This document shows positions 1-56,547 of a stretch of DNA of 56,547 bases, piece after piece. The DNA comes from Verrucomicrobiales bacterium (GTDB lineage: Bacteria > Verrucomicrobiota > Verrucomicrobiia > Limisphaerales > UBA9464), in assembly GCA_005805505.1 (NCBI GenBank), contig SYMJ01000129.1, forward strand, positions 1-56,547, written 5' to 3'. Position numbers and translations under genes: made by a program. The notes under the pieces were generated by a model. It saw nothing but the letters and a program-made list of their open reading frames with translations, ran no database searches and was not told the DNA's origin. Each line of letters begins with the position of its first letter. Within the stretch, counting starts at the first letter, position 1.

Positions 1-87
1 AAGAACCTCAAGACCACCGAAGTGTATACCCATGTCACGGTGGAGCGTTTGAAAGCGGTTTATGCCGCCGCGCATCCCCGGGCCTGA
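1..87 (+). CDS. Tyrosine recombinase/integrase, C-terminal end (truncated by window start)
   Basis: Frame 1 reads KNLKTTEVYTHVTVERLKAVYAAAHPRA*; the TxxYTHV...HPRA tail is typical of XerC/XerD-type recombinases, with the catalytic Tyr in VYTHV. Confidence 0.75.
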   Translation, partial: KNLKTTEVYTHVTVERLKAVYAAAHPRA

Positions 88-209
88 TGTCGCAAAGCGG
101 GAAAGGGCTCCGAAAACACCGACTCCTCCTGAAGAACTTTTGACGGACTTGGCTTCGGTGACCAGATTAGGACTGTCCGGTGCGTCACGGCTCCGGCACT
201 TTTGAGATC

Positions 210-2735
210 ATGAGCGAAGAATCCCTCAACAACTTTACCCCTCGCGCCCAGCAGGTTCTCGCCCTGGCGCGCAAGGAGGCCGATCGCTTCAACCATAACT
301 TCGTTGGCACCGAACATTTGCTGCTCGGGCTGATCAAGCTGGGGCAGGGTGTAGCGGTCAACGTTCTCCAAAAAATGGGGCTGGATCTGGATACGGTTCG
401 GCAAGAGGTGGAGAAGGAAGTCCGGGGCGGCGGGGAGGCCAAGTCGGGCGGCAACATTCCCTACACGCCGCGGGTGAAGAAGGTTTTGGCTCTGGCTGCC
501 AAAGAGGCCAAAGCATTGAACCATACCTATGTGGGCACCGAGCACATTTTGCTCGGTCTCTTGCGTGAGGGTGATGGCGTGGCGGCCAAGGTGTTGCGGA
601 ACCTAGAGGTCGACATCGAGCAATGCCGCCAAGAAATTCTGAAGGAGCTGGACCCTCAGTTCCAGGCCGGCGAGGAAGAGGGTGGCGAAAAGGAGTCCTC
701 TCCCGAAACCGTTGAGGCCGGTAAGAGTCCGACCCGCGGCGACAAGAACAAGGATCAGAAGACGCCCGCTCTCAAGGCCTTCGGTCGCGACCTCACCGAG
801 ATCGCCAAGAAGGGCGATATGGATCCGGTGATCGGCCGCAGCAATGAGATCGAGCGGGTCATCCAGATCCTCTGTCGCCGCACCAAGAACAACCCGGTGC
901 TGCTGGGTGAGGCCGGTGTGGGTAAAACAGCCATCGTGGAGGGGTTGGCCCAAGAAATCGCTAAGGGCAATGTGCCCGAGTTGTTGGCTGCCAAGCGGGT
1001 GATCACTTTGGATCTCGCGTTGATGGTGGCGGGCACCAAGTACCGAGGCCAATTCGAGGAGCGGATCAAGGCCGTGATGGACGAAATCAAGAAGGCCAAG
1101 AATGTCATCCTGTTCATTGATGAGCTGCACACCATCGTGGGGGCAGGCTCGGCCGAGGGAACCATGGATGCCTCGAATATCTTCAAGCCGGCTCTCAGCC
1201 GTGGAGAGCTGCAAATCGTGGGTGCCACGACGCTGACCGAATACCGCAAGTACATCGAAAAGGACTCCGCTCTCGAGCGCCGTTTCCAAACGGTCAAGGT
1301 GGAGCAGCCGTCGGTCGAAGATGCAATCGCCATCCTGACCGGTCTCAAGTCCAAGTACGAAGACCACCACAAGGCCGAGTTCACCTCCGATGCCGTGGAA
1401 GCATGCGTGAAGCTTTCGGATCGTTACATCACGGCTCGATTCCTGCCGGATAAGGCCATCGACGTGCTCGATGAGGCCGGCTCCAAGGCACGGATCGGAG
1501 CGATGCAGCGGCCGCCCAACATCAAGGAGATCGAGGCTGAGATCGAGTCACTGAGGCAGAAGAAAGAACAGGCCATCAAGGATCAGGACTTCGAGGGAGC
1601 GGCCCAGTTGCGCGATCATGAGAAATCGGCCAAAGAACGCCTCGAGAAGACGCTGGCCGACTGGAAGACTGCCAAGGACGAGAAGCGGGTGGTGGTCACC
1701 GAAGATGACATCCTTCAAGTGGTCGCTAAGTGGACGGGCATTCCCCTCAAGCGGATGGGCCAATCCGACATGCAGAAGCTCTTGGCCATTGAGGACGAGT
1801 TGGCCAAATTGGTTGTCGGTCAGAAAGATGCTGTTGCTGCGCTGGCCAAGGCATTGCGTCGCGCCCGAACCGACCTCAAGGATCCTAAGCGCCCGATCGG
1901 CTGCTTCGCTCTGCTGGGCCCGACCGGCGTCGGAAAGACACTGTTGGCTCGCACGTTGGCCGAGCAGATGTTTGGCAGCAATCAGGCCCTCATCCAACTC
2001 GACATGTCCGAGTACATGGAGAAGTTCACCGTGAGCCGTCTGATCGGTTCGCCGCCGGGCTATGTGGGTTATGAAGAAGGCGGTCAGCTGACCGAGAAGG
2101 TGCGTCGCCAACCCTATTCCGTGGTCTTGTTCGATGAGATCGAAAAGGCCCATCCGGACGTGACCAACATGCTCCTGCAAATTCTGGAAGAGGGCAAACT
2201 GACCGACTCCCTGGGGCGCGTGGTCGATTTCCGCAACACGATCGTCCTGCTGACCTCAAACGTGGGATCCGAGGCGTTGCGCAAGCAGGGCAGCATGGGC
2301 TTTTCGAAGTCCAGCGACGATGCGAGCTATGAGACCATGCGGGTTCGGGTGTTGGACGAGGCCAAGAAGTTCTTCCGGCCTGAGTTTCTCAACCGTTTGG
2401 ATGACATCGTGGTCTTCCGCTCCTTGGGCAAGCCCGAGCTCAACATCATTCTCGATCTGGAGATCACCAAGGTGTTGGATCGGATCCGTCGCAAGAACGT
2501 CACGGTCATTCTCGACGACAAGGCTCGGGAATTCCTCATCGAGAAGGGGTTTGATCCGCAGTACGGCGCTCGCCCAATGCGTCGAGCCATCGAGAAGCAT
2601 CTTGAGGATCCTCTCGCCGATGAAATCCTGCGTGGGACATTGATGGATGGGCAGCCCGTCACCGTGACCGCCGACACGGAGAAGCTGATCTTTAAACAGC
2701 GAAGCGAGGCGCCCGAGGGGGCGTTGAGTTCTTAG
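210..2735 (+). CDS. clpC: ATP-dependent Clp protease ATP-binding subunit ClpC
   Basis: Clp_N repeats ([16 protein letters not shown]...), two Walker A motifs ([18 protein letters not shown]) and a UVR-like segment. The ORF is open from 180 but [14 protein letters not shown] at 210 is the likelier start. Confidence 0.95.
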
Positions 2736-2787
2736 TCGACCGAGTCAGGAGAGGAATCTCCAACTACTTCTTGAGGGTCCACACTGC

Positions 2788-2815
2788 CCCTCCCGGTGAG
2801 TTTTCGCTGGGAGGG
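2788..2815. terminator. Hairpin between clpC and the mlaE homolog (possible terminator)
   Basis: CCCTCCC ... GGGAGGG inverted repeat about 50 bp downstream of the clpC stop; no clear T-tract. Confidence 0.3.
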
Positions 2816-2865
2816 CTGGCAATGAGGAGGCCAGCCAGATACTTTCAAAGTCACAGGAATCCTAC

Positions 2866-3645
2866 GTGCCGGTACACCTCATCCATCAACGGTTCCGCTC
2901 CTTCATCACCCAGCTTGGAGAGGTTTCCCAATTGCTGATGGAGTCCATTGCCTCCTTTCATCATCAGCGGCCGTCCTGGAAGGATTTTCTCTACCAACTC
3001 CATTTCATCGGGGTGAAGAGCCAGAGTGTGGTCATTACCACGGGAGCGGCCACGGGAATGGTGCTCTGCGCCCAGACATTCCTGCAGTTCCACAAGGTGA
3101 AGATGGACACTGCGACGGGCGCGGTGGTCAGCATTGGCATGAGCAGCGAGTTGGGGCCGGTGCTCGCGGCCTTGATGCTCACGGGTCGGGTGGGAGCCTC
3201 CATGACCGCCGAGTTGGGCACTATGAAGGTGACTGAGCAGATCGACGCCCTGCGGACCCTCGCAGCGCACCCGGTAGACACGCTGGTGATGCCGCGCTTC
3301 CTGGCGCTTTTGGCCTCGGCCCCGTTGCTGACCGCAGAGTCTGTGGTGGTGGGCATCGTCTCCAGTTGGTGGGTGGGGGTGAATTTGCTCGGCATCGACA
3401 GTGCGTACTACTTGGTGAACATGACCCGGTACACCGATCCCCCGGACGTGCTGACAGGTTTGATCAAATCCTTTGTTTTCGGTGCCATTATCGCGGTGGT
3501 CAGTTGCCACAAGGGACTGACTTGTCAGGGGGGAGCCGAAGGGGTCGGAAAGGCCACGACCGAGGCGGTGGTGGCCGCGAGCATTAGCATCCTGATCGTT
3601 AACTTCTTCCTCACGCTGTTCCTGTCGCGCGTGTTTTACTCCTGA
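2866..3645 (+). CDS. mlaE: MlaE family lipid ABC transporter permease
   Basis: 259 aa, GTG start; MlaE/YrbE signature GMVLCAQTFLQF...SSELGPVLAALMLTGRVGASMTAELGTMKVTEQIDAL. Confidence 0.9.
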   Translation: MPVHLIHQRFRSFITQLGEVSQLLMESIASFHHQRPSWKDFLYQLHFIGVKSQSVVITTGAATGMVLCAQTFLQFHKVKMDTATGAVVSIGMSSELGPVLAALMLTGRVGASMTAELGTMKVTEQIDALRTLAAHPVDTLVMPRFLALLASAPLLTAESVVVGIVSSWWVGVNLLGIDSAYYLVNMTRYTDPPDVLTGLIKSFVFGAIIAVVSCHKGLTCQGGAEGVGKATTEAVVAASISILIVNFFLTLFLSRVFYS

Positions 3646-3655
3646 ACTTGAATCC

Positions 3656-4399
3656 ATGATCGAGGTTCGAGACGTCACCAAGAAGTTCGGGAGCCAAACG
3701 GTTCTCCAAGGGGTGTCCTTAGACATCCAACGCGGTGAGGCGGTCGTCATCATCGGCCGCAGCGGTGGCGGCAAGAGCATCTTGCTCAAGCACCTCATTG
3801 GATTGCTCCAGCCAGATTCCGGAACCATTCGGGTGGATGGTGAGGACATCACGACGATGGACGAACGCAGCCTCCTTCGGGTGCGACGGAAATACGGGAT
3901 GCTCTTCCAGATGGCGGCCCTCTTCGATTCGCTGACCGTCGAAGAGAACGTGGGGTTTGTGCTTCGCCGGCAGGGTCTGGAGTCGGAGACCGAGATCCGT
4001 CGCCGAATCGATGAGGCCCTAGACATGGTGGAATTGCCGGGGATTGGTCACAAGATGCCCAGCGAACTCTCCGGCGGCATGCGCAAGCGGGTTGGTTTGG
4101 CCCGAGCGATCGTTTACCGGCCGGAGATCGTGCTCTACGACGAACCCACCACCGGCTTAGACCCGATCGCAGCCGACAACATTGATCGACTCATCCGCCG
4201 GGTTTGGGAAACCCTTCACGTCACCAGCATCGCTGTGACTCATGACATGAAGAGCGCCCGCACGATCAGCAATAGGATCCTCATGCTCCATGAAGGGCGG
4301 ATCTATTCCGAGGGACCGACTTCGCAAATCTTGGAATCGACGGATCCAGTGATTTATCGATTCGTCAACGGCATCTCGACGCCACAAAAATCTGAATGA
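3656..4399 (+). CDS. mlaF: MlaF-like ABC transporter ATP-binding protein
   Basis: Walker A GRSGGGKSI, signature LSGGMRKRVGLARA, Walker B IVLYDEPTTGLDP; directly downstream of the permease. Confidence 0.9.
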   Translation: MIEVRDVTKKFGSQTVLQGVSLDIQRGEAVVIIGRSGGGKSILLKHLIGLLQPDSGTIRVDGEDITTMDERSLLRVRRKYGMLFQMAALFDSLTVEENVGFVLRRQGLESETEIRRRIDEALDMVELPGIGHKMPSELSGGMRKRVGLARAIVYRPEIVLYDEPTTGLDPIAADNIDRLIRRVWETLHVTSIAVTHDMKSARTISNRILMLHEGRIYSEGPTSQILESTDPVIYRFVNGISTPQKSE

Positions 4400-5403
4400 G
4401 TGAGTTCATGGAACGAAAATCCCCCGCAGCACAGGTCGGCCTCTTTGTCCTGATCGGACTCGTGCTGATCGCCGCATTGCTTATCCACTTCAGCAAGGGA
4501 GCGTCCTTTTGGCGTTCCGGCCGAACGATCCTGATTTCCGCCGGCAATGTCGGTGGGTTGGTCGCGGGCGCACCGGTCAACATGTCCGGTGTCCGCATTG
4601 GCTCCGTCGAGGACATATCGCTTTCGGCCGACGGCCGGAGGGTGTCCATCCAGTGCCGCATCGAAAAACCAGTGACCATCTATGGTGACGCCCGCTTCGA
4701 GATTGAGCAGAGCGGGTTCCTGGGTGATCAGTTTGTAGCGATCATTCCCACGAAGAATGCGGCTCCGGCGCTTCAGGACGGGGCCGTCGTGACCGCCGTG
4801 GATCCCTTCAATTTGCAGGAGGCGGCCCGCAGTGCCGTGGGGCTGATGACCCGATTGGACCAAGTGGTCGAGCGGGTGGATCGCATGATTCTCTCGGCGT
4901 CGACCCTCAAGGACGTGACCAACACGCTAGCCAACCTGCGGCGGACGTCCGAGCGGTTGGATCGCACGCTGGGAGAGGTCGAATTGCTGGTGTCCTCCGA
5001 GAAGCCTGCCGTTGCGGCGACGGTGAGCAATCTTCGGGCATTCTCGGCGACCCTGACTCCGCTGGCAGGGCAAGTTGGAGCCCTGGCGGCCCGGGCCGAC
5101 TCGCTATTGGTGCGTGCTGACACTTTGGTTGCCACCAATGAGACCACGTTGCGCGAAGCATTGGGCGGATTTCGAGATGCCTCTTTGGCGGTGCGCGACT
5201 TGACGCAGGACCTTCAGGCGGGGCGTGGAGCCGTTGGGGCCTTGCTCAAGGACCCCAAGCTCCAGTCCGAGTTGGGGGCCACGCTGATCAACCTCAACAC
5301 CGTGTCGAGCAACCTCGCCAACAACGGTCTTTTCTGGAAACCCCGTCGCGTGCAACCGCTAACCAATACCACAGGCTATCCGGGTCGCGGCCCGTTTCGC
5401 TGA
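4396..5403 (+). CDS. mlaD: MlaD/MCE domain protein
   Basis: N-terminal TM helix then MCE domain (GNVGGLVAGAPVNMSGVRIGSVEDI); ATGA overlap with the ATPase gene. Confidence 0.88.
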   Translation: MSEFMERKSPAAQVGLFVLIGLVLIAALLIHFSKGASFWRSGRTILISAGNVGGLVAGAPVNMSGVRIGSVEDISLSADGRRVSIQCRIEKPVTIYGDARFEIEQSGFLGDQFVAIIPTKNAAPALQDGAVVTAVDPFNLQEAARSAVGLMTRLDQVVERVDRMILSASTLKDVTNTLANLRRTSERLDRTLGEVELLVSSEKPAVAATVSNLRAFSATLTPLAGQVGALAARADSLLVRADTLVATNETTLREALGGFRDASLAVRDLTQDLQAGRGAVGALLKDPKLQSELGATLINLNTVSSNLANNGLFWKPRRVQPLTNTTGYPGRGPFR

Positions 5404-5503
5404 GCTAGGCCGATTCCGTGGGCGATAGGCCGACGATCTTTCTTTCCGGGCACTTCGGGCCAGGCCGATTGACAGTCGTGGGTGGGGCTTAGACCTTCCT
5501 TGG

Positions 5504-6244
5504 ATGGAATTGGTCACACTGTCCCGAGTCTTTATTCTGGTCGAGGCAGACCTCATGGCGACCCGACTAGAATCCGCCGGGTTTACCCCATTTATTCACG
5601 GGGTCGACGCCGCCCTCAGTAGCGGTGGCTACTCCATGGGTACGGGAGGGATTCAAGTGAAGGTGCCCGCCGACCAGGTGGAATCCGCGCTTCAGTTCTT
5701 GGCGGAGGTTCCGGAGACCGACGTGTGGGGCGGTGAGTTCCTGGCCGTGTACAATCGGGCCCTGTCGGCATTCCGTTCGGGGCGCTCTTCGGTGGCGACC
5801 TTGTGTGATCCGGCCGATACCGCCTTCTTGCTGAAGAGCGGATGCTCCGTTCAGGAGCTCTACGATTTCGTTGAGGACGCTGTAGATTATGGCGAGCCCG
5901 ATTTGGAAACGGTCCTCGATGTTCAGAGAATCCGGAGGGATTACTTTTTGGGAGTTCTGCGGGGAGAATGGACAGGGCAGGTGGTGCCCATGTCGGCGTT
6001 GCCGCTCAAGACCGATGCCGTAGACGGAATTGCTTGGTTGCCCCGTTTGATCGTCAAGGCGCGGCTCAAGCTACGCGGAGAAATGCCACCGGATCTTATG
6101 TACGGGTGCGGAGGCGATCGGCCGTTTCTCCGGCGCATGGGACTCACGCTTCCAGGATTTCTGGAACTGGTGCGCGACAGTGGAGACGATGATTTAGCAA
6201 TCGTCGAGGCGGTGAAAGGTTCCCGGGACGCTGCCACTCGCTGA
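5504..6244 (+). CDS. DUF2007-like / DUF5069-like two-domain protein
   Basis: N-terminal region resembles DUF2007 (signal-transducing-like); C-terminal LPRLIVKARLKLRGEMPPDLMYGCGGDRPFLRRMG resembles DUF5069. Confidence 0.6.
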   Translation: MELVTLSRVFILVEADLMATRLESAGFTPFIHGVDAALSSGGYSMGTGGIQVKVPADQVESALQFLAEVPETDVWGGEFLAVYNRALSAFRSGRSSVATLCDPADTAFLLKSGCSVQELYDFVEDAVDYGEPDLETVLDVQRIRRDYFLGVLRGEWTGQVVPMSALPLKTDAVDGIAWLPRLIVKARLKLRGEMPPDLMYGCGGDRPFLRRMGLTLPGFLELVRDSGDDDLAIVEAVKGSRDAATR

Positions 6245-6313
6245 GGATGCCGGAGAAGAGGCCGTTGAGTTTCTGGGCTCGGTAGTTTTCACACCGTCAC
6301 TGACAGTTGTTTT

Positions 6314-6380
6314 CGGCCACCCGGAGGCCGCCCAAGGACATTCCTAACACCCCCCGGAGGCCCTACCACCACCCGGAGGC
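6314..6380. repeat. Intergenic CCCGGAGGC repeats with a short hairpin
   Basis: CCCGGAGGC at 6320, 6353 and 6372; the first lies in hairpin CGGCC-ACCCGGA-GGCCG (6314-6330). Confidence 0.5.
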
Positions 6381-6568
6381 AGCCTGATGGCTTCCTTTAA
6401 CAACCCTCGAATGTAGCCTAAGGGCTTCCGAGGTAGGGACCGATCTCCGAGCGGTCCGGCGCTGCGGCACTGCCCGTCGAGATTGCCTGCCATGGAGAGT
6501 GCCAACACCTCGTCTTGGAAAAGAAATTGGCCCTGCAATCACCACCGTGCCAACGGCATCCTTCCGGA

Positions 6569-8569
6569 TTAATTTAGCACGAACGAGGCGTCTTTGGTTT
6601 CCAGACGAATTTTGTCAGGGATGTGATTGGGATCAATGCGCACCAAGACGCGGTGTGTGCCGGCGGCTAGTGCTACTGAGCCATTTACCTTCGATCCGTC
6701 CACCCACAGTTCGGCACCCTGAGCGGCGGTGAGTTGGAAGCGGACGGTGCCTGGCTGGGCCAGCTGGATTTCGGTCACCGCCAGCACGGCGATTTTCGAG
6801 GACCAGATGTTGGCCTTGGTTGCGCCCTCCATGAGGGTCCGCGTGAGATCTCCATTGACCCGGGAGAGGACCTCGGTCCAGCGCTTGTCCTCGAGGGGTT
6901 TTTTCCACATCCAGTCGGATTGGCCGTTCTGCTGGTCGGTGTGGACGATGTTGGCCAAGCGCCATTTGCGGGCCACACCGCCTTTGCTGGCATCGAATTC
7001 ACCGGGTTTGCCGAGTTGTGAGAGGAACGCCACCAGATCGAGTTGCTCGGCTTCATTGAGCGAGTCGAGGAGGCCGGCCGGCATCAATGAGGCGGACGCC
7101 TGAGTGCGAGATTCCAGGTTCGACTTGGCGATGACGATGTCCTGATTGGCCGTGCCGCGCAGGACCAGCTCGCTCGCCGACTCTCGGACCACGGTTCCGG
7201 ACAGGGTCTGCCCATCCTTGGTCTCCACGATCACGCCATGGTAACCCTCTTTGATTTTGGCATTGGGCATTAGCAGCGATTCCACCAGGTAATCGGGCTG
7301 TGCGCTGGCCCCAATGGAGGTCATGTCTGGACCGACCCGTCCACCCGCACCGCCAATGGCGTGGCAGGTGATGCAGGCCAGGTCGGATCGGCGGTAGACG
7401 AGCTCACCGCGTTGCGGATTGCCGCTGGCCGCTGCCCGGGTGGCCATTTCGCGGATGAGTTGGTCGGTGAAGGCTTGGGTGTCGGCGGACAAACCGGCCC
7501 CCTTGGCGAGAGTGAGCACCAATTCCATGTCACTGCGACCGCCTTCGCGTGCCACCCGCATGCCGGTACGGGCTGCCGCGGCCGGGATTCCCGAAGTGGG
7601 CAAGAGGGCTGCCAGGCGTTTTCCAGAACCCTTAATTGCCAGCAATGAACGCCAGAACTCCTGGGCGATTTGTTCCTGATCCAACCCCTGGATGGCGGAG
7701 ACCAGAGCGGGCCCGGCCCCACCGAGGTCCAGCGCAGCCCAAGTCAAAACCGCACGGCGTCGGGTCGCAGGATCTTTGTCTTCCGCCAGTTGCTTCAGGA
7801 GAGGCAGGCTTCCGGCTCCTTGGAGACGAAGGACTTCGAAGACCGTGGTCCGGACTTGTTCGGACGGGTCATTGGCTAGGCGGGTCAAGGATTGGACTGG
7901 AGGCGGAGTCTTCCAGTCGCCGGTGAGGCGCAACGTGGCCGCACGGACGGAGTCGTTCGAAGATTCGAGTAATCCCAAAATCCCCGTGGCATCGCCCTCG
8001 GGCCGCACCTTGCGGGTTCGGGCCGCCTCGCCCAGCGAGGTCAGTGCGCGTGCCGTGGCAGCATCATCAAATCCACTCGAGACGGTTTGTCGCAGCAGCG
8101 CTCCCAATTCTTTGGGGGCACCGGCCTGACCAATGAGCTCGATCCAGGGGCCGGAGCCGTCCCGCGGGAGGCGGCGCTCTTGGATGACGCGCCCCAAGAC
8201 TCGGCTCGCCTGTTCGGCTCGGATGGCCTTCAAGGCAAAGGCCAATTGTTTTTCGCGCCCCTCGGATTTCCAAGCACCCGATTCCAAGGCAGCGATCCAC
8301 GGCTCGGAGAGTTCGTTGATCGTCAACCAGAGGGCGTAGTCCAGGGTGGGATCCATGGGCTGTTCCAGTGCGCTCAGAGCCAACTCGGCAGATCGGGCTC
8401 CTGGAATCTTGGCCAGGGCACGAAGGGCCTCCAGACGGACCCGTGGGTGGGTGTCTTGGACTAGCTTCGAGAGGGTTTCAAGCCGTTGAGCCGCGTCGCT
8501 GGCGGTGTCGGCCTTGGAAGCGACCGGGACAAGCAGCAGCGCACTGGCGAGGACGAGTCTGCGGAACAT
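6569..8569 (-). CDS. HEAT-repeat / PVC-type heme-binding c-type cytochrome domain protein
   Basis: Signal peptide MFRRLVLASALLLVPVASKA, HEAT-like repeats, CXXCH heme site (LACITCHAIGGAGGRVGPDMTSIG) and downstream region of the PVC heme-binding domain type. Confidence 0.82.
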   Translation of the reverse strand: MFRRLVLASALLLVPVASKADTASDAAQRLETLSKLVQDTHPRVRLEALRALAKIPGARSAELALSALEQPMDPTLDYALWLTINELSEPWIAALESGAWKSEGREKQLAFALKAIRAEQASRVLGRVIQERRLPRDGSGPWIELIGQAGAPKELGALLRQTVSSGFDDAATARALTSLGEAARTRKVRPEGDATGILGLLESSNDSVRAATLRLTGDWKTPPPVQSLTRLANDPSEQVRTTVFEVLRLQGAGSLPLLKQLAEDKDPATRRRAVLTWAALDLGGAGPALVSAIQGLDQEQIAQEFWRSLLAIKGSGKRLAALLPTSGIPAAAARTGMRVAREGGRSDMELVLTLAKGAGLSADTQAFTDQLIREMATRAAASGNPQRGELVYRRSDLACITCHAIGGAGGRVGPDMTSIGASAQPDYLVESLLMPNAKIKEGYHGVIVETKDGQTLSGTVVRESASELVLRGTANQDIVIAKSNLESRTQASASLMPAGLLDSLNEAEQLDLVAFLSQLGKPGEFDASKGGVARKWRLANIVHTDQQNGQSDWMWKKPLEDKRWTEVLSRVNGDLTRTLMEGATKANIWSSKIAVLAVTEIQLAQPGTVRFQLTAAQGAELWVDGSKVNGSVALAAGTHRVLVRIDPNHIPDKIRLETKDASFVLN

Positions 8570-8684
8570 GTTGGGATCATCGAACGGGAAGGCCTCCGCC
8601 TTCAAGTGTCCGATCATCAAAATTAGCGATCGTCCGCTCCTCCGAGCTCAAGTTCCCGATTCGCTCGCCGGCTTTCGGCCCTGC

Positions 8685-10190
8685 TCAAGGGGTCTCCCGG
8701 ATCAATGCTCTCAATTCGATACCCTTGCCATTGGCCGGGTTGAAGCCCCCCACACGAATCGTGCGCAGCTCAGGAAACCGAGCGCTCAGGTGACCGAAAG
8801 ACTTTCCGTCGGGCAGAATACAAAGTCGGGATCCGGGTCGGGCCAGAAACTCCCGTGCAGCCGCCTCGTCTTTCAGGTGCTGGATCCAGGGCCCACCCTT
8901 GGGTCGCAGGTACCAGTACAGGCTGGGTTCCTGGAATTCGAGGGTCGCCAGTTCGGTCTTGGGGTTGATCCAGCGCCGGCAGTCTTCGGCGAGGCGAGGC
9001 ACCGGCAGCAGGCGGGCAAATAGCCCGAGGCCCGGCAAGGCAATCAGCAGCAGCATAGCCAAGGTCCCGATTGTCAGTCTCCCGAATAGTCGCCAAGCCG
9101 GTGGACCGCTCGCAATGGCCTTGCCCAACCAGAGTGCGATGAGAGGAAAAGCCGGCAGAGTATAATGCGGGAGCTTGGTTCGGATTAGGGTGAAGACGAC
9201 AAACACTCCGGCGACACCCGCCAAAAGGTATCGGTCGATGGGTGATCGGGGAGGGGTGGTTCGAGCGCGCCAAACCAACCTTACCAGCCAAGGAGACCAG
9301 GGAAGAAATCCCACCAGCAACGTCAGCCCGTAGAAGGGCAAGCTGCACAGATAGCCGAGCAATCCCTTCAGCCCATGACCTTCCAATACCCCGACAGACC
9401 GAGCAACGACGTGCTTGCCGATACCCACCTGGAAATATTCGCCCCGAGTCGCCAACAGGGCTGGAATGCCCCAAATGGCCACAAGTCCCAGGGTCAGTGC
9501 TCCGCCAAACCACCAGAGTCTGGGTTGCCGCCAAGGGCTGGCAGGATCGGACGGCAAAGACAATCGTCCACAGGCCAAGAGAATGGCCGGCAGGCCCGCC
9601 AGCCAAGCCACGGGCCCCTTGGCGAGAAACCCTAGGGCCAATGAGGTGAAGAAAACCCAGAACCATCCGGCAATGGCTCGTCTCCGACCACGGGCCTGAT
9701 GCAGTTCCCACCCGGACCAGCTCGACAGGGTGAAGAAAAACACCATCACCATGTCCGCAACGGCGAGGTGGGCGTGGACAAAGGCTTGGGGGCAGGTGAC
9801 CCAGAGAATCCCGGCCATCATTCCGGCACAGTTTCCGGCGAGGCGTCGTCCCCAGAGGGCGAGCAAACCGGTGGTCAGAGTGGCACAGAGGATGGAGGGA
9901 AGTCGTACCGCCATTTCGGTGGCCCCCAAAAGAGAAATACTTCCAGCCTGGAGCCAGTAGATGAGAGGGGGTTTGTCGAAGCGGTACTCGCCATTCAAAT
10001 GGGGCACCACCCCGTTGCCAGTTTCGAGCATCTCCCGGGAGGCTTCTGCAAAACGAGGTTCATCCCGGTCCATCAAAGGCAACAACCACGATCCGGCGCC
10101 GAAACAGCTCAGAGCCACCGCGAGCAGGACCACCCAGCTCCAAGCGGGCCATTGACCGTGTTCTCTCGGGGACCCGATTGAGCCTTCCAT
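8685..10190 (-). CDS. ArnT/PMT-like glycosyltransferase (family 39/83-like)
   Basis: Multi-TM protein with MDRDEPRFAEASREMLETGNGVVPHLNGEYRFDKPPLIYWLQA, typical of PMT/ArnT enzymes; open to 10208, MEGSIGS at 10190 is a plausible start. Confidence 0.85.
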   Translation of the reverse strand: MEGSIGSPREHGQWPAWSWVVLLAVALSCFGAGSWLLPLMDRDEPRFAEASREMLETGNGVVPHLNGEYRFDKPPLIYWLQAGSISLLGATEMAVRLPSILCATLTTGLLALWGRRLAGNCAGMMAGILWVTCPQAFVHAHLAVADMVMVFFFTLSSWSGWELHQARGRRRAIAGWFWVFFTSLALGFLAKGPVAWLAGLPAILLACGRLSLPSDPASPWRQPRLWWFGGALTLGLVAIWGIPALLATRGEYFQVGIGKHVVARSVGVLEGHGLKGLLGYLCSLPFYGLTLLVGFLPWSPWLVRLVWRARTTPPRSPIDRYLLAGVAGVFVVFTLIRTKLPHYTLPAFPLIALWLGKAIASGPPAWRLFGRLTIGTLAMLLLIALPGLGLFARLLPVPRLAEDCRRWINPKTELATLEFQEPSLYWYLRPKGGPWIQHLKDEAAAREFLARPGSRLCILPDGKSFGHLSARFPELRTIRVGGFNPANGKGIELRALIRETP

Positions 10191-10305
10191 CGTTTCCGAG
10201 GCTGGCAAATTCGAGGGTCAACGGAAAGCCGAAGGGTGCTGTGAGTTGGAATTGTGCTGAGAGTGGATGAACTGCTTCAGGGTCAGATGAGCCGCAAGGA
10301 TTCAA

Positions 10306-10450
10306 TTGGATGGGCCCGGCTGGCTGATGCCTTCTTCCGCTCGAGCGTCGTTGTTTGCCCGTTACGGGCCTCCAGCACGAGCCTCAGCAGGGCTCGCTCT
10401 TCAACTCTTGCCTCGTCTTGCAAAAGAATCCGCCACGCCACCCTTTGGCC
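10306..10450 (+). repeat. Dispersed intergenic repeat, copy A
   Basis: Clear alignment to the reverse complement of 43595-43725, including AAAGAATCCGCCA(C/T)GCC and a shared conceptual translation GWL..SSAR.SLF..YGP...RLAKESA. Confidence 0.7.
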
Positions 10451-10539
10451 CACACAGAATCAGTTCGGATGAGACGGGGTCGGTGGATGTTTCAGGATTG
10501 TTTCGTTCCAGTCCGAGTTGGTTTTGTCAGTGTTGACGT

Positions 10540-11316
10540 GTGCAATTAACGCACTCAGTAGACCCGCACGGGATTAAAGCAGCTGATCTCGTTCCAGAGG
10601 CCGGTGCCGATCGCTCGCATCTTGTCGGGTATTGGCTTCTTGGCTGGGCCCTTGTCGGATTACCGTTTCTGGGTCTGTTGTTTTGGTCCGATGATTGGTT
10701 GCGCTCGCAACGGTCAGCCTTGGGCGGAAAGGGTTGGAACCTCTTGGCATCGACCATCAGCGGTTCGGCCAATGGATTTGTTCTGATTCCCGCAGTTGTG
10801 GGGTTGGGGGTGTGGTTCAAACGTAGCTCGCAACGCAGGGCTGCCAGGCTCCTAGGGGCGATGTTGCTGTCCAGCCTTGTGTCAGGCGTTGCAGGCACGG
10901 GACTGCGATCGATCATCGGCAGGACCCGACCAGAGGTGTCGGTGGAGCAGGGGTGGTTTGGTCCACGCAAAGATGGACGTTGGATTATCGGACGCCACGC
11001 CTACGCATCGTTTCCCTCCGGACATGCTTCTTTAGCTGCAGGTTTGGGTTTTATGGCCTTCGTCTGGGGTGCTCGTACTGGAGGCCTGGGTCTAGCTTTT
11101 GCACTTGCGGTGGGTTGGTCCCGGTTCCATCTGGGAGCCCATCGGGCTTCAGACGTATGGGCTGGTTTGCTCGTTGGAGCGCTGACGGTCACCCTTTTAT
11201 GGCCATCCTGCTGGGCTTGGGTCCATCGAGGGAAGCGACCCAGTGGGTGGCCATGGAGTGGGTGGGTGGTGGGAGAAATTTCTCACAACACCCCGGTCGA
11301 CTCTCGACAGGGCTGA
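10540..11316 (+). CDS. PAP2 family phosphatase
   Basis: PAP2 motifs KDGRW..., SFPSGHASLAAG and SRFHLGAHRASDVWAG; multiple TM helices; GTG start. Confidence 0.88.
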   Translation: MQLTHSVDPHGIKAADLVPEAGADRSHLVGYWLLGWALVGLPFLGLLFWSDDWLRSQRSALGGKGWNLLASTISGSANGFVLIPAVVGLGVWFKRSSQRRAARLLGAMLLSSLVSGVAGTGLRSIIGRTRPEVSVEQGWFGPRKDGRWIIGRHAYASFPSGHASLAAGLGFMAFVWGARTGGLGLAFALAVGWSRFHLGAHRASDVWAGLLVGALTVTLLWPSCWAWVHRGKRPSGWPWSGWVVGEISHNTPVDSRQG

Positions 11317-11520
11317 ACTCGACGCCCTTGGGGCTCGAGGTGATGTCACTGTGTTTGGATGGGTTCTAATTCATGCCCCAGAGACTGTAAGAGAACCCAG
11401 CGTTTCTTTCTGATTCGTAGACGAGATCTAAAGTTTGTCCCGGCAATGGGCGATAAACAGGAATGGTCAGGTCCGAGGCTCCTTTTCATGGGCGACTCGC
11501 GATCACGGCTTGTAGGCGCC

Positions 11521-12891
11521 ATGCAAATTCAAACCGTTCACAATCGTATCCTGATACTGACTGTTTCCGCTGCAATCGTACCTATTCTAATAGTTTCAGT
11601 TCGAGGGCTGTTGGGAGAGGGGATCGGTAAGTATTCTAGCTGGTGGATTGCGGCCGTTGCCGCAGCGTCGATAGGCGCTTTGGGTTCCTTGACCCGAACG
11701 GCCTTGGCCGACTTTGAGAAAATGCCCGCCCAAGAGTTCGAAGACACCCAAGGCAAGGCGCTGGCGGAGGCCTTTCGGGCACTAGCGACTGCTGAGAAGA
11801 AGTGCAAGGATCTCGAGTCCCAGAACGAACGCCTCCAAGATCGATCTGTTTTTCTCCAGGGAAAGATCCGCGATTTGGAGGCGGAGATGATTGCTAAAAC
11901 TGAGCCAAAACCGCTGGGGATTCTCGATGGATTGCGCTCGATGATCAGCAAGGCGGGTGAGCGAGTGACCACCACACTCACTGGGGGGGCTCAGTTGGAA
12001 GTTGGTTTGGCATTGTCTAAGGAAGAAGTCGATGGGGTGCAAATCATGCTCGATTCTTTGGGACGCAAACTGGCCCGTCCTCCGGTTGAAGAAATGATGG
12101 AGGCCAACACTGGCGAATATTCCACCCGAATGCTGTTGGTTGAGGACGATCAGACCAGCCGTCGTCTCATAAGGGCCCTGCTTCCCAAAGAACTTAAAGT
12201 GTCCATGACCGAGGCCGAAGACGGTCAGGCGGCGTTGAGCATGATGGAGAAGCCCCCGTACCCGGATATCATTGTCTGTGACGTGTTGATGCCCAACATG
12301 GATGGATTGGAGTTCATTGCCCGCCTTCGCGCCCTTCCGCGATTCTCCAATATCCCGGTGGTCATGATCTCGGCCAATGCGTTCAAGGACAACGTTGCTA
12401 AGGCGGCCGCCCTCAAAGTGACTCGTTTTTTGAGCAAACCCTTGGAGCGGAAAGACTTGAGCGACGCCATCGAGGCCGCCCTGAAGGAGGTCAGTAGCAA
12501 GGGGTCGGCCCTCTTCGAGGCTCAGCAACGCCTGTGTCTCGATGACAAGGCCTACTTCGAGTTGTCGACGGGTTTCTCGCGTGCCATCGGCGAGTCCATC
12601 ACCTTTGTGCGTTCTTCGATTAGCCGGGATCGATGGCAGGCTGCGGCTCTACGCGTCAACGCCCTCAGAGGATCCATCCAGATGGTGGGCGACGAGCGTC
12701 TCTCGGTGGTCATTACGCGGCTTGAAGCTCAGTTGAGGCTGGCTGACATCACCGGCGTTACCATTGAGCTCGAGACGCTCGAGCAGGAAAACGAGCGCTT
12801 CATGCGCACTTTGGTCCACCTCTACACTGCAGAACTAAAACCCGCTTCCGAGGGAGCCAATTCTAACATGGCTGTAAAAACTCCGAACTGA
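11521..12891 (+). CDS. Membrane-anchored response regulator (TM + coiled coil + REC + C-terminal helical domain)
   Basis: Two N-terminal TM segments, coiled coil, receiver domain (LLVEDDQTSRRLIRALL...DIIVCDVLMPNMDGLEF...VVMISA...FLSKPLE), helical C-terminus. MQIQTVHN at 11521 chosen as start. Confidence 0.8.
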   Translation: MQIQTVHNRILILTVSAAIVPILIVSVRGLLGEGIGKYSSWWIAAVAAASIGALGSLTRTALADFEKMPAQEFEDTQGKALAEAFRALATAEKKCKDLESQNERLQDRSVFLQGKIRDLEAEMIAKTEPKPLGILDGLRSMISKAGERVTTTLTGGAQLEVGLALSKEEVDGVQIMLDSLGRKLARPPVEEMMEANTGEYSTRMLLVEDDQTSRRLIRALLPKELKVSMTEAEDGQAALSMMEKPPYPDIIVCDVLMPNMDGLEFIARLRALPRFSNIPVVMISANAFKDNVAKAAALKVTRFLSKPLERKDLSDAIEAALKEVSSKGSALFEAQQRLCLDDKAYFELSTGFSRAIGESITFVRSSISRDRWQAAALRVNALRGSIQMVGDERLSVVITRLEAQLRLADITGVTIELETLEQENERFMRTLVHLYTAELKPASEGANSNMAVKTPN

Positions 12892-13104
12892 TGCCCGTTC
12901 AGCGCGCGCCTTGGGGTTCTGGCGCCGGAGGTCAGGCATTCACCCGGTTGAATTCAAAGCCCACATGAGGTGTGTCCGATTTTGGCAGCACAGGCATAAG
13001 GCTGAGCGGCATCAGGCCGAGCGCCATGAGGCCGGTCGGAAACTGGAACGGCCGCTGTGCAAAGCCTTCTTCCTCAAACGCAGCACTGGCCGTAGCCTCC
13101 GCGA

Positions 13105-15273
13105 GTGATTTCGTTGGCCGATACTTCCGCGGGACAGGAGCCCACCGATTGGGTGGAGCCTGTTCGGGAGATCTTTTCCCCAAGCGGACTGCTTTCCCGG
13201 GCCAGCAACTTTGAGTACCGCCCTGAGCAACAGCAGATGGCTATGGCCGTCGCCTCGGCACTTCAGAACCGCCAGCATTTGCTTGTGGAGGCCGGTACCG
13301 GTGTTGGTAAAAGTTTTGCATACCTGATTCCGGCAATTCTATTTGCCGTTGGGCGCAAGAAGAAGGCGGTGATCTCCACCCACACGATTAATTTGCAGGA
13401 GCAGTTGGTGGAGAAAGATCTGCCCGTCCTGAAGCAGGTGCTCCCGGTAGACTTCAGTTTCGCGATGCTGAAGGGGCGCTCGAATTACTTGTGCACCCGC
13501 CGCCTGCGCAAGGCCATGCAGCAATGTGATTCGCTCTTTACCTCCCCGGAAGCGGCCGAGTTGCGTCGGATCGAAGAGTGGAGTCGCACCACCCAAGATG
13601 GTTCGCTGAGTGACTTCTCGGTGGAACCCGATCCCAAGGTCTGGGAGCACGTCTGCTCTGAGCGCGGGTTGTGCACTCCCAAGAAATGCGGTTTCCAGAG
13701 TGATCAGGCCAAGTTGGGGCCCGTTTGTTTCTTCCAGCGCGCCCGCCAGAAGATTCTCGGAGCCGATGTGTTGGTGCTCAACCACACCCTGTTTTTTACA
13801 TTGCTCAACGGAGTCGAGTCCGATCCCGAGGGCGGTGTCCTTTTCAAGAACGACTTCGTAATCTTCGATGAGGCTCACATGGTCGAATCGGTCGCTGCGC
13901 GGCATATCGGGGTGCGGGTAAGCAGCGGCCAAGTCCGCTATGCGCTCCAGCGTCTCTGGAACCCACGGACCGAGAAGGGCCTTTTGTCCACCTTGCGTTC
14001 GGCATCCAACGTTCGATTGGTGTCGGATGTGCTGAAGGAGACCGACGACTTTTTTGTGCGGGTGGAGGACTCCTGCCAGGAGTTAGCCCGATCGGCGACC
14101 CCGTCGGACTCGGATCGGCCTACGCCCAGTGAACAGCCCTCCCGGGTTTGGAAAGAGTTGCGGATCCGCAGGCCAGACCTTGTCCAAGACAGCCTGACCC
14201 TACCGCTGCAGCGCTTGCGCGAGCAAATCCATGAGCTCATCCAGACCTCCGAAGACAAGGAGACGGGCGAGGAGTTGATGGAATGCAACCGTCGCTTGGC
14301 AGACCTTAAAGTGGCCGTCTCCACTTTTCTGAGTCAGACAGCCGAGGATCATGTCTATTGGGTGGAGCGTTCTGGGAAGACTCAGAAGAATCTTTCGTTG
14401 AATGCGGCTCCGGTCGAGGTGGCCGACTTTTTACGTCAGCGGCTCTTTGAATCGGGAACTTCCGTGATCCTGACCAGCGCCACCCTCGGAACGACAGGGC
14501 CTTCCGGAGCGGCCGCCGCCCCTTCGATTCCGCTGCCGCGGTCCCCGATGTCCGCGGCGTACCCCGCGGGCTCCGCGCTTCCCAGAGCAGGCTCAATAGC
14601 GGCGCTTCGCTATGTGGCCGGAAGGGTAGGGGGTGAAGAGGCCCAGGGGCTTCAGGTGGGTTCGCCGTTTGATTATCCCCGGCAAATGACCTTGTTCGTC
14701 GCAGGCAAGATGCCCGATCCCCGGGAAGCGGGTTATGAGGACGCGCTAGTTCATTGGATCGAGCACTTCATTACTCGGACCCATGGCAAGGCCTTCGTGT
14801 TGTTCACGAGTCACCGATTGATGCTCCAGGTCGCGGGGCGGATGGAGTCGTTCTTTGGTCGACTGGGACTCGAGTGCTACGTGCAGAACACCGGAATGCC
14901 TCGATCGACCATGTTGGAAAAATTTCGAGAAAACCGAGATTCGGTCCTCTTTGGAACCGACAGCTTTTGGCAGGGGGTGGACGTGCCGGGTGATGCTCTG
15001 AGCAATGTCATTATTACCCGGTTGCCCTTTGCCGTGCCGGACCACCCGTTGGTGGAGGCCCGGATCGAGCAAATCGAAGCCGAGGGCGGCAACGCCTTCA
15101 GCGCCTTCAGCCTTCCAGAGGCCATTCTCAAGTTCCGGCAGGGTGTCGGCCGGCTCATCCGAACCAAGACCGACACCGGGATCGTGGTGATTTTAGACAA
15201 TCGCGTGCTGACCAAACGCTACGGCAAGGCGTTTCTGGAGTCGGTTCCCCCGTGCCCGATGGAGATTGTTTGA
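13105..15273 (+). CDS. DinG/Rad3-like ATP-dependent DNA helicase
   Basis: Walker A EAGTGVGKSFAYLIPA, Cys cluster compatible with 4Fe-4S (YLCTRR...VCSERGLCTPKKCGF), IFDEAHMVES, ILTSATLGT, FRQGVGRLIRTKTD; GTG start. Confidence 0.88.
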   Translation: MISLADTSAGQEPTDWVEPVREIFSPSGLLSRASNFEYRPEQQQMAMAVASALQNRQHLLVEAGTGVGKSFAYLIPAILFAVGRKKKAVISTHTINLQEQLVEKDLPVLKQVLPVDFSFAMLKGRSNYLCTRRLRKAMQQCDSLFTSPEAAELRRIEEWSRTTQDGSLSDFSVEPDPKVWEHVCSERGLCTPKKCGFQSDQAKLGPVCFFQRARQKILGADVLVLNHTLFFTLLNGVESDPEGGVLFKNDFVIFDEAHMVESVAARHIGVRVSSGQVRYALQRLWNPRTEKGLLSTLRSASNVRLVSDVLKETDDFFVRVEDSCQELARSATPSDSDRPTPSEQPSRVWKELRIRRPDLVQDSLTLPLQRLREQIHELIQTSEDKETGEELMECNRRLADLKVAVSTFLSQTAEDHVYWVERSGKTQKNLSLNAAPVEVADFLRQRLFESGTSVILTSATLGTTGPSGAAAAPSIPLPRSPMSAAYPAGSALPRAGSIAALRYVAGRVGGEEAQGLQVGSPFDYPRQMTLFVAGKMPDPREAGYEDALVHWIEHFITRTHGKAFVLFTSHRLMLQVAGRMESFFGRLGLECYVQNTGMPRSTMLEKFRENRDSVLFGTDSFWQGVDVPGDALSNVIITRLPFAVPDHPLVEARIEQIEAEGGNAFSAFSLPEAILKFRQGVGRLIRTKTDTGIVVILDNRVLTKRYGKAFLESVPPCPMEIV

Positions 15274-15364
15274 AAGGCTCGGCCCGGATCCATTGTTGGT
15301 TTCTTCCCGTGAACCCACGGTTCAATGCTTCCCTCGCGCCTCTCGGCTTCGGTAGGTTGGGGCC

Positions 15365-16237
15365 GTGCATTTCCGCAAGGTGACGTTGGTGGGCGTGGGC
15401 CTGCTGGGCGGTTCGCTCGGTATGGCGCTTCGGCGCCGTGGCCTGGCGGATGAGGTCCAGGGCTTCGTCCGGCGGGCTTCCTCGGTGGCCGAGTGCCTAG
15501 CTCTGGGCGTGGTGGACCGGTGTTCGCGCAATCTGGCCGAGGCCGTGGTGGATGCCGACCTAGTGGTCTTGTGTTCCCCGGTCGGGCAGAGTCCTGGGTT
15601 GTTCCGAGAAATGTCCCGGCACTTGTCACCCGATTGTCTGGTGACGGATGTGGGCAGCGTGAAATCCGATCTGGTGGCCGAGATTGAGCCGTTGGCCCAA
15701 GGGGCGGGCGTTCGATTTGTCGGCAGTCATCCGATGGCCGGGGCCGAGAAGAGTGGTCCGGCCCATGCCCGGGCTGACCTGTTCGAGGGAGCTGTCTGCG
15801 TGGTGACTCCTACGACGGCGAGCGCCCCCTCCGCCGTGCTCGCCATCCGATCCTTGTGGGAGGCGGTGGGCTCGCGGGTGCTTCAAATGAACCCGGTGCT
15901 CCACGACGATTTGGTGGCCCGCTGCAGTCACCTGCCGCATGTGGTGGCCGCTGAGTTGGCCAACTACGTCCTCAGCCCGGTCCACCCGAAGGAACAATCC
16001 GATCTCTGCGCCGGCGGATTTCGCGACACCACCCGGATTGCCTCCGGGTCTCCAGAAATGTGGAGAGACATCGCCTTGGCCAACCGGCGTCACCTCTCCC
16101 GGGTGCTGGGAGTCTTCATCGAGGATTTGTCTGAATTCCGACTGGCTCTGGACGCGGGTGACGAGAAATCCATCGAAGATTTCTTCCGCCAGGCCAAATC
16201 CCGAAGAGATCTCCGCTTTCCCGATCCCGAGCCCTAG
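15365..16237 (+). CDS. tyrA: Prephenate dehydrogenase
   Basis: Rossmann motif VTLVGVGLLGGSLGMALRRRGLA, DVGSVKSDLV, FVGSHPMAGAEKSG; GTG start. Confidence 0.9.
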   Translation: MHFRKVTLVGVGLLGGSLGMALRRRGLADEVQGFVRRASSVAECLALGVVDRCSRNLAEAVVDADLVVLCSPVGQSPGLFREMSRHLSPDCLVTDVGSVKSDLVAEIEPLAQGAGVRFVGSHPMAGAEKSGPAHARADLFEGAVCVVTPTTASAPSAVLAIRSLWEAVGSRVLQMNPVLHDDLVARCSHLPHVVAAELANYVLSPVHPKEQSDLCAGGFRDTTRIASGSPEMWRDIALANRRHLSRVLGVFIEDLSEFRLALDAGDEKSIEDFFRQAKSRRDLRFPDPEP

Positions 16238-16253
16238 AAAACCGCCTGAGCCG

Positions 16254-17522
16254 ATGCCGCTGCCCGACCTCATTGAGATCGTTCCTCCGCCTTCTCCCAC
16301 CTTCGTGTCCATCACGGTACCGGGATCCAAGAGCATCACCAATCGTGCTCTTATCTTGGCGGCCTTGTCGTCCGGCACGGTCACGCTGACCGGGGCCTTG
16401 TGGAGCGAAGACACGCACGTCATGACCGAGTGCTTGCGTCAGTTGGGATTTGCTGTGGGTGTGGCCCAAGACCTCGCCGAGGAGGCTAATCGCGTGATTC
16501 AGGTGGAAGGGTTGGGGGGGCGGATTCCAAGGGCCGGCACGGAGTCCTCACCCTTAGAATTGTATGTGGGCAATGCCGGGACGGCGGCCCGTTTTCTGGC
16601 GGCCATGGTGTGCTTGGGAGAGGGGTGCTACCGGTTGTCAGGGGTGCCCCGAATGCATGAGCGCCCCCAGGCGGCCTTGCTTCAGGCCCTCCGCTCGTTG
16701 GGATACCGGGTGGACGCACCCGGAGACCGTCTGCCTGCCGTGATCCACGGATCCGGTCCTCGGTCTGGGGCATGCCGGGTCAGCGTAGCGGAGAGTTCGC
16801 AATTCGCTTCGGCCCTCCTGCTTCCGGGGAAGGTGGCGGGTTGGGAAGTGCAAATCGCCGACGCCAATCCGGATGAGTTGCCGTATGTCGAAATGACCCG
16901 TCGACTGGTCGAGTCCTTCCCGCACTCCGGCGGCAATTTCCAGGTGGAGCCCGACGCCTCTAGCGGCAGTTACTTTTGGGGCGCCGCCCGTTTGATGGGC
17001 AAAAACCGGGTCGAAGTCGCCCGTTGGCCCAATTCGGGATGGCAGATCGATGCACGGTATCCGGACTTCCTCGATCTGCCGGCCGAGGTTTCGCGCGAGA
17101 GCGATCTGGGAGACAGCATCATGACGGCCATCACGCTGGCTTCCTTAGAAAACCATCCGGTCCGCTTTACCGACTTGGGGCGTTTACGCCTGCAAGAATG
17201 CGAGCGGGTCCAGGCGCTGCGCACCGAATTAATTAAGTGCGGTGCCAGCGTGACCGAGTCCGGTGACAGCCTGCTGATCCGTCCCTCAATCCTGCACGGG
17301 GCCGAGATCGAAACCTACGACGACCACCGCATGGCCATGTGCTTCGCCATGCTGGGGTTAAGGATTCCTGGTATGCGATTGGGCAACCCTCGCTGCGTCC
17401 GCAAGACCTTCCCCAATTTCTTCCGCAAACTGGCCGGGTCGCCCCCCTTTGGTCTTGGGGCGATCATTCTCGATGCCACCACCGGTCGAGTGCTCCCCCT
17501 GAACGAACTCAACGCTGAATGA
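16254..17522 (+). CDS. aroA: 3-phosphoshikimate 1-carboxyvinyltransferase
   Basis: VPGSKSITNRALILAAL, LYVGNAGTAARFL, DDHRMAMCFAMLGL. The ORF is open from 15939 but MPLPDLIEI at 16254, just after tyrA, is the likely start. Confidence 0.92.
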   Translation: MPLPDLIEIVPPPSPTFVSITVPGSKSITNRALILAALSSGTVTLTGALWSEDTHVMTECLRQLGFAVGVAQDLAEEANRVIQVEGLGGRIPRAGTESSPLELYVGNAGTAARFLAAMVCLGEGCYRLSGVPRMHERPQAALLQALRSLGYRVDAPGDRLPAVIHGSGPRSGACRVSVAESSQFASALLLPGKVAGWEVQIADANPDELPYVEMTRRLVESFPHSGGNFQVEPDASSGSYFWGAARLMGKNRVEVARWPNSGWQIDARYPDFLDLPAEVSRESDLGDSIMTAITLASLENHPVRFTDLGRLRLQECERVQALRTELIKCGASVTESGDSLLIRPSILHGAEIETYDDHRMAMCFAMLGLRIPGMRLGNPRCVRKTFPNFFRKLAGSPPFGLGAIILDATTGRVLPLNELNAE

Positions 17523-18220
17523 AGACCAAGACACTCAAGCTCCCCCAAGTCATTGCGGTCGACGGTCCCAGCGCGTCGGGCAAGGGGACCTTGTCCCGTC
17601 GGATGGCCCGCGAATTGGCCTATATTTATGTCGATTCGGGAGCCATGTACCGGACGCTGGCCTGGTATTGCTTGCAGCGGCAAATTCGACTCGAAAAGCC
17701 CATGACCGACGCCGACGAAAAGGCCGTCGTTCGTCAGCTTCGCAGCTGGAAATGGGAGCTCCGCGTGATCGACGATCAGGCATGGATCCATGTCGATGGG
17801 TATTTCCCAGCGACCGAGATTCGCACCGATGTCGTCGAGAAGGCGGTCCCGGTCGTCGCACAAATTGGCAAGGTTCGGGACTGGATGGTGGCCCGACAGC
17901 GGGACTGTGCCGCCCTCGGGCCGCTGGTCATGGAGGGACGCGATATCGGCACCGAGGTGTTCCCGTTGGCCCCGGTGAAATTCTTTCTCGAGGCCGATGC
18001 CGCAGAGCGTCAGCGCCGGATTACCGACCGTGGGGGATCCACCGACGGAGCCTGGCGCGATAGCATGGACATCCATCGCAAGAAAGGGGCACTAATCCCG
18101 GCTCTCGATTCCGTCCGCATCAACAACACCGGACAAACCCCGGACGAGACCTTTGCCGTGCTCATGGGCCATGTCCGCGAGCGCCTCGGGTCCCGTTTGG
18201 AGAATCCGAAGCAGGAATGA
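17519..18220 (+). CDS. cmk: Cytidylate kinase
   Basis: AVDGPSASGKGTLSRRMA, YVDSGAMYRTLAWY, LVMEGRDIGTEVFP; ATGA overlap with aroA. Confidence 0.92.
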   Translation: MKTKTLKLPQVIAVDGPSASGKGTLSRRMARELAYIYVDSGAMYRTLAWYCLQRQIRLEKPMTDADEKAVVRQLRSWKWELRVIDDQAWIHVDGYFPATEIRTDVVEKAVPVVAQIGKVRDWMVARQRDCAALGPLVMEGRDIGTEVFPLAPVKFFLEADAAERQRRITDRGGSTDGAWRDSMDIHRKKGALIPALDSVRINNTGQTPDETFAVLMGHVRERLGSRLENPKQE

Positions 18221-18224
18221 TCTG

Positions 18225-19907
18225 ATGGCTCCGACCCCTCGAACGATGCGGATCGGGTGGCTGCTTAAGCTGCTGTTGGGATGGGTCTGGATCGGTTCCT
18301 GGGTTGCCGAGGCTGCCGGCAATGAGGTGTTGGTCATCTACAATGCTCAGATGCCTGCCTCCGAGGCGGTGGCACGGCATTATGCCCGGCGGAGGTCGGT
18401 GCCGGATTCCCAACTTTTGGGCCTTCGCCTTCCTGATTCGGGGACCATTTCCCGTGCGGACTACATTTCAGGGATTCAGGAACCGGTCCGCAGGCATCTC
18501 GTGGAAAAAGGCTTGGCGGAGTGGGTGCCCGATTCCAGTTCGCCGCCGCAGGGTCGCAAGGCAACGGCCCGGAATCGCCTGCGTCTCATCCGCTCGGAGA
18601 TTCGCTACCTGCTTCTGTGCTATGGGGTGCCGTGGTATATTCCTCACGACCCGTCGATGCGCAGTGAAACAGGGGGCATCCCTGCCCAATTTTTGCGCAA
18701 TGACGCCTCGGTGGACGATGAGTTGGCCTTGCTGCCTCGGCTGGGTTTTAACGACCCGATTGCGACCTCCCCCAATCCTGTGGTCGGAGCCACCAATGCG
18801 GCCCAGATCCACCCCACGAATGGCGTCTTCATGGTGACGCGGTTGGACGGACCCACGCCGGAGATCGCTCGGGGCCTGGTGGACAAGGCGCTGGAGGCCG
18901 AGTCTCGGGGATTGTGGGGGCATGCCTACATTGACCTGCGAGCCATTACCAATGGGCCCTATTGGTGGGGCGACCGGATGATTACCAATGCAGCGGTGGC
19001 CGCCAAACGGCTGGGATTCGAGACCTTCGTCGACAATCAACCCGCGAGCTTGGGAGTCGGATATCCCCTGAGTCAGGTGGCCCTCTATGTGGGTTGGTAC
19101 GACAGTGGGGTGACTGGACCGTTCTACCGGGCCAGCGTCGAATTCCTCCCTGGAGCCTTCGCCTACCACTTGCATTCCTTTAGCGCGGCCAACCTTAGAT
19201 CGGCCTCCGAAAACTGGGTGGGCCCGCTCCTAGCCCGCGGAGCCACCGCCACCATGGGTTGTGTGGCTGAGCCTTATTTGGAGTTCACCCCCAATCCGGC
19301 CATGTTCCTGGAACGTTGGGGATACGTCGGGATGACCCTGGGCGAAGCGGCAACCGCGGCGCACCCGGTGCTGTCCTGGCAGACGGTGGTGGTGGGAGAT
19401 CCGTTGTACCGGCCGTTTGGTCGCCTGCTGGCTGACGATGGCAAACGCCTGGATGCTGCCAACGATCCGTCGACGGCCTACGCGCTGGTCCGCAACGCCA
19501 ACTTCCAACTCATGGCGGGCCGCCCGGTGGAAGCAGTGCGCGACCAGCTCGAGGGACAACGCTGGGCCACTAATCATGCTGTCGTGGCCGAAAAAATAGG
19601 ACGTCTGTACTGGTCGAGCATCCGGGTCCGCCGGGCTTTGGAGTGGTATGACACGGCCCTAGGTCTGACCAACGCCACACCGATGCAGCGTCGTCGCCTG
19701 CTGCTGGACAGCATCGAGGCCCATCGTGTCCTCGGGCAGCCGGCCGAGGCGTACCAATGTCTAGAACAGATCATTGTCACGTCGCCTCCGGATGTAGACA
19801 TTCAGGATCTACGCATCCGTCAATTGCAGTTCGCCCGCGACATGCGGGATGTGGAAAAAATCACCGCCGTTTCCAATGAAGTTCAGCGCCTGGGTGGGAA
19901 GCGGTGA
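18225..19907 (+). CDS. TIGR03790-like family protein
   Basis: N-terminal signal, NEVLVIYNAQMPASEAVARHYARRRSVPDSQLLGL..., CYGVPW; matches the TIGR03790 architecture seen in Verrucomicrobia. MAPTPRTMR at 18225 chosen as start. Confidence 0.72.
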   Translation: MAPTPRTMRIGWLLKLLLGWVWIGSWVAEAAGNEVLVIYNAQMPASEAVARHYARRRSVPDSQLLGLRLPDSGTISRADYISGIQEPVRRHLVEKGLAEWVPDSSSPPQGRKATARNRLRLIRSEIRYLLLCYGVPWYIPHDPSMRSETGGIPAQFLRNDASVDDELALLPRLGFNDPIATSPNPVVGATNAAQIHPTNGVFMVTRLDGPTPEIARGLVDKALEAESRGLWGHAYIDLRAITNGPYWWGDRMITNAAVAAKRLGFETFVDNQPASLGVGYPLSQVALYVGWYDSGVTGPFYRASVEFLPGAFAYHLHSFSAANLRSASENWVGPLLARGATATMGCVAEPYLEFTPNPAMFLERWGYVGMTLGEAATAAHPVLSWQTVVVGDPLYRPFGRLLADDGKRLDAANDPSTAYALVRNANFQLMAGRPVEAVRDQLEGQRWATNHAVVAEKIGRLYWSSIRVRRALEWYDTALGLTNATPMQRRRLLLDSIEAHRVLGQPAEAYQCLEQIIVTSPPDVDIQDLRIRQLQFARDMRDVEKITAVSNEVQRLGGKR

Positions 19908-20572
19908 TTCATTTGCAGGTTCCTCGTGTTGCTATGACCCCTGAAGCCCTCCGACACCTCGTTGAATCGGATCTCGTAATGGGTCGCCTTATCCAAAAAA
20001 TCGGTGCCTGCACCTTGAATCCAGAGCCTCAGCGAACTCCGTTCGAGTCGCTGGTCCGGGCTGTGGCCCACCAGCAGCTGCATGGCAAGGCCGCTGAAAG
20101 TATTTTGGGACGGTTTTTGGCTCGATTCCCCGGCCGCCGATTTCCTCGGCCCAAAGACTTGGAGTCGATCACTGATGGAGACTTGCGATCCTTCGGCTTC
20201 TCGGGCTCTAAGGCGGCCGCCATCCGAGATATCGCCGCCAAGGCCATCGATGGCACCGTGCCCACTTCACGGAAGATTCGAGCTCTTTCTGACGAGGAGA
20301 TTGTCGATCGACTCAGCGCCTGTCGCGGGGTCGGGCGGTGGACCGTCGAGATGCTGCTCATCTTCAAGTTGGGGCGGCCGGACGTTTTGCCGGTCGACGA
20401 CTTCGGCGTTCGGGAGGGGTTCCGTGTCACCTACGGGCACGAGGCTCAACCTCGGCCGAAGGAGTTGTTGGCCTTGGGTGAACGCTGGCGTCCGTTTCGA
20501 ACGACCGCGGCCTGGTACTTATGGCGGGCTGCCGATGCCGCGAAGCTCGTAGCCAAGGTTTTAAAACATTAA
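19904..20572 (+). CDS. DNA-3-methyladenine glycosylase II (HhH-GPD, AlkA-like)
   Basis: HhH-GPD motif LSACRGVGRWTVEMLLIF...DVLPVDDFGVREG; 4-nt overlap with the upstream gene; GTG start. Confidence 0.88.
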   Translation: MIHLQVPRVAMTPEALRHLVESDLVMGRLIQKIGACTLNPEPQRTPFESLVRAVAHQQLHGKAAESILGRFLARFPGRRFPRPKDLESITDGDLRSFGFSGSKAAAIRDIAAKAIDGTVPTSRKIRALSDEEIVDRLSACRGVGRWTVEMLLIFKLGRPDVLPVDDFGVREGFRVTYGHEAQPRPKELLALGERWRPFRTTAAWYLWRAADAAKLVAKVLKH

Positions 20573-20612
20573 ATGGCTGGTTCGGAAGGGAATCCGCCTC
20601 CCGCCAGGGCTG

Positions 20613-21617
20613 TCAGGACTTTGGGACTTTGGGATAATTCTTCACGAGGGCCTGGGCAGTCTCGCGGAGGATGGTCACCAGCTCGGGCGGACTGAGCACG
20701 GTGGCTTGGGCCCCCCAACCCAAAATCCATCGGCTAATTTCCTCAAGGCTTCCCAGCCGGAGATGGATCTCCACCCCGCGGTCGGGAAGTTCAGTCAGCG
20801 TCTGCGAGGGATGCCACCGCTTCTCGCGAATGTAGTCGGCCACGGCCCGCGTGAAGCAGATGCGGACTTCGAAGTCTCCGGTGCGCGAGTACACGCCGAA
20901 GCTGTCGCTCAAATGCCGTTCTAACGCGAATTTGGCCGGGCGCTGGAAGGTCTTTCCGGTCGGTTCAGCTTCGGCAATCCTGGAAGGCACAAAGGTTCGG
21001 ATGGCCTTTCGAAGATGGTCGTGCGCGAAGAGGTACCAGTCTCCGTTCACATTGCCGATGTGGTAAGGATCTACGGTGCGCTCCTCGAGGGCCGCCCCGG
21101 GCTTGCGGTAGGTCAGGCGGAGGGTCTTGCCGGCTGCGGCGGCCTGGGCCAGCCGATCAATGATCCCGAGGTCTACGTTGGGCTCGGCGGTGGTTCGGAA
21201 GGAAATGGTTTGCGTCCATTCGGCTAGATTCAGAGAGACGGTGTCCGGCAGCGAACGCTCGAGTTTCTTGAAAGCGGTGAGGAGGCGTTTTTCGAAAGGG
21301 GTGCCGCGGTATTGCTGAAGCGCCTTCTCAGCGACCACCAACGCGAAGAGCTCTCCCTCCGTGATTTGTAGGGTCGGGAATGAATCCACCGGTTCGGTGT
21401 AGTAGAATCCATAACGCTGGGCACTGTATTCGATGGGCAAACCCATCCGGTCGCGCATGAAATCGATATCCCGCTGGATGGTCTTGGTGCTCACCTCAAA
21501 CTCGCGGCTGAGGAACGAAGCATTGGGATGCTTGCCCGATGCAATGGCGGTGTGGATGCGCATCATCCGCTCCAACGGCGGTCGGGACATGGGCATCTCG
21601 CGCACGCTCTTCTTCAT
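20613..21617 (-). CDS. HTH + WYL domain transcriptional regulator
   Basis: N-terminal HTH (FLSREFEVSTKTIQRDIDFMRDRMGLPIEY) and WYL-type region (VDPYHIGNVNGDWYLFAHDHLRKAIRTFVPSRI). Confidence 0.87.
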   Translation of the reverse strand: MKKSVREMPMSRPPLERMMRIHTAIASGKHPNASFLSREFEVSTKTIQRDIDFMRDRMGLPIEYSAQRYGFYYTEPVDSFPTLQITEGELFALVVAEKALQQYRGTPFEKRLLTAFKKLERSLPDTVSLNLAEWTQTISFRTTAEPNVDLGIIDRLAQAAAAGKTLRLTYRKPGAALEERTVDPYHIGNVNGDWYLFAHDHLRKAIRTFVPSRIAEAEPTGKTFQRPAKFALERHLSDSFGVYSRTGDFEVRICFTRAVADYIREKRWHPSQTLTELPDRGVEIHLRLGSLEEISRWILGWGAQATVLSPPELVTILRETAQALVKNYPKVPKS

Positions 21618-21743
21618 GGAGAAATACTGTTCTCAGACGGCAGGAATGCCAACTCCGGACCAGCCATGGTTCGATCGCGGAACGCGCAGTTCGTCGCGCT
21701 TTGCGCTTTTGTCTCGTGGCACCCCAGTCTTCCAATTCACCTC

Positions 21744-23582
21744 ATGAGGGATCCGGAGTCCAAAACGGTAATCGGTATCGAATGTGGCGGCACTCGCACC
21801 GTGGCCTTGGCGGCGGTGGTGGGAGGCAGAGCGTCGTTGGCCCGGATCGAATCCGGACCGGCTAATTTGCGGCTGACTTCGGACTTGGATTTACAGTCCC
21901 ACTTTGACTCCCTGAAATCCCGTCTGCCGGAACCGGTGGCCATCGGCATCGGCATGGCTGGAGTGAGGACCGAAGAAGATCGGCAACGGTTGCGCGCCTG
22001 CGTGGCGAGGGTCTGGCCGTCCGTGCCGGTCCGCGTCGACCACGACCTGGTGAGCGCGCTCGAGGCAGCCTCCTTGGATGCCACAAATTCGGTGGATGCA
22101 CGGGTGATCCTCTTGAGCGGCACGGGTTCGTGCTGCTTTGGACGGAATCGACGGGGAGTGACGGCCAAAGCCGGCGGATGGGGACACCAGTTGGGGGATC
22201 AGGGCAGCGGTTTTGCCATCGCTTACGCCGGATTGCGTGAGGCCATCCGTCAGCTCGAACAGACCGGCCGTATCGGTGCCCTCGGTCGCCGACTTCTCAA
22301 GGCTTCTGGCCTCAAAGACCCCGAAGCCTGGGTGGGCTGGATGCAGTCGGCTTCCAAGCGTGAGGTCGCCGCTTTGGCGCCGGAGGTGTTCGCGGCGGCG
22401 GCTCACGGCGACTCGAGAGCTCACCAGGTCATCGAGCGGTGCCTGGGCGAGTTGCTCGAGTTGGCCTTGGTCTGTGCCGCACGATTGGACCGGACGGGCA
22501 AGGCTCGGGTAGAATTTGTGTTGGCGGGCAGTGTCTTCTTGCGTCAACCGCGATGGCTCCCGCACATCGAGAGCGTTCTTCGGGCGGTGCGACCCCAGTC
22601 CGTGATCCGATCCTTGGAACGGGAATCGGCCTGGGGTGCGGTGGTCCTCGCGGAGCAGGCCTTGGCCTCAGGCGAACGCTCTCAGGTGCCCACAGTCCTA
22701 CCCCCGGGTGTGGCGGTCCCTCCACCCGTTCCGCGTCCTGAAGCGACTGGGGTTTCCCCGACGGAGCAGCGGAACCCGCGTTCCCGGCATCTTGACCGGA
22801 TGCCTGTGAGCAAGGCCATCGACTTAATGTTGTCTGAAGACTCACAGGTCCCCGAGATCATCGGCCGGCACCGGGTGGCCTTGGCACGATTGATCCGCCT
22901 TGCCGAGGTTGCCATCCGCAGCGGTGGGCGGCTGATTTATCTGGGCGCCGGCACCAGCGGCCGCCTCGGAGTCTTGGACGCCAGCGAATGTCCGCCCACC
23001 TTTCGGACTCCGCCCGAGTGGGTTCAGGGTATTATGGCTGGCGGCGAGAAGGCTCTGCACACTTCGGTGGAAGGCGCTGAAGACGACGCCGGGGCAGGGT
23101 ATGAAGCCCTTCGTCTCCGTCAGGTTTCCTCAAAGGATGTGGTGGTGGGCATCGCTGCTTCTGGAAGGACCCCTTATGTCTGGGGAGGATTGGCCGCCGC
23201 CCGTGAAGCCGGAGCTCGAACGGCGTTGCTCTGCTTTAATCCGAACCTAAAATTCACCCGAAGCCTCCGGCCGGATGTTGTCCTGGCCATCGACGTCGGC
23301 CCTGAGGTGCTCACTGGGTCGACCCGACTTAAGGCCGGCACCGCCACTAAGCTCGTCCTGAACATCCTCAGCACCCTCACCATGGTTCGCCTCGGCAAGG
23401 TCGAAGAAAACCTGATGATCGACCTCAACCCCTCCAACGTGAAACTGCGCGATCGGGCTCTCCGCATCGTCCAAGAATTGACCCGCGTCGCCCCCGAAGT
23501 CGCCCAGACCGCCCTGGAAGTCTCCGGTTGGCAGGTCCAGGCCGCCGTTCAGACTCTCCGCCAAACGCGTTCCCACCGTTGA
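21744..23582 (+). CDS. murQ: Bifunctional protein: BadF-type N-acetylhexosamine kinase fused to N-acetylmuramic acid 6-phosphate etherase (MurQ)
   Basis: N-terminal ASKHA kinase (IGIECGGTRTVALAAVV, LSGTGSCCFGR, GGWGHQLGDQGSGFAIA); C-terminal MurQ SIS domain (IYLGAGTSGRLGVLDASECPPTF, VEGAEDD, GIAASGRTPYVWGGL, KVEENLMIDLNPSNVKLRDRALRI). Start MRDPESKTVIG at 21744. Confidence 0.9.
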   Translation: MRDPESKTVIGIECGGTRTVALAAVVGGRASLARIESGPANLRLTSDLDLQSHFDSLKSRLPEPVAIGIGMAGVRTEEDRQRLRACVARVWPSVPVRVDHDLVSALEAASLDATNSVDARVILLSGTGSCCFGRNRRGVTAKAGGWGHQLGDQGSGFAIAYAGLREAIRQLEQTGRIGALGRRLLKASGLKDPEAWVGWMQSASKREVAALAPEVFAAAAHGDSRAHQVIERCLGELLELALVCAARLDRTGKARVEFVLAGSVFLRQPRWLPHIESVLRAVRPQSVIRSLERESAWGAVVLAEQALASGERSQVPTVLPPGVAVPPPVPRPEATGVSPTEQRNPRSRHLDRMPVSKAIDLMLSEDSQVPEIIGRHRVALARLIRLAEVAIRSGGRLIYLGAGTSGRLGVLDASECPPTFRTPPEWVQGIMAGGEKALHTSVEGAEDDAGAGYEALRLRQVSSKDVVVGIAASGRTPYVWGGLAAAREAGARTALLCFNPNLKFTRSLRPDVVLAIDVGPEVLTGSTRLKAGTATKLVLNILSTLTMVRLGKVEENLMIDLNPSNVKLRDRALRIVQELTRVAPEVAQTALEVSGWQVQAAVQTLRQTRSHR

Positions 23583-23741
23583 CCCCTCAGAAGTCTGTCC
23601 CCTCGTGGGTCAATCATCGTCCGTTCAGCGGGTCCCAATTCCGGGGAAGTAACTAAAAAATCACCCAGCGCTCAGATCGCATTTGCCAATCGATCGCCAG
23701 GGTGTTGTTTCTATGGGTCTACTTTTTTTGGGGGCAACGCA

Positions 23742-24518
23742 ATGAATTCCACGGTCATAAATGGTTTGGCGATCGGGCTGCTGGTCAGCTTCGGTATGGT
23801 GATCGGCATCGCCATCGTCTTTGCCACGTTGTACCGGCGTCACCTTCGGGCACTGCGGCTGACTCAGCGCTGGATGGATCCACTCACGCCCCTCGTCGGT
23901 TCCAGCAGATCTGTGCTGACCCTGCCGCTGCCCAACCGCTGGTTGGCTATCCGCAGCTCCAACACCGCGTTTCTTCGCGAGATGCTGCACATCGAGCCTG
24001 GCGAGGGTTCCCCATGGTCCGAGGCTCTGGTGCGGTTTCGCGAACGGGTGATATTCATTTCGCCGCCCTGGCGCGGTTGGTCACTGGTGGTCGGTGCGGC
24101 CATCCCGGACCCCGCCGCGGATATCGATCAACTCTACCGGTTTCTCTCTCGCCTGAGCCGAGAGGTCGGCGAAGTTCAGTTTTTCTCCGCGGACCGCGTT
24201 CTCAATCACCATGCTTGGGCTTGGCTCCGGGAGGGCAACGTGGTTCGAGCTTATGCCTGGGCCGGTGAGACCTTGTGGAATCAGGGGAATTGGACCTTTG
24301 ACGAACGACTCTTGGGCCTCACCTGCCACGATTATGGAGAAGTCGTCGAAGGCCCCGGTATTTGCGGAGGTCCCTCCGAACAGCAGAATGCCGAGAGAGT
24401 GGCGTTGCTGGCGCGTCGTTGGAGCCTAGATCCGGCCGAGGCCAGCGCTTACTTTCTTGCTCTGGAGGCCTCCTCCCGCGTTCGCCGCGAGGGTCCCGAC
24501 GCCGCCGATGGAGCGTAA
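23742..24518 (+). CDS. Hypothetical protein with N-terminal TM helix
   Basis: 258-aa ORF with one strong N-terminal TM segment; no family recognised. Confidence 0.65.
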   Translation: MNSTVINGLAIGLLVSFGMVIGIAIVFATLYRRHLRALRLTQRWMDPLTPLVGSSRSVLTLPLPNRWLAIRSSNTAFLREMLHIEPGEGSPWSEALVRFRERVIFISPPWRGWSLVVGAAIPDPAADIDQLYRFLSRLSREVGEVQFFSADRVLNHHAWAWLREGNVVRAYAWAGETLWNQGNWTFDERLLGLTCHDYGEVVEGPGICGGPSEQQNAERVALLARRWSLDPAEASAYFLALEASSRVRREGPDAADGA

Positions 24519-24632
24519 CTCTGATCTCAGGATGAGGGCCCGCCGGACCCGATCCGTTCTCGGGACTTGAAGGCGAGTCATTCCCGGTTGAGACTCGGTC
24601 TGGCGGTTTACCCAAACCCGCCTCCTTAGCCC

Positions 24633-27600
24633 ATGAACTGTTCCATTGGACTGAATCCATCCAACCCCACCGAACTCCATCGGCACATCAACCTGAAACT
24701 GGCCGAGTTAGGCATGACAGGCGTTCCGTTGTTCGGTGAAACTCAGGCGGTGGACTCACAGCTCGAGAGCTTCATCGCCCAGGGCCGCGAGAAGGACCGA
24801 CTGCTTTGCCGTCATGCCAGTCCGGTGGACCGCAGGATTAACAACTTCATCCACGACTATTTGTCCGACACGGCCGTCCCCCGGGAATTGCCTCGGAACA
24901 CCTTCGTCTTGGATCAGTATGGCCTGGCCCGGGTCTTGTCCCTGCCACCCGACAAAGACGAAGTCGCCTCGCCGATGCTGCGCAGCTATCGGTTGCGCAA
25001 CGGGATTCTTCACAATCCGAAGTCGGACCGGCGCACTACCTCCGGCATCTTCCATGTCACCGAGGGAGGGTTGCCCATTCCCGATGACAAGAAGGGTGTC
25101 CCCAAAACGGTTTTTGCCGACCTTCTGGCCCGCGCGCTTCATCCTCCTGAGGAACTTCTGCAACTGCCGTTCACGGCGTCGGGGCCCACGCCGGCCCCGT
25201 GCATGGTCTCTCTGCTCATTCGCCCGGTCATCTGCCCGGAGGTTCCGGGCGTGATGCCTCGCAAGAGCATGGAAATTCGTTTCTTCGTCCCCGGATCGCT
25301 GGTGGCCAATCTCGATTTTGTCGAGAGCATCTTCGGCAATGCCGGCGACCCGTTGCTCCCAGAAAATGACGCCTCCCTCGATGCCGAGCATTGGAGCGGA
25401 CACACCGGATGCGTGATCTTGGCTCCGCACCTGAATGGACTCACAAAGAAGGAAGTGGGACTTCCGCATCGGGACGAGGCCAGCGAGCGTCAGCGTCGAG
25501 ACGGCATGTGTTGGAGCGACGCGCGGGAGCTCTATAACGACGGGAACGCCTTCAAACTGACCGCGCGGGATGCCTCCGGGGTGATAGTGACACTCATCTC
25601 GGACAACTACTTCGGTTACTGCAAAAAGGAGGTCAAAACCCAAATCAGTTTTGCGGCCAACCTCTTCGGACTGGTCGAGGAGGAGCACGCCGGCGGAGCG
25701 TTGGTCTTCGCTAATCACGATCTGGGCAGCGAATACGACGCCCAACAGCACCGCGCTGATTTCCCGTACAGTTTTTCGGAAGTCACTCGGTTAATTCCGG
25801 ATGCACTAAATCTTCAGCCCGAAGGTCATGCCGTGGACCGGCAATTTCCAACGGTGGTCTACGTCCCTGAGAATGCCCGCTTCGAAATCGAGTCCCTGAC
25901 GGTTCGCTGGGATGAGGCCGGCAAAACTCAGTCGATCCGACTCCGGCGGGACCATCACTACCTGATGCCCAGCGGATTTCGGGTCCACCTGGAGCCTCCG
26001 GCCATGGCAGCGCGGGCTTGGCGTCTGGTCGGAACACGCCCGGAGGGCACCCTGTGTCACAAGCCCTGCACGGTCTCTGGCGGCGGCAAGAGCGAGATCT
26101 CCAAGCCCATCACCGACGCCATCCTCTTCGGCTCGGTCTTCGTCGCAGACCTGGCACAAGATTTCGATCGAGTGGCTATTGTCGTGGCTCGCGACTTTTC
26201 CCAACGGTTTCGCGATCCCGCCCGCAATGGCGTGGACCAGCGGCCCATTCTCAATCCGAGTCGAACTCTCGGTTCTGTCATCAAGCTCCTGACACCGAGC
26301 GAAGATTTTTCCCACGAACACAATGCCTGGATCAGTTCCGTGCCGCCGCACATCCGGGAATTGGTGCTCGTTGTGAAACGCTTTTGGCAACCCTCTTGGG
26401 GAGAGGACTGGCGCTCGCAGTTCAGCGTCGATGTCATCAACGGCACCCCTGCCAATGAGCTGCGGCTGGGGCGCAAGCGATTGGTGACCCAATTCCTTCG
26501 GGTGGGTTATGACGACGATGGAGCCTGGCGGACTTTCGGTCTTCGGAAAGATTACCTTCCGGCCTTCAAGCTTCAGATGGAGGACGACATTACGGCCAGT
26601 GTGACCGTGCCGCGCAGCCAACTGCCAGGCCTGGACCCGCAGAGCGTTTATCCGTCGCTCAAATTCGTTCAGAACAGTGAGTTTCGACTTTTCCAGCGGC
26701 CGGACGACGCCATTCATCGCGGGTATGACAAGGCCGCTGAAGCAGACTTTGCTGGCGGCGGATGCTTCTTCAGCAACTACGAACCCATCTCACGCAAGCA
26801 GGCCAGAGAGTTGGTCGATGATGCCATCGGACTGAACCAATACACTGCGCCCATGCGGGCGCTGATCGAAGCGGCCGCGGCCTCAGAGCCGGGCGATGGT
26901 TCTCCCGAATGGATCGTTGTTACGTCTCATCCTCGAATAGTGGATGGCAAACCCTCGAAGAACCCTCGGTATCTTCAGACGCGTCCCGATCTCCTCGATA
27001 ACCTGGGGCGTCATCTGACGACCATGTCGGCCCGACTGGCGCGGCGCTTGGCGACCGATCGTCCGGTGTATACGCCGGTGCATGCCGTCTTGGCTGGTCG
27101 TCGGAATAACCCGGCGGAACCTGGAGTGCGTCCGCTGGCGTGCTATGGGCCCATCCACCATATGGAGTTGCCGGAGGCGTTCATGGAGTTCATCTCCAGC
27201 ATGACCGGCAAGTCCCCGTCGACGACCGGGGTCGGCAGCGAGGGAGCCTTGACCAAGGGACCTTTCAACGCCCTGCCGCCCATTTACGATCTCAATGCGG
27301 CCTTCGTGAGTTTGGCCGTCTCCGAGAATCCGGTTTTCTTGACGAGTGCCGGATATCTCGGGCCTAAAACCCGCGTGGATCATGATGTCAGCCTGCTCGT
27401 GCCGGAGGTCTGGTGTCGGATGGGCGTCACGGAGCGGGATCCGGCTTTCCTCATCGCCAATGGCTATCTGGAGCGCGTGTCGGACTTCACCCACGAGGGG
27501 CGGACCGTCCCGGCCAGTCGCCTGGGGTGGCGAGTCACACTGAAGTTCGTGAACGACTTCCTGGGGCGTGTCTTTAACCATCCTCACGCCGTCTTGGTAG

Positions 27601-28073
27601 AGAGCATGTTGCGACCTGAGATGCAGGATGCGGGGCAATATGCCGATTCGGTGGACAACATCGCGGCGACTCATCGACGAGTGGCGCAGCATTACTTCGA
27701 CGACGGTTCCATTCACCAGGCCGTGCCACCACTCCAGGCTCTTCTTCACATTATGCGTGATGGAGCCAGCGAAGGACTTCGCCTCGAGGACCCGGCCTTC
27801 CGAGCGATGTTCAATCGGGAGAGTGTCCTCGTGAGTCCTTGGTACCGCGCCCGGTTGGAGATGCGGCGCGAGTTGGAAGTGCGTCACTGGAACACCATTG
27901 TCACCTCTATCGATCGGTTGATCGGTCGGACGGAGTATGAGCAGGAAGCGGAGCGATTGGGCCTGCACGAACGTCGGTCCTACGCCCGTGTGATGCTGGA
28001 GCGCAGTCGCTTCGAACAGCGCGTCGGAGAACTGACCGGGACAATCGGAGCCGAACCGGCGGTTTATCGGTAA
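24633..28073 (+). CDS. Putative PPi-type phosphoenolpyruvate carboxykinase (PEPCK superfamily, large form)
   Basis: 1146 aa, in the size range of PPi-PEPCKs. ISDNYFGYCKKEVKTQISFAANLFGL resembles the PEPCK [23 protein letters not shown] block and CTVSGGGKSEISKP resembles the P-loop GLSGTGKTTLS, but no classical ATP/GTP-type signature is present. Confidence 0.65.
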   Translation: MNCSIGLNPSNPTELHRHINLKLAELGMTGVPLFGETQAVDSQLESFIAQGREKDRLLCRHASPVDRRINNFIHDYLSDTAVPRELPRNTFVLDQYGLARVLSLPPDKDEVASPMLRSYRLRNGILHNPKSDRRTTSGIFHVTEGGLPIPDDKKGVPKTVFADLLARALHPPEELLQLPFTASGPTPAPCMVSLLIRPVICPEVPGVMPRKSMEIRFFVPGSLVANLDFVESIFGNAGDPLLPENDASLDAEHWSGHTGCVILAPHLNGLTKKEVGLPHRDEASERQRRDGMCWSDARELYNDGNAFKLTARDASGVIVTLISDNYFGYCKKEVKTQISFAANLFGLVEEEHAGGALVFANHDLGSEYDAQQHRADFPYSFSEVTRLIPDALNLQPEGHAVDRQFPTVVYVPENARFEIESLTVRWDEAGKTQSIRLRRDHHYLMPSGFRVHLEPPAMAARAWRLVGTRPEGTLCHKPCTVSGGGKSEISKPITDAILFGSVFVADLAQDFDRVAIVVARDFSQRFRDPARNGVDQRPILNPSRTLGSVIKLLTPSEDFSHEHNAWISSVPPHIRELVLVVKRFWQPSWGEDWRSQFSVDVINGTPANELRLGRKRLVTQFLRVGYDDDGAWRTFGLRKDYLPAFKLQMEDDITASVTVPRSQLPGLDPQSVYPSLKFVQNSEFRLFQRPDDAIHRGYDKAAEADFAGGGCFFSNYEPISRKQARELVDDAIGLNQYTAPMRALIEAAAASEPGDGSPEWIVVTSHPRIVDGKPSKNPRYLQTRPDLLDNLGRHLTTMSARLARRLATDRPVYTPVHAVLAGRRNNPAEPGVRPLACYGPIHHMELPEAFMEFISSMTGKSPSTTGVGSEGALTKGPFNALPPIYDLNAAFVSLAVSENPVFLTSAGYLGPKTRVDHDVSLLVPEVWCRMGVTERDPAFLIANGYLERVSDFTHEGRTVPASRLGWRVTLKFVNDFLGRVFNHPHAVLVESMLRPEMQDAGQYADSVDNIAATHRRVAQHYFDDGSIHQAVPPLQALLHIMRDGASEGLRLEDPAFRAMFNRESVLVSPWYRARLEMRRELEVRHWNTIVTSIDRLIGRTEYEQEAERLGLHERRSYARVMLERSRFEQRVGELTGTIGAEPAVYR

Positions 28074-28106
28074 CACCGACCCTTGCGGGAAGTTCGTCTC
28101 GGGTTT

Positions 28107-28138
28107 AGGCGGTGGCGTTGGGTCTCACGCCACTGCCT
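28107..28138. terminator. Hairpin between convergent genes (possible bidirectional terminator)
   Basis: AGGCGGTGGCG-TTGGGTCTCA-CGCCACTGCCT, 11-bp stem with one G-T wobble, between genes ending at 28073 (+) and 28190 (-). Confidence 0.5.
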
Positions 28139-28189
28139 CAATCAGCCGTTCTGGGCCACCAACTCTAGGGTGTTTCTGGGCGCTCAATG

Positions 28190-29635
28190 CTAGGCCAAGA
28201 TATTCCGCACCACTTGCCCGTGGACATCGGTGAGGCGGAAATCGCGACCGGCATTGTGGAAGGTCAGCTTCTCATGGTCGAAGCCGAGGCAGTGCAGGAT
28301 TGTGGCTTGGAGGTCATGCACATGGACCGGGTTTTCAACCACGTGGAATCCCAAGTCGTCGGTGGCCCCATGGCTCATGCCGGCCCGGATCCCTCCACCG
28401 GCCATCCAGACACTGTAGGCTTGAGGGTGATGATCCCGCCCCTGGCTCCGGCCCAGAGCCGGGTTGGATTCGACCATCGGAGTGCGACCAAACTCACCAC
28501 CCCAGATCACCAGTGTGTCGTCCAACAATCCCCGCTGCTTCAGATCGAGCACCAACGCAGCGCTGGCCTGGTCGGTGATCGCTGCATTGCTGCGGACATT
28601 GCCGACCACGTCGGAGTGGGCGTCCCAGCCTTCGTGGTACAAGTTCACGAAGCGGACTCCGCGCTCGATCATCCGCCGGGCCAGCAGACACGCTCGGGCG
28701 AAGGAGGGCTTGGCTGGGTCGCACCCGTACATCTTCAAGGTCTCCGGGGATTCCCCGCGCAAGTCCATAAGTTCTGGGGCTGAAGTCTGGAGCCGGAACG
28801 CCATTTCGTAGGAGGCGATTCGGGTGGCGATTTCCGGATCTCCCACGGTGCCCAATCGCTTTTGGTTTAAATCGGCGACGAGGTCGAGCGTGTCACGCTG
28901 GAGACGGGTATCGATGCCGGCTGGGTTGTCGACGTTCAGGATGGGCGGGCCTTGGTTGCGCAGGCGCACTCCGGTGTGGACCGTCGGAAGGAACCCGCTG
29001 GACCAGAGAGCCGCCCCTCCGCTCAGGCCACCCCCTGTGCTCATGACGACGAAGGCAGGCAAATTCTGGGACTCGGATCCGAGACCGTAGATCACCCAGG
29101 AACCCAGGCTCGGGCGGCCGGGTTGGGAGAATCCGGTGTTGAAGAAAATCTGCGCTGGAGCGTGGTTGAATTGGTCGGTGCGTACGGAACGAATCAGGCA
29201 GATGTCATCGACGATCTTCCCCAGATGCGGGAGGACCTCCGAGATTTCCGTTCCGGATTGGCCATGACGAGCGAATTTGAAGCGGGGACCGAGCACGGCG
29301 GCATCGGGCCGGATGAAGGCGTAGCGCTGACCGCCGATGACCGAGGGCGGTAGCGGGCGCCCCTCCAGCTTCGCTAACTCCGGCTTGAAATCGAAGAGTT
29401 CCAGCTGACTAGGAGCCCCACCCATGAAGAGGTGGATCACCCGCTTGGCCCGGCCGGGGAAATGCGGGGATTTGGCCGTCGCGGCCGGGGTGCCTGCCAG
29501 AGGCGAGGCCGAGAGAGAGTTGCCCCAGCGATCGGTGAGCAATCCAGCCAAGGCGATCTTGCCCAAGCCCACGCCGCAGTTTTTGAAGAAATGCCGTCGG
29601 CTGACGTGATGCGGGTGAAGGTTCAAAGGATTCAT
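28190..29635 (-). CDS. DUF1501 domain-containing protein (Tat-type signal)
   Basis: VSRRHFFKNCGVGLGKIALAGLL leader; KRVIHLFMGGAPSQLELFDFKPEL; VIWGGEFGRTPMVESNPALGRSQGRDHHPQAYSVWMAGGGI. Confidence 0.92.
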   Translation of the reverse strand: MNPLNLHPHHVSRRHFFKNCGVGLGKIALAGLLTDRWGNSLSASPLAGTPAATAKSPHFPGRAKRVIHLFMGGAPSQLELFDFKPELAKLEGRPLPPSVIGGQRYAFIRPDAAVLGPRFKFARHGQSGTEISEVLPHLGKIVDDICLIRSVRTDQFNHAPAQIFFNTGFSQPGRPSLGSWVIYGLGSESQNLPAFVVMSTGGGLSGGAALWSSGFLPTVHTGVRLRNQGPPILNVDNPAGIDTRLQRDTLDLVADLNQKRLGTVGDPEIATRIASYEMAFRLQTSAPELMDLRGESPETLKMYGCDPAKPSFARACLLARRMIERGVRFVNLYHEGWDAHSDVVGNVRSNAAITDQASAALVLDLKQRGLLDDTLVIWGGEFGRTPMVESNPALGRSQGRDHHPQAYSVWMAGGGIRAGMSHGATDDLGFHVVENPVHVHDLQATILHCLGFDHEKLTFHNAGRDFRLTDVHGQVVRNILA

Positions 29636-29655
29636 GGGAGGGTGGGGATGAGTTT

Positions 29656-32600
29656 TCAGCCCTTGGTGATCATTTCATCGAGGTTGAACAGGGCCCGTGA
29701 CAGGGCCGACCAGGCGGCGCGTTCTTCGATGGAAGAACCCTCACCGGGTCCGGCCACCGCGGCCGCATCCAACTCATGAGCCTGGAAACGCTGGAGTTGG
29801 TTTTTCCAGAAAGTTTCGAGGGCATGAAGCTCGGTTTCGGTTGGGGGGCGAGTCATGCAGCGTTGAAATGCGTTCTGGATGCGTTGGGACACCGTTCCCG
29901 ATTGCCGGGCCAGGTCTCGACCCATGGCCTGGGAGACCTCAATGAAGAAGACGTCATTGAGCAGAGTGAGCGCCTGCAGGGGGGTGTTGGAGGTCTCGCG
30001 CCGGGCGATGCAGGATTCACCAGTGGGGGCATCGAAGGTGTTGAATAGGGCAAAGGGAGCCGTCCGCTTGGCGAAGGTGTAGAGGCTGCGACGGTAGCGG
30101 TTCTGACCCTCGCTGGTCGGCCAAGACGATCCGCCCCACGCGGCCTCCATGACCCCGGAAGGCTGGGGCGGGTACACCCCAGGCCCGCCCATGGCGTCCG
30201 AGAGTAGCCCGCTGGCCTTGAGAGCGGCATCGCGTATGACCTCCGCATCGAGGCGAACCGAGGGTCCGCGGGAGAGCCAGCGATTGTCCGGGTCGCGGGC
30301 CAGTGAGTCCGGCCGGGTTCGCGAGGACTGCCGGTAGGTGGCGCTCAGGGCGATTTGCTTATGAAGTCGCTTGAGAGACCAACCGTTTCGCATGAAATCC
30401 ATGGCCAACCAATCGAGCAGCTCGGGATGGCTGGGGCTGTCTCCTTGATAGCCGAAGTCCTCTGAGGTTCGAACCAAACCCTTGCCGAAGAAGGCCTGCC
30501 ACTGGCGATTGACGGTGACTCGCGCCGTCAGGGGATTGTTGGTGGATACGAGCCACCGTGCCAGGCCGAGGCGGTTGCGGGGTAGCTCGGCCGGAAATGG
30601 GGAGATGACCGAGAGGACACCGGGTTCCACGCGTTCGGCGGGCTGAAGGTATTCGCCGCGGCGGTGGAGGAAGGTAGGGCGAGGGTTCTCCGGTGGGCGC
30701 TCTTTCAAGACTAGGGTGGTCTTCGGAGTCAGGGGTTGTCGCAGTTGGGCGATGCGTTTCTGCGACTCGGCCAGTTCTGGAGTGGTCAAGAGGAAGTGAC
30801 GGCGGAGTCGGGCTCTCTGAGATTCGGCCAGCGAGGCGTCCGGCGCGATGAGCAAGGGTTCCAGTTCTGCGGGAAGATCCCGCGCGGAGGCTCCACCCGG
30901 GTGGGTGGTGACCGAAATCCGGAAACGTCCCAGAGAACAGGCGTAGTGCCGCCCAAAGAGCAGGGAAAGCTTGAGGTCGGCATTGCCCAGGATTGGCGCC
31001 TCGGGAATAAAGACCGCCTCATGCCGCTGGCCCTCGCGGCCCGCGGTGGACCAGCCGGTTTGCGGGTCGCCATCGACAGCCAACGCCGCCGTGGCCTCAG
31101 ATCCGAAGGCGTTTTTACCGAAGCTTTGCGAGGAGGACTTCCAGCGGACGGGCTGGCCGCCTGCGCTGAGGCTCAATTCGCCCAGAAAGAAATCTCCCTT
31201 CGGACCTTCATAATAGGCCAGGCCCGGCCCGTTCTTGGGCAGTCGCGGATCGGGCAGAACTTCCAATCGGACGGCGGTGATGGGTTCGGGCGGCGCGGTG
31301 AAAGCGAGTTGGTAGGTGTCACTCTTGCTGATGTCGCCGCTGGCAAAGACCGAGGCGTCTTCTTGGACGGTGAGCAGCGGGAGGTTGGAGGTCGCGGCCG
31401 TCGGACGCAGGGGAGTCCAACGGATGGCCGTCTCTCGCGCTTTGCCGAGCCATTTTTGGAATGCAGCCTCTGCGGCGGCCTTGCGCCGTTCCGCCAAGGG
31501 GCGAGGATCGGAGGTCGGTCGGCCCAAGCGAATCCGGGGACGGCCGATCAGGTGTTGAGCGGCCTGCTGGTGTTCCAGAGTGATTTCGAAGCGGATGCCC
31601 GAGGGAAAGGCGACCTCCTTCTGAAACTGGACACTGAGGTGGTGTTCCCGGTTAAGCCGGTCGCCACCCACGTCGACAGCCCAACCGGTTTGGAGTTGGT
31701 CATCAATGGCATTGGCCGCCGGAAAGCCCGACTGCTCTACGTCGGATTGGGCATGGGCAAGAGCGATCTTTTGAACCTGATCCGGGGCATCCAGCGGCGC
31801 GGCCGAAACCCGCAGTTCACTCAGGACGAAGTTTCCATGAGCCACGCGTCCGGGTCCTTTTTTGGGGAGAGCTTCGTCGAGCAGGGTTTCCAAGCGGAGT
31901 CGGTCGATGTGGGTGTCCCGCGTGGTCACGACGAGAGTGAGGGTGTCGGTGTCTGGCGGCGTTCCGGTGAAGAGGGCTGAGTGATCTTTGAGAGCGCTCA
32001 CGGGCGATCCCTTCAGGGACCGGGCCTCGATTAGGGTGGGAGTGAACCACACGGTTTCTTCGATTGGGAACCGCTCTGCCAGGGTTGCTGTCAGGGCCTC
32101 TGCTTCGGCCAATCGGGCCTGATGGCGCGCCTCTTCAGAAGGCTCCACGAGGTCCATGTCGGGTTCGTCGGCATTGTTCAGGAAGGCCATCAACTGATAA
32201 TACTCCCGGTGCGGGATAGGGTCGTATTTGTGAGTGTGGCATTGGGCACACCCGACGGTGAGACCCAACCACGTGGTGCCAGTGGTGGCTACCCGATCGG
32301 TCATGGCATGGAAACGGAACTCGAGCGGATCGATCCCGCCCTCTTCATTGAGCATGGTGTTCCGGTGGAAACCGGTGGCGATGCGCTGGTCCGGCGTGGC
32401 GTTGGGCAGGAGGTCCCCCGCGAGTTGTTCCAGAGTGAACTGGTCGAAGGGCATGTCGGCATTGAGAGAGCGAATTACCCAATCGCGCCAAGGCCAGATG
32501 CTTCGGGTGCGATCCTTTTCGTACCCGTTGGTGTCGGCGTAGCGGGCCAGATCCATCCAGCGTCGGCCCCAGCGTTCACCGTAGCGAGGGGAAGCCAAGA

Positions 32601-33267
32601 GTTGGTCCACCCAGTGTTCGTAGCCTGCGTCGCTGGGGTCCTTCAAAAAGGCTTCTACTTCGGCGGGGGTGGGAGGCAGGCCTGTCAGGTCGAGAGAGAC
32701 GCGGCGAGCCAGGGCGTGCGGGTCGGCCGCTTCGGCAGGAGCAACTCCGTGTTGCTGCAATCGTTGGAGCACGAATTGATCGATCGCGTTGCGTGCCCAC
32801 GAGGTGTTATCGACCTGGGGAGGTGTTACAAATTTGGGTCGCTGGAAGGCCCAGTGAGGGACGTACTCGGCACCGGCGGCGATCCAAGCCTCCAGGGTCT
32901 TCTTTTCTTTGTCCGTTAGCGGCTGCCGGGTGCTCGGCGGTGGCATTACCTCGTCCGGGTCTCGGGAATGAATCCGAGTTACGAGCTCGCTGGAGTGAGG
33001 TTTGCCGGGGACCAGTGCCACCGCTCCAGATTTGGCGGGTTGGAGGGCCGCATCGCGGACATCAAGACGCAGGTTGCTCTTGCGCGACAGGTCGTCGGGT
33101 CCGTGGCATTTGAAGCAATGCTGGGAGAGGATCGGTCGGACCTCAGTGGAAAAATCGGGGCCGCCCGTTGGGCTTGCTGCCAGGTTAAGACACAGGCTCA
33201 GAGCCAGTGCGGCCCGCGCAATCCACCCACAGAGGGATCCCGGTTTTGACAGTCGGCGATGTTCCAC
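29656..33267 (-). CDS. PSD1 / planctomycete-type cytochrome C domain protein (DUF1549 + DUF1553)
   Basis: [31 protein letters not shown] heme site; [22 protein letters not shown] (DUF1549); [57 protein letters not shown] (DUF1553). Upstream of and co-directional with the DUF1501 gene. Confidence 0.92.
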
Positions 33268-33470
33268 GGTTCTTGAGACGATGGAACCCCTTGCAAAAGT
33301 CAGACCAGCAGAAAGTTCTGTGTCCCTCTTAAAAACAAGCCTGAGCCAGAACGACGGGTTTAATTGAATCGTTCCAGCGAAGTTCTGTTCATGGGCACGT
33401 GTTTCTGGCGGTGCGATGCATCGGTGGAGGTGCTTTGACCCGGGCTAGAGAGTTGGTGCAGGGTGAAGCC

Positions 33471-35735
33471 ATGCGTGTGATTCGTTTCATGTTCGTGCTC
33501 TTTGCACTCGGGTGGACGGCCTGGTCCGCCTCGATCCCAGACTTTGTCCGATTGGCTCAAGATCGGCACGGGGCTGCCGGTGAGAGTGCGGCCCGCTTTC
33601 TGGCTGAACACATGACCGAGAGCGACCGATCGAATCTCAGCAACGAGTTTCTGCTGGAGAATCTCGATTTGGCCTTCCGGGCCCGAAAGGAATTTCCCTG
33701 GGCCACCCAGGTGCCCGAGGCGGTGTTTTTGAATGACGTATTGCCGTACGCGGTTTTCGACGAACCCCGGGACCCCTGGCGCGCCGAGTTGTTGGCCTTG
33801 TCGCGAGACCTGGTGAAGGACGCTCATTCGGCCAGCGAAGCGGCCCAGGCTCTCAACCGACAGCTCTTCAAGTTGGTCAACGTTCACTACAACACCGGAC
33901 GCAAGCGCCCCAATCAAAGCCTGAAGGAATCCAAGGCCCTCAGCAAAGCGACGTGCACCGGCTTGTCCATTATTCTCGTCGAAGCCTGTCGATCGGTGGG
34001 TATTCCGGCCCGGGCCGTGGGAACCCCGATGTGGACCAATGAACGGGGAAACCATACGTGGGTGGAGATTTGGGACGGCGACTGGCATTTCGCCGGGGCT
34101 GACGAGTATGACGCCGGCGGATTGGATCGGGGATGGTTTGTTGGAGACGCCTCAAAGGCCCGGGCCAACGAACCTCGCCATTCCATTTATGCCACCTCCT
34201 GGAAGCGCGAGGGGTCGTCCTTTCCGATGGTGTGGGCCCGCAACAGCACAGACGTTGCAGCAGTCAACGTCACCGCGCGGTATGCCAAGGCCGATGCTGC
34301 GCCGGTCGAGATCGCCGCGCTCGGAGTCCGCTTGTGGGACCGTTCCGGCGGAACTCGACTCTCGGCCAAGGTGTGTGTGCTCGATGGCGTGCGGCGATCG
34401 TGCGCTCTGGCCGACACCAAGTCCGGTACAGCCGACCTGAACGACATGCCGCGCTTCAGTCTGGCTCCGGGAGCGCAAGGTTGGCTTCGCTTCACCGTTG
34501 GTGCCGAGGTGCGGGAGATGTCTTTTGGTCCTCTGGCTTCAGGAGAATCGACAGTCGACGCCCGCTGGCCCGAGTTGATCCCCGCCTCGGCGACCGTGGA
34601 CGCGCTGCGCGAGTGGCTTGATTTGCCGTCCAATCGGCGTCCGGCGGAGGCTCAGGTGTTGTCCCAGGCGCTGTCGAAGACCGAGGCCGAGCGCGTGCTG
34701 CCTATGGTGGCGGCCGACCGCATGGCAGAATTGGTGGCCGAGCGGACTCCCGAGCTCGAAAAAAAGGAGTTGGTGCTCGAGGGCAAAACACTCCGGTGGT
34801 TGGAGAAGGAGTTTGGCAAGGCACCAGCCGGTCAGCGGAGCTTGTGGATTTCCATGCACGGGGGCGGTGGGGCACCCAAGGCGGTGAATGACCAACAGTG
34901 GCAGAACCAGATTCGCCTGTACGAGCCCAGCGAGGGATTTTACATCGCTCCTCGGGCTCCCACGGATTCTTGGAATTTGTGGCATGAGGGACACATCGAT
35001 CCGATGTTCCAGCGCCTCATCGACGACTATGTCGCGGTGCGGGGGGTGAGTCCGGATCGGGTTTATTTGATGGGTTATTCAGCTGGCGGTGACGGAGTCT
35101 GGCAGTTGGCCCCCCGCATGGCCGATCGATTTGCGGCCGCCTCCATGATGGCTGGGCATCCCAATGAGGCATCGCTTCTGGGACTTCGAAATTTGCCCTT
35201 CGCCATCTTCATGGGTGGCAACGATGCGGCCTACAACCGCAACCGTATCGCCGCTGAACGTGGGGCCGAACTCGACCGGCTCGCCCGCGAGGATTCTGGC
35301 GGGTACATCCATCAGGTAAAGATCTACGAGGGATTGGGCCATTGGATGAATCGTAAGGATGCCGAAGCAGTTCCCTGGATGGCGGGTTTTGTTCGCAATG
35401 CCTGGCCCAAAAAAATCGTCTGGCAGCAGGACGATGTGGTCCAACGCCGCTTCTATTGGCTCCAAGTACCTGCCGAAATTACCCTTCAGGAGCGCGCCAA
35501 GATTGTGGCCTCGGTGCAGGGACAAGAGATCCAGTTGGAGGGACAAGTTCCGGCCAGCTTCCGCCTGCGTCTGTCGGATCGGTTGCTCGATCTGGATCGC
35601 CCAGTGCGGGTGGTCGCCAACGGTAAGGAGTGGTTTTCTGGCAAGGTCACCCGACAGGCTCGAGTGTTTCTTGCCTCACTCGAAGAACGGGCTGACCCGA
35701 TTTCTGCCGCGAGTGCCTGGGTGGATATGAAGTGA
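33471..35735 (+). CDS. Secreted transglutaminase-like / alpha-beta hydrolase (esterase-like) fusion protein
   Basis: Signal peptide MRVIRFMFVLFALGWTAWSA; transglutaminase-like SKATCTGLSIILVEACRSVGIPARAVG...NHTWVEIWDGDWHFAGADEYD; hydrolase with HGGGG, GYSAGGDG, GGNDAAYN, GLGHWMN. Confidence 0.82.
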   Translation: MRVIRFMFVLFALGWTAWSASIPDFVRLAQDRHGAAGESAARFLAEHMTESDRSNLSNEFLLENLDLAFRARKEFPWATQVPEAVFLNDVLPYAVFDEPRDPWRAELLALSRDLVKDAHSASEAAQALNRQLFKLVNVHYNTGRKRPNQSLKESKALSKATCTGLSIILVEACRSVGIPARAVGTPMWTNERGNHTWVEIWDGDWHFAGADEYDAGGLDRGWFVGDASKARANEPRHSIYATSWKREGSSFPMVWARNSTDVAAVNVTARYAKADAAPVEIAALGVRLWDRSGGTRLSAKVCVLDGVRRSCALADTKSGTADLNDMPRFSLAPGAQGWLRFTVGAEVREMSFGPLASGESTVDARWPELIPASATVDALREWLDLPSNRRPAEAQVLSQALSKTEAERVLPMVAADRMAELVAERTPELEKKELVLEGKTLRWLEKEFGKAPAGQRSLWISMHGGGGAPKAVNDQQWQNQIRLYEPSEGFYIAPRAPTDSWNLWHEGHIDPMFQRLIDDYVAVRGVSPDRVYLMGYSAGGDGVWQLAPRMADRFAAASMMAGHPNEASLLGLRNLPFAIFMGGNDAAYNRNRIAAERGAELDRLAREDSGGYIHQVKIYEGLGHWMNRKDAEAVPWMAGFVRNAWPKKIVWQQDDVVQRRFYWLQVPAEITLQERAKIVASVQGQEIQLEGQVPASFRLRLSDRLLDLDRPVRVVANGKEWFSGKVTRQARVFLASLEERADPISAASAWVDMK

Positions 35736-35749
35736 GGTGAAAGCCCCGC

Positions 35750-36886
35750 CTACACCTGCGGGCAATAGACACGGGGCAGGCGGGCCCGGAAACCCGCCAG
35801 CACGTCGTAGGTGACTGTGCCGCTCAGTCGGGCTAGTTCCTGGACCGTGATGCAGTCGGTGCCTTGCATGCCGAGCAGGACTGTTTCGTCACCTAGTTGC
35901 GCCTCGGGGACATCGGCGAGATCGATCATTAGGGCGTCCATGGTGACACCGCCCACAATGGGGACTCGGCGTCCATGCAGGAGGGCCTGCCCTTGATTGC
36001 GGAGTCGCGGATAGCCGTCGCCATAACCCACTGAAAGGACGCCGATGCGGCTCGGGCGTTCGGCCCGCCAGCGCATGCCATAGCCCACCGTGTCGCCGAT
36101 TTCGAGTTCCTGAATAGCGGTGAGTCGGGCTCGCAAGGACAACACGGGAAGGACGCCCTCCAGACGGCGGCAGACTTCTGACGGATAGACCCCCTGGGCC
36201 AACAGGCCGACGCGGACGCGGTTAAAATGAGCGTCCGGCAGATCGAGTACGCCGCCAGAATTGCAGTGGTGGATCCACTGCGGTCGGATGTCCTGGGCCG
36301 ACAGGCACTTCAGCACCCCTTCGAATCGCTGGGATTGGGTGCGGGCGAAGCCTTTGTCGAGTTCATCGCTTTGGGCGAAATGGCTCAACGCCCCACGAAA
36401 TTCCAAGGCGGGCAACGTCTTCAGTATCGGTCCCCAAGAATCCACGTTCCTCCACGAAAACCCAAACCGGTTCATGCCGGTGTTGACCTTGAGGTGGATG
36501 GGCACCGGTCGCCCTCGGGTTCGGCCCGCGTGCGAGAAGGCCTCGGCCATTTCCACGGAACCGACGCAGGGTTCGAGGTCCAGTTCCAGCACGTGCGGCA
36601 CCTCGTCGGCCAGGCGTTCCCCCAGCAGCAGAATTGGGGCGGTAATGCCCGCGTCGCGGAGTTCCTGGGCTTCTCCGAGAGTGAAGACTGCCAGGGAATC
36701 GGCGTGATGATCGAGCGCCACCCGGGCGGCCTCGACGGCACCGAGTCCATAGGCGTTGTCCTTGGCCACAAACATCAAGCTCACCGAAGCGGGGACTTCG
36801 CGGCGGAGGATCTCCCAATTGCGGGCCAACTGTTCGAGGTCAACCTGGACCCAGGCGGAACGGGGGCGACAAACGGTGGACTTCAT
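35750..36886 (-). CDS. alr: Alanine racemase
   Basis: PLP-lysine region SLMFVAKDNAYGLGA, VGYGMRW, GVLSVGYGDGYPR, MDALMIDLADVPEAQLGDETVLLG; start MKSTVC at 36886 gives an ATGA overlap with the upstream gene. Confidence 0.9.
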   Translation of the reverse strand: MKSTVCRPRSAWVQVDLEQLARNWEILRREVPASVSLMFVAKDNAYGLGAVEAARVALDHHADSLAVFTLGEAQELRDAGITAPILLLGERLADEVPHVLELDLEPCVGSVEMAEAFSHAGRTRGRPVPIHLKVNTGMNRFGFSWRNVDSWGPILKTLPALEFRGALSHFAQSDELDKGFARTQSQRFEGVLKCLSAQDIRPQWIHHCNSGGVLDLPDAHFNRVRVGLLAQGVYPSEVCRRLEGVLPVLSLRARLTAIQELEIGDTVGYGMRWRAERPSRIGVLSVGYGDGYPRLRNQGQALLHGRRVPIVGGVTMDALMIDLADVPEAQLGDETVLLGMQGTDCITVQELARLSGTVTYDVLAGFRARLPRVYCPQV

Positions 36887-38154
36887 GGGTTGCCGGGCGG
36901 CCAAAGCGATTGGCCCACATCGGTTCGGTAGTAGCTGCCAAGGGATCGAATCTTACGGATGTCGCTGTAGGCGTTGCGAATGGCTTCGTCCATCGATCCG
37001 GCCAGGGCCGTGATATCCGCAATACGGTGGCCAGTGGCCTCCAGTCCGCCCAGCGCTGACTCGGCCACCTCTTGCCACCAGACATCACCCTGAAAGGCCC
37101 CGTCGACCGTCACCGGCACCCGCGGTCCGGTGAGTTGGGTGAAGGGATAACCGTAGCCCGCCAGAGTCAGGTTGCATCCGAACTCGCGGCCGCTCCGCCA
37201 ACGGGGACTCAGGGGCAACCCCAGCGCGCAGCGGCCGAAGGTGTCCAGCGGGTTAGCCAGCATGGCGGCGATCATAGGACCGCTGGTGACGCCCAATCGC
37301 ACATTGTACTCGAGCACATGCCAGCGCTCCTCATGGCGGATGGCGGTCACTTGCACGGGGCCGCTGAATCCGACCTCGCGGAACCACGGGCGCAGGGGTT
37401 CCAGGAGTTCTTTGGCAAGGCCGTAGCGGTCGCCCGGATCGCATTCCACGAGCCCACCCAGTGGGGCTCCAGCGACGATGCCGAGGTTCCCGTCGAAGGC
37501 CCGTTTGTATTCTTGATTGGTGACCAACGAGTAGATTTCACCGTCGCTCACCAGCGCGATATGCCCGGCTTCGCGTCGTCCGAGGTATTCTTGGAGAAAA
37601 ATCCCCTCGGCGTCATCGATCCGAGGCAACCAGGCCAGGGTGTCCTCCGGTGTCTCACACACGATGGTGTGGATCGGGCTGGTGGGGGAACACAGGGGAT
37701 TCTTGACCACAAATGGGCGGCCCTCCCGCCGCACCAGAGCCTCGGCTTCCGCCCGCGTGGGAATGAGGTGCGATCGCGGGAATGGGATGCCGGTCTGGCG
37801 GCAGAGTTCTCGGGCGAAATCGCGCTCCCGCTCCAAGCGTAATCCTTCGCCGGTCGGGCAGAGTATGGGAATTCCCAGGCCGAGGAGTTCTGCAGTCCAT
37901 GGGCGAAGTGCCCATTCCAGCGACATGGGAATGAGGAAGTCGGGTCGCCGTTCACGGAATCCTGGGCAGGGGTTGGGCACCTCGACGCTAGAAACGCAGG
38001 GGCCTTCCTGAAGGGGGCCATAATGTGCGTAGTCCCGGGTCAAGTAGGCCGTGACCTCGCCACCGTCTCCGCGGAGGTGGCGCATGAGCGCTTGGGTAAA
38101 TGCCCCGACTCCCAGCAGGGCTACCCGTTTGAATGTCAGTTCACTTGCATCCAT
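36883..38154 (-). CDS. PurD-like ATP-grasp protein (phosphoribosylamine-glycine ligase family, diverged)
   Basis: PurD-like order: VALLGVGAFTQAL, KNPLCSPTSPIHT, IFLQEYLGRREAGHIALVSDGEIYSLVTNQEYKRAFDGN, VLEYNVRLGVTSGPMIAAML. The canonical GPNTGGMG segment is not recognisable. Confidence 0.7.
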   Translation of the reverse strand: MDASELTFKRVALLGVGAFTQALMRHLRGDGGEVTAYLTRDYAHYGPLQEGPCVSSVEVPNPCPGFRERRPDFLIPMSLEWALRPWTAELLGLGIPILCPTGEGLRLERERDFARELCRQTGIPFPRSHLIPTRAEAEALVRREGRPFVVKNPLCSPTSPIHTIVCETPEDTLAWLPRIDDAEGIFLQEYLGRREAGHIALVSDGEIYSLVTNQEYKRAFDGNLGIVAGAPLGGLVECDPGDRYGLAKELLEPLRPWFREVGFSGPVQVTAIRHEERWHVLEYNVRLGVTSGPMIAAMLANPLDTFGRCALGLPLSPRWRSGREFGCNLTLAGYGYPFTQLTGPRVPVTVDGAFQGDVWWQEVAESALGGLEATGHRIADITALAGSMDEAIRNAYSDIRKIRSLGSYYRTDVGQSLWPPGNP

Positions 38155-38270
38155 GCCATCGATCAAGACCGTCAACGGTTCGGCTCAAGACCCCGGTTGA
38201 AAAGCAGGAAGATGCCCTGACGCACACTTTTCATTCTTCGCTAAATCCCGAGTGAGTTGACGGACCGGTG

Positions 38271-38310
38271 GAACGCCGGGTCGAGGGACCCATCCTACAA
38301 GGTGAGCTCG
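38271..38310 (+). repeat. 40-bp repeat upstream of the prepilin gene (copy 1)
   Basis: GAACGCCGGGTCGAGGGACCCATCCTACAAGGTGAGCTCG, 35/40 identical to 39157-39196. Confidence 0.8.
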
Positions 38311-38391
38311 TTTGACGAACGGAATACGCTGGAACACGGGATTGACGGGTCGGCTTGGATTGCCTCTTCTGGTCCTAGTCCCACCATTGCT

Positions 38392-39138
38392 ATGAAGCTA
38401 TCCACTCATCTGCACAGTCGCGCCCGTGCGGGTTTCACTCTCATCGAGTTGCTGGTGGTCATTGCCATCATCGCTATTCTGGCCGGCATGCTCCTGCCAG
38501 CTTTGGCGCGAGCCAAGAGCAAGTCGTTGACGATCAGTTGCAATAATAACCAGCGCCAGATGGGACTGGGACTGCACATGTACGCCGACGACAATCGGGA
38601 CAATTACCCCGTGTACAACGATTGGGGAACTCTGGGCGGCAAGAAGGGGGTCATGTCGCTGCACGGTGGGTTGACGGGTGCCACCAACCGACCGCTGAAC
38701 ATTTACGTTCCAGCCTTCGCGGCGTTTAAGTGTCCAGCTGACAAGGGGGATTCGCTGTGGAAGAGCACGTTTCCGAAAGGTACCCGCAGTTGCTACGACG
38801 CCTGGGGCAATAGCTATCTGACGGTTTGGTCGGTGGAAACCTTGCGGGTGAAGCATGTCACGGGGGATTCCTCCAATCCGGGTGCTCCTCAAGGCCGACC
38901 CATCAAGACGAGCGAGATTGCTCTTGGGCCCTCGAACAAGCTGATCCAGGGGGACTGGCCCTGGTGGGCCGATCGCGACAAGAACGACATCGCCAGTCAG
39001 TGGCACAACGTGAAGGGACAGTACCGCTTCAACGTGCTGTGGGGCGATGGGCACACCGACTTCTTCCGCTTCCCTAAAGAGGCCTCTCAGTGGAACTACA
39101 CAGGCCCCGCGCCGGACCCCAACTTTACTTGGTGGTGA
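38392..39138 (+). CDS. Prepilin-type N-terminal cleavage/methylation domain protein (pseudopilin-like)
   Basis: [33 protein letters not shown] type IV pilin-like leader; C-terminal [14 protein letters not shown] typical of Verrucomicrobia/Planctomycetes prepilin-like proteins. Confidence 0.92.
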
Positions 39139-39156
39139 GCGGTGGTTTTTGGGCGG

Positions 39157-39196
39157 GAACGCCGGGTCGGGGGACCCGGCCTACAGGGTGAGCCCG
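39157..39196 (+). repeat. 40-bp repeat downstream of the prepilin gene (copy 2)
   Basis: GAACGCCGGGTCGGGGGACCCGGCCTACAGGGTGAGCCCG; contains perfect hairpin GCCGGGTC-GGGG-GACCCGGC (39161-39180). Confidence 0.8.
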
Positions 39197-39218
39197 TAGG
39201 CTGGGCGGTGTGCTGTAG

Positions 39219-39282
39219 GCCCGGTGCCTGCACCGGGCGGTCTGAGGGTTCGGTATCCTCACCGGGCCACACGGGGTGTGGC
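39219..39282. repeat. Two further intergenic hairpins after the prepilin gene
   Basis: GCCCGGTGC-CT-GCACCGGGC (39219-39238, 9-bp stem) and GCCACAC-GGG-GTGTGGC (39266-39282, 7-bp stem). Confidence 0.75.
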
Positions 39283-39322
39283 GTCGGTTGGGGAGCACGG
39301 CAGGCGGCGAGGCCGGGATTGG

Positions 39323-41989
39323 TCAGGGTCGGCGTTTTTGGCGTCGTTGCCAGAGGATCAGCGCCCCGGTGCCGACGAGAAGGAGTGCCCAGGTTTCGGG
39401 TTCGGGAACGATAGCCGGGGTGGTCAATGGATCGACCGGCGTCAGGCCCGCGGCCTTGTATTGCGCCTTGGTTTCCAGAACGACCGCACCGCTGACGGGG
39501 GTGACCAATTGCCAGCGTCCGGCCAGCGCAACGGCCTCCGTGGTCTTGCGCTCTCGGCGCAGTTGGTTGATTTGATCGCGGGCCCAGAGACGGACGAGAT
39601 GGCGCGAAGCAGTGGGTCCGTTCGTGTTCCCGGTTTCGGATCGCTCCCGGCGCCAATGCCACTCGGGAGTCAGCCCGGTCCAGGTGTCGAGGAACCGCTT
39701 CAAGTCGTCGTCCAAAGTGCCGAGTCGGGGCACGGATTCATACAGGGGCTGTGCGAACCATTCCTTGGCGGCGAGATTGGGACCCGTTGCGACCTGGAGG
39801 TCCACCAGTCGAGCTCCGGTGGCCTCCCCTCGCTGAAGTCGCTGGGATATCGACTGAGGATCGCCCAGAAGAACAGGCACGTTGCCGTGGATCCAAAGGA
39901 CCGTGCCGCCGGCCTGTTGAGAGGCCCAACCCCAGGCGGCCTCCAGCGCCGGCAGCGGATCGTGGCCGCCCTTAAATTGGGGCGTGTTGCGTTCCATTGG
40001 CTCGACGGCGGCTTTGAACGGGCCTTCCGTGATGGTCGCCATCTCCCGTAGGCCATCCTCGGAAACCCATAGGCGCAAGTCGCCTCGGGCTGGCGTTGAA
40101 GCCAAATACTGCCGAAGCGCTTGCCAGCCATCCTGTCCATCCCGGCCGCCGTCTATCACCACCGCCAACCTCCCTCGGGACGGTGTCGTGACGGAGGAGA
40201 TGGTTTGTCGCACGGCAGCGGGTGGAGTTGAACGGTCGTCGATGCTCCACGGACTGGTGGCCTCGGCCTTGCGATGCAGTTTTAGGGTCGGAAACGCGTG
40301 GGTCCCCCACGAGACGGGGATGGTTGCTGTCAGGCTGTTGGAACCGGTGCTGGTCCAACCCCAAGCGGACGGTGGGTTGAGGATCTTCTGCGGGGACTCG
40401 AGCCAGACATGATGCTTCAGGGTCTCGGCGAAGGCGAAGTTGCGTTCGACGATGCGGGGCCACACATAGGCGACTTCTTGGGCTCCGAGTGGAGTGAGCG
40501 GTGCGGTGATGCCGAGGCGAATTTTCATGGTGCCGCCCTTGGGAGGCACCGGAAAGCACTGCATGAGCACGCGGTCGGGGCCGGAGGTGGTGACGAGGAC
40601 GGGGTCGCGGCGTTGGGCAACGGCCACCTGTTGATAGGCGGCACGGACCTCACCGCGGCCGGCGAAGGCGGCTTCGCGTTCTTCGCCATAAACCCAAAGG
40701 GTTAGGCGCGAGACCACGCCACCGGGGGGTAACTGGATTTCGGCCCGGGCCTCGCGTTGGCGCGACGCGTGGTCGTTGCGAAATTCGAGGATCCATTCGG
40801 TGTAGTCCCAACCGTCGTCGGCGTTGCTCGTGACATCGAGGCGGGAGGACTGGAGGGACAGGCCGGACACATGGCCGGCGACCGCCTCACCGCCGATCGA
40901 AGGGTCCCACTCGAAATTCTGGAACACCTCGCGACCGACACCCCGCAGGGAACCGAGTGGCGGCCGAACTTCGTTGAAGGCGCGCCCGGTGACTTGGAAA
41001 TACACCGCCTGCGCGGCCTCCGGCGTGACGGTGAAGGTGCGGGATTTGCGGTTCTCGAATGGGTCCAAGGCATTGTCCCAAATTTGGCGTCGTTTTCCGT
41101 AGCAGGCGCGCAGCACCGCGTCATGGGTATCCCAACTGCGCAAATGCCGGATGGCCGCCCGGCGGTCGGCGGGTCCGTCGGCATCAATGGCTTCGCGCAA
41201 GGCCCGTAGGGTGAAAAACTCTGGCAGCGCCAGCGCGGCCAAGACCAGCAACGACCCCACTGCGGCCGTCCAGGTATGTTTGGGCCAGTGGACCGAGTTT
41301 GCTTTGGCGCGTTTTCGGCCACCCGATCGAAGGCAGAGGCCGAAAATCCACGCAATCAAGGGGGCCAACGGGATGAGCCCCACGCCGTAGAAGACGATAC
41401 CGAATGCAGCCAATGGCGTGATCGGGGCGTAGGCCACGGCGTAAGCCCCGGAGATGCCCAAGGAAGCAGAAAGCATCCAGGCGAACCATCGGGGCAGGGG
41501 GTGTGAAGAGCGTTCGAAAAACCAAAGGCCCAGGGCGTTGGTTAACGGAACCAAGGCGATGAGCAGGATGTGGAACGGGGTAGGAATCGGATCCAGGAGG
41601 TCATCGGCTGAGGGGTGTTCGGCCCATTCGAAGAGGAGTGTTCCGAAGGGCAATAAAACGCCCAGAACGGCCCGGAGGATTAACCAAAGCCAACTTTTTT
41701 TGGATCGGCCTTTGAGCGGCGGAGACGGGTCCTGGGCTGGGCTGGGAGCCTTGGAGAGGGCAGGAGGGGTGGGGCTCTCGAGCAGGCTGGGATCGACCTG
41801 GGCAAGAATGCGTCGGACATCCGACTCGGTGACCACGGACAAGTTCAGAGAAGACGCCTCGCGTTCGACATGGTCGCGCAAATCGGCGACGACTTCATCG
41901 GCTTCAGCTCCGTCGGCGGCGAAGCGGGCGCGGTGTTGGTCGAGATGGCGTTGGAGGACGGCGCGGGCGCTGGGGGTCCAGGTGTTCAT
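39323..41989 (-). CDS. HAAS-like / multi-TM / VIT domain protein with PEP-CTERM-like C-terminus
   Basis: N-terminus similar to HAAS-type helical domains (LDQHRARFAADGAEADEVVADLRDHVEREA); several TM helices; VIT-like region; C-terminal VPEPETWALLLVGTGALILWQRRQKRRP. Confidence 0.75.
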   Translation of the reverse strand: MNTWTPSARAVLQRHLDQHRARFAADGAEADEVVADLRDHVEREASSLNLSVVTESDVRRILAQVDPSLLESPTPPALSKAPSPAQDPSPPLKGRSKKSWLWLILRAVLGVLLPFGTLLFEWAEHPSADDLLDPIPTPFHILLIALVPLTNALGLWFFERSSHPLPRWFAWMLSASLGISGAYAVAYAPITPLAAFGIVFYGVGLIPLAPLIAWIFGLCLRSGGRKRAKANSVHWPKHTWTAAVGSLLVLAALALPEFFTLRALREAIDADGPADRRAAIRHLRSWDTHDAVLRACYGKRRQIWDNALDPFENRKSRTFTVTPEAAQAVYFQVTGRAFNEVRPPLGSLRGVGREVFQNFEWDPSIGGEAVAGHVSGLSLQSSRLDVTSNADDGWDYTEWILEFRNDHASRQREARAEIQLPPGGVVSRLTLWVYGEEREAAFAGRGEVRAAYQQVAVAQRRDPVLVTTSGPDRVLMQCFPVPPKGGTMKIRLGITAPLTPLGAQEVAYVWPRIVERNFAFAETLKHHVWLESPQKILNPPSAWGWTSTGSNSLTATIPVSWGTHAFPTLKLHRKAEATSPWSIDDRSTPPAAVRQTISSVTTPSRGRLAVVIDGGRDGQDGWQALRQYLASTPARGDLRLWVSEDGLREMATITEGPFKAAVEPMERNTPQFKGGHDPLPALEAAWGWASQQAGGTVLWIHGNVPVLLGDPQSISQRLQRGEATGARLVDLQVATGPNLAAKEWFAQPLYESVPRLGTLDDDLKRFLDTWTGLTPEWHWRRERSETGNTNGPTASRHLVRLWARDQINQLRRERKTTEAVALAGRWQLVTPVSGAVVLETKAQYKAAGLTPVDPLTTPAIVPEPETWALLLVGTGALILWQRRQKRRP

Positions 41990-42324
41990 GAGCGGACTCC
42001 GACTTGTTGGGTGCTGTGCTGAAGGGTTTCGAGGAACACGTTCATCGTCTCCAGGGTGCGAAGTCCTTCGGGGGTCAGGGAGTAGTACTTGCGGGCGGGG
42101 CCGCTGGATGATTCTTCCAGGCGAGTGCTGACCAGACCGGCCAGTCTAAGGCGAGACATCAGGGGGTAAAGTGTGCCTTCGGTGAGGCCCATGCCGGGGA
42201 CCTGCGACAACTCTTTGACTAGTTCGTAGCCGTAGCGTTCGCGGACCGAGAGGGTCCGCAGGATGCAGAGTTCCAGGACGCCTTTGCGCATTTGAACGAC
42301 CCAATTGTCAAAGAAGTCCGACAT
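41986..42324 (-). CDS. PadR family transcriptional regulator
   Basis: GVLELCILRTLSVRERYGYELVKELSQVPGMGLTEGTLYPLMSRLRLAGLVSTRLEESSSGPARKYYSLTPEG; 4-nt overlap with the downstream gene. Confidence 0.93.
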   Translation of the reverse strand: MSDFFDNWVVQMRKGVLELCILRTLSVRERYGYELVKELSQVPGMGLTEGTLYPLMSRLRLAGLVSTRLEESSSGPARKYYSLTPEGLRTLETMNVFLETLQHSTQQVGVRS

Positions 42325-42349
42325 GGATTGTTGGGGAAGTTGGGGCTGA

Positions 42350-42700
42350 CTAAAACCAGGAGGTCTTGCTGGTGACCGAGACGTTTAGGTCGGGATGGAC
42401 CACGGCCTCAATTCGGTAGCGCCCTTTGGGCTCGAAGTAGCCTTGTTTTCCTGAGTCCACGGTTCGTTGAGCGGCATCAAAGCGCAGGCCGAGGCTGGAT
42501 TCGCTGCTGGGAGTGACGGTCCACTGGTGTTGGGTGCCGGGTTCTAGGATGGGGAGGCGCTCCGAGAAGCCGGTGCCAGAGACGACGAGGTTGCTCAAGG
42601 TGTGTGGCGAGTCGTTCTTCACGGTGATGCGCGGGGCGGGATTGCAGCCGCACAGGGCGGCGACGAGGCCGAGGGCAAGGAGGCTGGGGAGCTGCTTCAT
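42350..42700 (-). CDS. Small putative lipoprotein
   Basis: MKQLPSLLALGLVAALCGC leader with plausible lipobox; about 100-aa mature domain. Confidence 0.6.
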   Translation of the reverse strand: MKQLPSLLALGLVAALCGCNPAPRITVKNDSPHTLSNLVVSGTGFSERLPILEPGTQHQWTVTPSSESSLGLRFDAAQRTVDSGKQGYFEPKGRYRIEAVVHPDLNVSVTSKTSWF

Positions 42701-42956
42701 GGGGTGGGTGGCAGGTGGCAGTGGGCGAAGGATCCAGTGGATTGTGCCGTAGAGGGTGGTGTAGGGCTGGCTACAAGAAGAGCTGATGAGGCATGCGATT
42801 AATAAGGCAGTTCACGGATGGTATTGTGTAATGCAAGGTAGCTGGTTTAGCAATGCTTTTAAGTGGGTTTTTTGGAGGGATGATAAGGCGGGGTCGTGGG
42901 TGAGCGCTTCGCGGGACGGACCTGCGTTCGCAGAGATTCTTCGGAAGAAGGAAGAG

Positions 42957-42976
42957 CTTTCGCGCTGCGCGCGAGG
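42957..42976. repeat. Short hairpin repeat, copy 1
   Basis: CTTTCGCGC-TGC-GCGCGAGG; same stem and flanks as 56385-56404, loop differs (TGC vs TTT). Confidence 0.55.
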
Positions 42977-43055
42977 AAGAATGTCTTTAGGGGACAGGCT
43001 TCGGAAGTGGGGATGCTCGACATTGGAGGGCCGGTCGGTGGAAGGTCCGGGAAAG

Positions 43056-43415
43056 ATGCAGCCGTTCCAAATCATCTTCAATCCGACCAGTGCCGCTGAG
43101 TTGTCCAAGCTCCCCAAGGACCTCCAATTGCTGGTGCTCGGGCAGTTCCGGGGTCTTCCTTCGGAATTGATGCGGGAGGAAGGGGCCTTCGGGAGTCTGT
43201 CCCGGCAAGGGCGGACGTTGACGCGATATCGCTTGGGCGATTACCGGGTTTATTTTGAGCGGCATCCACTCGGGGTGGTGGTGCACCGGATTCTAAGTCG
43301 CAACACGCTGAAGGATTTCCTCTACCGTTCTAGCCTGCCGACCGGTGAGGATGAGCAGTTGGAGGGGAATCCGAAGTTCTGGGAACTCATCGCGGCCGCG
43401 AAGTCGGTGCGCTAA
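43056..43415 (+). CDS. RelE/ParE-like toxin family protein
   Basis: MQPFQIIFNPTSAAELSKLPKDLQ...RYRLGDYRVYFERHPLGVVVHRILSRNTLKDFLYRS, RelE fold pattern. The ORF is open upstream to 42786 but that extension is low-quality. Confidence 0.6.
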   Translation: MQPFQIIFNPTSAAELSKLPKDLQLLVLGQFRGLPSELMREEGAFGSLSRQGRTLTRYRLGDYRVYFERHPLGVVVHRILSRNTLKDFLYRSSLPTGEDEQLEGNPKFWELIAAAKSVR

Positions 43416-43594
43416 ATGGCTCCAGGAGTTTCGGCGTGGGGGTGGTGCTCAGACGGCCTTGGGGCGCTGTGCGGCGCTCGAGGCGGTTTCGGTTTGGGAG
43501 CGCCCTAGAGGCGGTTCTGGGAAAATGGGTGTGGGTGATAGTCAGTCTGCGCAAGGCGGGGACTCCACCCAGCCGGAATGATTTAATTGCTAGG

Positions 43595-43725
43595 AAACGG
43601 ACGGCATGGCGGATTCTTTCGCAATACGAAGCGAGAGCGAGGAGCGGGCTAGAGAGCGAGGCCCATAATGTTTGAATAATGACGTTCTCGCGGAAGAGGA
43701 CGCAAGCCAGCCCGACTGATCTAAC
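43595..43725 (-). repeat. Dispersed intergenic repeat, copy B (inverted relative to copy A)
   Basis: Reverse complement aligns to 10306-10450. Confidence 0.7.
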
Positions 43726-43740
43726 AGAAAGCGTTCTGAC

Positions 43741-44562
43741 TCAGACGTAGAGCGCCTTACGCAGTTCGTGGGTGAGCACAGACATCGAGGGGTAACGCAT
43801 CGCCGGATCTTGTTCGAGACACCGGAGGATAATTTTTTCGAGCGCCAACGGGATGTCGGGATTGAGTTTGCGCGGGGGGATAAAGTCCGAACGGTTCCGC
43901 TGGGCGTGAAAGACACCGTCGGCCGAGTCTCCGGGAAAGGGCTTTCGGTGGGTCAATAATTCGTAGGCGCTAATGCCATAGGCCCAAATGTCGGCCCGGT
44001 GATCGACCGGTACGCGGGCCAATTGCTCCGGAGACATGTAGTGCGGGGTGCCCGGGTTTTTGTCGAGTTTGCGGGGCGGGTCCGGAATGAGTTGGGCTAG
44101 ATCGAAGTCGATGAGCTTGAGCCGGCCGTTGCGGGTTAGTAGCACGTTTTCCGGCTTCACATCGAGGTGCATGTAGCCGCGGTCATGGACCACCTCGAGG
44201 GCCTCGGCCATGTCGATGAGCACTTGGGCGATGTTCTCGGCTAGGACCGGATCGCCGGTGGCCATGCGCAGCTTGAGGTTCTCACCTTCGACGTATTCAA
44301 GCACCAGAACCAACTCGCCATCGATCTTGCCGTGCTCGATGTAGCCGATGATGTGCTTGTCGTCTTGGCAGGCCTGCAGGGTCTCACAACCGGTCAGGAA
44401 GCGCTTGCGCTCCGTGAAGGCGAAGGTCGTGTTGTTGAGCATTAGCCGGAGAGCCACTGTCTTGCCGGCGGCGTCGGTGCCTAACCAGATCTCGGACATT
44501 CCGCCTGCGTTGATCTCCTCGTGGAGCGTGTAGGGGCCGATCTTGGTTCCGTGGCGTGACAT
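43741..44562 (-). CDS. Serine/threonine protein kinase-like protein with atypical motifs
   Basis: IGPYTLHEEINAGGMSEIWLG, VALR (for VAIK), YMHLDVKPENVLL (for HRDLKPEN), LIDFDLAQL (for DFG), GTPHYMSPEQLA. Confidence 0.85.
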   Translation of the reverse strand: MSRHGTKIGPYTLHEEINAGGMSEIWLGTDAAGKTVALRLMLNNTTFAFTERKRFLTGCETLQACQDDKHIIGYIEHGKIDGELVLVLEYVEGENLKLRMATGDPVLAENIAQVLIDMAEALEVVHDRGYMHLDVKPENVLLTRNGRLKLIDFDLAQLIPDPPRKLDKNPGTPHYMSPEQLARVPVDHRADIWAYGISAYELLTHRKPFPGDSADGVFHAQRNRSDFIPPRKLNPDIPLALEKIILRCLEQDPAMRYPSMSVLTHELRKALYV

Positions 44563-44676
44563 CCGGTTAAGAACCCCGAGTAAACCGCGGGGCTCTTCTG
44601 AAATCAATCTTGCCTCTAAAGACGTACCACGGTTGACCCCAGAGCCGAACAGGATTAACACCGACGGGAACTCCTC

Positions 44677-46038
44677 ATGAACCTACCGTTCAACCGTCGC
44701 CAATTTGTTGCCACCGCAACCACCGCCGCAGCCATGGTCGGCCTTTTGGGCTGTTCCAGCCTCCATGCTCTGAACCAGCCGCCGAAGGGTTTTTCGCAGC
44801 TCTTCAATGGGCATGACCTGACTGGTTTCCGCGGCGGTGACACTTTCGACCACCGCAAGTTGCTGGCTATGCCCGAGGCGGACCGGGCGGCCCAGATCGC
44901 CAAGTGGACCAAGACGCTGACGGAGATCGATGCCAAGACGGGTAAGCCCAACTGGCATGTGGAGAACGGGGAATTGGTGAATGGTGGCAATGGCGCCTAT
45001 GCCACGACTGAGAAGGATTACGGCGATTTCGAACTGCTGTTGGAGTACAAGACGGTTCCGTTGGCCGATTCGGGGATTTACCTGCGAGGCGTTCCTCAGG
45101 TGCAAATTTGGGATTACACCGAGAAAGCCAAGTTCAGCATTGGGGCTAACAAGGGATCGGGCGGTCTTTGGAATAACTCGCCGGGCGCTCCCGGTAAGGA
45201 TCCGTTGGTGCTGGCTGACAAGCCTTTCGGTCAGTGGAATGCCTTCCGCATCGTCATGGTGGGTTCGCGGGTGAGCATTTGGCTCAATGACAAACCGGTC
45301 GTCCAGCATGCGGTGATGGAAAATTACTACGATCGCAAGAAGCCCATCCCGGCCCATGGCCCCATCCAGTTGCAGACCCACGGCGGTGAGATCCGCTGGA
45401 AGAACGTGTTCATTCGCGAGATCGGTAGCACCGAGGCCAACAAGATCTTGGCAAGCCATGGTCAGGAAGGCTTCCAGCCGATTTGGAACGGCAAGGACCT
45501 CACCGGTTGGAATGGTGCTGTGGCTGATTATGAAGTGGTGGATGGGTCCATCCGCTGCAAGAAGGGCAAGGGGGGTTGCCTCTTCACTCAGGCCGAATAC
45601 GCTGATTTTGCCTTCCGCACCGAGGTTCAGGTGCCCAGCGCCGGTAACAACGGTTTCGCCATCCGCTACCCGGGTTCGGGTGATGCGGCCTATGTCGCCA
45701 TGACCGAGTTGCAGGTGTTGGCCGAAGACTACGAAGCCAAGACCGGTTCCAAGCTCGATCCGCGTCAGGCTTACGGTGGCGCCTACGGGATGGCCGCCGC
45801 TCATCAGGGTTACCAGCGCCCCAATGGTGAGTGGAACTTCCAGGAGACCTACGTGCAGGGCAGTCGCATCCGGACCGAACTCAATGGGTTCGTCATCTTG
45901 GACGCCGACTTGTCGACGATTACCAATTACATGGCCAACAGTCCGCACCCGGGCAAGACCCGTACTCGGGGACACTTTGGCTTCGCCGGTCACAGTGACC
46001 CGGTGGCCTTCCGGAATTTGAGCATTAAGCCGCTCTGA
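44677..46038 (+). CDS. Tandem DUF1080 (3-keto-disaccharide hydrolase-like) protein
   Basis: Leader MNLPFNRRQFVATATTAAAMVGLLGC; two DUF1080-like domains: FSQLFNGHDLTGFRGG...ADSGIYLRGVPQVQIWD and FQPIWNGKDLTGWNG...GNNGFAIRYPGSGDAAYVAMTELQVL. Confidence 0.88.
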   Translation: MNLPFNRRQFVATATTAAAMVGLLGCSSLHALNQPPKGFSQLFNGHDLTGFRGGDTFDHRKLLAMPEADRAAQIAKWTKTLTEIDAKTGKPNWHVENGELVNGGNGAYATTEKDYGDFELLLEYKTVPLADSGIYLRGVPQVQIWDYTEKAKFSIGANKGSGGLWNNSPGAPGKDPLVLADKPFGQWNAFRIVMVGSRVSIWLNDKPVVQHAVMENYYDRKKPIPAHGPIQLQTHGGEIRWKNVFIREIGSTEANKILASHGQEGFQPIWNGKDLTGWNGAVADYEVVDGSIRCKKGKGGCLFTQAEYADFAFRTEVQVPSAGNNGFAIRYPGSGDAAYVAMTELQVLAEDYEAKTGSKLDPRQAYGGAYGMAAAHQGYQRPNGEWNFQETYVQGSRIRTELNGFVILDADLSTITNYMANSPHPGKTRTRGHFGFAGHSDPVAFRNLSIKPL

Positions 46039-46067
46039 TCGGATTGTTCTGTTTTTTGTCCAATCTC

Positions 46068-46107
46068 AACACCGGAGAGTCAGAGTTCCACTCTGCCCTC
46101 CGGTGTT
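46068..46107 (+). terminator. Rho-independent terminator-like nested hairpin
   Basis: AACACCGGAG (46068-46077) / CTCCGGTGTT (46098-46107) 10-bp perfect stem with internal CAGAGT-TCC-ACTCTG, followed by TGTTTGG; 30 bp after the DUF1080 stop. Confidence 0.6.
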
Positions 46108-46205
46108 TGTTTGGAGATTTGCGTAACCGGCAGCATCTTGTGTGTGTCTTCGCCGTCGACGAGTCCTGATAAAGTTCCGTCAGTTCGACAGCTCTTGTTT
46201 TGCCC

Positions 46206-47753
46206 ATGAATCCGTTTTTGCGCTCTTCTGTCCTTTGGACCCGCGCCGGCTTTGCTGGCTTTGTGTCCGCTATCCTGTTTCCGACCGCCTTGTTTCCGGC
46301 GGTCTTGCTGCTGGTGACCGTGCTGGTGACTGGCTGCGATCGCTTCAAAAAGCCTGCGCCCGTCGAGTTTAAGACCGAGGCGTCGGTACGGACCAACATG
46401 GTGCAAAGCGTGAGCGCCAATGGGGGCATCGCTCCCATCCGACAAGTCCAAGTGGGTTCCCAAATCTCGGGTACCATCACTGAGATGAAGGTCGATTTTA
46501 ACTCTGTCGTGAAGGAGGGCGACGTTCTGGCACGCATCGATCCCGCCACCTACGAGCGGAGTTTGGCTCGTGTTAAAGCCGATCTGGCCAATGCCGCTGC
46601 AGGCTTAGCCATGGCTGAATTTAATTCTAAGCGCGCCAAAGAACTCTTCACCGCGAAACTGATATCGGAGACTGAAAGCCAGCAGGCTGATGTGTCATTG
46701 CTGCAGGCCCAGGCTGGGGTCAAGACACGCGAGGCCGCCGTCGAGAGCGCTCAGGTGGATCTGGATCGGACAACCATCTTTGCCCCGATCAGTGGTGTGG
46801 TGGTGACCCGGAATGTCGATGCCGGTCAGACCGTGGCCGCGAGCTTCAGTACCCCCACCTTGTTTCTGATTGCTCAGGATTTGTCCCAGATGCAAATCGA
46901 GTTGGCAGTTTCCGAAGCAGACATCGGTAATGTGCTGGAACAGCAGCGAGTGGAGTTCACCGTGGACGCGTTTCCGAATCGCAAGTTTGAGGGTCGAGTC
47001 CGTCAGGTGCGTTTCGCGCCGACCACCAACCAGAACGTGGTGACTTACACCACGGTGGTGGCGGTCAATAACAAGGACCTGCGGTTGCGGCCGGGCATGA
47101 CGGCCACGGCCACCCTGATCACCTTGGAAAAAACGAATGTGGTTCGCATTCCGGCCTCAGCCACCCGGTTCTCCCCGCCGACAGGAATCACCGTGCTGCC
47201 GGCCATCAACACGGTCTCCACGAACGACATCGTGCGGTCTTCCCGCCCTGCGGGTATGGAGGGTCTACCGACGCCTCCTTGGTCGGCTGAAGGACGTCGC
47301 CCCACGGACGACGAACGTAAAAAATATGAAGAGTCCCTCACGGCAGACCAGAAAGTGGCTTATCAGGCCGTTCGGGATCGCATGCGGGCCATGATGGCCT
47401 CTGGCGGTGGCGGTGGTATGGGTGGAGGCCCCGGTGGAGGCTCTGGTGGTGGCCCTGGCGGTGGCGGAGGGGGAATGGGCGGAGGATCCCCGCGTCCGCG
47501 GCCCGTCGATGGTCCCACGTTGAAGACCGTGTATGTCGTCAAGCCGGCCGATCCGGCGACTCCGGATGCACCGCCGGTCCTCCAAGCCATCATGGTTAAG
47601 GTGGGCATGACCGATGCCGCGAATGCCGAGATCCTAGAGGGACTCGAACCCGGGCAGGTGGTCGTGACTGCGCTCAAGTCTTCGATGGCCTCAGCCGCAG
47701 CGCCGGCAGGCAATCCCTTCGGTGGACCCTTTGGTGGGGCTCCGCGCCGCTGA
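46206..47753 (+). CDS. MacA/HlyD-like efflux periplasmic adaptor lipoprotein with Gly-rich insert
   Basis: LVTVLVTGC lipobox; GGIAPIRQVQVGSQISGTITEMKVDFNSVVKEGDVLARID; TTIFAPISGVVVTRNVDAGQTVAASFSTPTLFLIAQDL; internal GGGGGMGGGPGGGSGGGPGGGGGGMGGG. Confidence 0.9.
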   Translation: MNPFLRSSVLWTRAGFAGFVSAILFPTALFPAVLLLVTVLVTGCDRFKKPAPVEFKTEASVRTNMVQSVSANGGIAPIRQVQVGSQISGTITEMKVDFNSVVKEGDVLARIDPATYERSLARVKADLANAAAGLAMAEFNSKRAKELFTAKLISETESQQADVSLLQAQAGVKTREAAVESAQVDLDRTTIFAPISGVVVTRNVDAGQTVAASFSTPTLFLIAQDLSQMQIELAVSEADIGNVLEQQRVEFTVDAFPNRKFEGRVRQVRFAPTTNQNVVTYTTVVAVNNKDLRLRPGMTATATLITLEKTNVVRIPASATRFSPPTGITVLPAINTVSTNDIVRSSRPAGMEGLPTPPWSAEGRRPTDDERKKYEESLTADQKVAYQAVRDRMRAMMASGGGGGMGGGPGGGSGGGPGGGGGGMGGGSPRPRPVDGPTLKTVYVVKPADPATPDAPPVLQAIMVKVGMTDAANAEILEGLEPGQVVVTALKSSMASAAAPAGNPFGGPFGGAPRR

Positions 47754-47785
47754 TTTCCGCCTTCCTCACCCAACCCTTCGAATCC

Positions 47786-48547
47786 ATGCCCGCGGTTATC
47801 CAGCTCGAGGATTTTCACAAGACCTACCGCACCGGCGAAATCGAGGTGCGCGCGGTGCGTGGGGTCAACCTCATTGCCGAACCCGGCGAGTTTGTCGCCA
47901 TCATGGGTTCCTCGGGTTCCGGCAAGAGCACCCTGATGAATACCGTCGGCTGCCTCGACCGGCCGACTCAGGGAAAGTGCCTTATCGACGGTGTCGACAT
48001 CGGTTCCTTGTCTCGCAACGAATTGGCCGACCTGCGCAACCGTAAGCTGGGGTTCGTGTTCCAGGGCTTTAATCTCTTGGCCCGGACGACTGCGCTGGAG
48101 AATGTGCAACTGCCCATGCTGTATGCTCGGCCCCGGATCACCGTCTCCGAGCAGAACCGGCGGGCCGCAGAAGCGCTAGAATTGGTGGGGCTTGGCGAGC
48201 GCATGGACCACACTCCCAGCCGCTTGTCAGGGGGACAGCAGCAGCGAGTAGCCATCGCGCGGGCGTTGGTCAATCGGCCGACTCTCCTCTTGGCCGATGA
48301 GCCCACGGGCAATCTGGATTCGCGCACCGGCATCGAGATCATGGGCATCTTCCAGAAGCTCAACGACGAGGGCATGACGGTGGTCATGGTGACCCACGAA
48401 CTAGACATTGCCCATTATTGCAAACGCATCGTGGTCATGCGCGATGGTCTGGTGCGCAGCGATGCTCCGGTGACCGCTCGCCTCAACGCCCTTGAAGAAA
48501 TCCAGAAGCTGGAGGCCGAGCAGAAGGCCGTCCAACTCAACCCCTGA
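47786..48547 (+). CDS. MacB-type ABC transporter ATP-binding protein
   Basis: IMGSSGSGKSTLMNTVGCLDRPTQG, LSGGQQQRVAIARALVNRPTLLLADEPTGNLDSRTG. Confidence 0.93.
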   Translation: MPAVIQLEDFHKTYRTGEIEVRAVRGVNLIAEPGEFVAIMGSSGSGKSTLMNTVGCLDRPTQGKCLIDGVDIGSLSRNELADLRNRKLGFVFQGFNLLARTTALENVQLPMLYARPRITVSEQNRRAAEALELVGLGERMDHTPSRLSGGQQQRVAIARALVNRPTLLLADEPTGNLDSRTGIEIMGIFQKLNDEGMTVVMVTHELDIAHYCKRIVVMRDGLVRSDAPVTARLNALEEIQKLEAEQKAVQLNP

Positions 48548-48550
48548 CCC

Positions 48551-49765
48551 ATGTTTGCAACCCTTCGCATCGCTCTGATGGCCATCCGGCGCAACGTGCT
48601 CCGGTCCTTCCTCACCATGCTCGGCATCATCGTGGGAATCGCCGCCGTCATCGTGGGTGTTAGCATGGGTACCGGAGCCAAGGCGGAGGTAGACAAGCGC
48701 ATCGCCGGACTGGGGCAGAACCTCATCACCGTGATGTCGGGCAATATGTCCCGGGGTGGCGTCCGAGGTGGTTTCGGCATGGCGCCCAACTTGTCGATCG
48801 AAGATTTTGACGCGATCCGCCAGGAAATCTCTCAGGTGACGGCCATGAGTCCTGAGGCTGGGACCACCGCACAGGTGGCCTCTGGCAATCAGAACAGTTC
48901 TGTGCGAGTCTCCGGGGTCTCCGACGAATACATCGACGCCCGTTCTTGGGCCCTGAAAAGCGGGGAGAACTTCACGGCCGCCGATGTACGCAACGCTTCC
49001 AAGATTTGCCTGATCGGGGCCACCACGGCGAAGACGCTTTTTGGCGAGGGCATCGATCCGGTGGGTCAATCGGTGCGCATCAAGAACGCGCCCTTCACCA
49101 TCGTGGGGTGGTTGGAGGCCAAGGGTTCCGGAAGCTTCGGCCAGGATCAGGACGATGTCCTGCTCGTGCCTTACACCAGTGTGATGAAACGGTTGTCGGG
49201 GGATACCAAGTTCCGGTTTATCTTCGTGCAGGCCGAGTCGCCCGACGCGATTCCTTTAGTGCAGGAGCAACTCAAGGAATTGCTGCGCCGTCAGCATAAA
49301 ATCAGCGACGGAAAGGATGATGACTTCATGGTCCGTAACCAGCAGGAGACGAGTGACTTCTTTAACGCAAACAACCGGATCATGACGGTGTTGATTGGCT
49401 TTTTTGCAGGCATCTCATTGGTTGTCGGAGGCATCGGCATTATGAACATCATGCTAGTCAGTGTCACCGAGCGCACCCGGGAGATCGGAATCCGCCTCGC
49501 GGTCGGGGCCCGCGGTCGGGATGTCCTTCTGCAATTCTTGGCCGAGGCCGTCCTCCTGAGTGTCTTGGGCGGTGGGGTGGGGATCGCTGTGGGTTACTGG
49601 TTGGCCCCCTTGCTCACTCAGTTGTTCCAGTTTCCGACGCTCATCTCCCAATCCTCAGTGATCCTCGCCTTCACAGTGAGCGCCATCATCGGCATCGTCT
49701 TCGGATTCTTTCCCGCGTTGAAGGCAGCCAATCTCGATCCGATCGACGCTTTGCGCTACGAGTAG
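48551..49765 (+). CDS. MacB-type ABC transporter permease (FtsX-like)
   Basis: ALMAIRRNVLRSFLTMLGIIVGIAAVI...GGIGIMNIMLVSVTERTREIGIRLAVGARGRDVLLQFLAEA...LDPIDALRYE. Confidence 0.93.
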   Translation: MFATLRIALMAIRRNVLRSFLTMLGIIVGIAAVIVGVSMGTGAKAEVDKRIAGLGQNLITVMSGNMSRGGVRGGFGMAPNLSIEDFDAIRQEISQVTAMSPEAGTTAQVASGNQNSSVRVSGVSDEYIDARSWALKSGENFTAADVRNASKICLIGATTAKTLFGEGIDPVGQSVRIKNAPFTIVGWLEAKGSGSFGQDQDDVLLVPYTSVMKRLSGDTKFRFIFVQAESPDAIPLVQEQLKELLRRQHKISDGKDDDFMVRNQQETSDFFNANNRIMTVLIGFFAGISLVVGGIGIMNIMLVSVTERTREIGIRLAVGARGRDVLLQFLAEAVLLSVLGGGVGIAVGYWLAPLLTQLFQFPTLISQSSVILAFTVSAIIGIVFGFFPALKAANLDPIDALRYE

Positions 49766-49770
49766 CCCGA

Positions 49771-50385
49771 ATGAATCCTCCGGCAGCCTCTCTCTCCGCC
49801 CTTAAGAGCGCACTGCGAGAGGATCTCCGCAGGCAATTGCGAGGGCTTGAGGCCGGACTTCGCGAGAAGTGGTCGCTCCGCATTCAGGAAAGATGTTTGG
49901 AGTTGCCCGAATGGTCCGATTGCCGGGTGGTGGGCCTGTATCATCCCAGAGCCGACGAACCCGATGTATGGCCTCTGGTTGAGCGGGCTTGGTCGGCAGG
50001 GAAATGCGTGGTTTTACCCACCTACGATGAAGTATCGGCCACGTATCAATGGTGCCGGATAGCCAGTTTCGAGGATCTGGTTCCGGGTCGGTTTGGAATT
50101 CCGGAGCCGCGATCCCGGTGTGATCGGGTCGATGCCGTGCGACTGGACTTGGTGTTTGTTCCTGGACTAGGATTCTCCACGGATGGGGGAAGGTTGGGAA
50201 GAGGACAGGGTTTCTATGATCGGTTGCTGAAGTTCTTCCGCGGCCGGAGCTATGGAGTCGCCTTTGATTTTCAGATGCTTCCGCAAATTCCCCGTGAGGG
50301 TCACGACGTTGAACTGACGGGTGTGATTACTCCATCGGGTTGTCGGGTTATACCGTCGGGTGTTGCACTGAAACATGGTCACTGA
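49771..50385 (+). CDS. 5-formyltetrahydrofolate cyclo-ligase
   Basis: RFGIPEP, DLVFVPGLGFSTDGGRLGRGQGFYDRLL. Confidence 0.9.
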   Translation: MNPPAASLSALKSALREDLRRQLRGLEAGLREKWSLRIQERCLELPEWSDCRVVGLYHPRADEPDVWPLVERAWSAGKCVVLPTYDEVSATYQWCRIASFEDLVPGRFGIPEPRSRCDRVDAVRLDLVFVPGLGFSTDGGRLGRGQGFYDRLLKFFRGRSYGVAFDFQMLPQIPREGHDVELTGVITPSGCRVIPSGVALKHGH

Positions 50386-51934
50386 ATCCTGGATTTTCGC
50401 GGTCGGAGGCGTGCTGACCGGCACGGGGTTGGCCTATGTCATCTACCGCTTTCGCGAGCGGGCCTTGCGTGCCGAATTGTCGATCCGGGAGCGGGAACGG
50501 GCCGATCAATCTCGCAAGGAGACCGAGGCCCTCCGCGTCGAGGTGCGTCTGGCAGCTCAGCAAGATCTCAGTCGTTGGCGAGCCGATCAGGACCGGGATC
50601 TGGAATCTGAGCGTTCACGTCTGGGGGGCACAGAATCCCGTTTGGCCGAGCGGGAGGCTTCGGTGGGACGTCAGATGGAGCGATTGGTTGCGCAGCAAGA
50701 CGACGCGCGCCTGAGGTCGGAGGCCCTCGATGTGACTCGAGCGCAATTGGACCAAGATCGTCTCGAGATCCGGCGGTTGTCTGAGGAGCGCAAGAGTCAA
50801 TTGGAGTCGCTGTCTGGTCTCAGCGCCCTCGAGGCCCGAACGCTGTTGCTGAAGGAGGTCGAACAGGACTCTTCCCGTGATGCCGCCAACCTCAGTCGAC
50901 ACATCCTCGAAAACGCGAAGAACGGTGCCGAGCAGCAGGCTCGGCGTATCATCGCCACGGCCATCCAACGCTACGCAGGTAAACACACTTACGAGACCAG
51001 TACGGCCACCGTGGCCCTGCCGAGCGAAGAAATGAAGGGTCGGATCATCGGCCGCGACGGGCGCAACATTCGTTCTTTTGAGAACGCCACGGGCATCACA
51101 GTGCTGGTGGACGACACACCCAATGCGGTGGTGGTCTCTGGTTTTGATCCAGTCCGGCGCGAAGTGGCTCGGCAGTCCATGGAACGACTGATTCTCGACG
51201 GCCGCATCCACCCGACCCGCATTGAGGAAGTGGTCGCTGCGGTCACGGTCGAGATGGAAGACTTCATCCTTCGCAAGGGCGAAGACGCGGTCTACAAGGC
51301 TGGCCAAACGGCAGTCCATCCGGACGTGGCCAAAATGCTGGGTCGGTTGCACTTCCGTCACAGTTACTCACAGAACGTCCTCGAGCATTCCCTGGAGGTG
51401 GCCCATCTCTGCGGTCTGATGGCCGCGGAACTCGGAGAGGACATCTTGTTAGCCAAGCGATCCGGCCTGCTCCACGATATCGGTAAGGCCATGTCCCACG
51501 AGGTCGAGGGCCCCCACGCCAAGGTGGGTGCCGATTTCCTTAAGCGTTTCAATGAGTGCGCCGCCGTCGTGAATGGGGTGGCTTCTCATCATGAAGAAGT
51601 GCCGCATGAAAACGCCCTGGGCATCCTTGTTGCCGCCGCCGATGCCATTAGTGCCACTCGTCCGGGTTCCCGCAGTGAGGGCATGACCACCTACCTCCAG
51701 CGCTTGGAGAACCTGGAGCGCATCGCCTTCGAGTTTCCCGGAGTGGAGCGAGCCTTTGCCATTCAGGCCGGTCGTGAACTGCGGGTGGTGGTGAAGCCGG
51801 AGGTGGTCGATGACCAGTCCTCCCTGCGGATGGCCCGTGATCTGGCTCGCCGCATCGAGGAGGAATTGCTCTATCCCGGGCAAATTCGCATCACAGTGGT
51901 CCGTGAGACCCGTTGCGTTGAATACGCCAAGTAG
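50375..51934 (+). CDS. rny: Ribonuclease Y
   Basis: N-terminal TM + long coiled coil; KH domain MKGRIIGRDGRNIRSFENATGI; HD domain HSLEVAHLCGLMAAELGED...GLLHDIGKAMSHEVEGPH. Confidence 0.95.
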   Translation: MVTESWIFAVGGVLTGTGLAYVIYRFRERALRAELSIRERERADQSRKETEALRVEVRLAAQQDLSRWRADQDRDLESERSRLGGTESRLAEREASVGRQMERLVAQQDDARLRSEALDVTRAQLDQDRLEIRRLSEERKSQLESLSGLSALEARTLLLKEVEQDSSRDAANLSRHILENAKNGAEQQARRIIATAIQRYAGKHTYETSTATVALPSEEMKGRIIGRDGRNIRSFENATGITVLVDDTPNAVVVSGFDPVRREVARQSMERLILDGRIHPTRIEEVVAAVTVEMEDFILRKGEDAVYKAGQTAVHPDVAKMLGRLHFRHSYSQNVLEHSLEVAHLCGLMAAELGEDILLAKRSGLLHDIGKAMSHEVEGPHAKVGADFLKRFNECAAVVNGVASHHEEVPHENALGILVAAADAISATRPGSRSEGMTTYLQRLENLERIAFEFPGVERAFAIQAGRELRVVVKPEVVDDQSSLRMARDLARRIEEELLYPGQIRITVVRETRCVEYAK

Positions 51935-51940
51935 GCGTCA

Positions 51941-52435
51941 ATGAGTGCTCAGGCGACTCCGGATCCGGCCCGCGTGTCCGTGATGGGAGGTAGCTACGGC
52001 GGCTACATGACGCTGGCCTCCTTGGTGCATTTCAGCGATCGACTGCGGTGCGGCGTGGATGTTGTCGGTATTTCCAACTTCGTTACCTTCCTCACCAACA
52101 CCCAGGAATACCGTCGGGATTTGCGGCGGGTAGAGTACGGGGACGAGCGGGATCCCCAAATGCGTGCCCATCTGGAAAAGATCTCACCGCTCAATCAGGT
52201 CGATCGGATCCGTGTTCCGTTGATGGTTGTCCAGGGTAAGAACGACCCCAGAGTACCACTCAGCGAAGCCGAGCAAATGGTCCAAGCGCTCCGAGCCAAT
52301 GGCCGCGCTTGCGCCTACTTGATGGCCCGGGATGAAGGGCATGGATTTGCCAAGAAACCCAACGCTGACTTCCAATTTCTCAGCACGATTTTGTTTCTGC
52401 GGGAGCACCTCCTGAGCGGGGAGCCCCTTCGCTAG
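51941..52435 (+). pseudogene. C-terminal fragment of an S9 (prolyl oligopeptidase-like) peptidase
   Basis: DPARVSVMGGSYGGYMTL, VQGKNDPRVPLSEAEQMV, DEGHGFAKKPN: catalytic Ser/Asp/His region only (164 aa), no beta-propeller; begins 6 nt after rny. Confidence 0.7.
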
Positions 52436-52481
52436 CGCGCCCTAATGGAGGCTGAATAATAGCCGACGTTGCAGACAATTT

Positions 52482-53426
52482 TCAGCGGAGGAGACTGTCG
52501 GCCCACTGCAAACGGAACCACGGAAACAGCACCTCTACGGCGACCAGGCCGAGGAACAGCGTGCTAATGGTGCCGTTGAGCTTGAAGAAGGCGACGTTGA
52601 CAGATCGGGTGTCCCGCCGGCGCGCCAACAAGTGCTCGGCGAGCAGCAGCGCACCGATGACCATGAGGCCTAGCCAGTAGGCCAGTCTAAAGGCCGCCAG
52701 CGCTCCAAAGATGGCCAGCAAGATCCACAGCAGCAGGTGGGCGATGAAGGCGACACCCAGGGCGTTCTTGGGTCCCCAGCGCACCACCAATGAGCGCAGT
52801 CCCTGAGCGCGGTCGAATTCGTAGTCTTGGGTGGCGTAGATGATGTCGAAGCCGAAGAGCCACAGGAGGACGGACAGTGCCAGAACCAAGGGCACGAAGG
52901 CGCTGTGGCTCAGCTTGAGTTTGCCGTCGATTATCGGGAGGAACTCCACGCCGCCCTTCACCGCCAACCAGGCTCCGACCGGGGCGATGGCTAGCGCGAC
53001 GCCGAGCCAAACATGGGTGAAATCGGTGAAGCGCTTGGTCAGCGAGTAGAAGCAAATGAAGAAGAGAGCCACGGGCGACAGGGCAAAGCAGAGCGGGTTC
53101 AGCATCCAACTGGCCGCCACCAAGGCCGCGCCGCTGAGCAGGCAGAGGCTCACAGCACTGGTCATCGAGATGGCACCGGCCGGCAGGTGTCGCCCTGCCG
53201 TGCGCGGATTCAATGCATCAAACCGACGGTCCACGATTCGGTTGAAGGCCATGGCGCAAGTGCGTCCACTGATCATGGCGGCTAGGACTAGCAGGAAGAC
53301 CCTCCAACCGGGCCATCCATGCTGATCGCGCGCAGCCAGCATCATGGAAGCCAAGGCGAAGGGCAGGGCGAAGACCGTGTGGCTGAACTTCACGAACGAG
53401 GCCCACTTGGAGAGCAGGGAAATCAT
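52482..53426 (-). CDS. ubiA: UbiA family prenyltransferase
   Basis: Multi-TM; AMAFNRIVDRRFDALNPRTAGRHLPAG and DIIYATQDYEFDRAQGLRS aspartate-rich motifs. Confidence 0.92.
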   Translation of the reverse strand: MISLLSKWASFVKFSHTVFALPFALASMMLAARDQHGWPGWRVFLLVLAAMISGRTCAMAFNRIVDRRFDALNPRTAGRHLPAGAISMTSAVSLCLLSGAALVAASWMLNPLCFALSPVALFFICFYSLTKRFTDFTHVWLGVALAIAPVGAWLAVKGGVEFLPIIDGKLKLSHSAFVPLVLALSVLLWLFGFDIIYATQDYEFDRAQGLRSLVVRWGPKNALGVAFIAHLLLWILLAIFGALAAFRLAYWLGLMVIGALLLAEHLLARRRDTRSVNVAFFKLNGTISTLFLGLVAVEVLFPWFRLQWADSLLR

Positions 53427-53501
53427 CGGAGCGTTTTCTTGGGGGCCGGGCGGAGATAGAGCAGAGACATGGGAGAATGGCTTCGGACGTGGGGCATGGG
53501 G

Positions 53502-54059
53502 CTATTCGATTTCTTCCTGCCAACGCACGGTCAAGCGATGGGTCACTCCCATGTGGTCGAGGACGCGAGCGACGACGGTGTCGGCGACGGCTTCGACTGT
53601 GGTGGGGCGATTGTAGTAGTGCGGGTTAGCGGGAATGAGCAGCACGCCCGCCTGGATGAGGAGTTCGAAGTTCTTCACGTGCACCAGCGAGATCGGGGTC
53701 TCGCGCGGGACGAGGATGAGCTTGCGGCGTTCTTTGAGCATCACGTCGGCGCACCGGAGCATGGAATCGGAACTCAATCCGTGTGCGATGCGTCCCAGGG
53801 TTCCCATGCTGCAGGGAATGACTACCATGACATCCGGCGGATTGGATCCGCTGGCGAAAGGCAAGTTCATCGAACGGTGGCTGTGGACTTGAGCCCCATC
53901 CGGCAGTCGTAGGCCCCCAGGCTGCTCGGCCTCGATGACCTGCGGAGCATACTGGCTGAGCATGACATGGACCTCGTGTTGGTGGGGATCTAGTTGGTCC
54001 AGCAAGCGCTGGGCATAGATTGTCCCGCTGGCTCCGGTGATGGCGATCAGCAGTCGCAT
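53502..54059 (-). CDS. ubiX: UbiX-like flavin prenyltransferase
   Basis: MRLLIAITGASGTIYAQRLLDQL; VVIPCSMGTLGRIAHGLSSDSMLRCADVMLKERRKLILVPRETPIS. Confidence 0.93.
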   Translation of the reverse strand: MRLLIAITGASGTIYAQRLLDQLDPHQHEVHVMLSQYAPQVIEAEQPGGLRLPDGAQVHSHRSMNLPFASGSNPPDVMVVIPCSMGTLGRIAHGLSSDSMLRCADVMLKERRKLILVPRETPISLVHVKNFELLIQAGVLLIPANPHYYNRPTTVEAVADTVVARVLDHMGVTHRLTVRWQEEIE

Positions 54060-54215
54060 GACCGACACACCATGCCGCTAAAGTGTCGGAAGCCAAAGGA
54101 GAAGCCGCAGAGGGGGGGGCGAACAGGCCCGCAGCCTCGATGAAATTTTTCGCAACCTGTCGCTTGAATCCACTCCGCTCGTTCTTAAAGTCCTTGTCTT
54201 GCGTCGTTGTCACAC

Positions 54216-56207
54216 ATGAGCGAACCGAATTCCGTCCCTGCTGCTGCCACCACTCCGTGGGACATCCCCACTGCGCGTTCCCTCTACAATATCGACCGAT
54301 GGGGGGCCGGTTACTTCGACGTGAACGAGGCCGGAAACGTAGTGGTCACTCCGCTGCGCGAAAAAGGGTCGTCCATTGAGATCGCGGACATCATCGAAGA
54401 GGCCCGCGAACGGAAGTTGCAGTTTCCGCTGCTCATCCGTTTCCAAGATATTTTGCGCGACCGGGTGGCCCACCTGAACAACGCCTTCCGAAATTCCATC
54501 ACCGAATTTCAATTCAAGGGCAGCTACCGGGGAGTCTTCCCCATCAAGGTCAATCAACTGCGAGAGGTGGTTGAGGAAATTCTCGATGCGGGCAAGGCCT
54601 ACAACTTTGGGCTCGAGGTGGGTTCGAAGCCCGAGCTGTACGCGGGCATGGCGCTGCAGGACCAGCCCGGAGGCCTGATCATTTGCAATGGTTACAAAGA
54701 CCAGGCCTTCATCAAGTTGGCTCTGTCCGGCATTAAGCTGGGCAAGAAGGTCATCATGGTGGTGGAGAAGCTCGAGGAGCTTCGCCAGATCATCACCGTC
54801 TCCAAGCAGGTTGGAGTGGAGCCGTTGATCGGTATTCGCGCGCGCCTCCTCAGCAAGGGTTCAGGCAAATGGGCCGAAAGCGGCGGCGAAAATGCCAAGT
54901 TTGGTCTGAGCACCTCGGAACTGCTGGCTGCGGCCGAGTTGCTACGCTCAGAAAATTTGTCGGGCAGTTTCAAGCTGCTGCATTTCCACATCGGCTCTCA
55001 GGTTCCGGACATATTGACCGTGAAGAAGGCCGTGCAGGAGGCGGCCCGTTTCTACGCCAAGCTCAAGAAGATGGGTTTTCCCATCGATTTCATGGATGTC
55101 GGTGGCGGTCTGGGCGTGGACTACGACGGATCCCGCAGCGCCTTCGACAGCTCGACCAATTACACGCTGCAAGAATACACCAACGACATCGTCTATTATA
55201 TTGCCGATGTCTGCAACGCGGAGGGGGTTGAGCATCCGGACATCGTCAGTGAATCCGGGCGGGCGCTGGTGGCTCACCACTCGGTGCTGGTGGTCGAGGT
55301 CTTCGGCTCGATCGACAAGACTCGTCAAGAGATTCAATTCCAATATGGGGCCGACGAGCATCGCTTGGTGAAGGAGATGCTCGATATCCGGGACAACCTC
55401 GGAAAGGTCAACAAGCTGGAGTCCTTCCACGATGCGCTGGAGCGTAAGGAGGACGCGCATCAGATGTTCACCCTCGGTGTCCTAGAATTGCCGGAGAAGG
55501 CCAAGATTGAGACCCTTTACTGGGAAATCTCCAAGGAGGTTGTCCAGTCGTTCCGAGGGCAAAGCTACGTGCCCGAGGAGATTCAGCAATTGGAGGACAG
55601 TTTGGGAGACCAGTACCTCTGCAATTTTTCGGTATTCCAGTCACTCCTAGACCATTGGGCCTTGGGTCAGTTGTTCCCGGTGATGCCATTGCATCGACTG
55701 CTGGAGCGGCCGACGCGCGAGGGAACGCTGGTGGACATCACCTGCGACTCGGACGGGTGCATCAACAAGTTTGTGGACCTTCGCGATGTCCGCGACACGC
55801 TGCCGCTGCATGAACTGCGGGAGACCCCGCAGGGTCAGGAGCCGTATTACTTGGGGTTCTTCCTCATGGGTGCCTACCAGGACATCATGGGTGATTTGCA
55901 TAATTTGTTTGGTCGTGTGAACGAGGTGCACGTTTTCCTCGAGCCCGATGAGCCCTGCGGCTACTACATTGAAGAGGTCATCGAAGGGAACACCATCAGC
56001 CAGTGCCTCACTTCGGTGCAGTACGAAGAAGGGGAGCTCAAGCGCCAGATGAAGGCTCAGGTGGATGCGGCCATTAAGAGCGACAAGCTCAAGCCGACTG
56101 AAGGCATGCGCCTCCTCGACGAGTACGAGCGCGGGCTCAAGGAATACACCTACCTGGATATCCATCCGCCCCCCCTGGCGGGTCATGGTAACGGTCACGG
56201 GCGGTAG
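54216..56207 (+). CDS. speA: Biosynthetic arginine decarboxylase
   Basis: NIDRWGAGYFDVNEAGNVVVTP; YRGVFPIKVNQLREVVEEIL; LHFHIGSQVPDI; MDVGGGLGVDYDGSRS; DITCDSDGCINKFVD; FFLMGAYQDIMGDLHNLFG. Confidence 0.95.
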   Translation: MSEPNSVPAAATTPWDIPTARSLYNIDRWGAGYFDVNEAGNVVVTPLREKGSSIEIADIIEEARERKLQFPLLIRFQDILRDRVAHLNNAFRNSITEFQFKGSYRGVFPIKVNQLREVVEEILDAGKAYNFGLEVGSKPELYAGMALQDQPGGLIICNGYKDQAFIKLALSGIKLGKKVIMVVEKLEELRQIITVSKQVGVEPLIGIRARLLSKGSGKWAESGGENAKFGLSTSELLAAAELLRSENLSGSFKLLHFHIGSQVPDILTVKKAVQEAARFYAKLKKMGFPIDFMDVGGGLGVDYDGSRSAFDSSTNYTLQEYTNDIVYYIADVCNAEGVEHPDIVSESGRALVAHHSVLVVEVFGSIDKTRQEIQFQYGADEHRLVKEMLDIRDNLGKVNKLESFHDALERKEDAHQMFTLGVLELPEKAKIETLYWEISKEVVQSFRGQSYVPEEIQQLEDSLGDQYLCNFSVFQSLLDHWALGQLFPVMPLHRLLERPTREGTLVDITCDSDGCINKFVDLRDVRDTLPLHELRETPQGQEPYYLGFFLMGAYQDIMGDLHNLFGRVNEVHVFLEPDEPCGYYIEEVIEGNTISQCLTSVQYEEGELKRQMKAQVDAAIKSDKLKPTEGMRLLDEYERGLKEYTYLDIHPPPLAGHGNGHGR

Positions 56208-56238
56208 CTCCGCGGGGCCGGACTGACACACCCTTGGG

Positions 56239-56322
56239 GTGCCCCAACGGGGCACAGCATACCAGCCCGGGGTGGAACCCCGGGTAAGGCAAAGCCGTAA
56301 CCGATGCGTTCTGAAGGAACGC
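56239..56322. repeat. Cluster of three intergenic hairpins downstream of speA
   Basis: GTGCCCC-AAC-GGGGCAC (56239-56255), CCCGGGG-TGGAA-CCCCGGG (56266-56284), GCGTTC-TGAAG-GAACGC (56306-56322). Confidence 0.8.
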
Positions 56323-56384
56323 CGCATAGCGGGGCTCCGCGGTATCAGGCCTCCGCTCGCTGAGTAGGCTCAGGGAAGGATGAT

Positions 56385-56404
56385 CTTTCGCGCTTTGCGC
56401 GAGG
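56385..56404. repeat. Short hairpin repeat, copy 2
   Basis: CTTTCGCGC-TTT-GCGCGAGG; matches 42957-42976 except in the loop. Confidence 0.55.
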
Positions 56405-56547
56405 GGTGTGTGGTGTTCGCCTCCAAGGCTCGCTGCTGCCCGACACCGCTCCGCTCGGGTTTTTGGTGGGATCGGGTGGTGCTCGCAGGAAGGCTCGCTA
56501 CGGACCGTTCCAGCTGCTGCACCGGGTTGGGCAAATCGAATGAGGGT

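What the first reader, a model, noticed from the sequence alone, without database searches (positions are those of the whole stretch)
24633..28073. Giant PEPCK-superfamily protein, likely a PPi-type phosphoenolpyruvate carboxykinase
Seen: a 1146-aa ORF with two blocks in PEPCK order: NYFGYCKKEVKTQISFAANLFGL (compare E. coli [21 protein letters not shown]) and CTVSGGGKSEISKP (compare GLSGTGKTTLS). Established: PPi-dependent PEPCKs (Entamoeba, Propionibacterium) are about twice the length of ATP/GTP enzymes and are often annotated as hypothetical. Inference: this bacterium may interconvert PEP and oxaloacetate with pyrophosphate, changing the energetics of glycolysis/gluconeogenesis.
Basis: partly seen in the sequence, partly recalled or inferred. 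Interest (0 to 1): 0.7.

Follow-up and report, generated by a model that had tools for sequence, protein, structure and literature searches.

The report
Pyrophosphate-type PEP carboxykinase in a verrucomicrobium
The large gene encodes a pyrophosphate-using phosphoenolpyruvate carboxykinase, a known but usually unlabelled enzyme that moves carbon between sugar breakdown and the citric-acid cycle using pyrophosphate/phosphate instead of ATP or GTP; here it is a well-conserved new member in Verrucomicrobiota, not a new kind of enzyme.

Summary
The 1146-aa ORF (24633-28073, +) is real. It matches the two solved PPi-dependent PEPCKs over its full length: 6k31 AiPEPCK (1237 bits) and 8e1u from Propionibacterium (1228 bits). 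An AlphaFold2 model (pLDDT 86.5, pTM 0.86) overlays 8e1u with TM 0.92, and more weakly ATP-PEPCKs including E. coli's (target TM 0.5-0.6). Pfam and NCBIfam gave no match. The gene is under strong purifying selection (dN/dS 0.05-0.09) and present in 68 of 96 related genomes. The host is an uncultured verrucomicrobium (genome 79.6% complete).

One correction matters for physiology: the genome also carries an ordinary GTP-PEPCK, PPDK fragments and pyruvate kinase. The only PFK found is PPi-type. No family-I soluble or H+-pumping pyrophosphatase was found. So this enzyme is probably an additional, reversible PPi-linked PEP/oxaloacetate step. In 8 of 42 carriers at least 90% complete, it is the only PEPCK detected. 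PPi-type PEPCK is already annotated in Planctomycetes. New member of a known family; interest is modest.

The parts
24633..28073 (+). PPi-dependent phosphoenolpyruvate carboxykinase (EC 4.1.1.38 predicted), 1146 aa
   Evidence: phmmer vs PDB 6k31 and 8e1u, 1237 and 1228 bits, full length; Foldseek TM 0.92 to 8e1u; 41-sequence alignment
25605..25673 (+). block NYFGYCKKEVKTQISFAANLFGL (residues 325-347): Y326 and K332 at the same 6-residue spacing as in ATP-PEPCK; H352 (25686-25688) follows 20 residues after K332, as in GTP-PEPCK (20) and ATP-PEPCK (19)
   Evidence: assignment of roles is by spacing and homology, not by superposed coordinates
26067..26108 (+). P-loop block CTVSGGGKSEISKP (residues 479-492), counterpart of SGTGKT/SACGKT in ATP/GTP-PEPCK
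   Evidence: S482-S487 invariant in 41 homologues, TVSGGGKSEISK identical in 6k31/8e1u; hhalign local hit to the ATP-PEPCK P-loop
27195..27257 (+). conserved block SSMTGKSPSTTGVGSEGALTK (residues 855-875), nearly identical in both solved PPi-PEPCKs; low model confidence at 858-874, so perhaps a mobile loop
23742..24518 (+). 258-aa protein of unknown function directly upstream (114-base gap), one N-terminal helix that looks membrane-spanning; neighbour of the PPi-PEPCK gene throughout the genus. Possibly co-transcribed; not shown to be part of the system

Best explanation
The protein is a PPi-dependent PEP carboxykinase (PEP carboxytransphosphorylase, EC 4.1.1.38). It reversibly catalyses oxaloacetate + PPi <-> PEP + CO2 + Pi with divalent metal. 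A PEPCK-type core carrying the Tyr/Lys-Lys/His metal-substrate site and a GGGKS P-loop is enlarged by family-specific insertions. In this verrucomicrobium it most likely works as a reversible, PPi-linked anaplerotic/cataplerotic valve beside a GTP-PEPCK. In the carboxylating direction it would make PPi that can feed the PPi-type phosphofructokinase; in the other it would spend biosynthetic PPi for gluconeogenesis. Shown: family, fold, conserved motifs, purifying selection, presence of the other genes. Inferred: PPi as phosphoryl carrier for this protein (from characterised relatives), residue roles, and net direction in the cell.
For: Full-length matches to 6k31 (AiPEPCK, 1237 bits) and 8e1u (PPi-dependent PEPCK, 1228 bits), and with a profile 1654 and 1630 bits, with no other PDB sequence up to E=10. 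AF2 model pLDDT 86.5, pTM 0.86; Foldseek TM 0.92/0.94 to 8e1u at about 50% identity, then 6k31, then ATP-PEPCKs with E about 1e-6 to 1e-4 and target TM mostly 0.5-0.6. Active-site blocks largely identical in the two solved enzymes and invariant in 41 homologues. Lys-to-His spacing of 20 matches the genome's own GTP-PEPCK (20) and ATP-PEPCK (19). dN/dS 0.05-0.09. The only PFK found is the NCBIfam PPi-PFK subfamily, 519.9 bits against cut-off 273. Literature: PPi-PEPCK activity and reversibility inferred in a methanotroph extract (PMC6860931); proposed PPi-supplying role in Propionibacterium and Entamoeba (PMC8863071).
Against: No assay exists for this protein or, as far as I could find, any verrucomicrobial one. 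The Asp metal ligand and the oxaloacetate-binding Arg could not be assigned, since no coordinates were available; the candidate D506 is Asp in 34 of 41 homologues (N in 5, G and H in 1 each). A GTP-PEPCK in the same genome makes its physiological share uncertain. Direction of flux is not testable from sequence.
Confidence: 0.93

Rival explanations
1. It belongs to the PPi-PEPCK family by descent but has changed donor (ATP/GTP) or function (for instance a regulatory role), the GTP-PEPCK doing the metabolic work.
For: GTP-PEPCK is present in 55 of the 68 relatives that carry this gene; no experimental data on the verrucomicrobial clade.
Against: About 50% identity to solved PPi enzymes with the family-wide blocks intact; dN/dS 0.05-0.09; 8 genomes at least 90% complete have it as the only PEPCK found, which fits a catalytic role.
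Confidence: 0.05
2. It is an ATP- or GTP-type PEPCK with extra domains.
For: Shared fold and motif spacing.
Against: No Pfam PEPCK_ATP or PEPCK_GTP match and about 1% profile-profile probability, versus over 1200 bits to PPi-PEPCK. The genome's GTP-PEPCK is a separate 594-aa gene with the standard model.
Confidence: 0.01
3. A rival about direction, not identity: in the cell the enzyme runs mainly as a gluconeogenic, PPi-consuming step rather than an anaplerotic, PPi-making step.
For: No family-I soluble PPase (PF00719) and no H+-PPase found in the incomplete genome, so biosynthetic PPi would need a sink.
Against: A GTP-PEPCK is present that could serve gluconeogenesis; PEPC was not found in this genome, leaving anaplerosis without that enzyme; published proposals favour PPi supply (PMC8863071).
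Confidence: 0.35

Closest known systems
Propionibacterium freudenreichii PPi-dependent PEPCK (PDB 8e1u)
   Same: Full-length homology, about 50% identity, TM 0.92, same active-site blocks
   Different: Different phylum; no assay for the verrucomicrobial protein
AiPEPCK, PPi-PEPCK (PDB 6k31; Actinomyces israelii, organism from memory)
   Same: 1237 bits over residues 39-1143, 51% identity in the structural alignment, TM 0.89
   Different: Different phylum; no assay for the verrucomicrobial protein
PPi-type PEPCK annotated in Planctomycetes (Rosistilla, PMC7716947)
   Same: Same enzyme name in a related phylum, listed with PPDK and PPi-PFK
   Different: Those genomes also list ATP-PEPCK, PEPC and pyruvate carboxylase; this genome has GTP-PEPCK, and no ATP-PEPCK or PEPC was found. 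Sequences were not compared
ATP-dependent PEPCK (E. coli 1os1, 1ayl)
   Same: Shared fold core (target TM about 0.53, E about 1e-6) and motif order KK...His...P-loop
   Different: Half the length; no detectable sequence-profile similarity; ATP donor
GTP-dependent PEPCK, including the one in this genome (L031)
   Same: Same reaction class; same Lys-to-His spacing of 20
   Different: 594 aa, own NCBIfam family NF003253, GTP donor

Membership tests
PPi-dependent PEPCK (EC 4.1.1.38) | Full-length sequence homology to solved members, about 1130-1150 aa | tested here: met
PPi-dependent PEPCK (EC 4.1.1.38) | Overall fold as in 6k31/8e1u | tested here: met
   AF2 model TM 0.89-0.92
PPi-dependent PEPCK (EC 4.1.1.38) | GYCKKEVKTQIS and TVSGGGKSEISK blocks | tested here: met
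   identical in both solved members; invariant or nearly so in 41 homologues
PPi-dependent PEPCK (EC 4.1.1.38) | Metal ligands Lys, His, Asp | tested here: inconclusive
   K332 and H352 invariant with the right spacing; the Asp ligand could be D495 or D506 and cannot be fixed without coordinates
PPi-dependent PEPCK (EC 4.1.1.38) | Oxaloacetate/PEP-binding Arg | tested here: inconclusive
   many invariant Arg (for example R197, R216, R312, R689, R824) but none assigned structurally
PPi-dependent PEPCK (EC 4.1.1.38) | Uses PPi/Pi, not ATP/GTP | not testable with these tools
   needs enzyme assay
PPi-dependent PEPCK (EC 4.1.1.38) | Homodimer (PMC10441589 citing Chiba 2019) | not tested
   no complex prediction made
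ATP-dependent PEPCK | Match to Pfam PF01293 | tested here: not met
   also no PF01293 in the own genome
GTP-dependent PEPCK | Match to Pfam PF00821 / NF003253 | tested here: not met
   the genome's GTP-PEPCK is a separate gene

The most novel reading that the evidence does not exclude
In this verrucomicrobial order, central metabolism is to a large extent pyrophosphate-linked: PPi-PEPCK, a PPi-type PFK and PPDK form a PPi-cycling set with no soluble pyrophosphatase draining it, and in some lineages PPi-PEPCK has replaced all nucleotide-dependent PEPCKs and PEPC, a situation reported for Entamoeba's PEPCKs, but here in free-living bacteria.
Probability: 0.2. Interest if true: 0.5.

Novelty: new member of a known kind. 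Interest (0 to 1): 0.22.

Why it matters
The Pfam and NCBIfam copies searched have no model that hits this protein, so automated annotation is likely to leave it unnamed. It is common in this verrucomicrobial order, and some near-complete genomes have it as the only detectable PEPCK. Metabolic models of these bacteria that assume ATP or GTP at this step, or that call the PEP-oxaloacetate link missing, would be wrong. It also gives many new sequences for a family with only two distinct solved sequences in the PDB copy searched.

Tried and rejected
Pfam and NCBIfam at E<=10: no hit; read as absence of a model, not absence of a family. Profile-profile comparison with verrucomicrobial GTP- and ATP-PEPCK: uninformative (1.5% and 0.9%), and the positive control was itself only 13%. 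Mutual exclusion of PPi- and GTP-PEPCK across relatives: not supported (Fisher P = 0.77 in all 96 genomes, 0.10 in order-level relatives at least 90% complete). An operon of PPi enzymes: neighbours are cytidylate kinase, a TIGR03790 protein, a HhH-GPD DNA glycosylase, a WYL regulator, a fused NagK-like/MurQ protein, DUF1501 and a DUF1549/DUF1553 cytochrome-domain protein, none PPi-related, and apart from the upstream 258-aa gene they are not kept even across the whole genus. Spread by phage or plasmid: no phage hit, one plasmid record (Persicobacter, 46.6% identity). Structure of the 258-aa upstream protein: weak model (pLDDT 70), no significant PDB match; a search of the viral structure library was started but not collected. 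Chiba 2015 and 2019 (the family's founding papers) are not in the library.

Full report
Observation. The ORF at 24633-28073 (+) is present as described, 1146 aa with no internal stop. A stop-free run of this length is not a chance event at this composition (probability about 4e-17), and the codon-position GC pattern is that of a coding sequence. Comparison with five relatives gives dN/dS of 0.05-0.09.

Identity. Pfam and NCBIfam return nothing even at E<=10. This is not evidence against PEPCK: a review notes that the PPi-dependent PEPCK has no InterPro family described (PMC8100219). A direct search of PDB sequences settles it. 6k31 (AiPEPCK) scores 1237 bits over query residues 39-1143, and 8e1u (PPi-dependent PEPCK) scores 1228 bits over 15-1143. 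A 41-sequence profile raises these to 1654 and 1630 bits and finds no other PDB sequence up to E=10.

Fold. AlphaFold2 on the 41-row alignment gives pLDDT 86.5 and pTM 0.86. Foldseek against the PDB ranks eight chains of 8e1u and two of 6k31 first (TM 0.89-0.92, 49-51% identity). ATP-PEPCKs of E. coli, Actinobacillus, Thermus and Trypanosoma follow with E about 1e-6 to 1e-4 and target TM mostly 0.5-0.6. GTP-PEPCKs of Mycobacterium and Corynebacterium are weaker (E 0.001-0.017, target TM 0.44-0.46). One review states that PPi enzymes are unrelated to the others (PMC8100219); another reports that later structures favour homology (PMC10441589). The fold search here agrees with the latter.

Residues. 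Y326, K331, K332, H352 and the P-loop S482-S487 are invariant in 41 homologues and identical in both solved enzymes. Tyr-to-Lys spacing (6) equals that of ATP-PEPCK. Lys-to-His spacing (20) equals that of the GTP-PEPCK in the same genome and is one more than in ATP-PEPCK (19). The distance from this His to the P-loop Lys is 134 residues here against 23-26 in the other two, so part of the extra length is inserted there. The Asp metal ligand and the substrate-binding Arg could not be assigned: D495 is invariant, D506 is Asp in 34 of 41. I had no coordinates to superpose.

Host and genome context. Named relatives are verrucomicrobial MAGs, whose isolate names suggest lakes and ponds for many. The window's genome is 3.62 Mb in 247 contigs and 79.6% complete. 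It also encodes a 594-aa GTP-PEPCK (NF003253, 881.9 bits), pyruvate kinase, fragments of PPDK (TIGR01828), and one PFK in the PPi-type subfamily NF010675 (519.9 bits, cut-off 273). ATP-PEPCK, PEPC, H+-pumping PPase and family-I soluble PPase were not found. With a fifth of the genome possibly missing, and family-II PPase not searched, these absences are weak.

Distribution. 68 of 96 related genomes have the gene. GTP-PEPCK is in 79, and ATP-PEPCK is over the cut-off in 2. The two main types do not exclude one another. Eight genomes at least 90% complete have PPi-PEPCK and no detected GTP-PEPCK, ATP-PEPCK or PEPC. These are drafts, but they suggest that it can be the sole PEP-oxaloacetate enzyme of these types. 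A few of the GTP-PEPCK 'positives' (G071, G075, G090) rest on fragments only.

Neighbourhood. Within the genus members checked, the gene is preceded by a 258-aa protein with one probable membrane helix and no family match. This pair persists in members where the other neighbours have changed, but the protein was not found near PPi-PEPCK outside the genus. No functional claim is made for it.

Mechanism. From the family, the reaction is OAA + PPi <-> PEP + CO2 + Pi, reversible. Reversibility was inferred for a methanotroph PPi-PEPCK in cell extract (PMC6860931). PPi supply by this enzyme has been proposed for Entamoeba and Propionibacterium (PMC8863071). Together with a PPi-type PFK this supports a PPi-linked valve at the PEP-oxaloacetate node. 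The direction is inference, at about 0.6 for anaplerotic/PPi-making against 0.35 for gluconeogenic/PPi-consuming.

Novelty. PPi-type PEPCK is an established enzyme with two solved sequences, and it is already listed in genome descriptions of Planctomycetes (PMC7716947). I found no paper on a verrucomicrobial one in the open library searched, but the two founding papers were not readable, so I do not claim a first report. This is a new member of a known kind.

Noticed in passing
23742-24518 (+): 258-aa protein with one probable N-terminal membrane helix and no Pfam/NCBIfam match, directly upstream of the PPi-PEPCK gene in the genus members checked (54-96% identity) even where other neighbours differ; not found beside PPi-PEPCK outside the genus. 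Model weak, no PDB match.
   Followed up: partly
21528-23582 (+): Apparent fusion of a BadF/N-acetylglucosamine-kinase-like domain with N-acetylmuramic acid 6-phosphate etherase (MurQ) in one ORF.
   Followed up: no
L035:1213-2532 (G000:C73): The only PFK found in the genome belongs to the PPi-dependent subfamily NF010675 and carries GGNDS and PKTIDND motifs.
   Followed up: partly
G009:C163:3896-7299 (genus relative): The PPi-PEPCK of G009 reads as two overlapping pieces in different frames (residues 2-556 and 562-1146), probably a frameshift in the assembly or gene.
   Followed up: no
G072 and G091 (related genomes, 95% and 90% complete): Neither PPi-, GTP- nor ATP-PEPCK nor PEPC detected, so the PEP-oxaloacetate link there is unexplained.
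   Followed up: no
28190-33267 (-): DUF1501 plus PSCyt1/DUF1549/DUF1553 gene pair next to the PPi-PEPCK gene, present beside it in the closest relatives but not in more distant ones.
   Followed up: no
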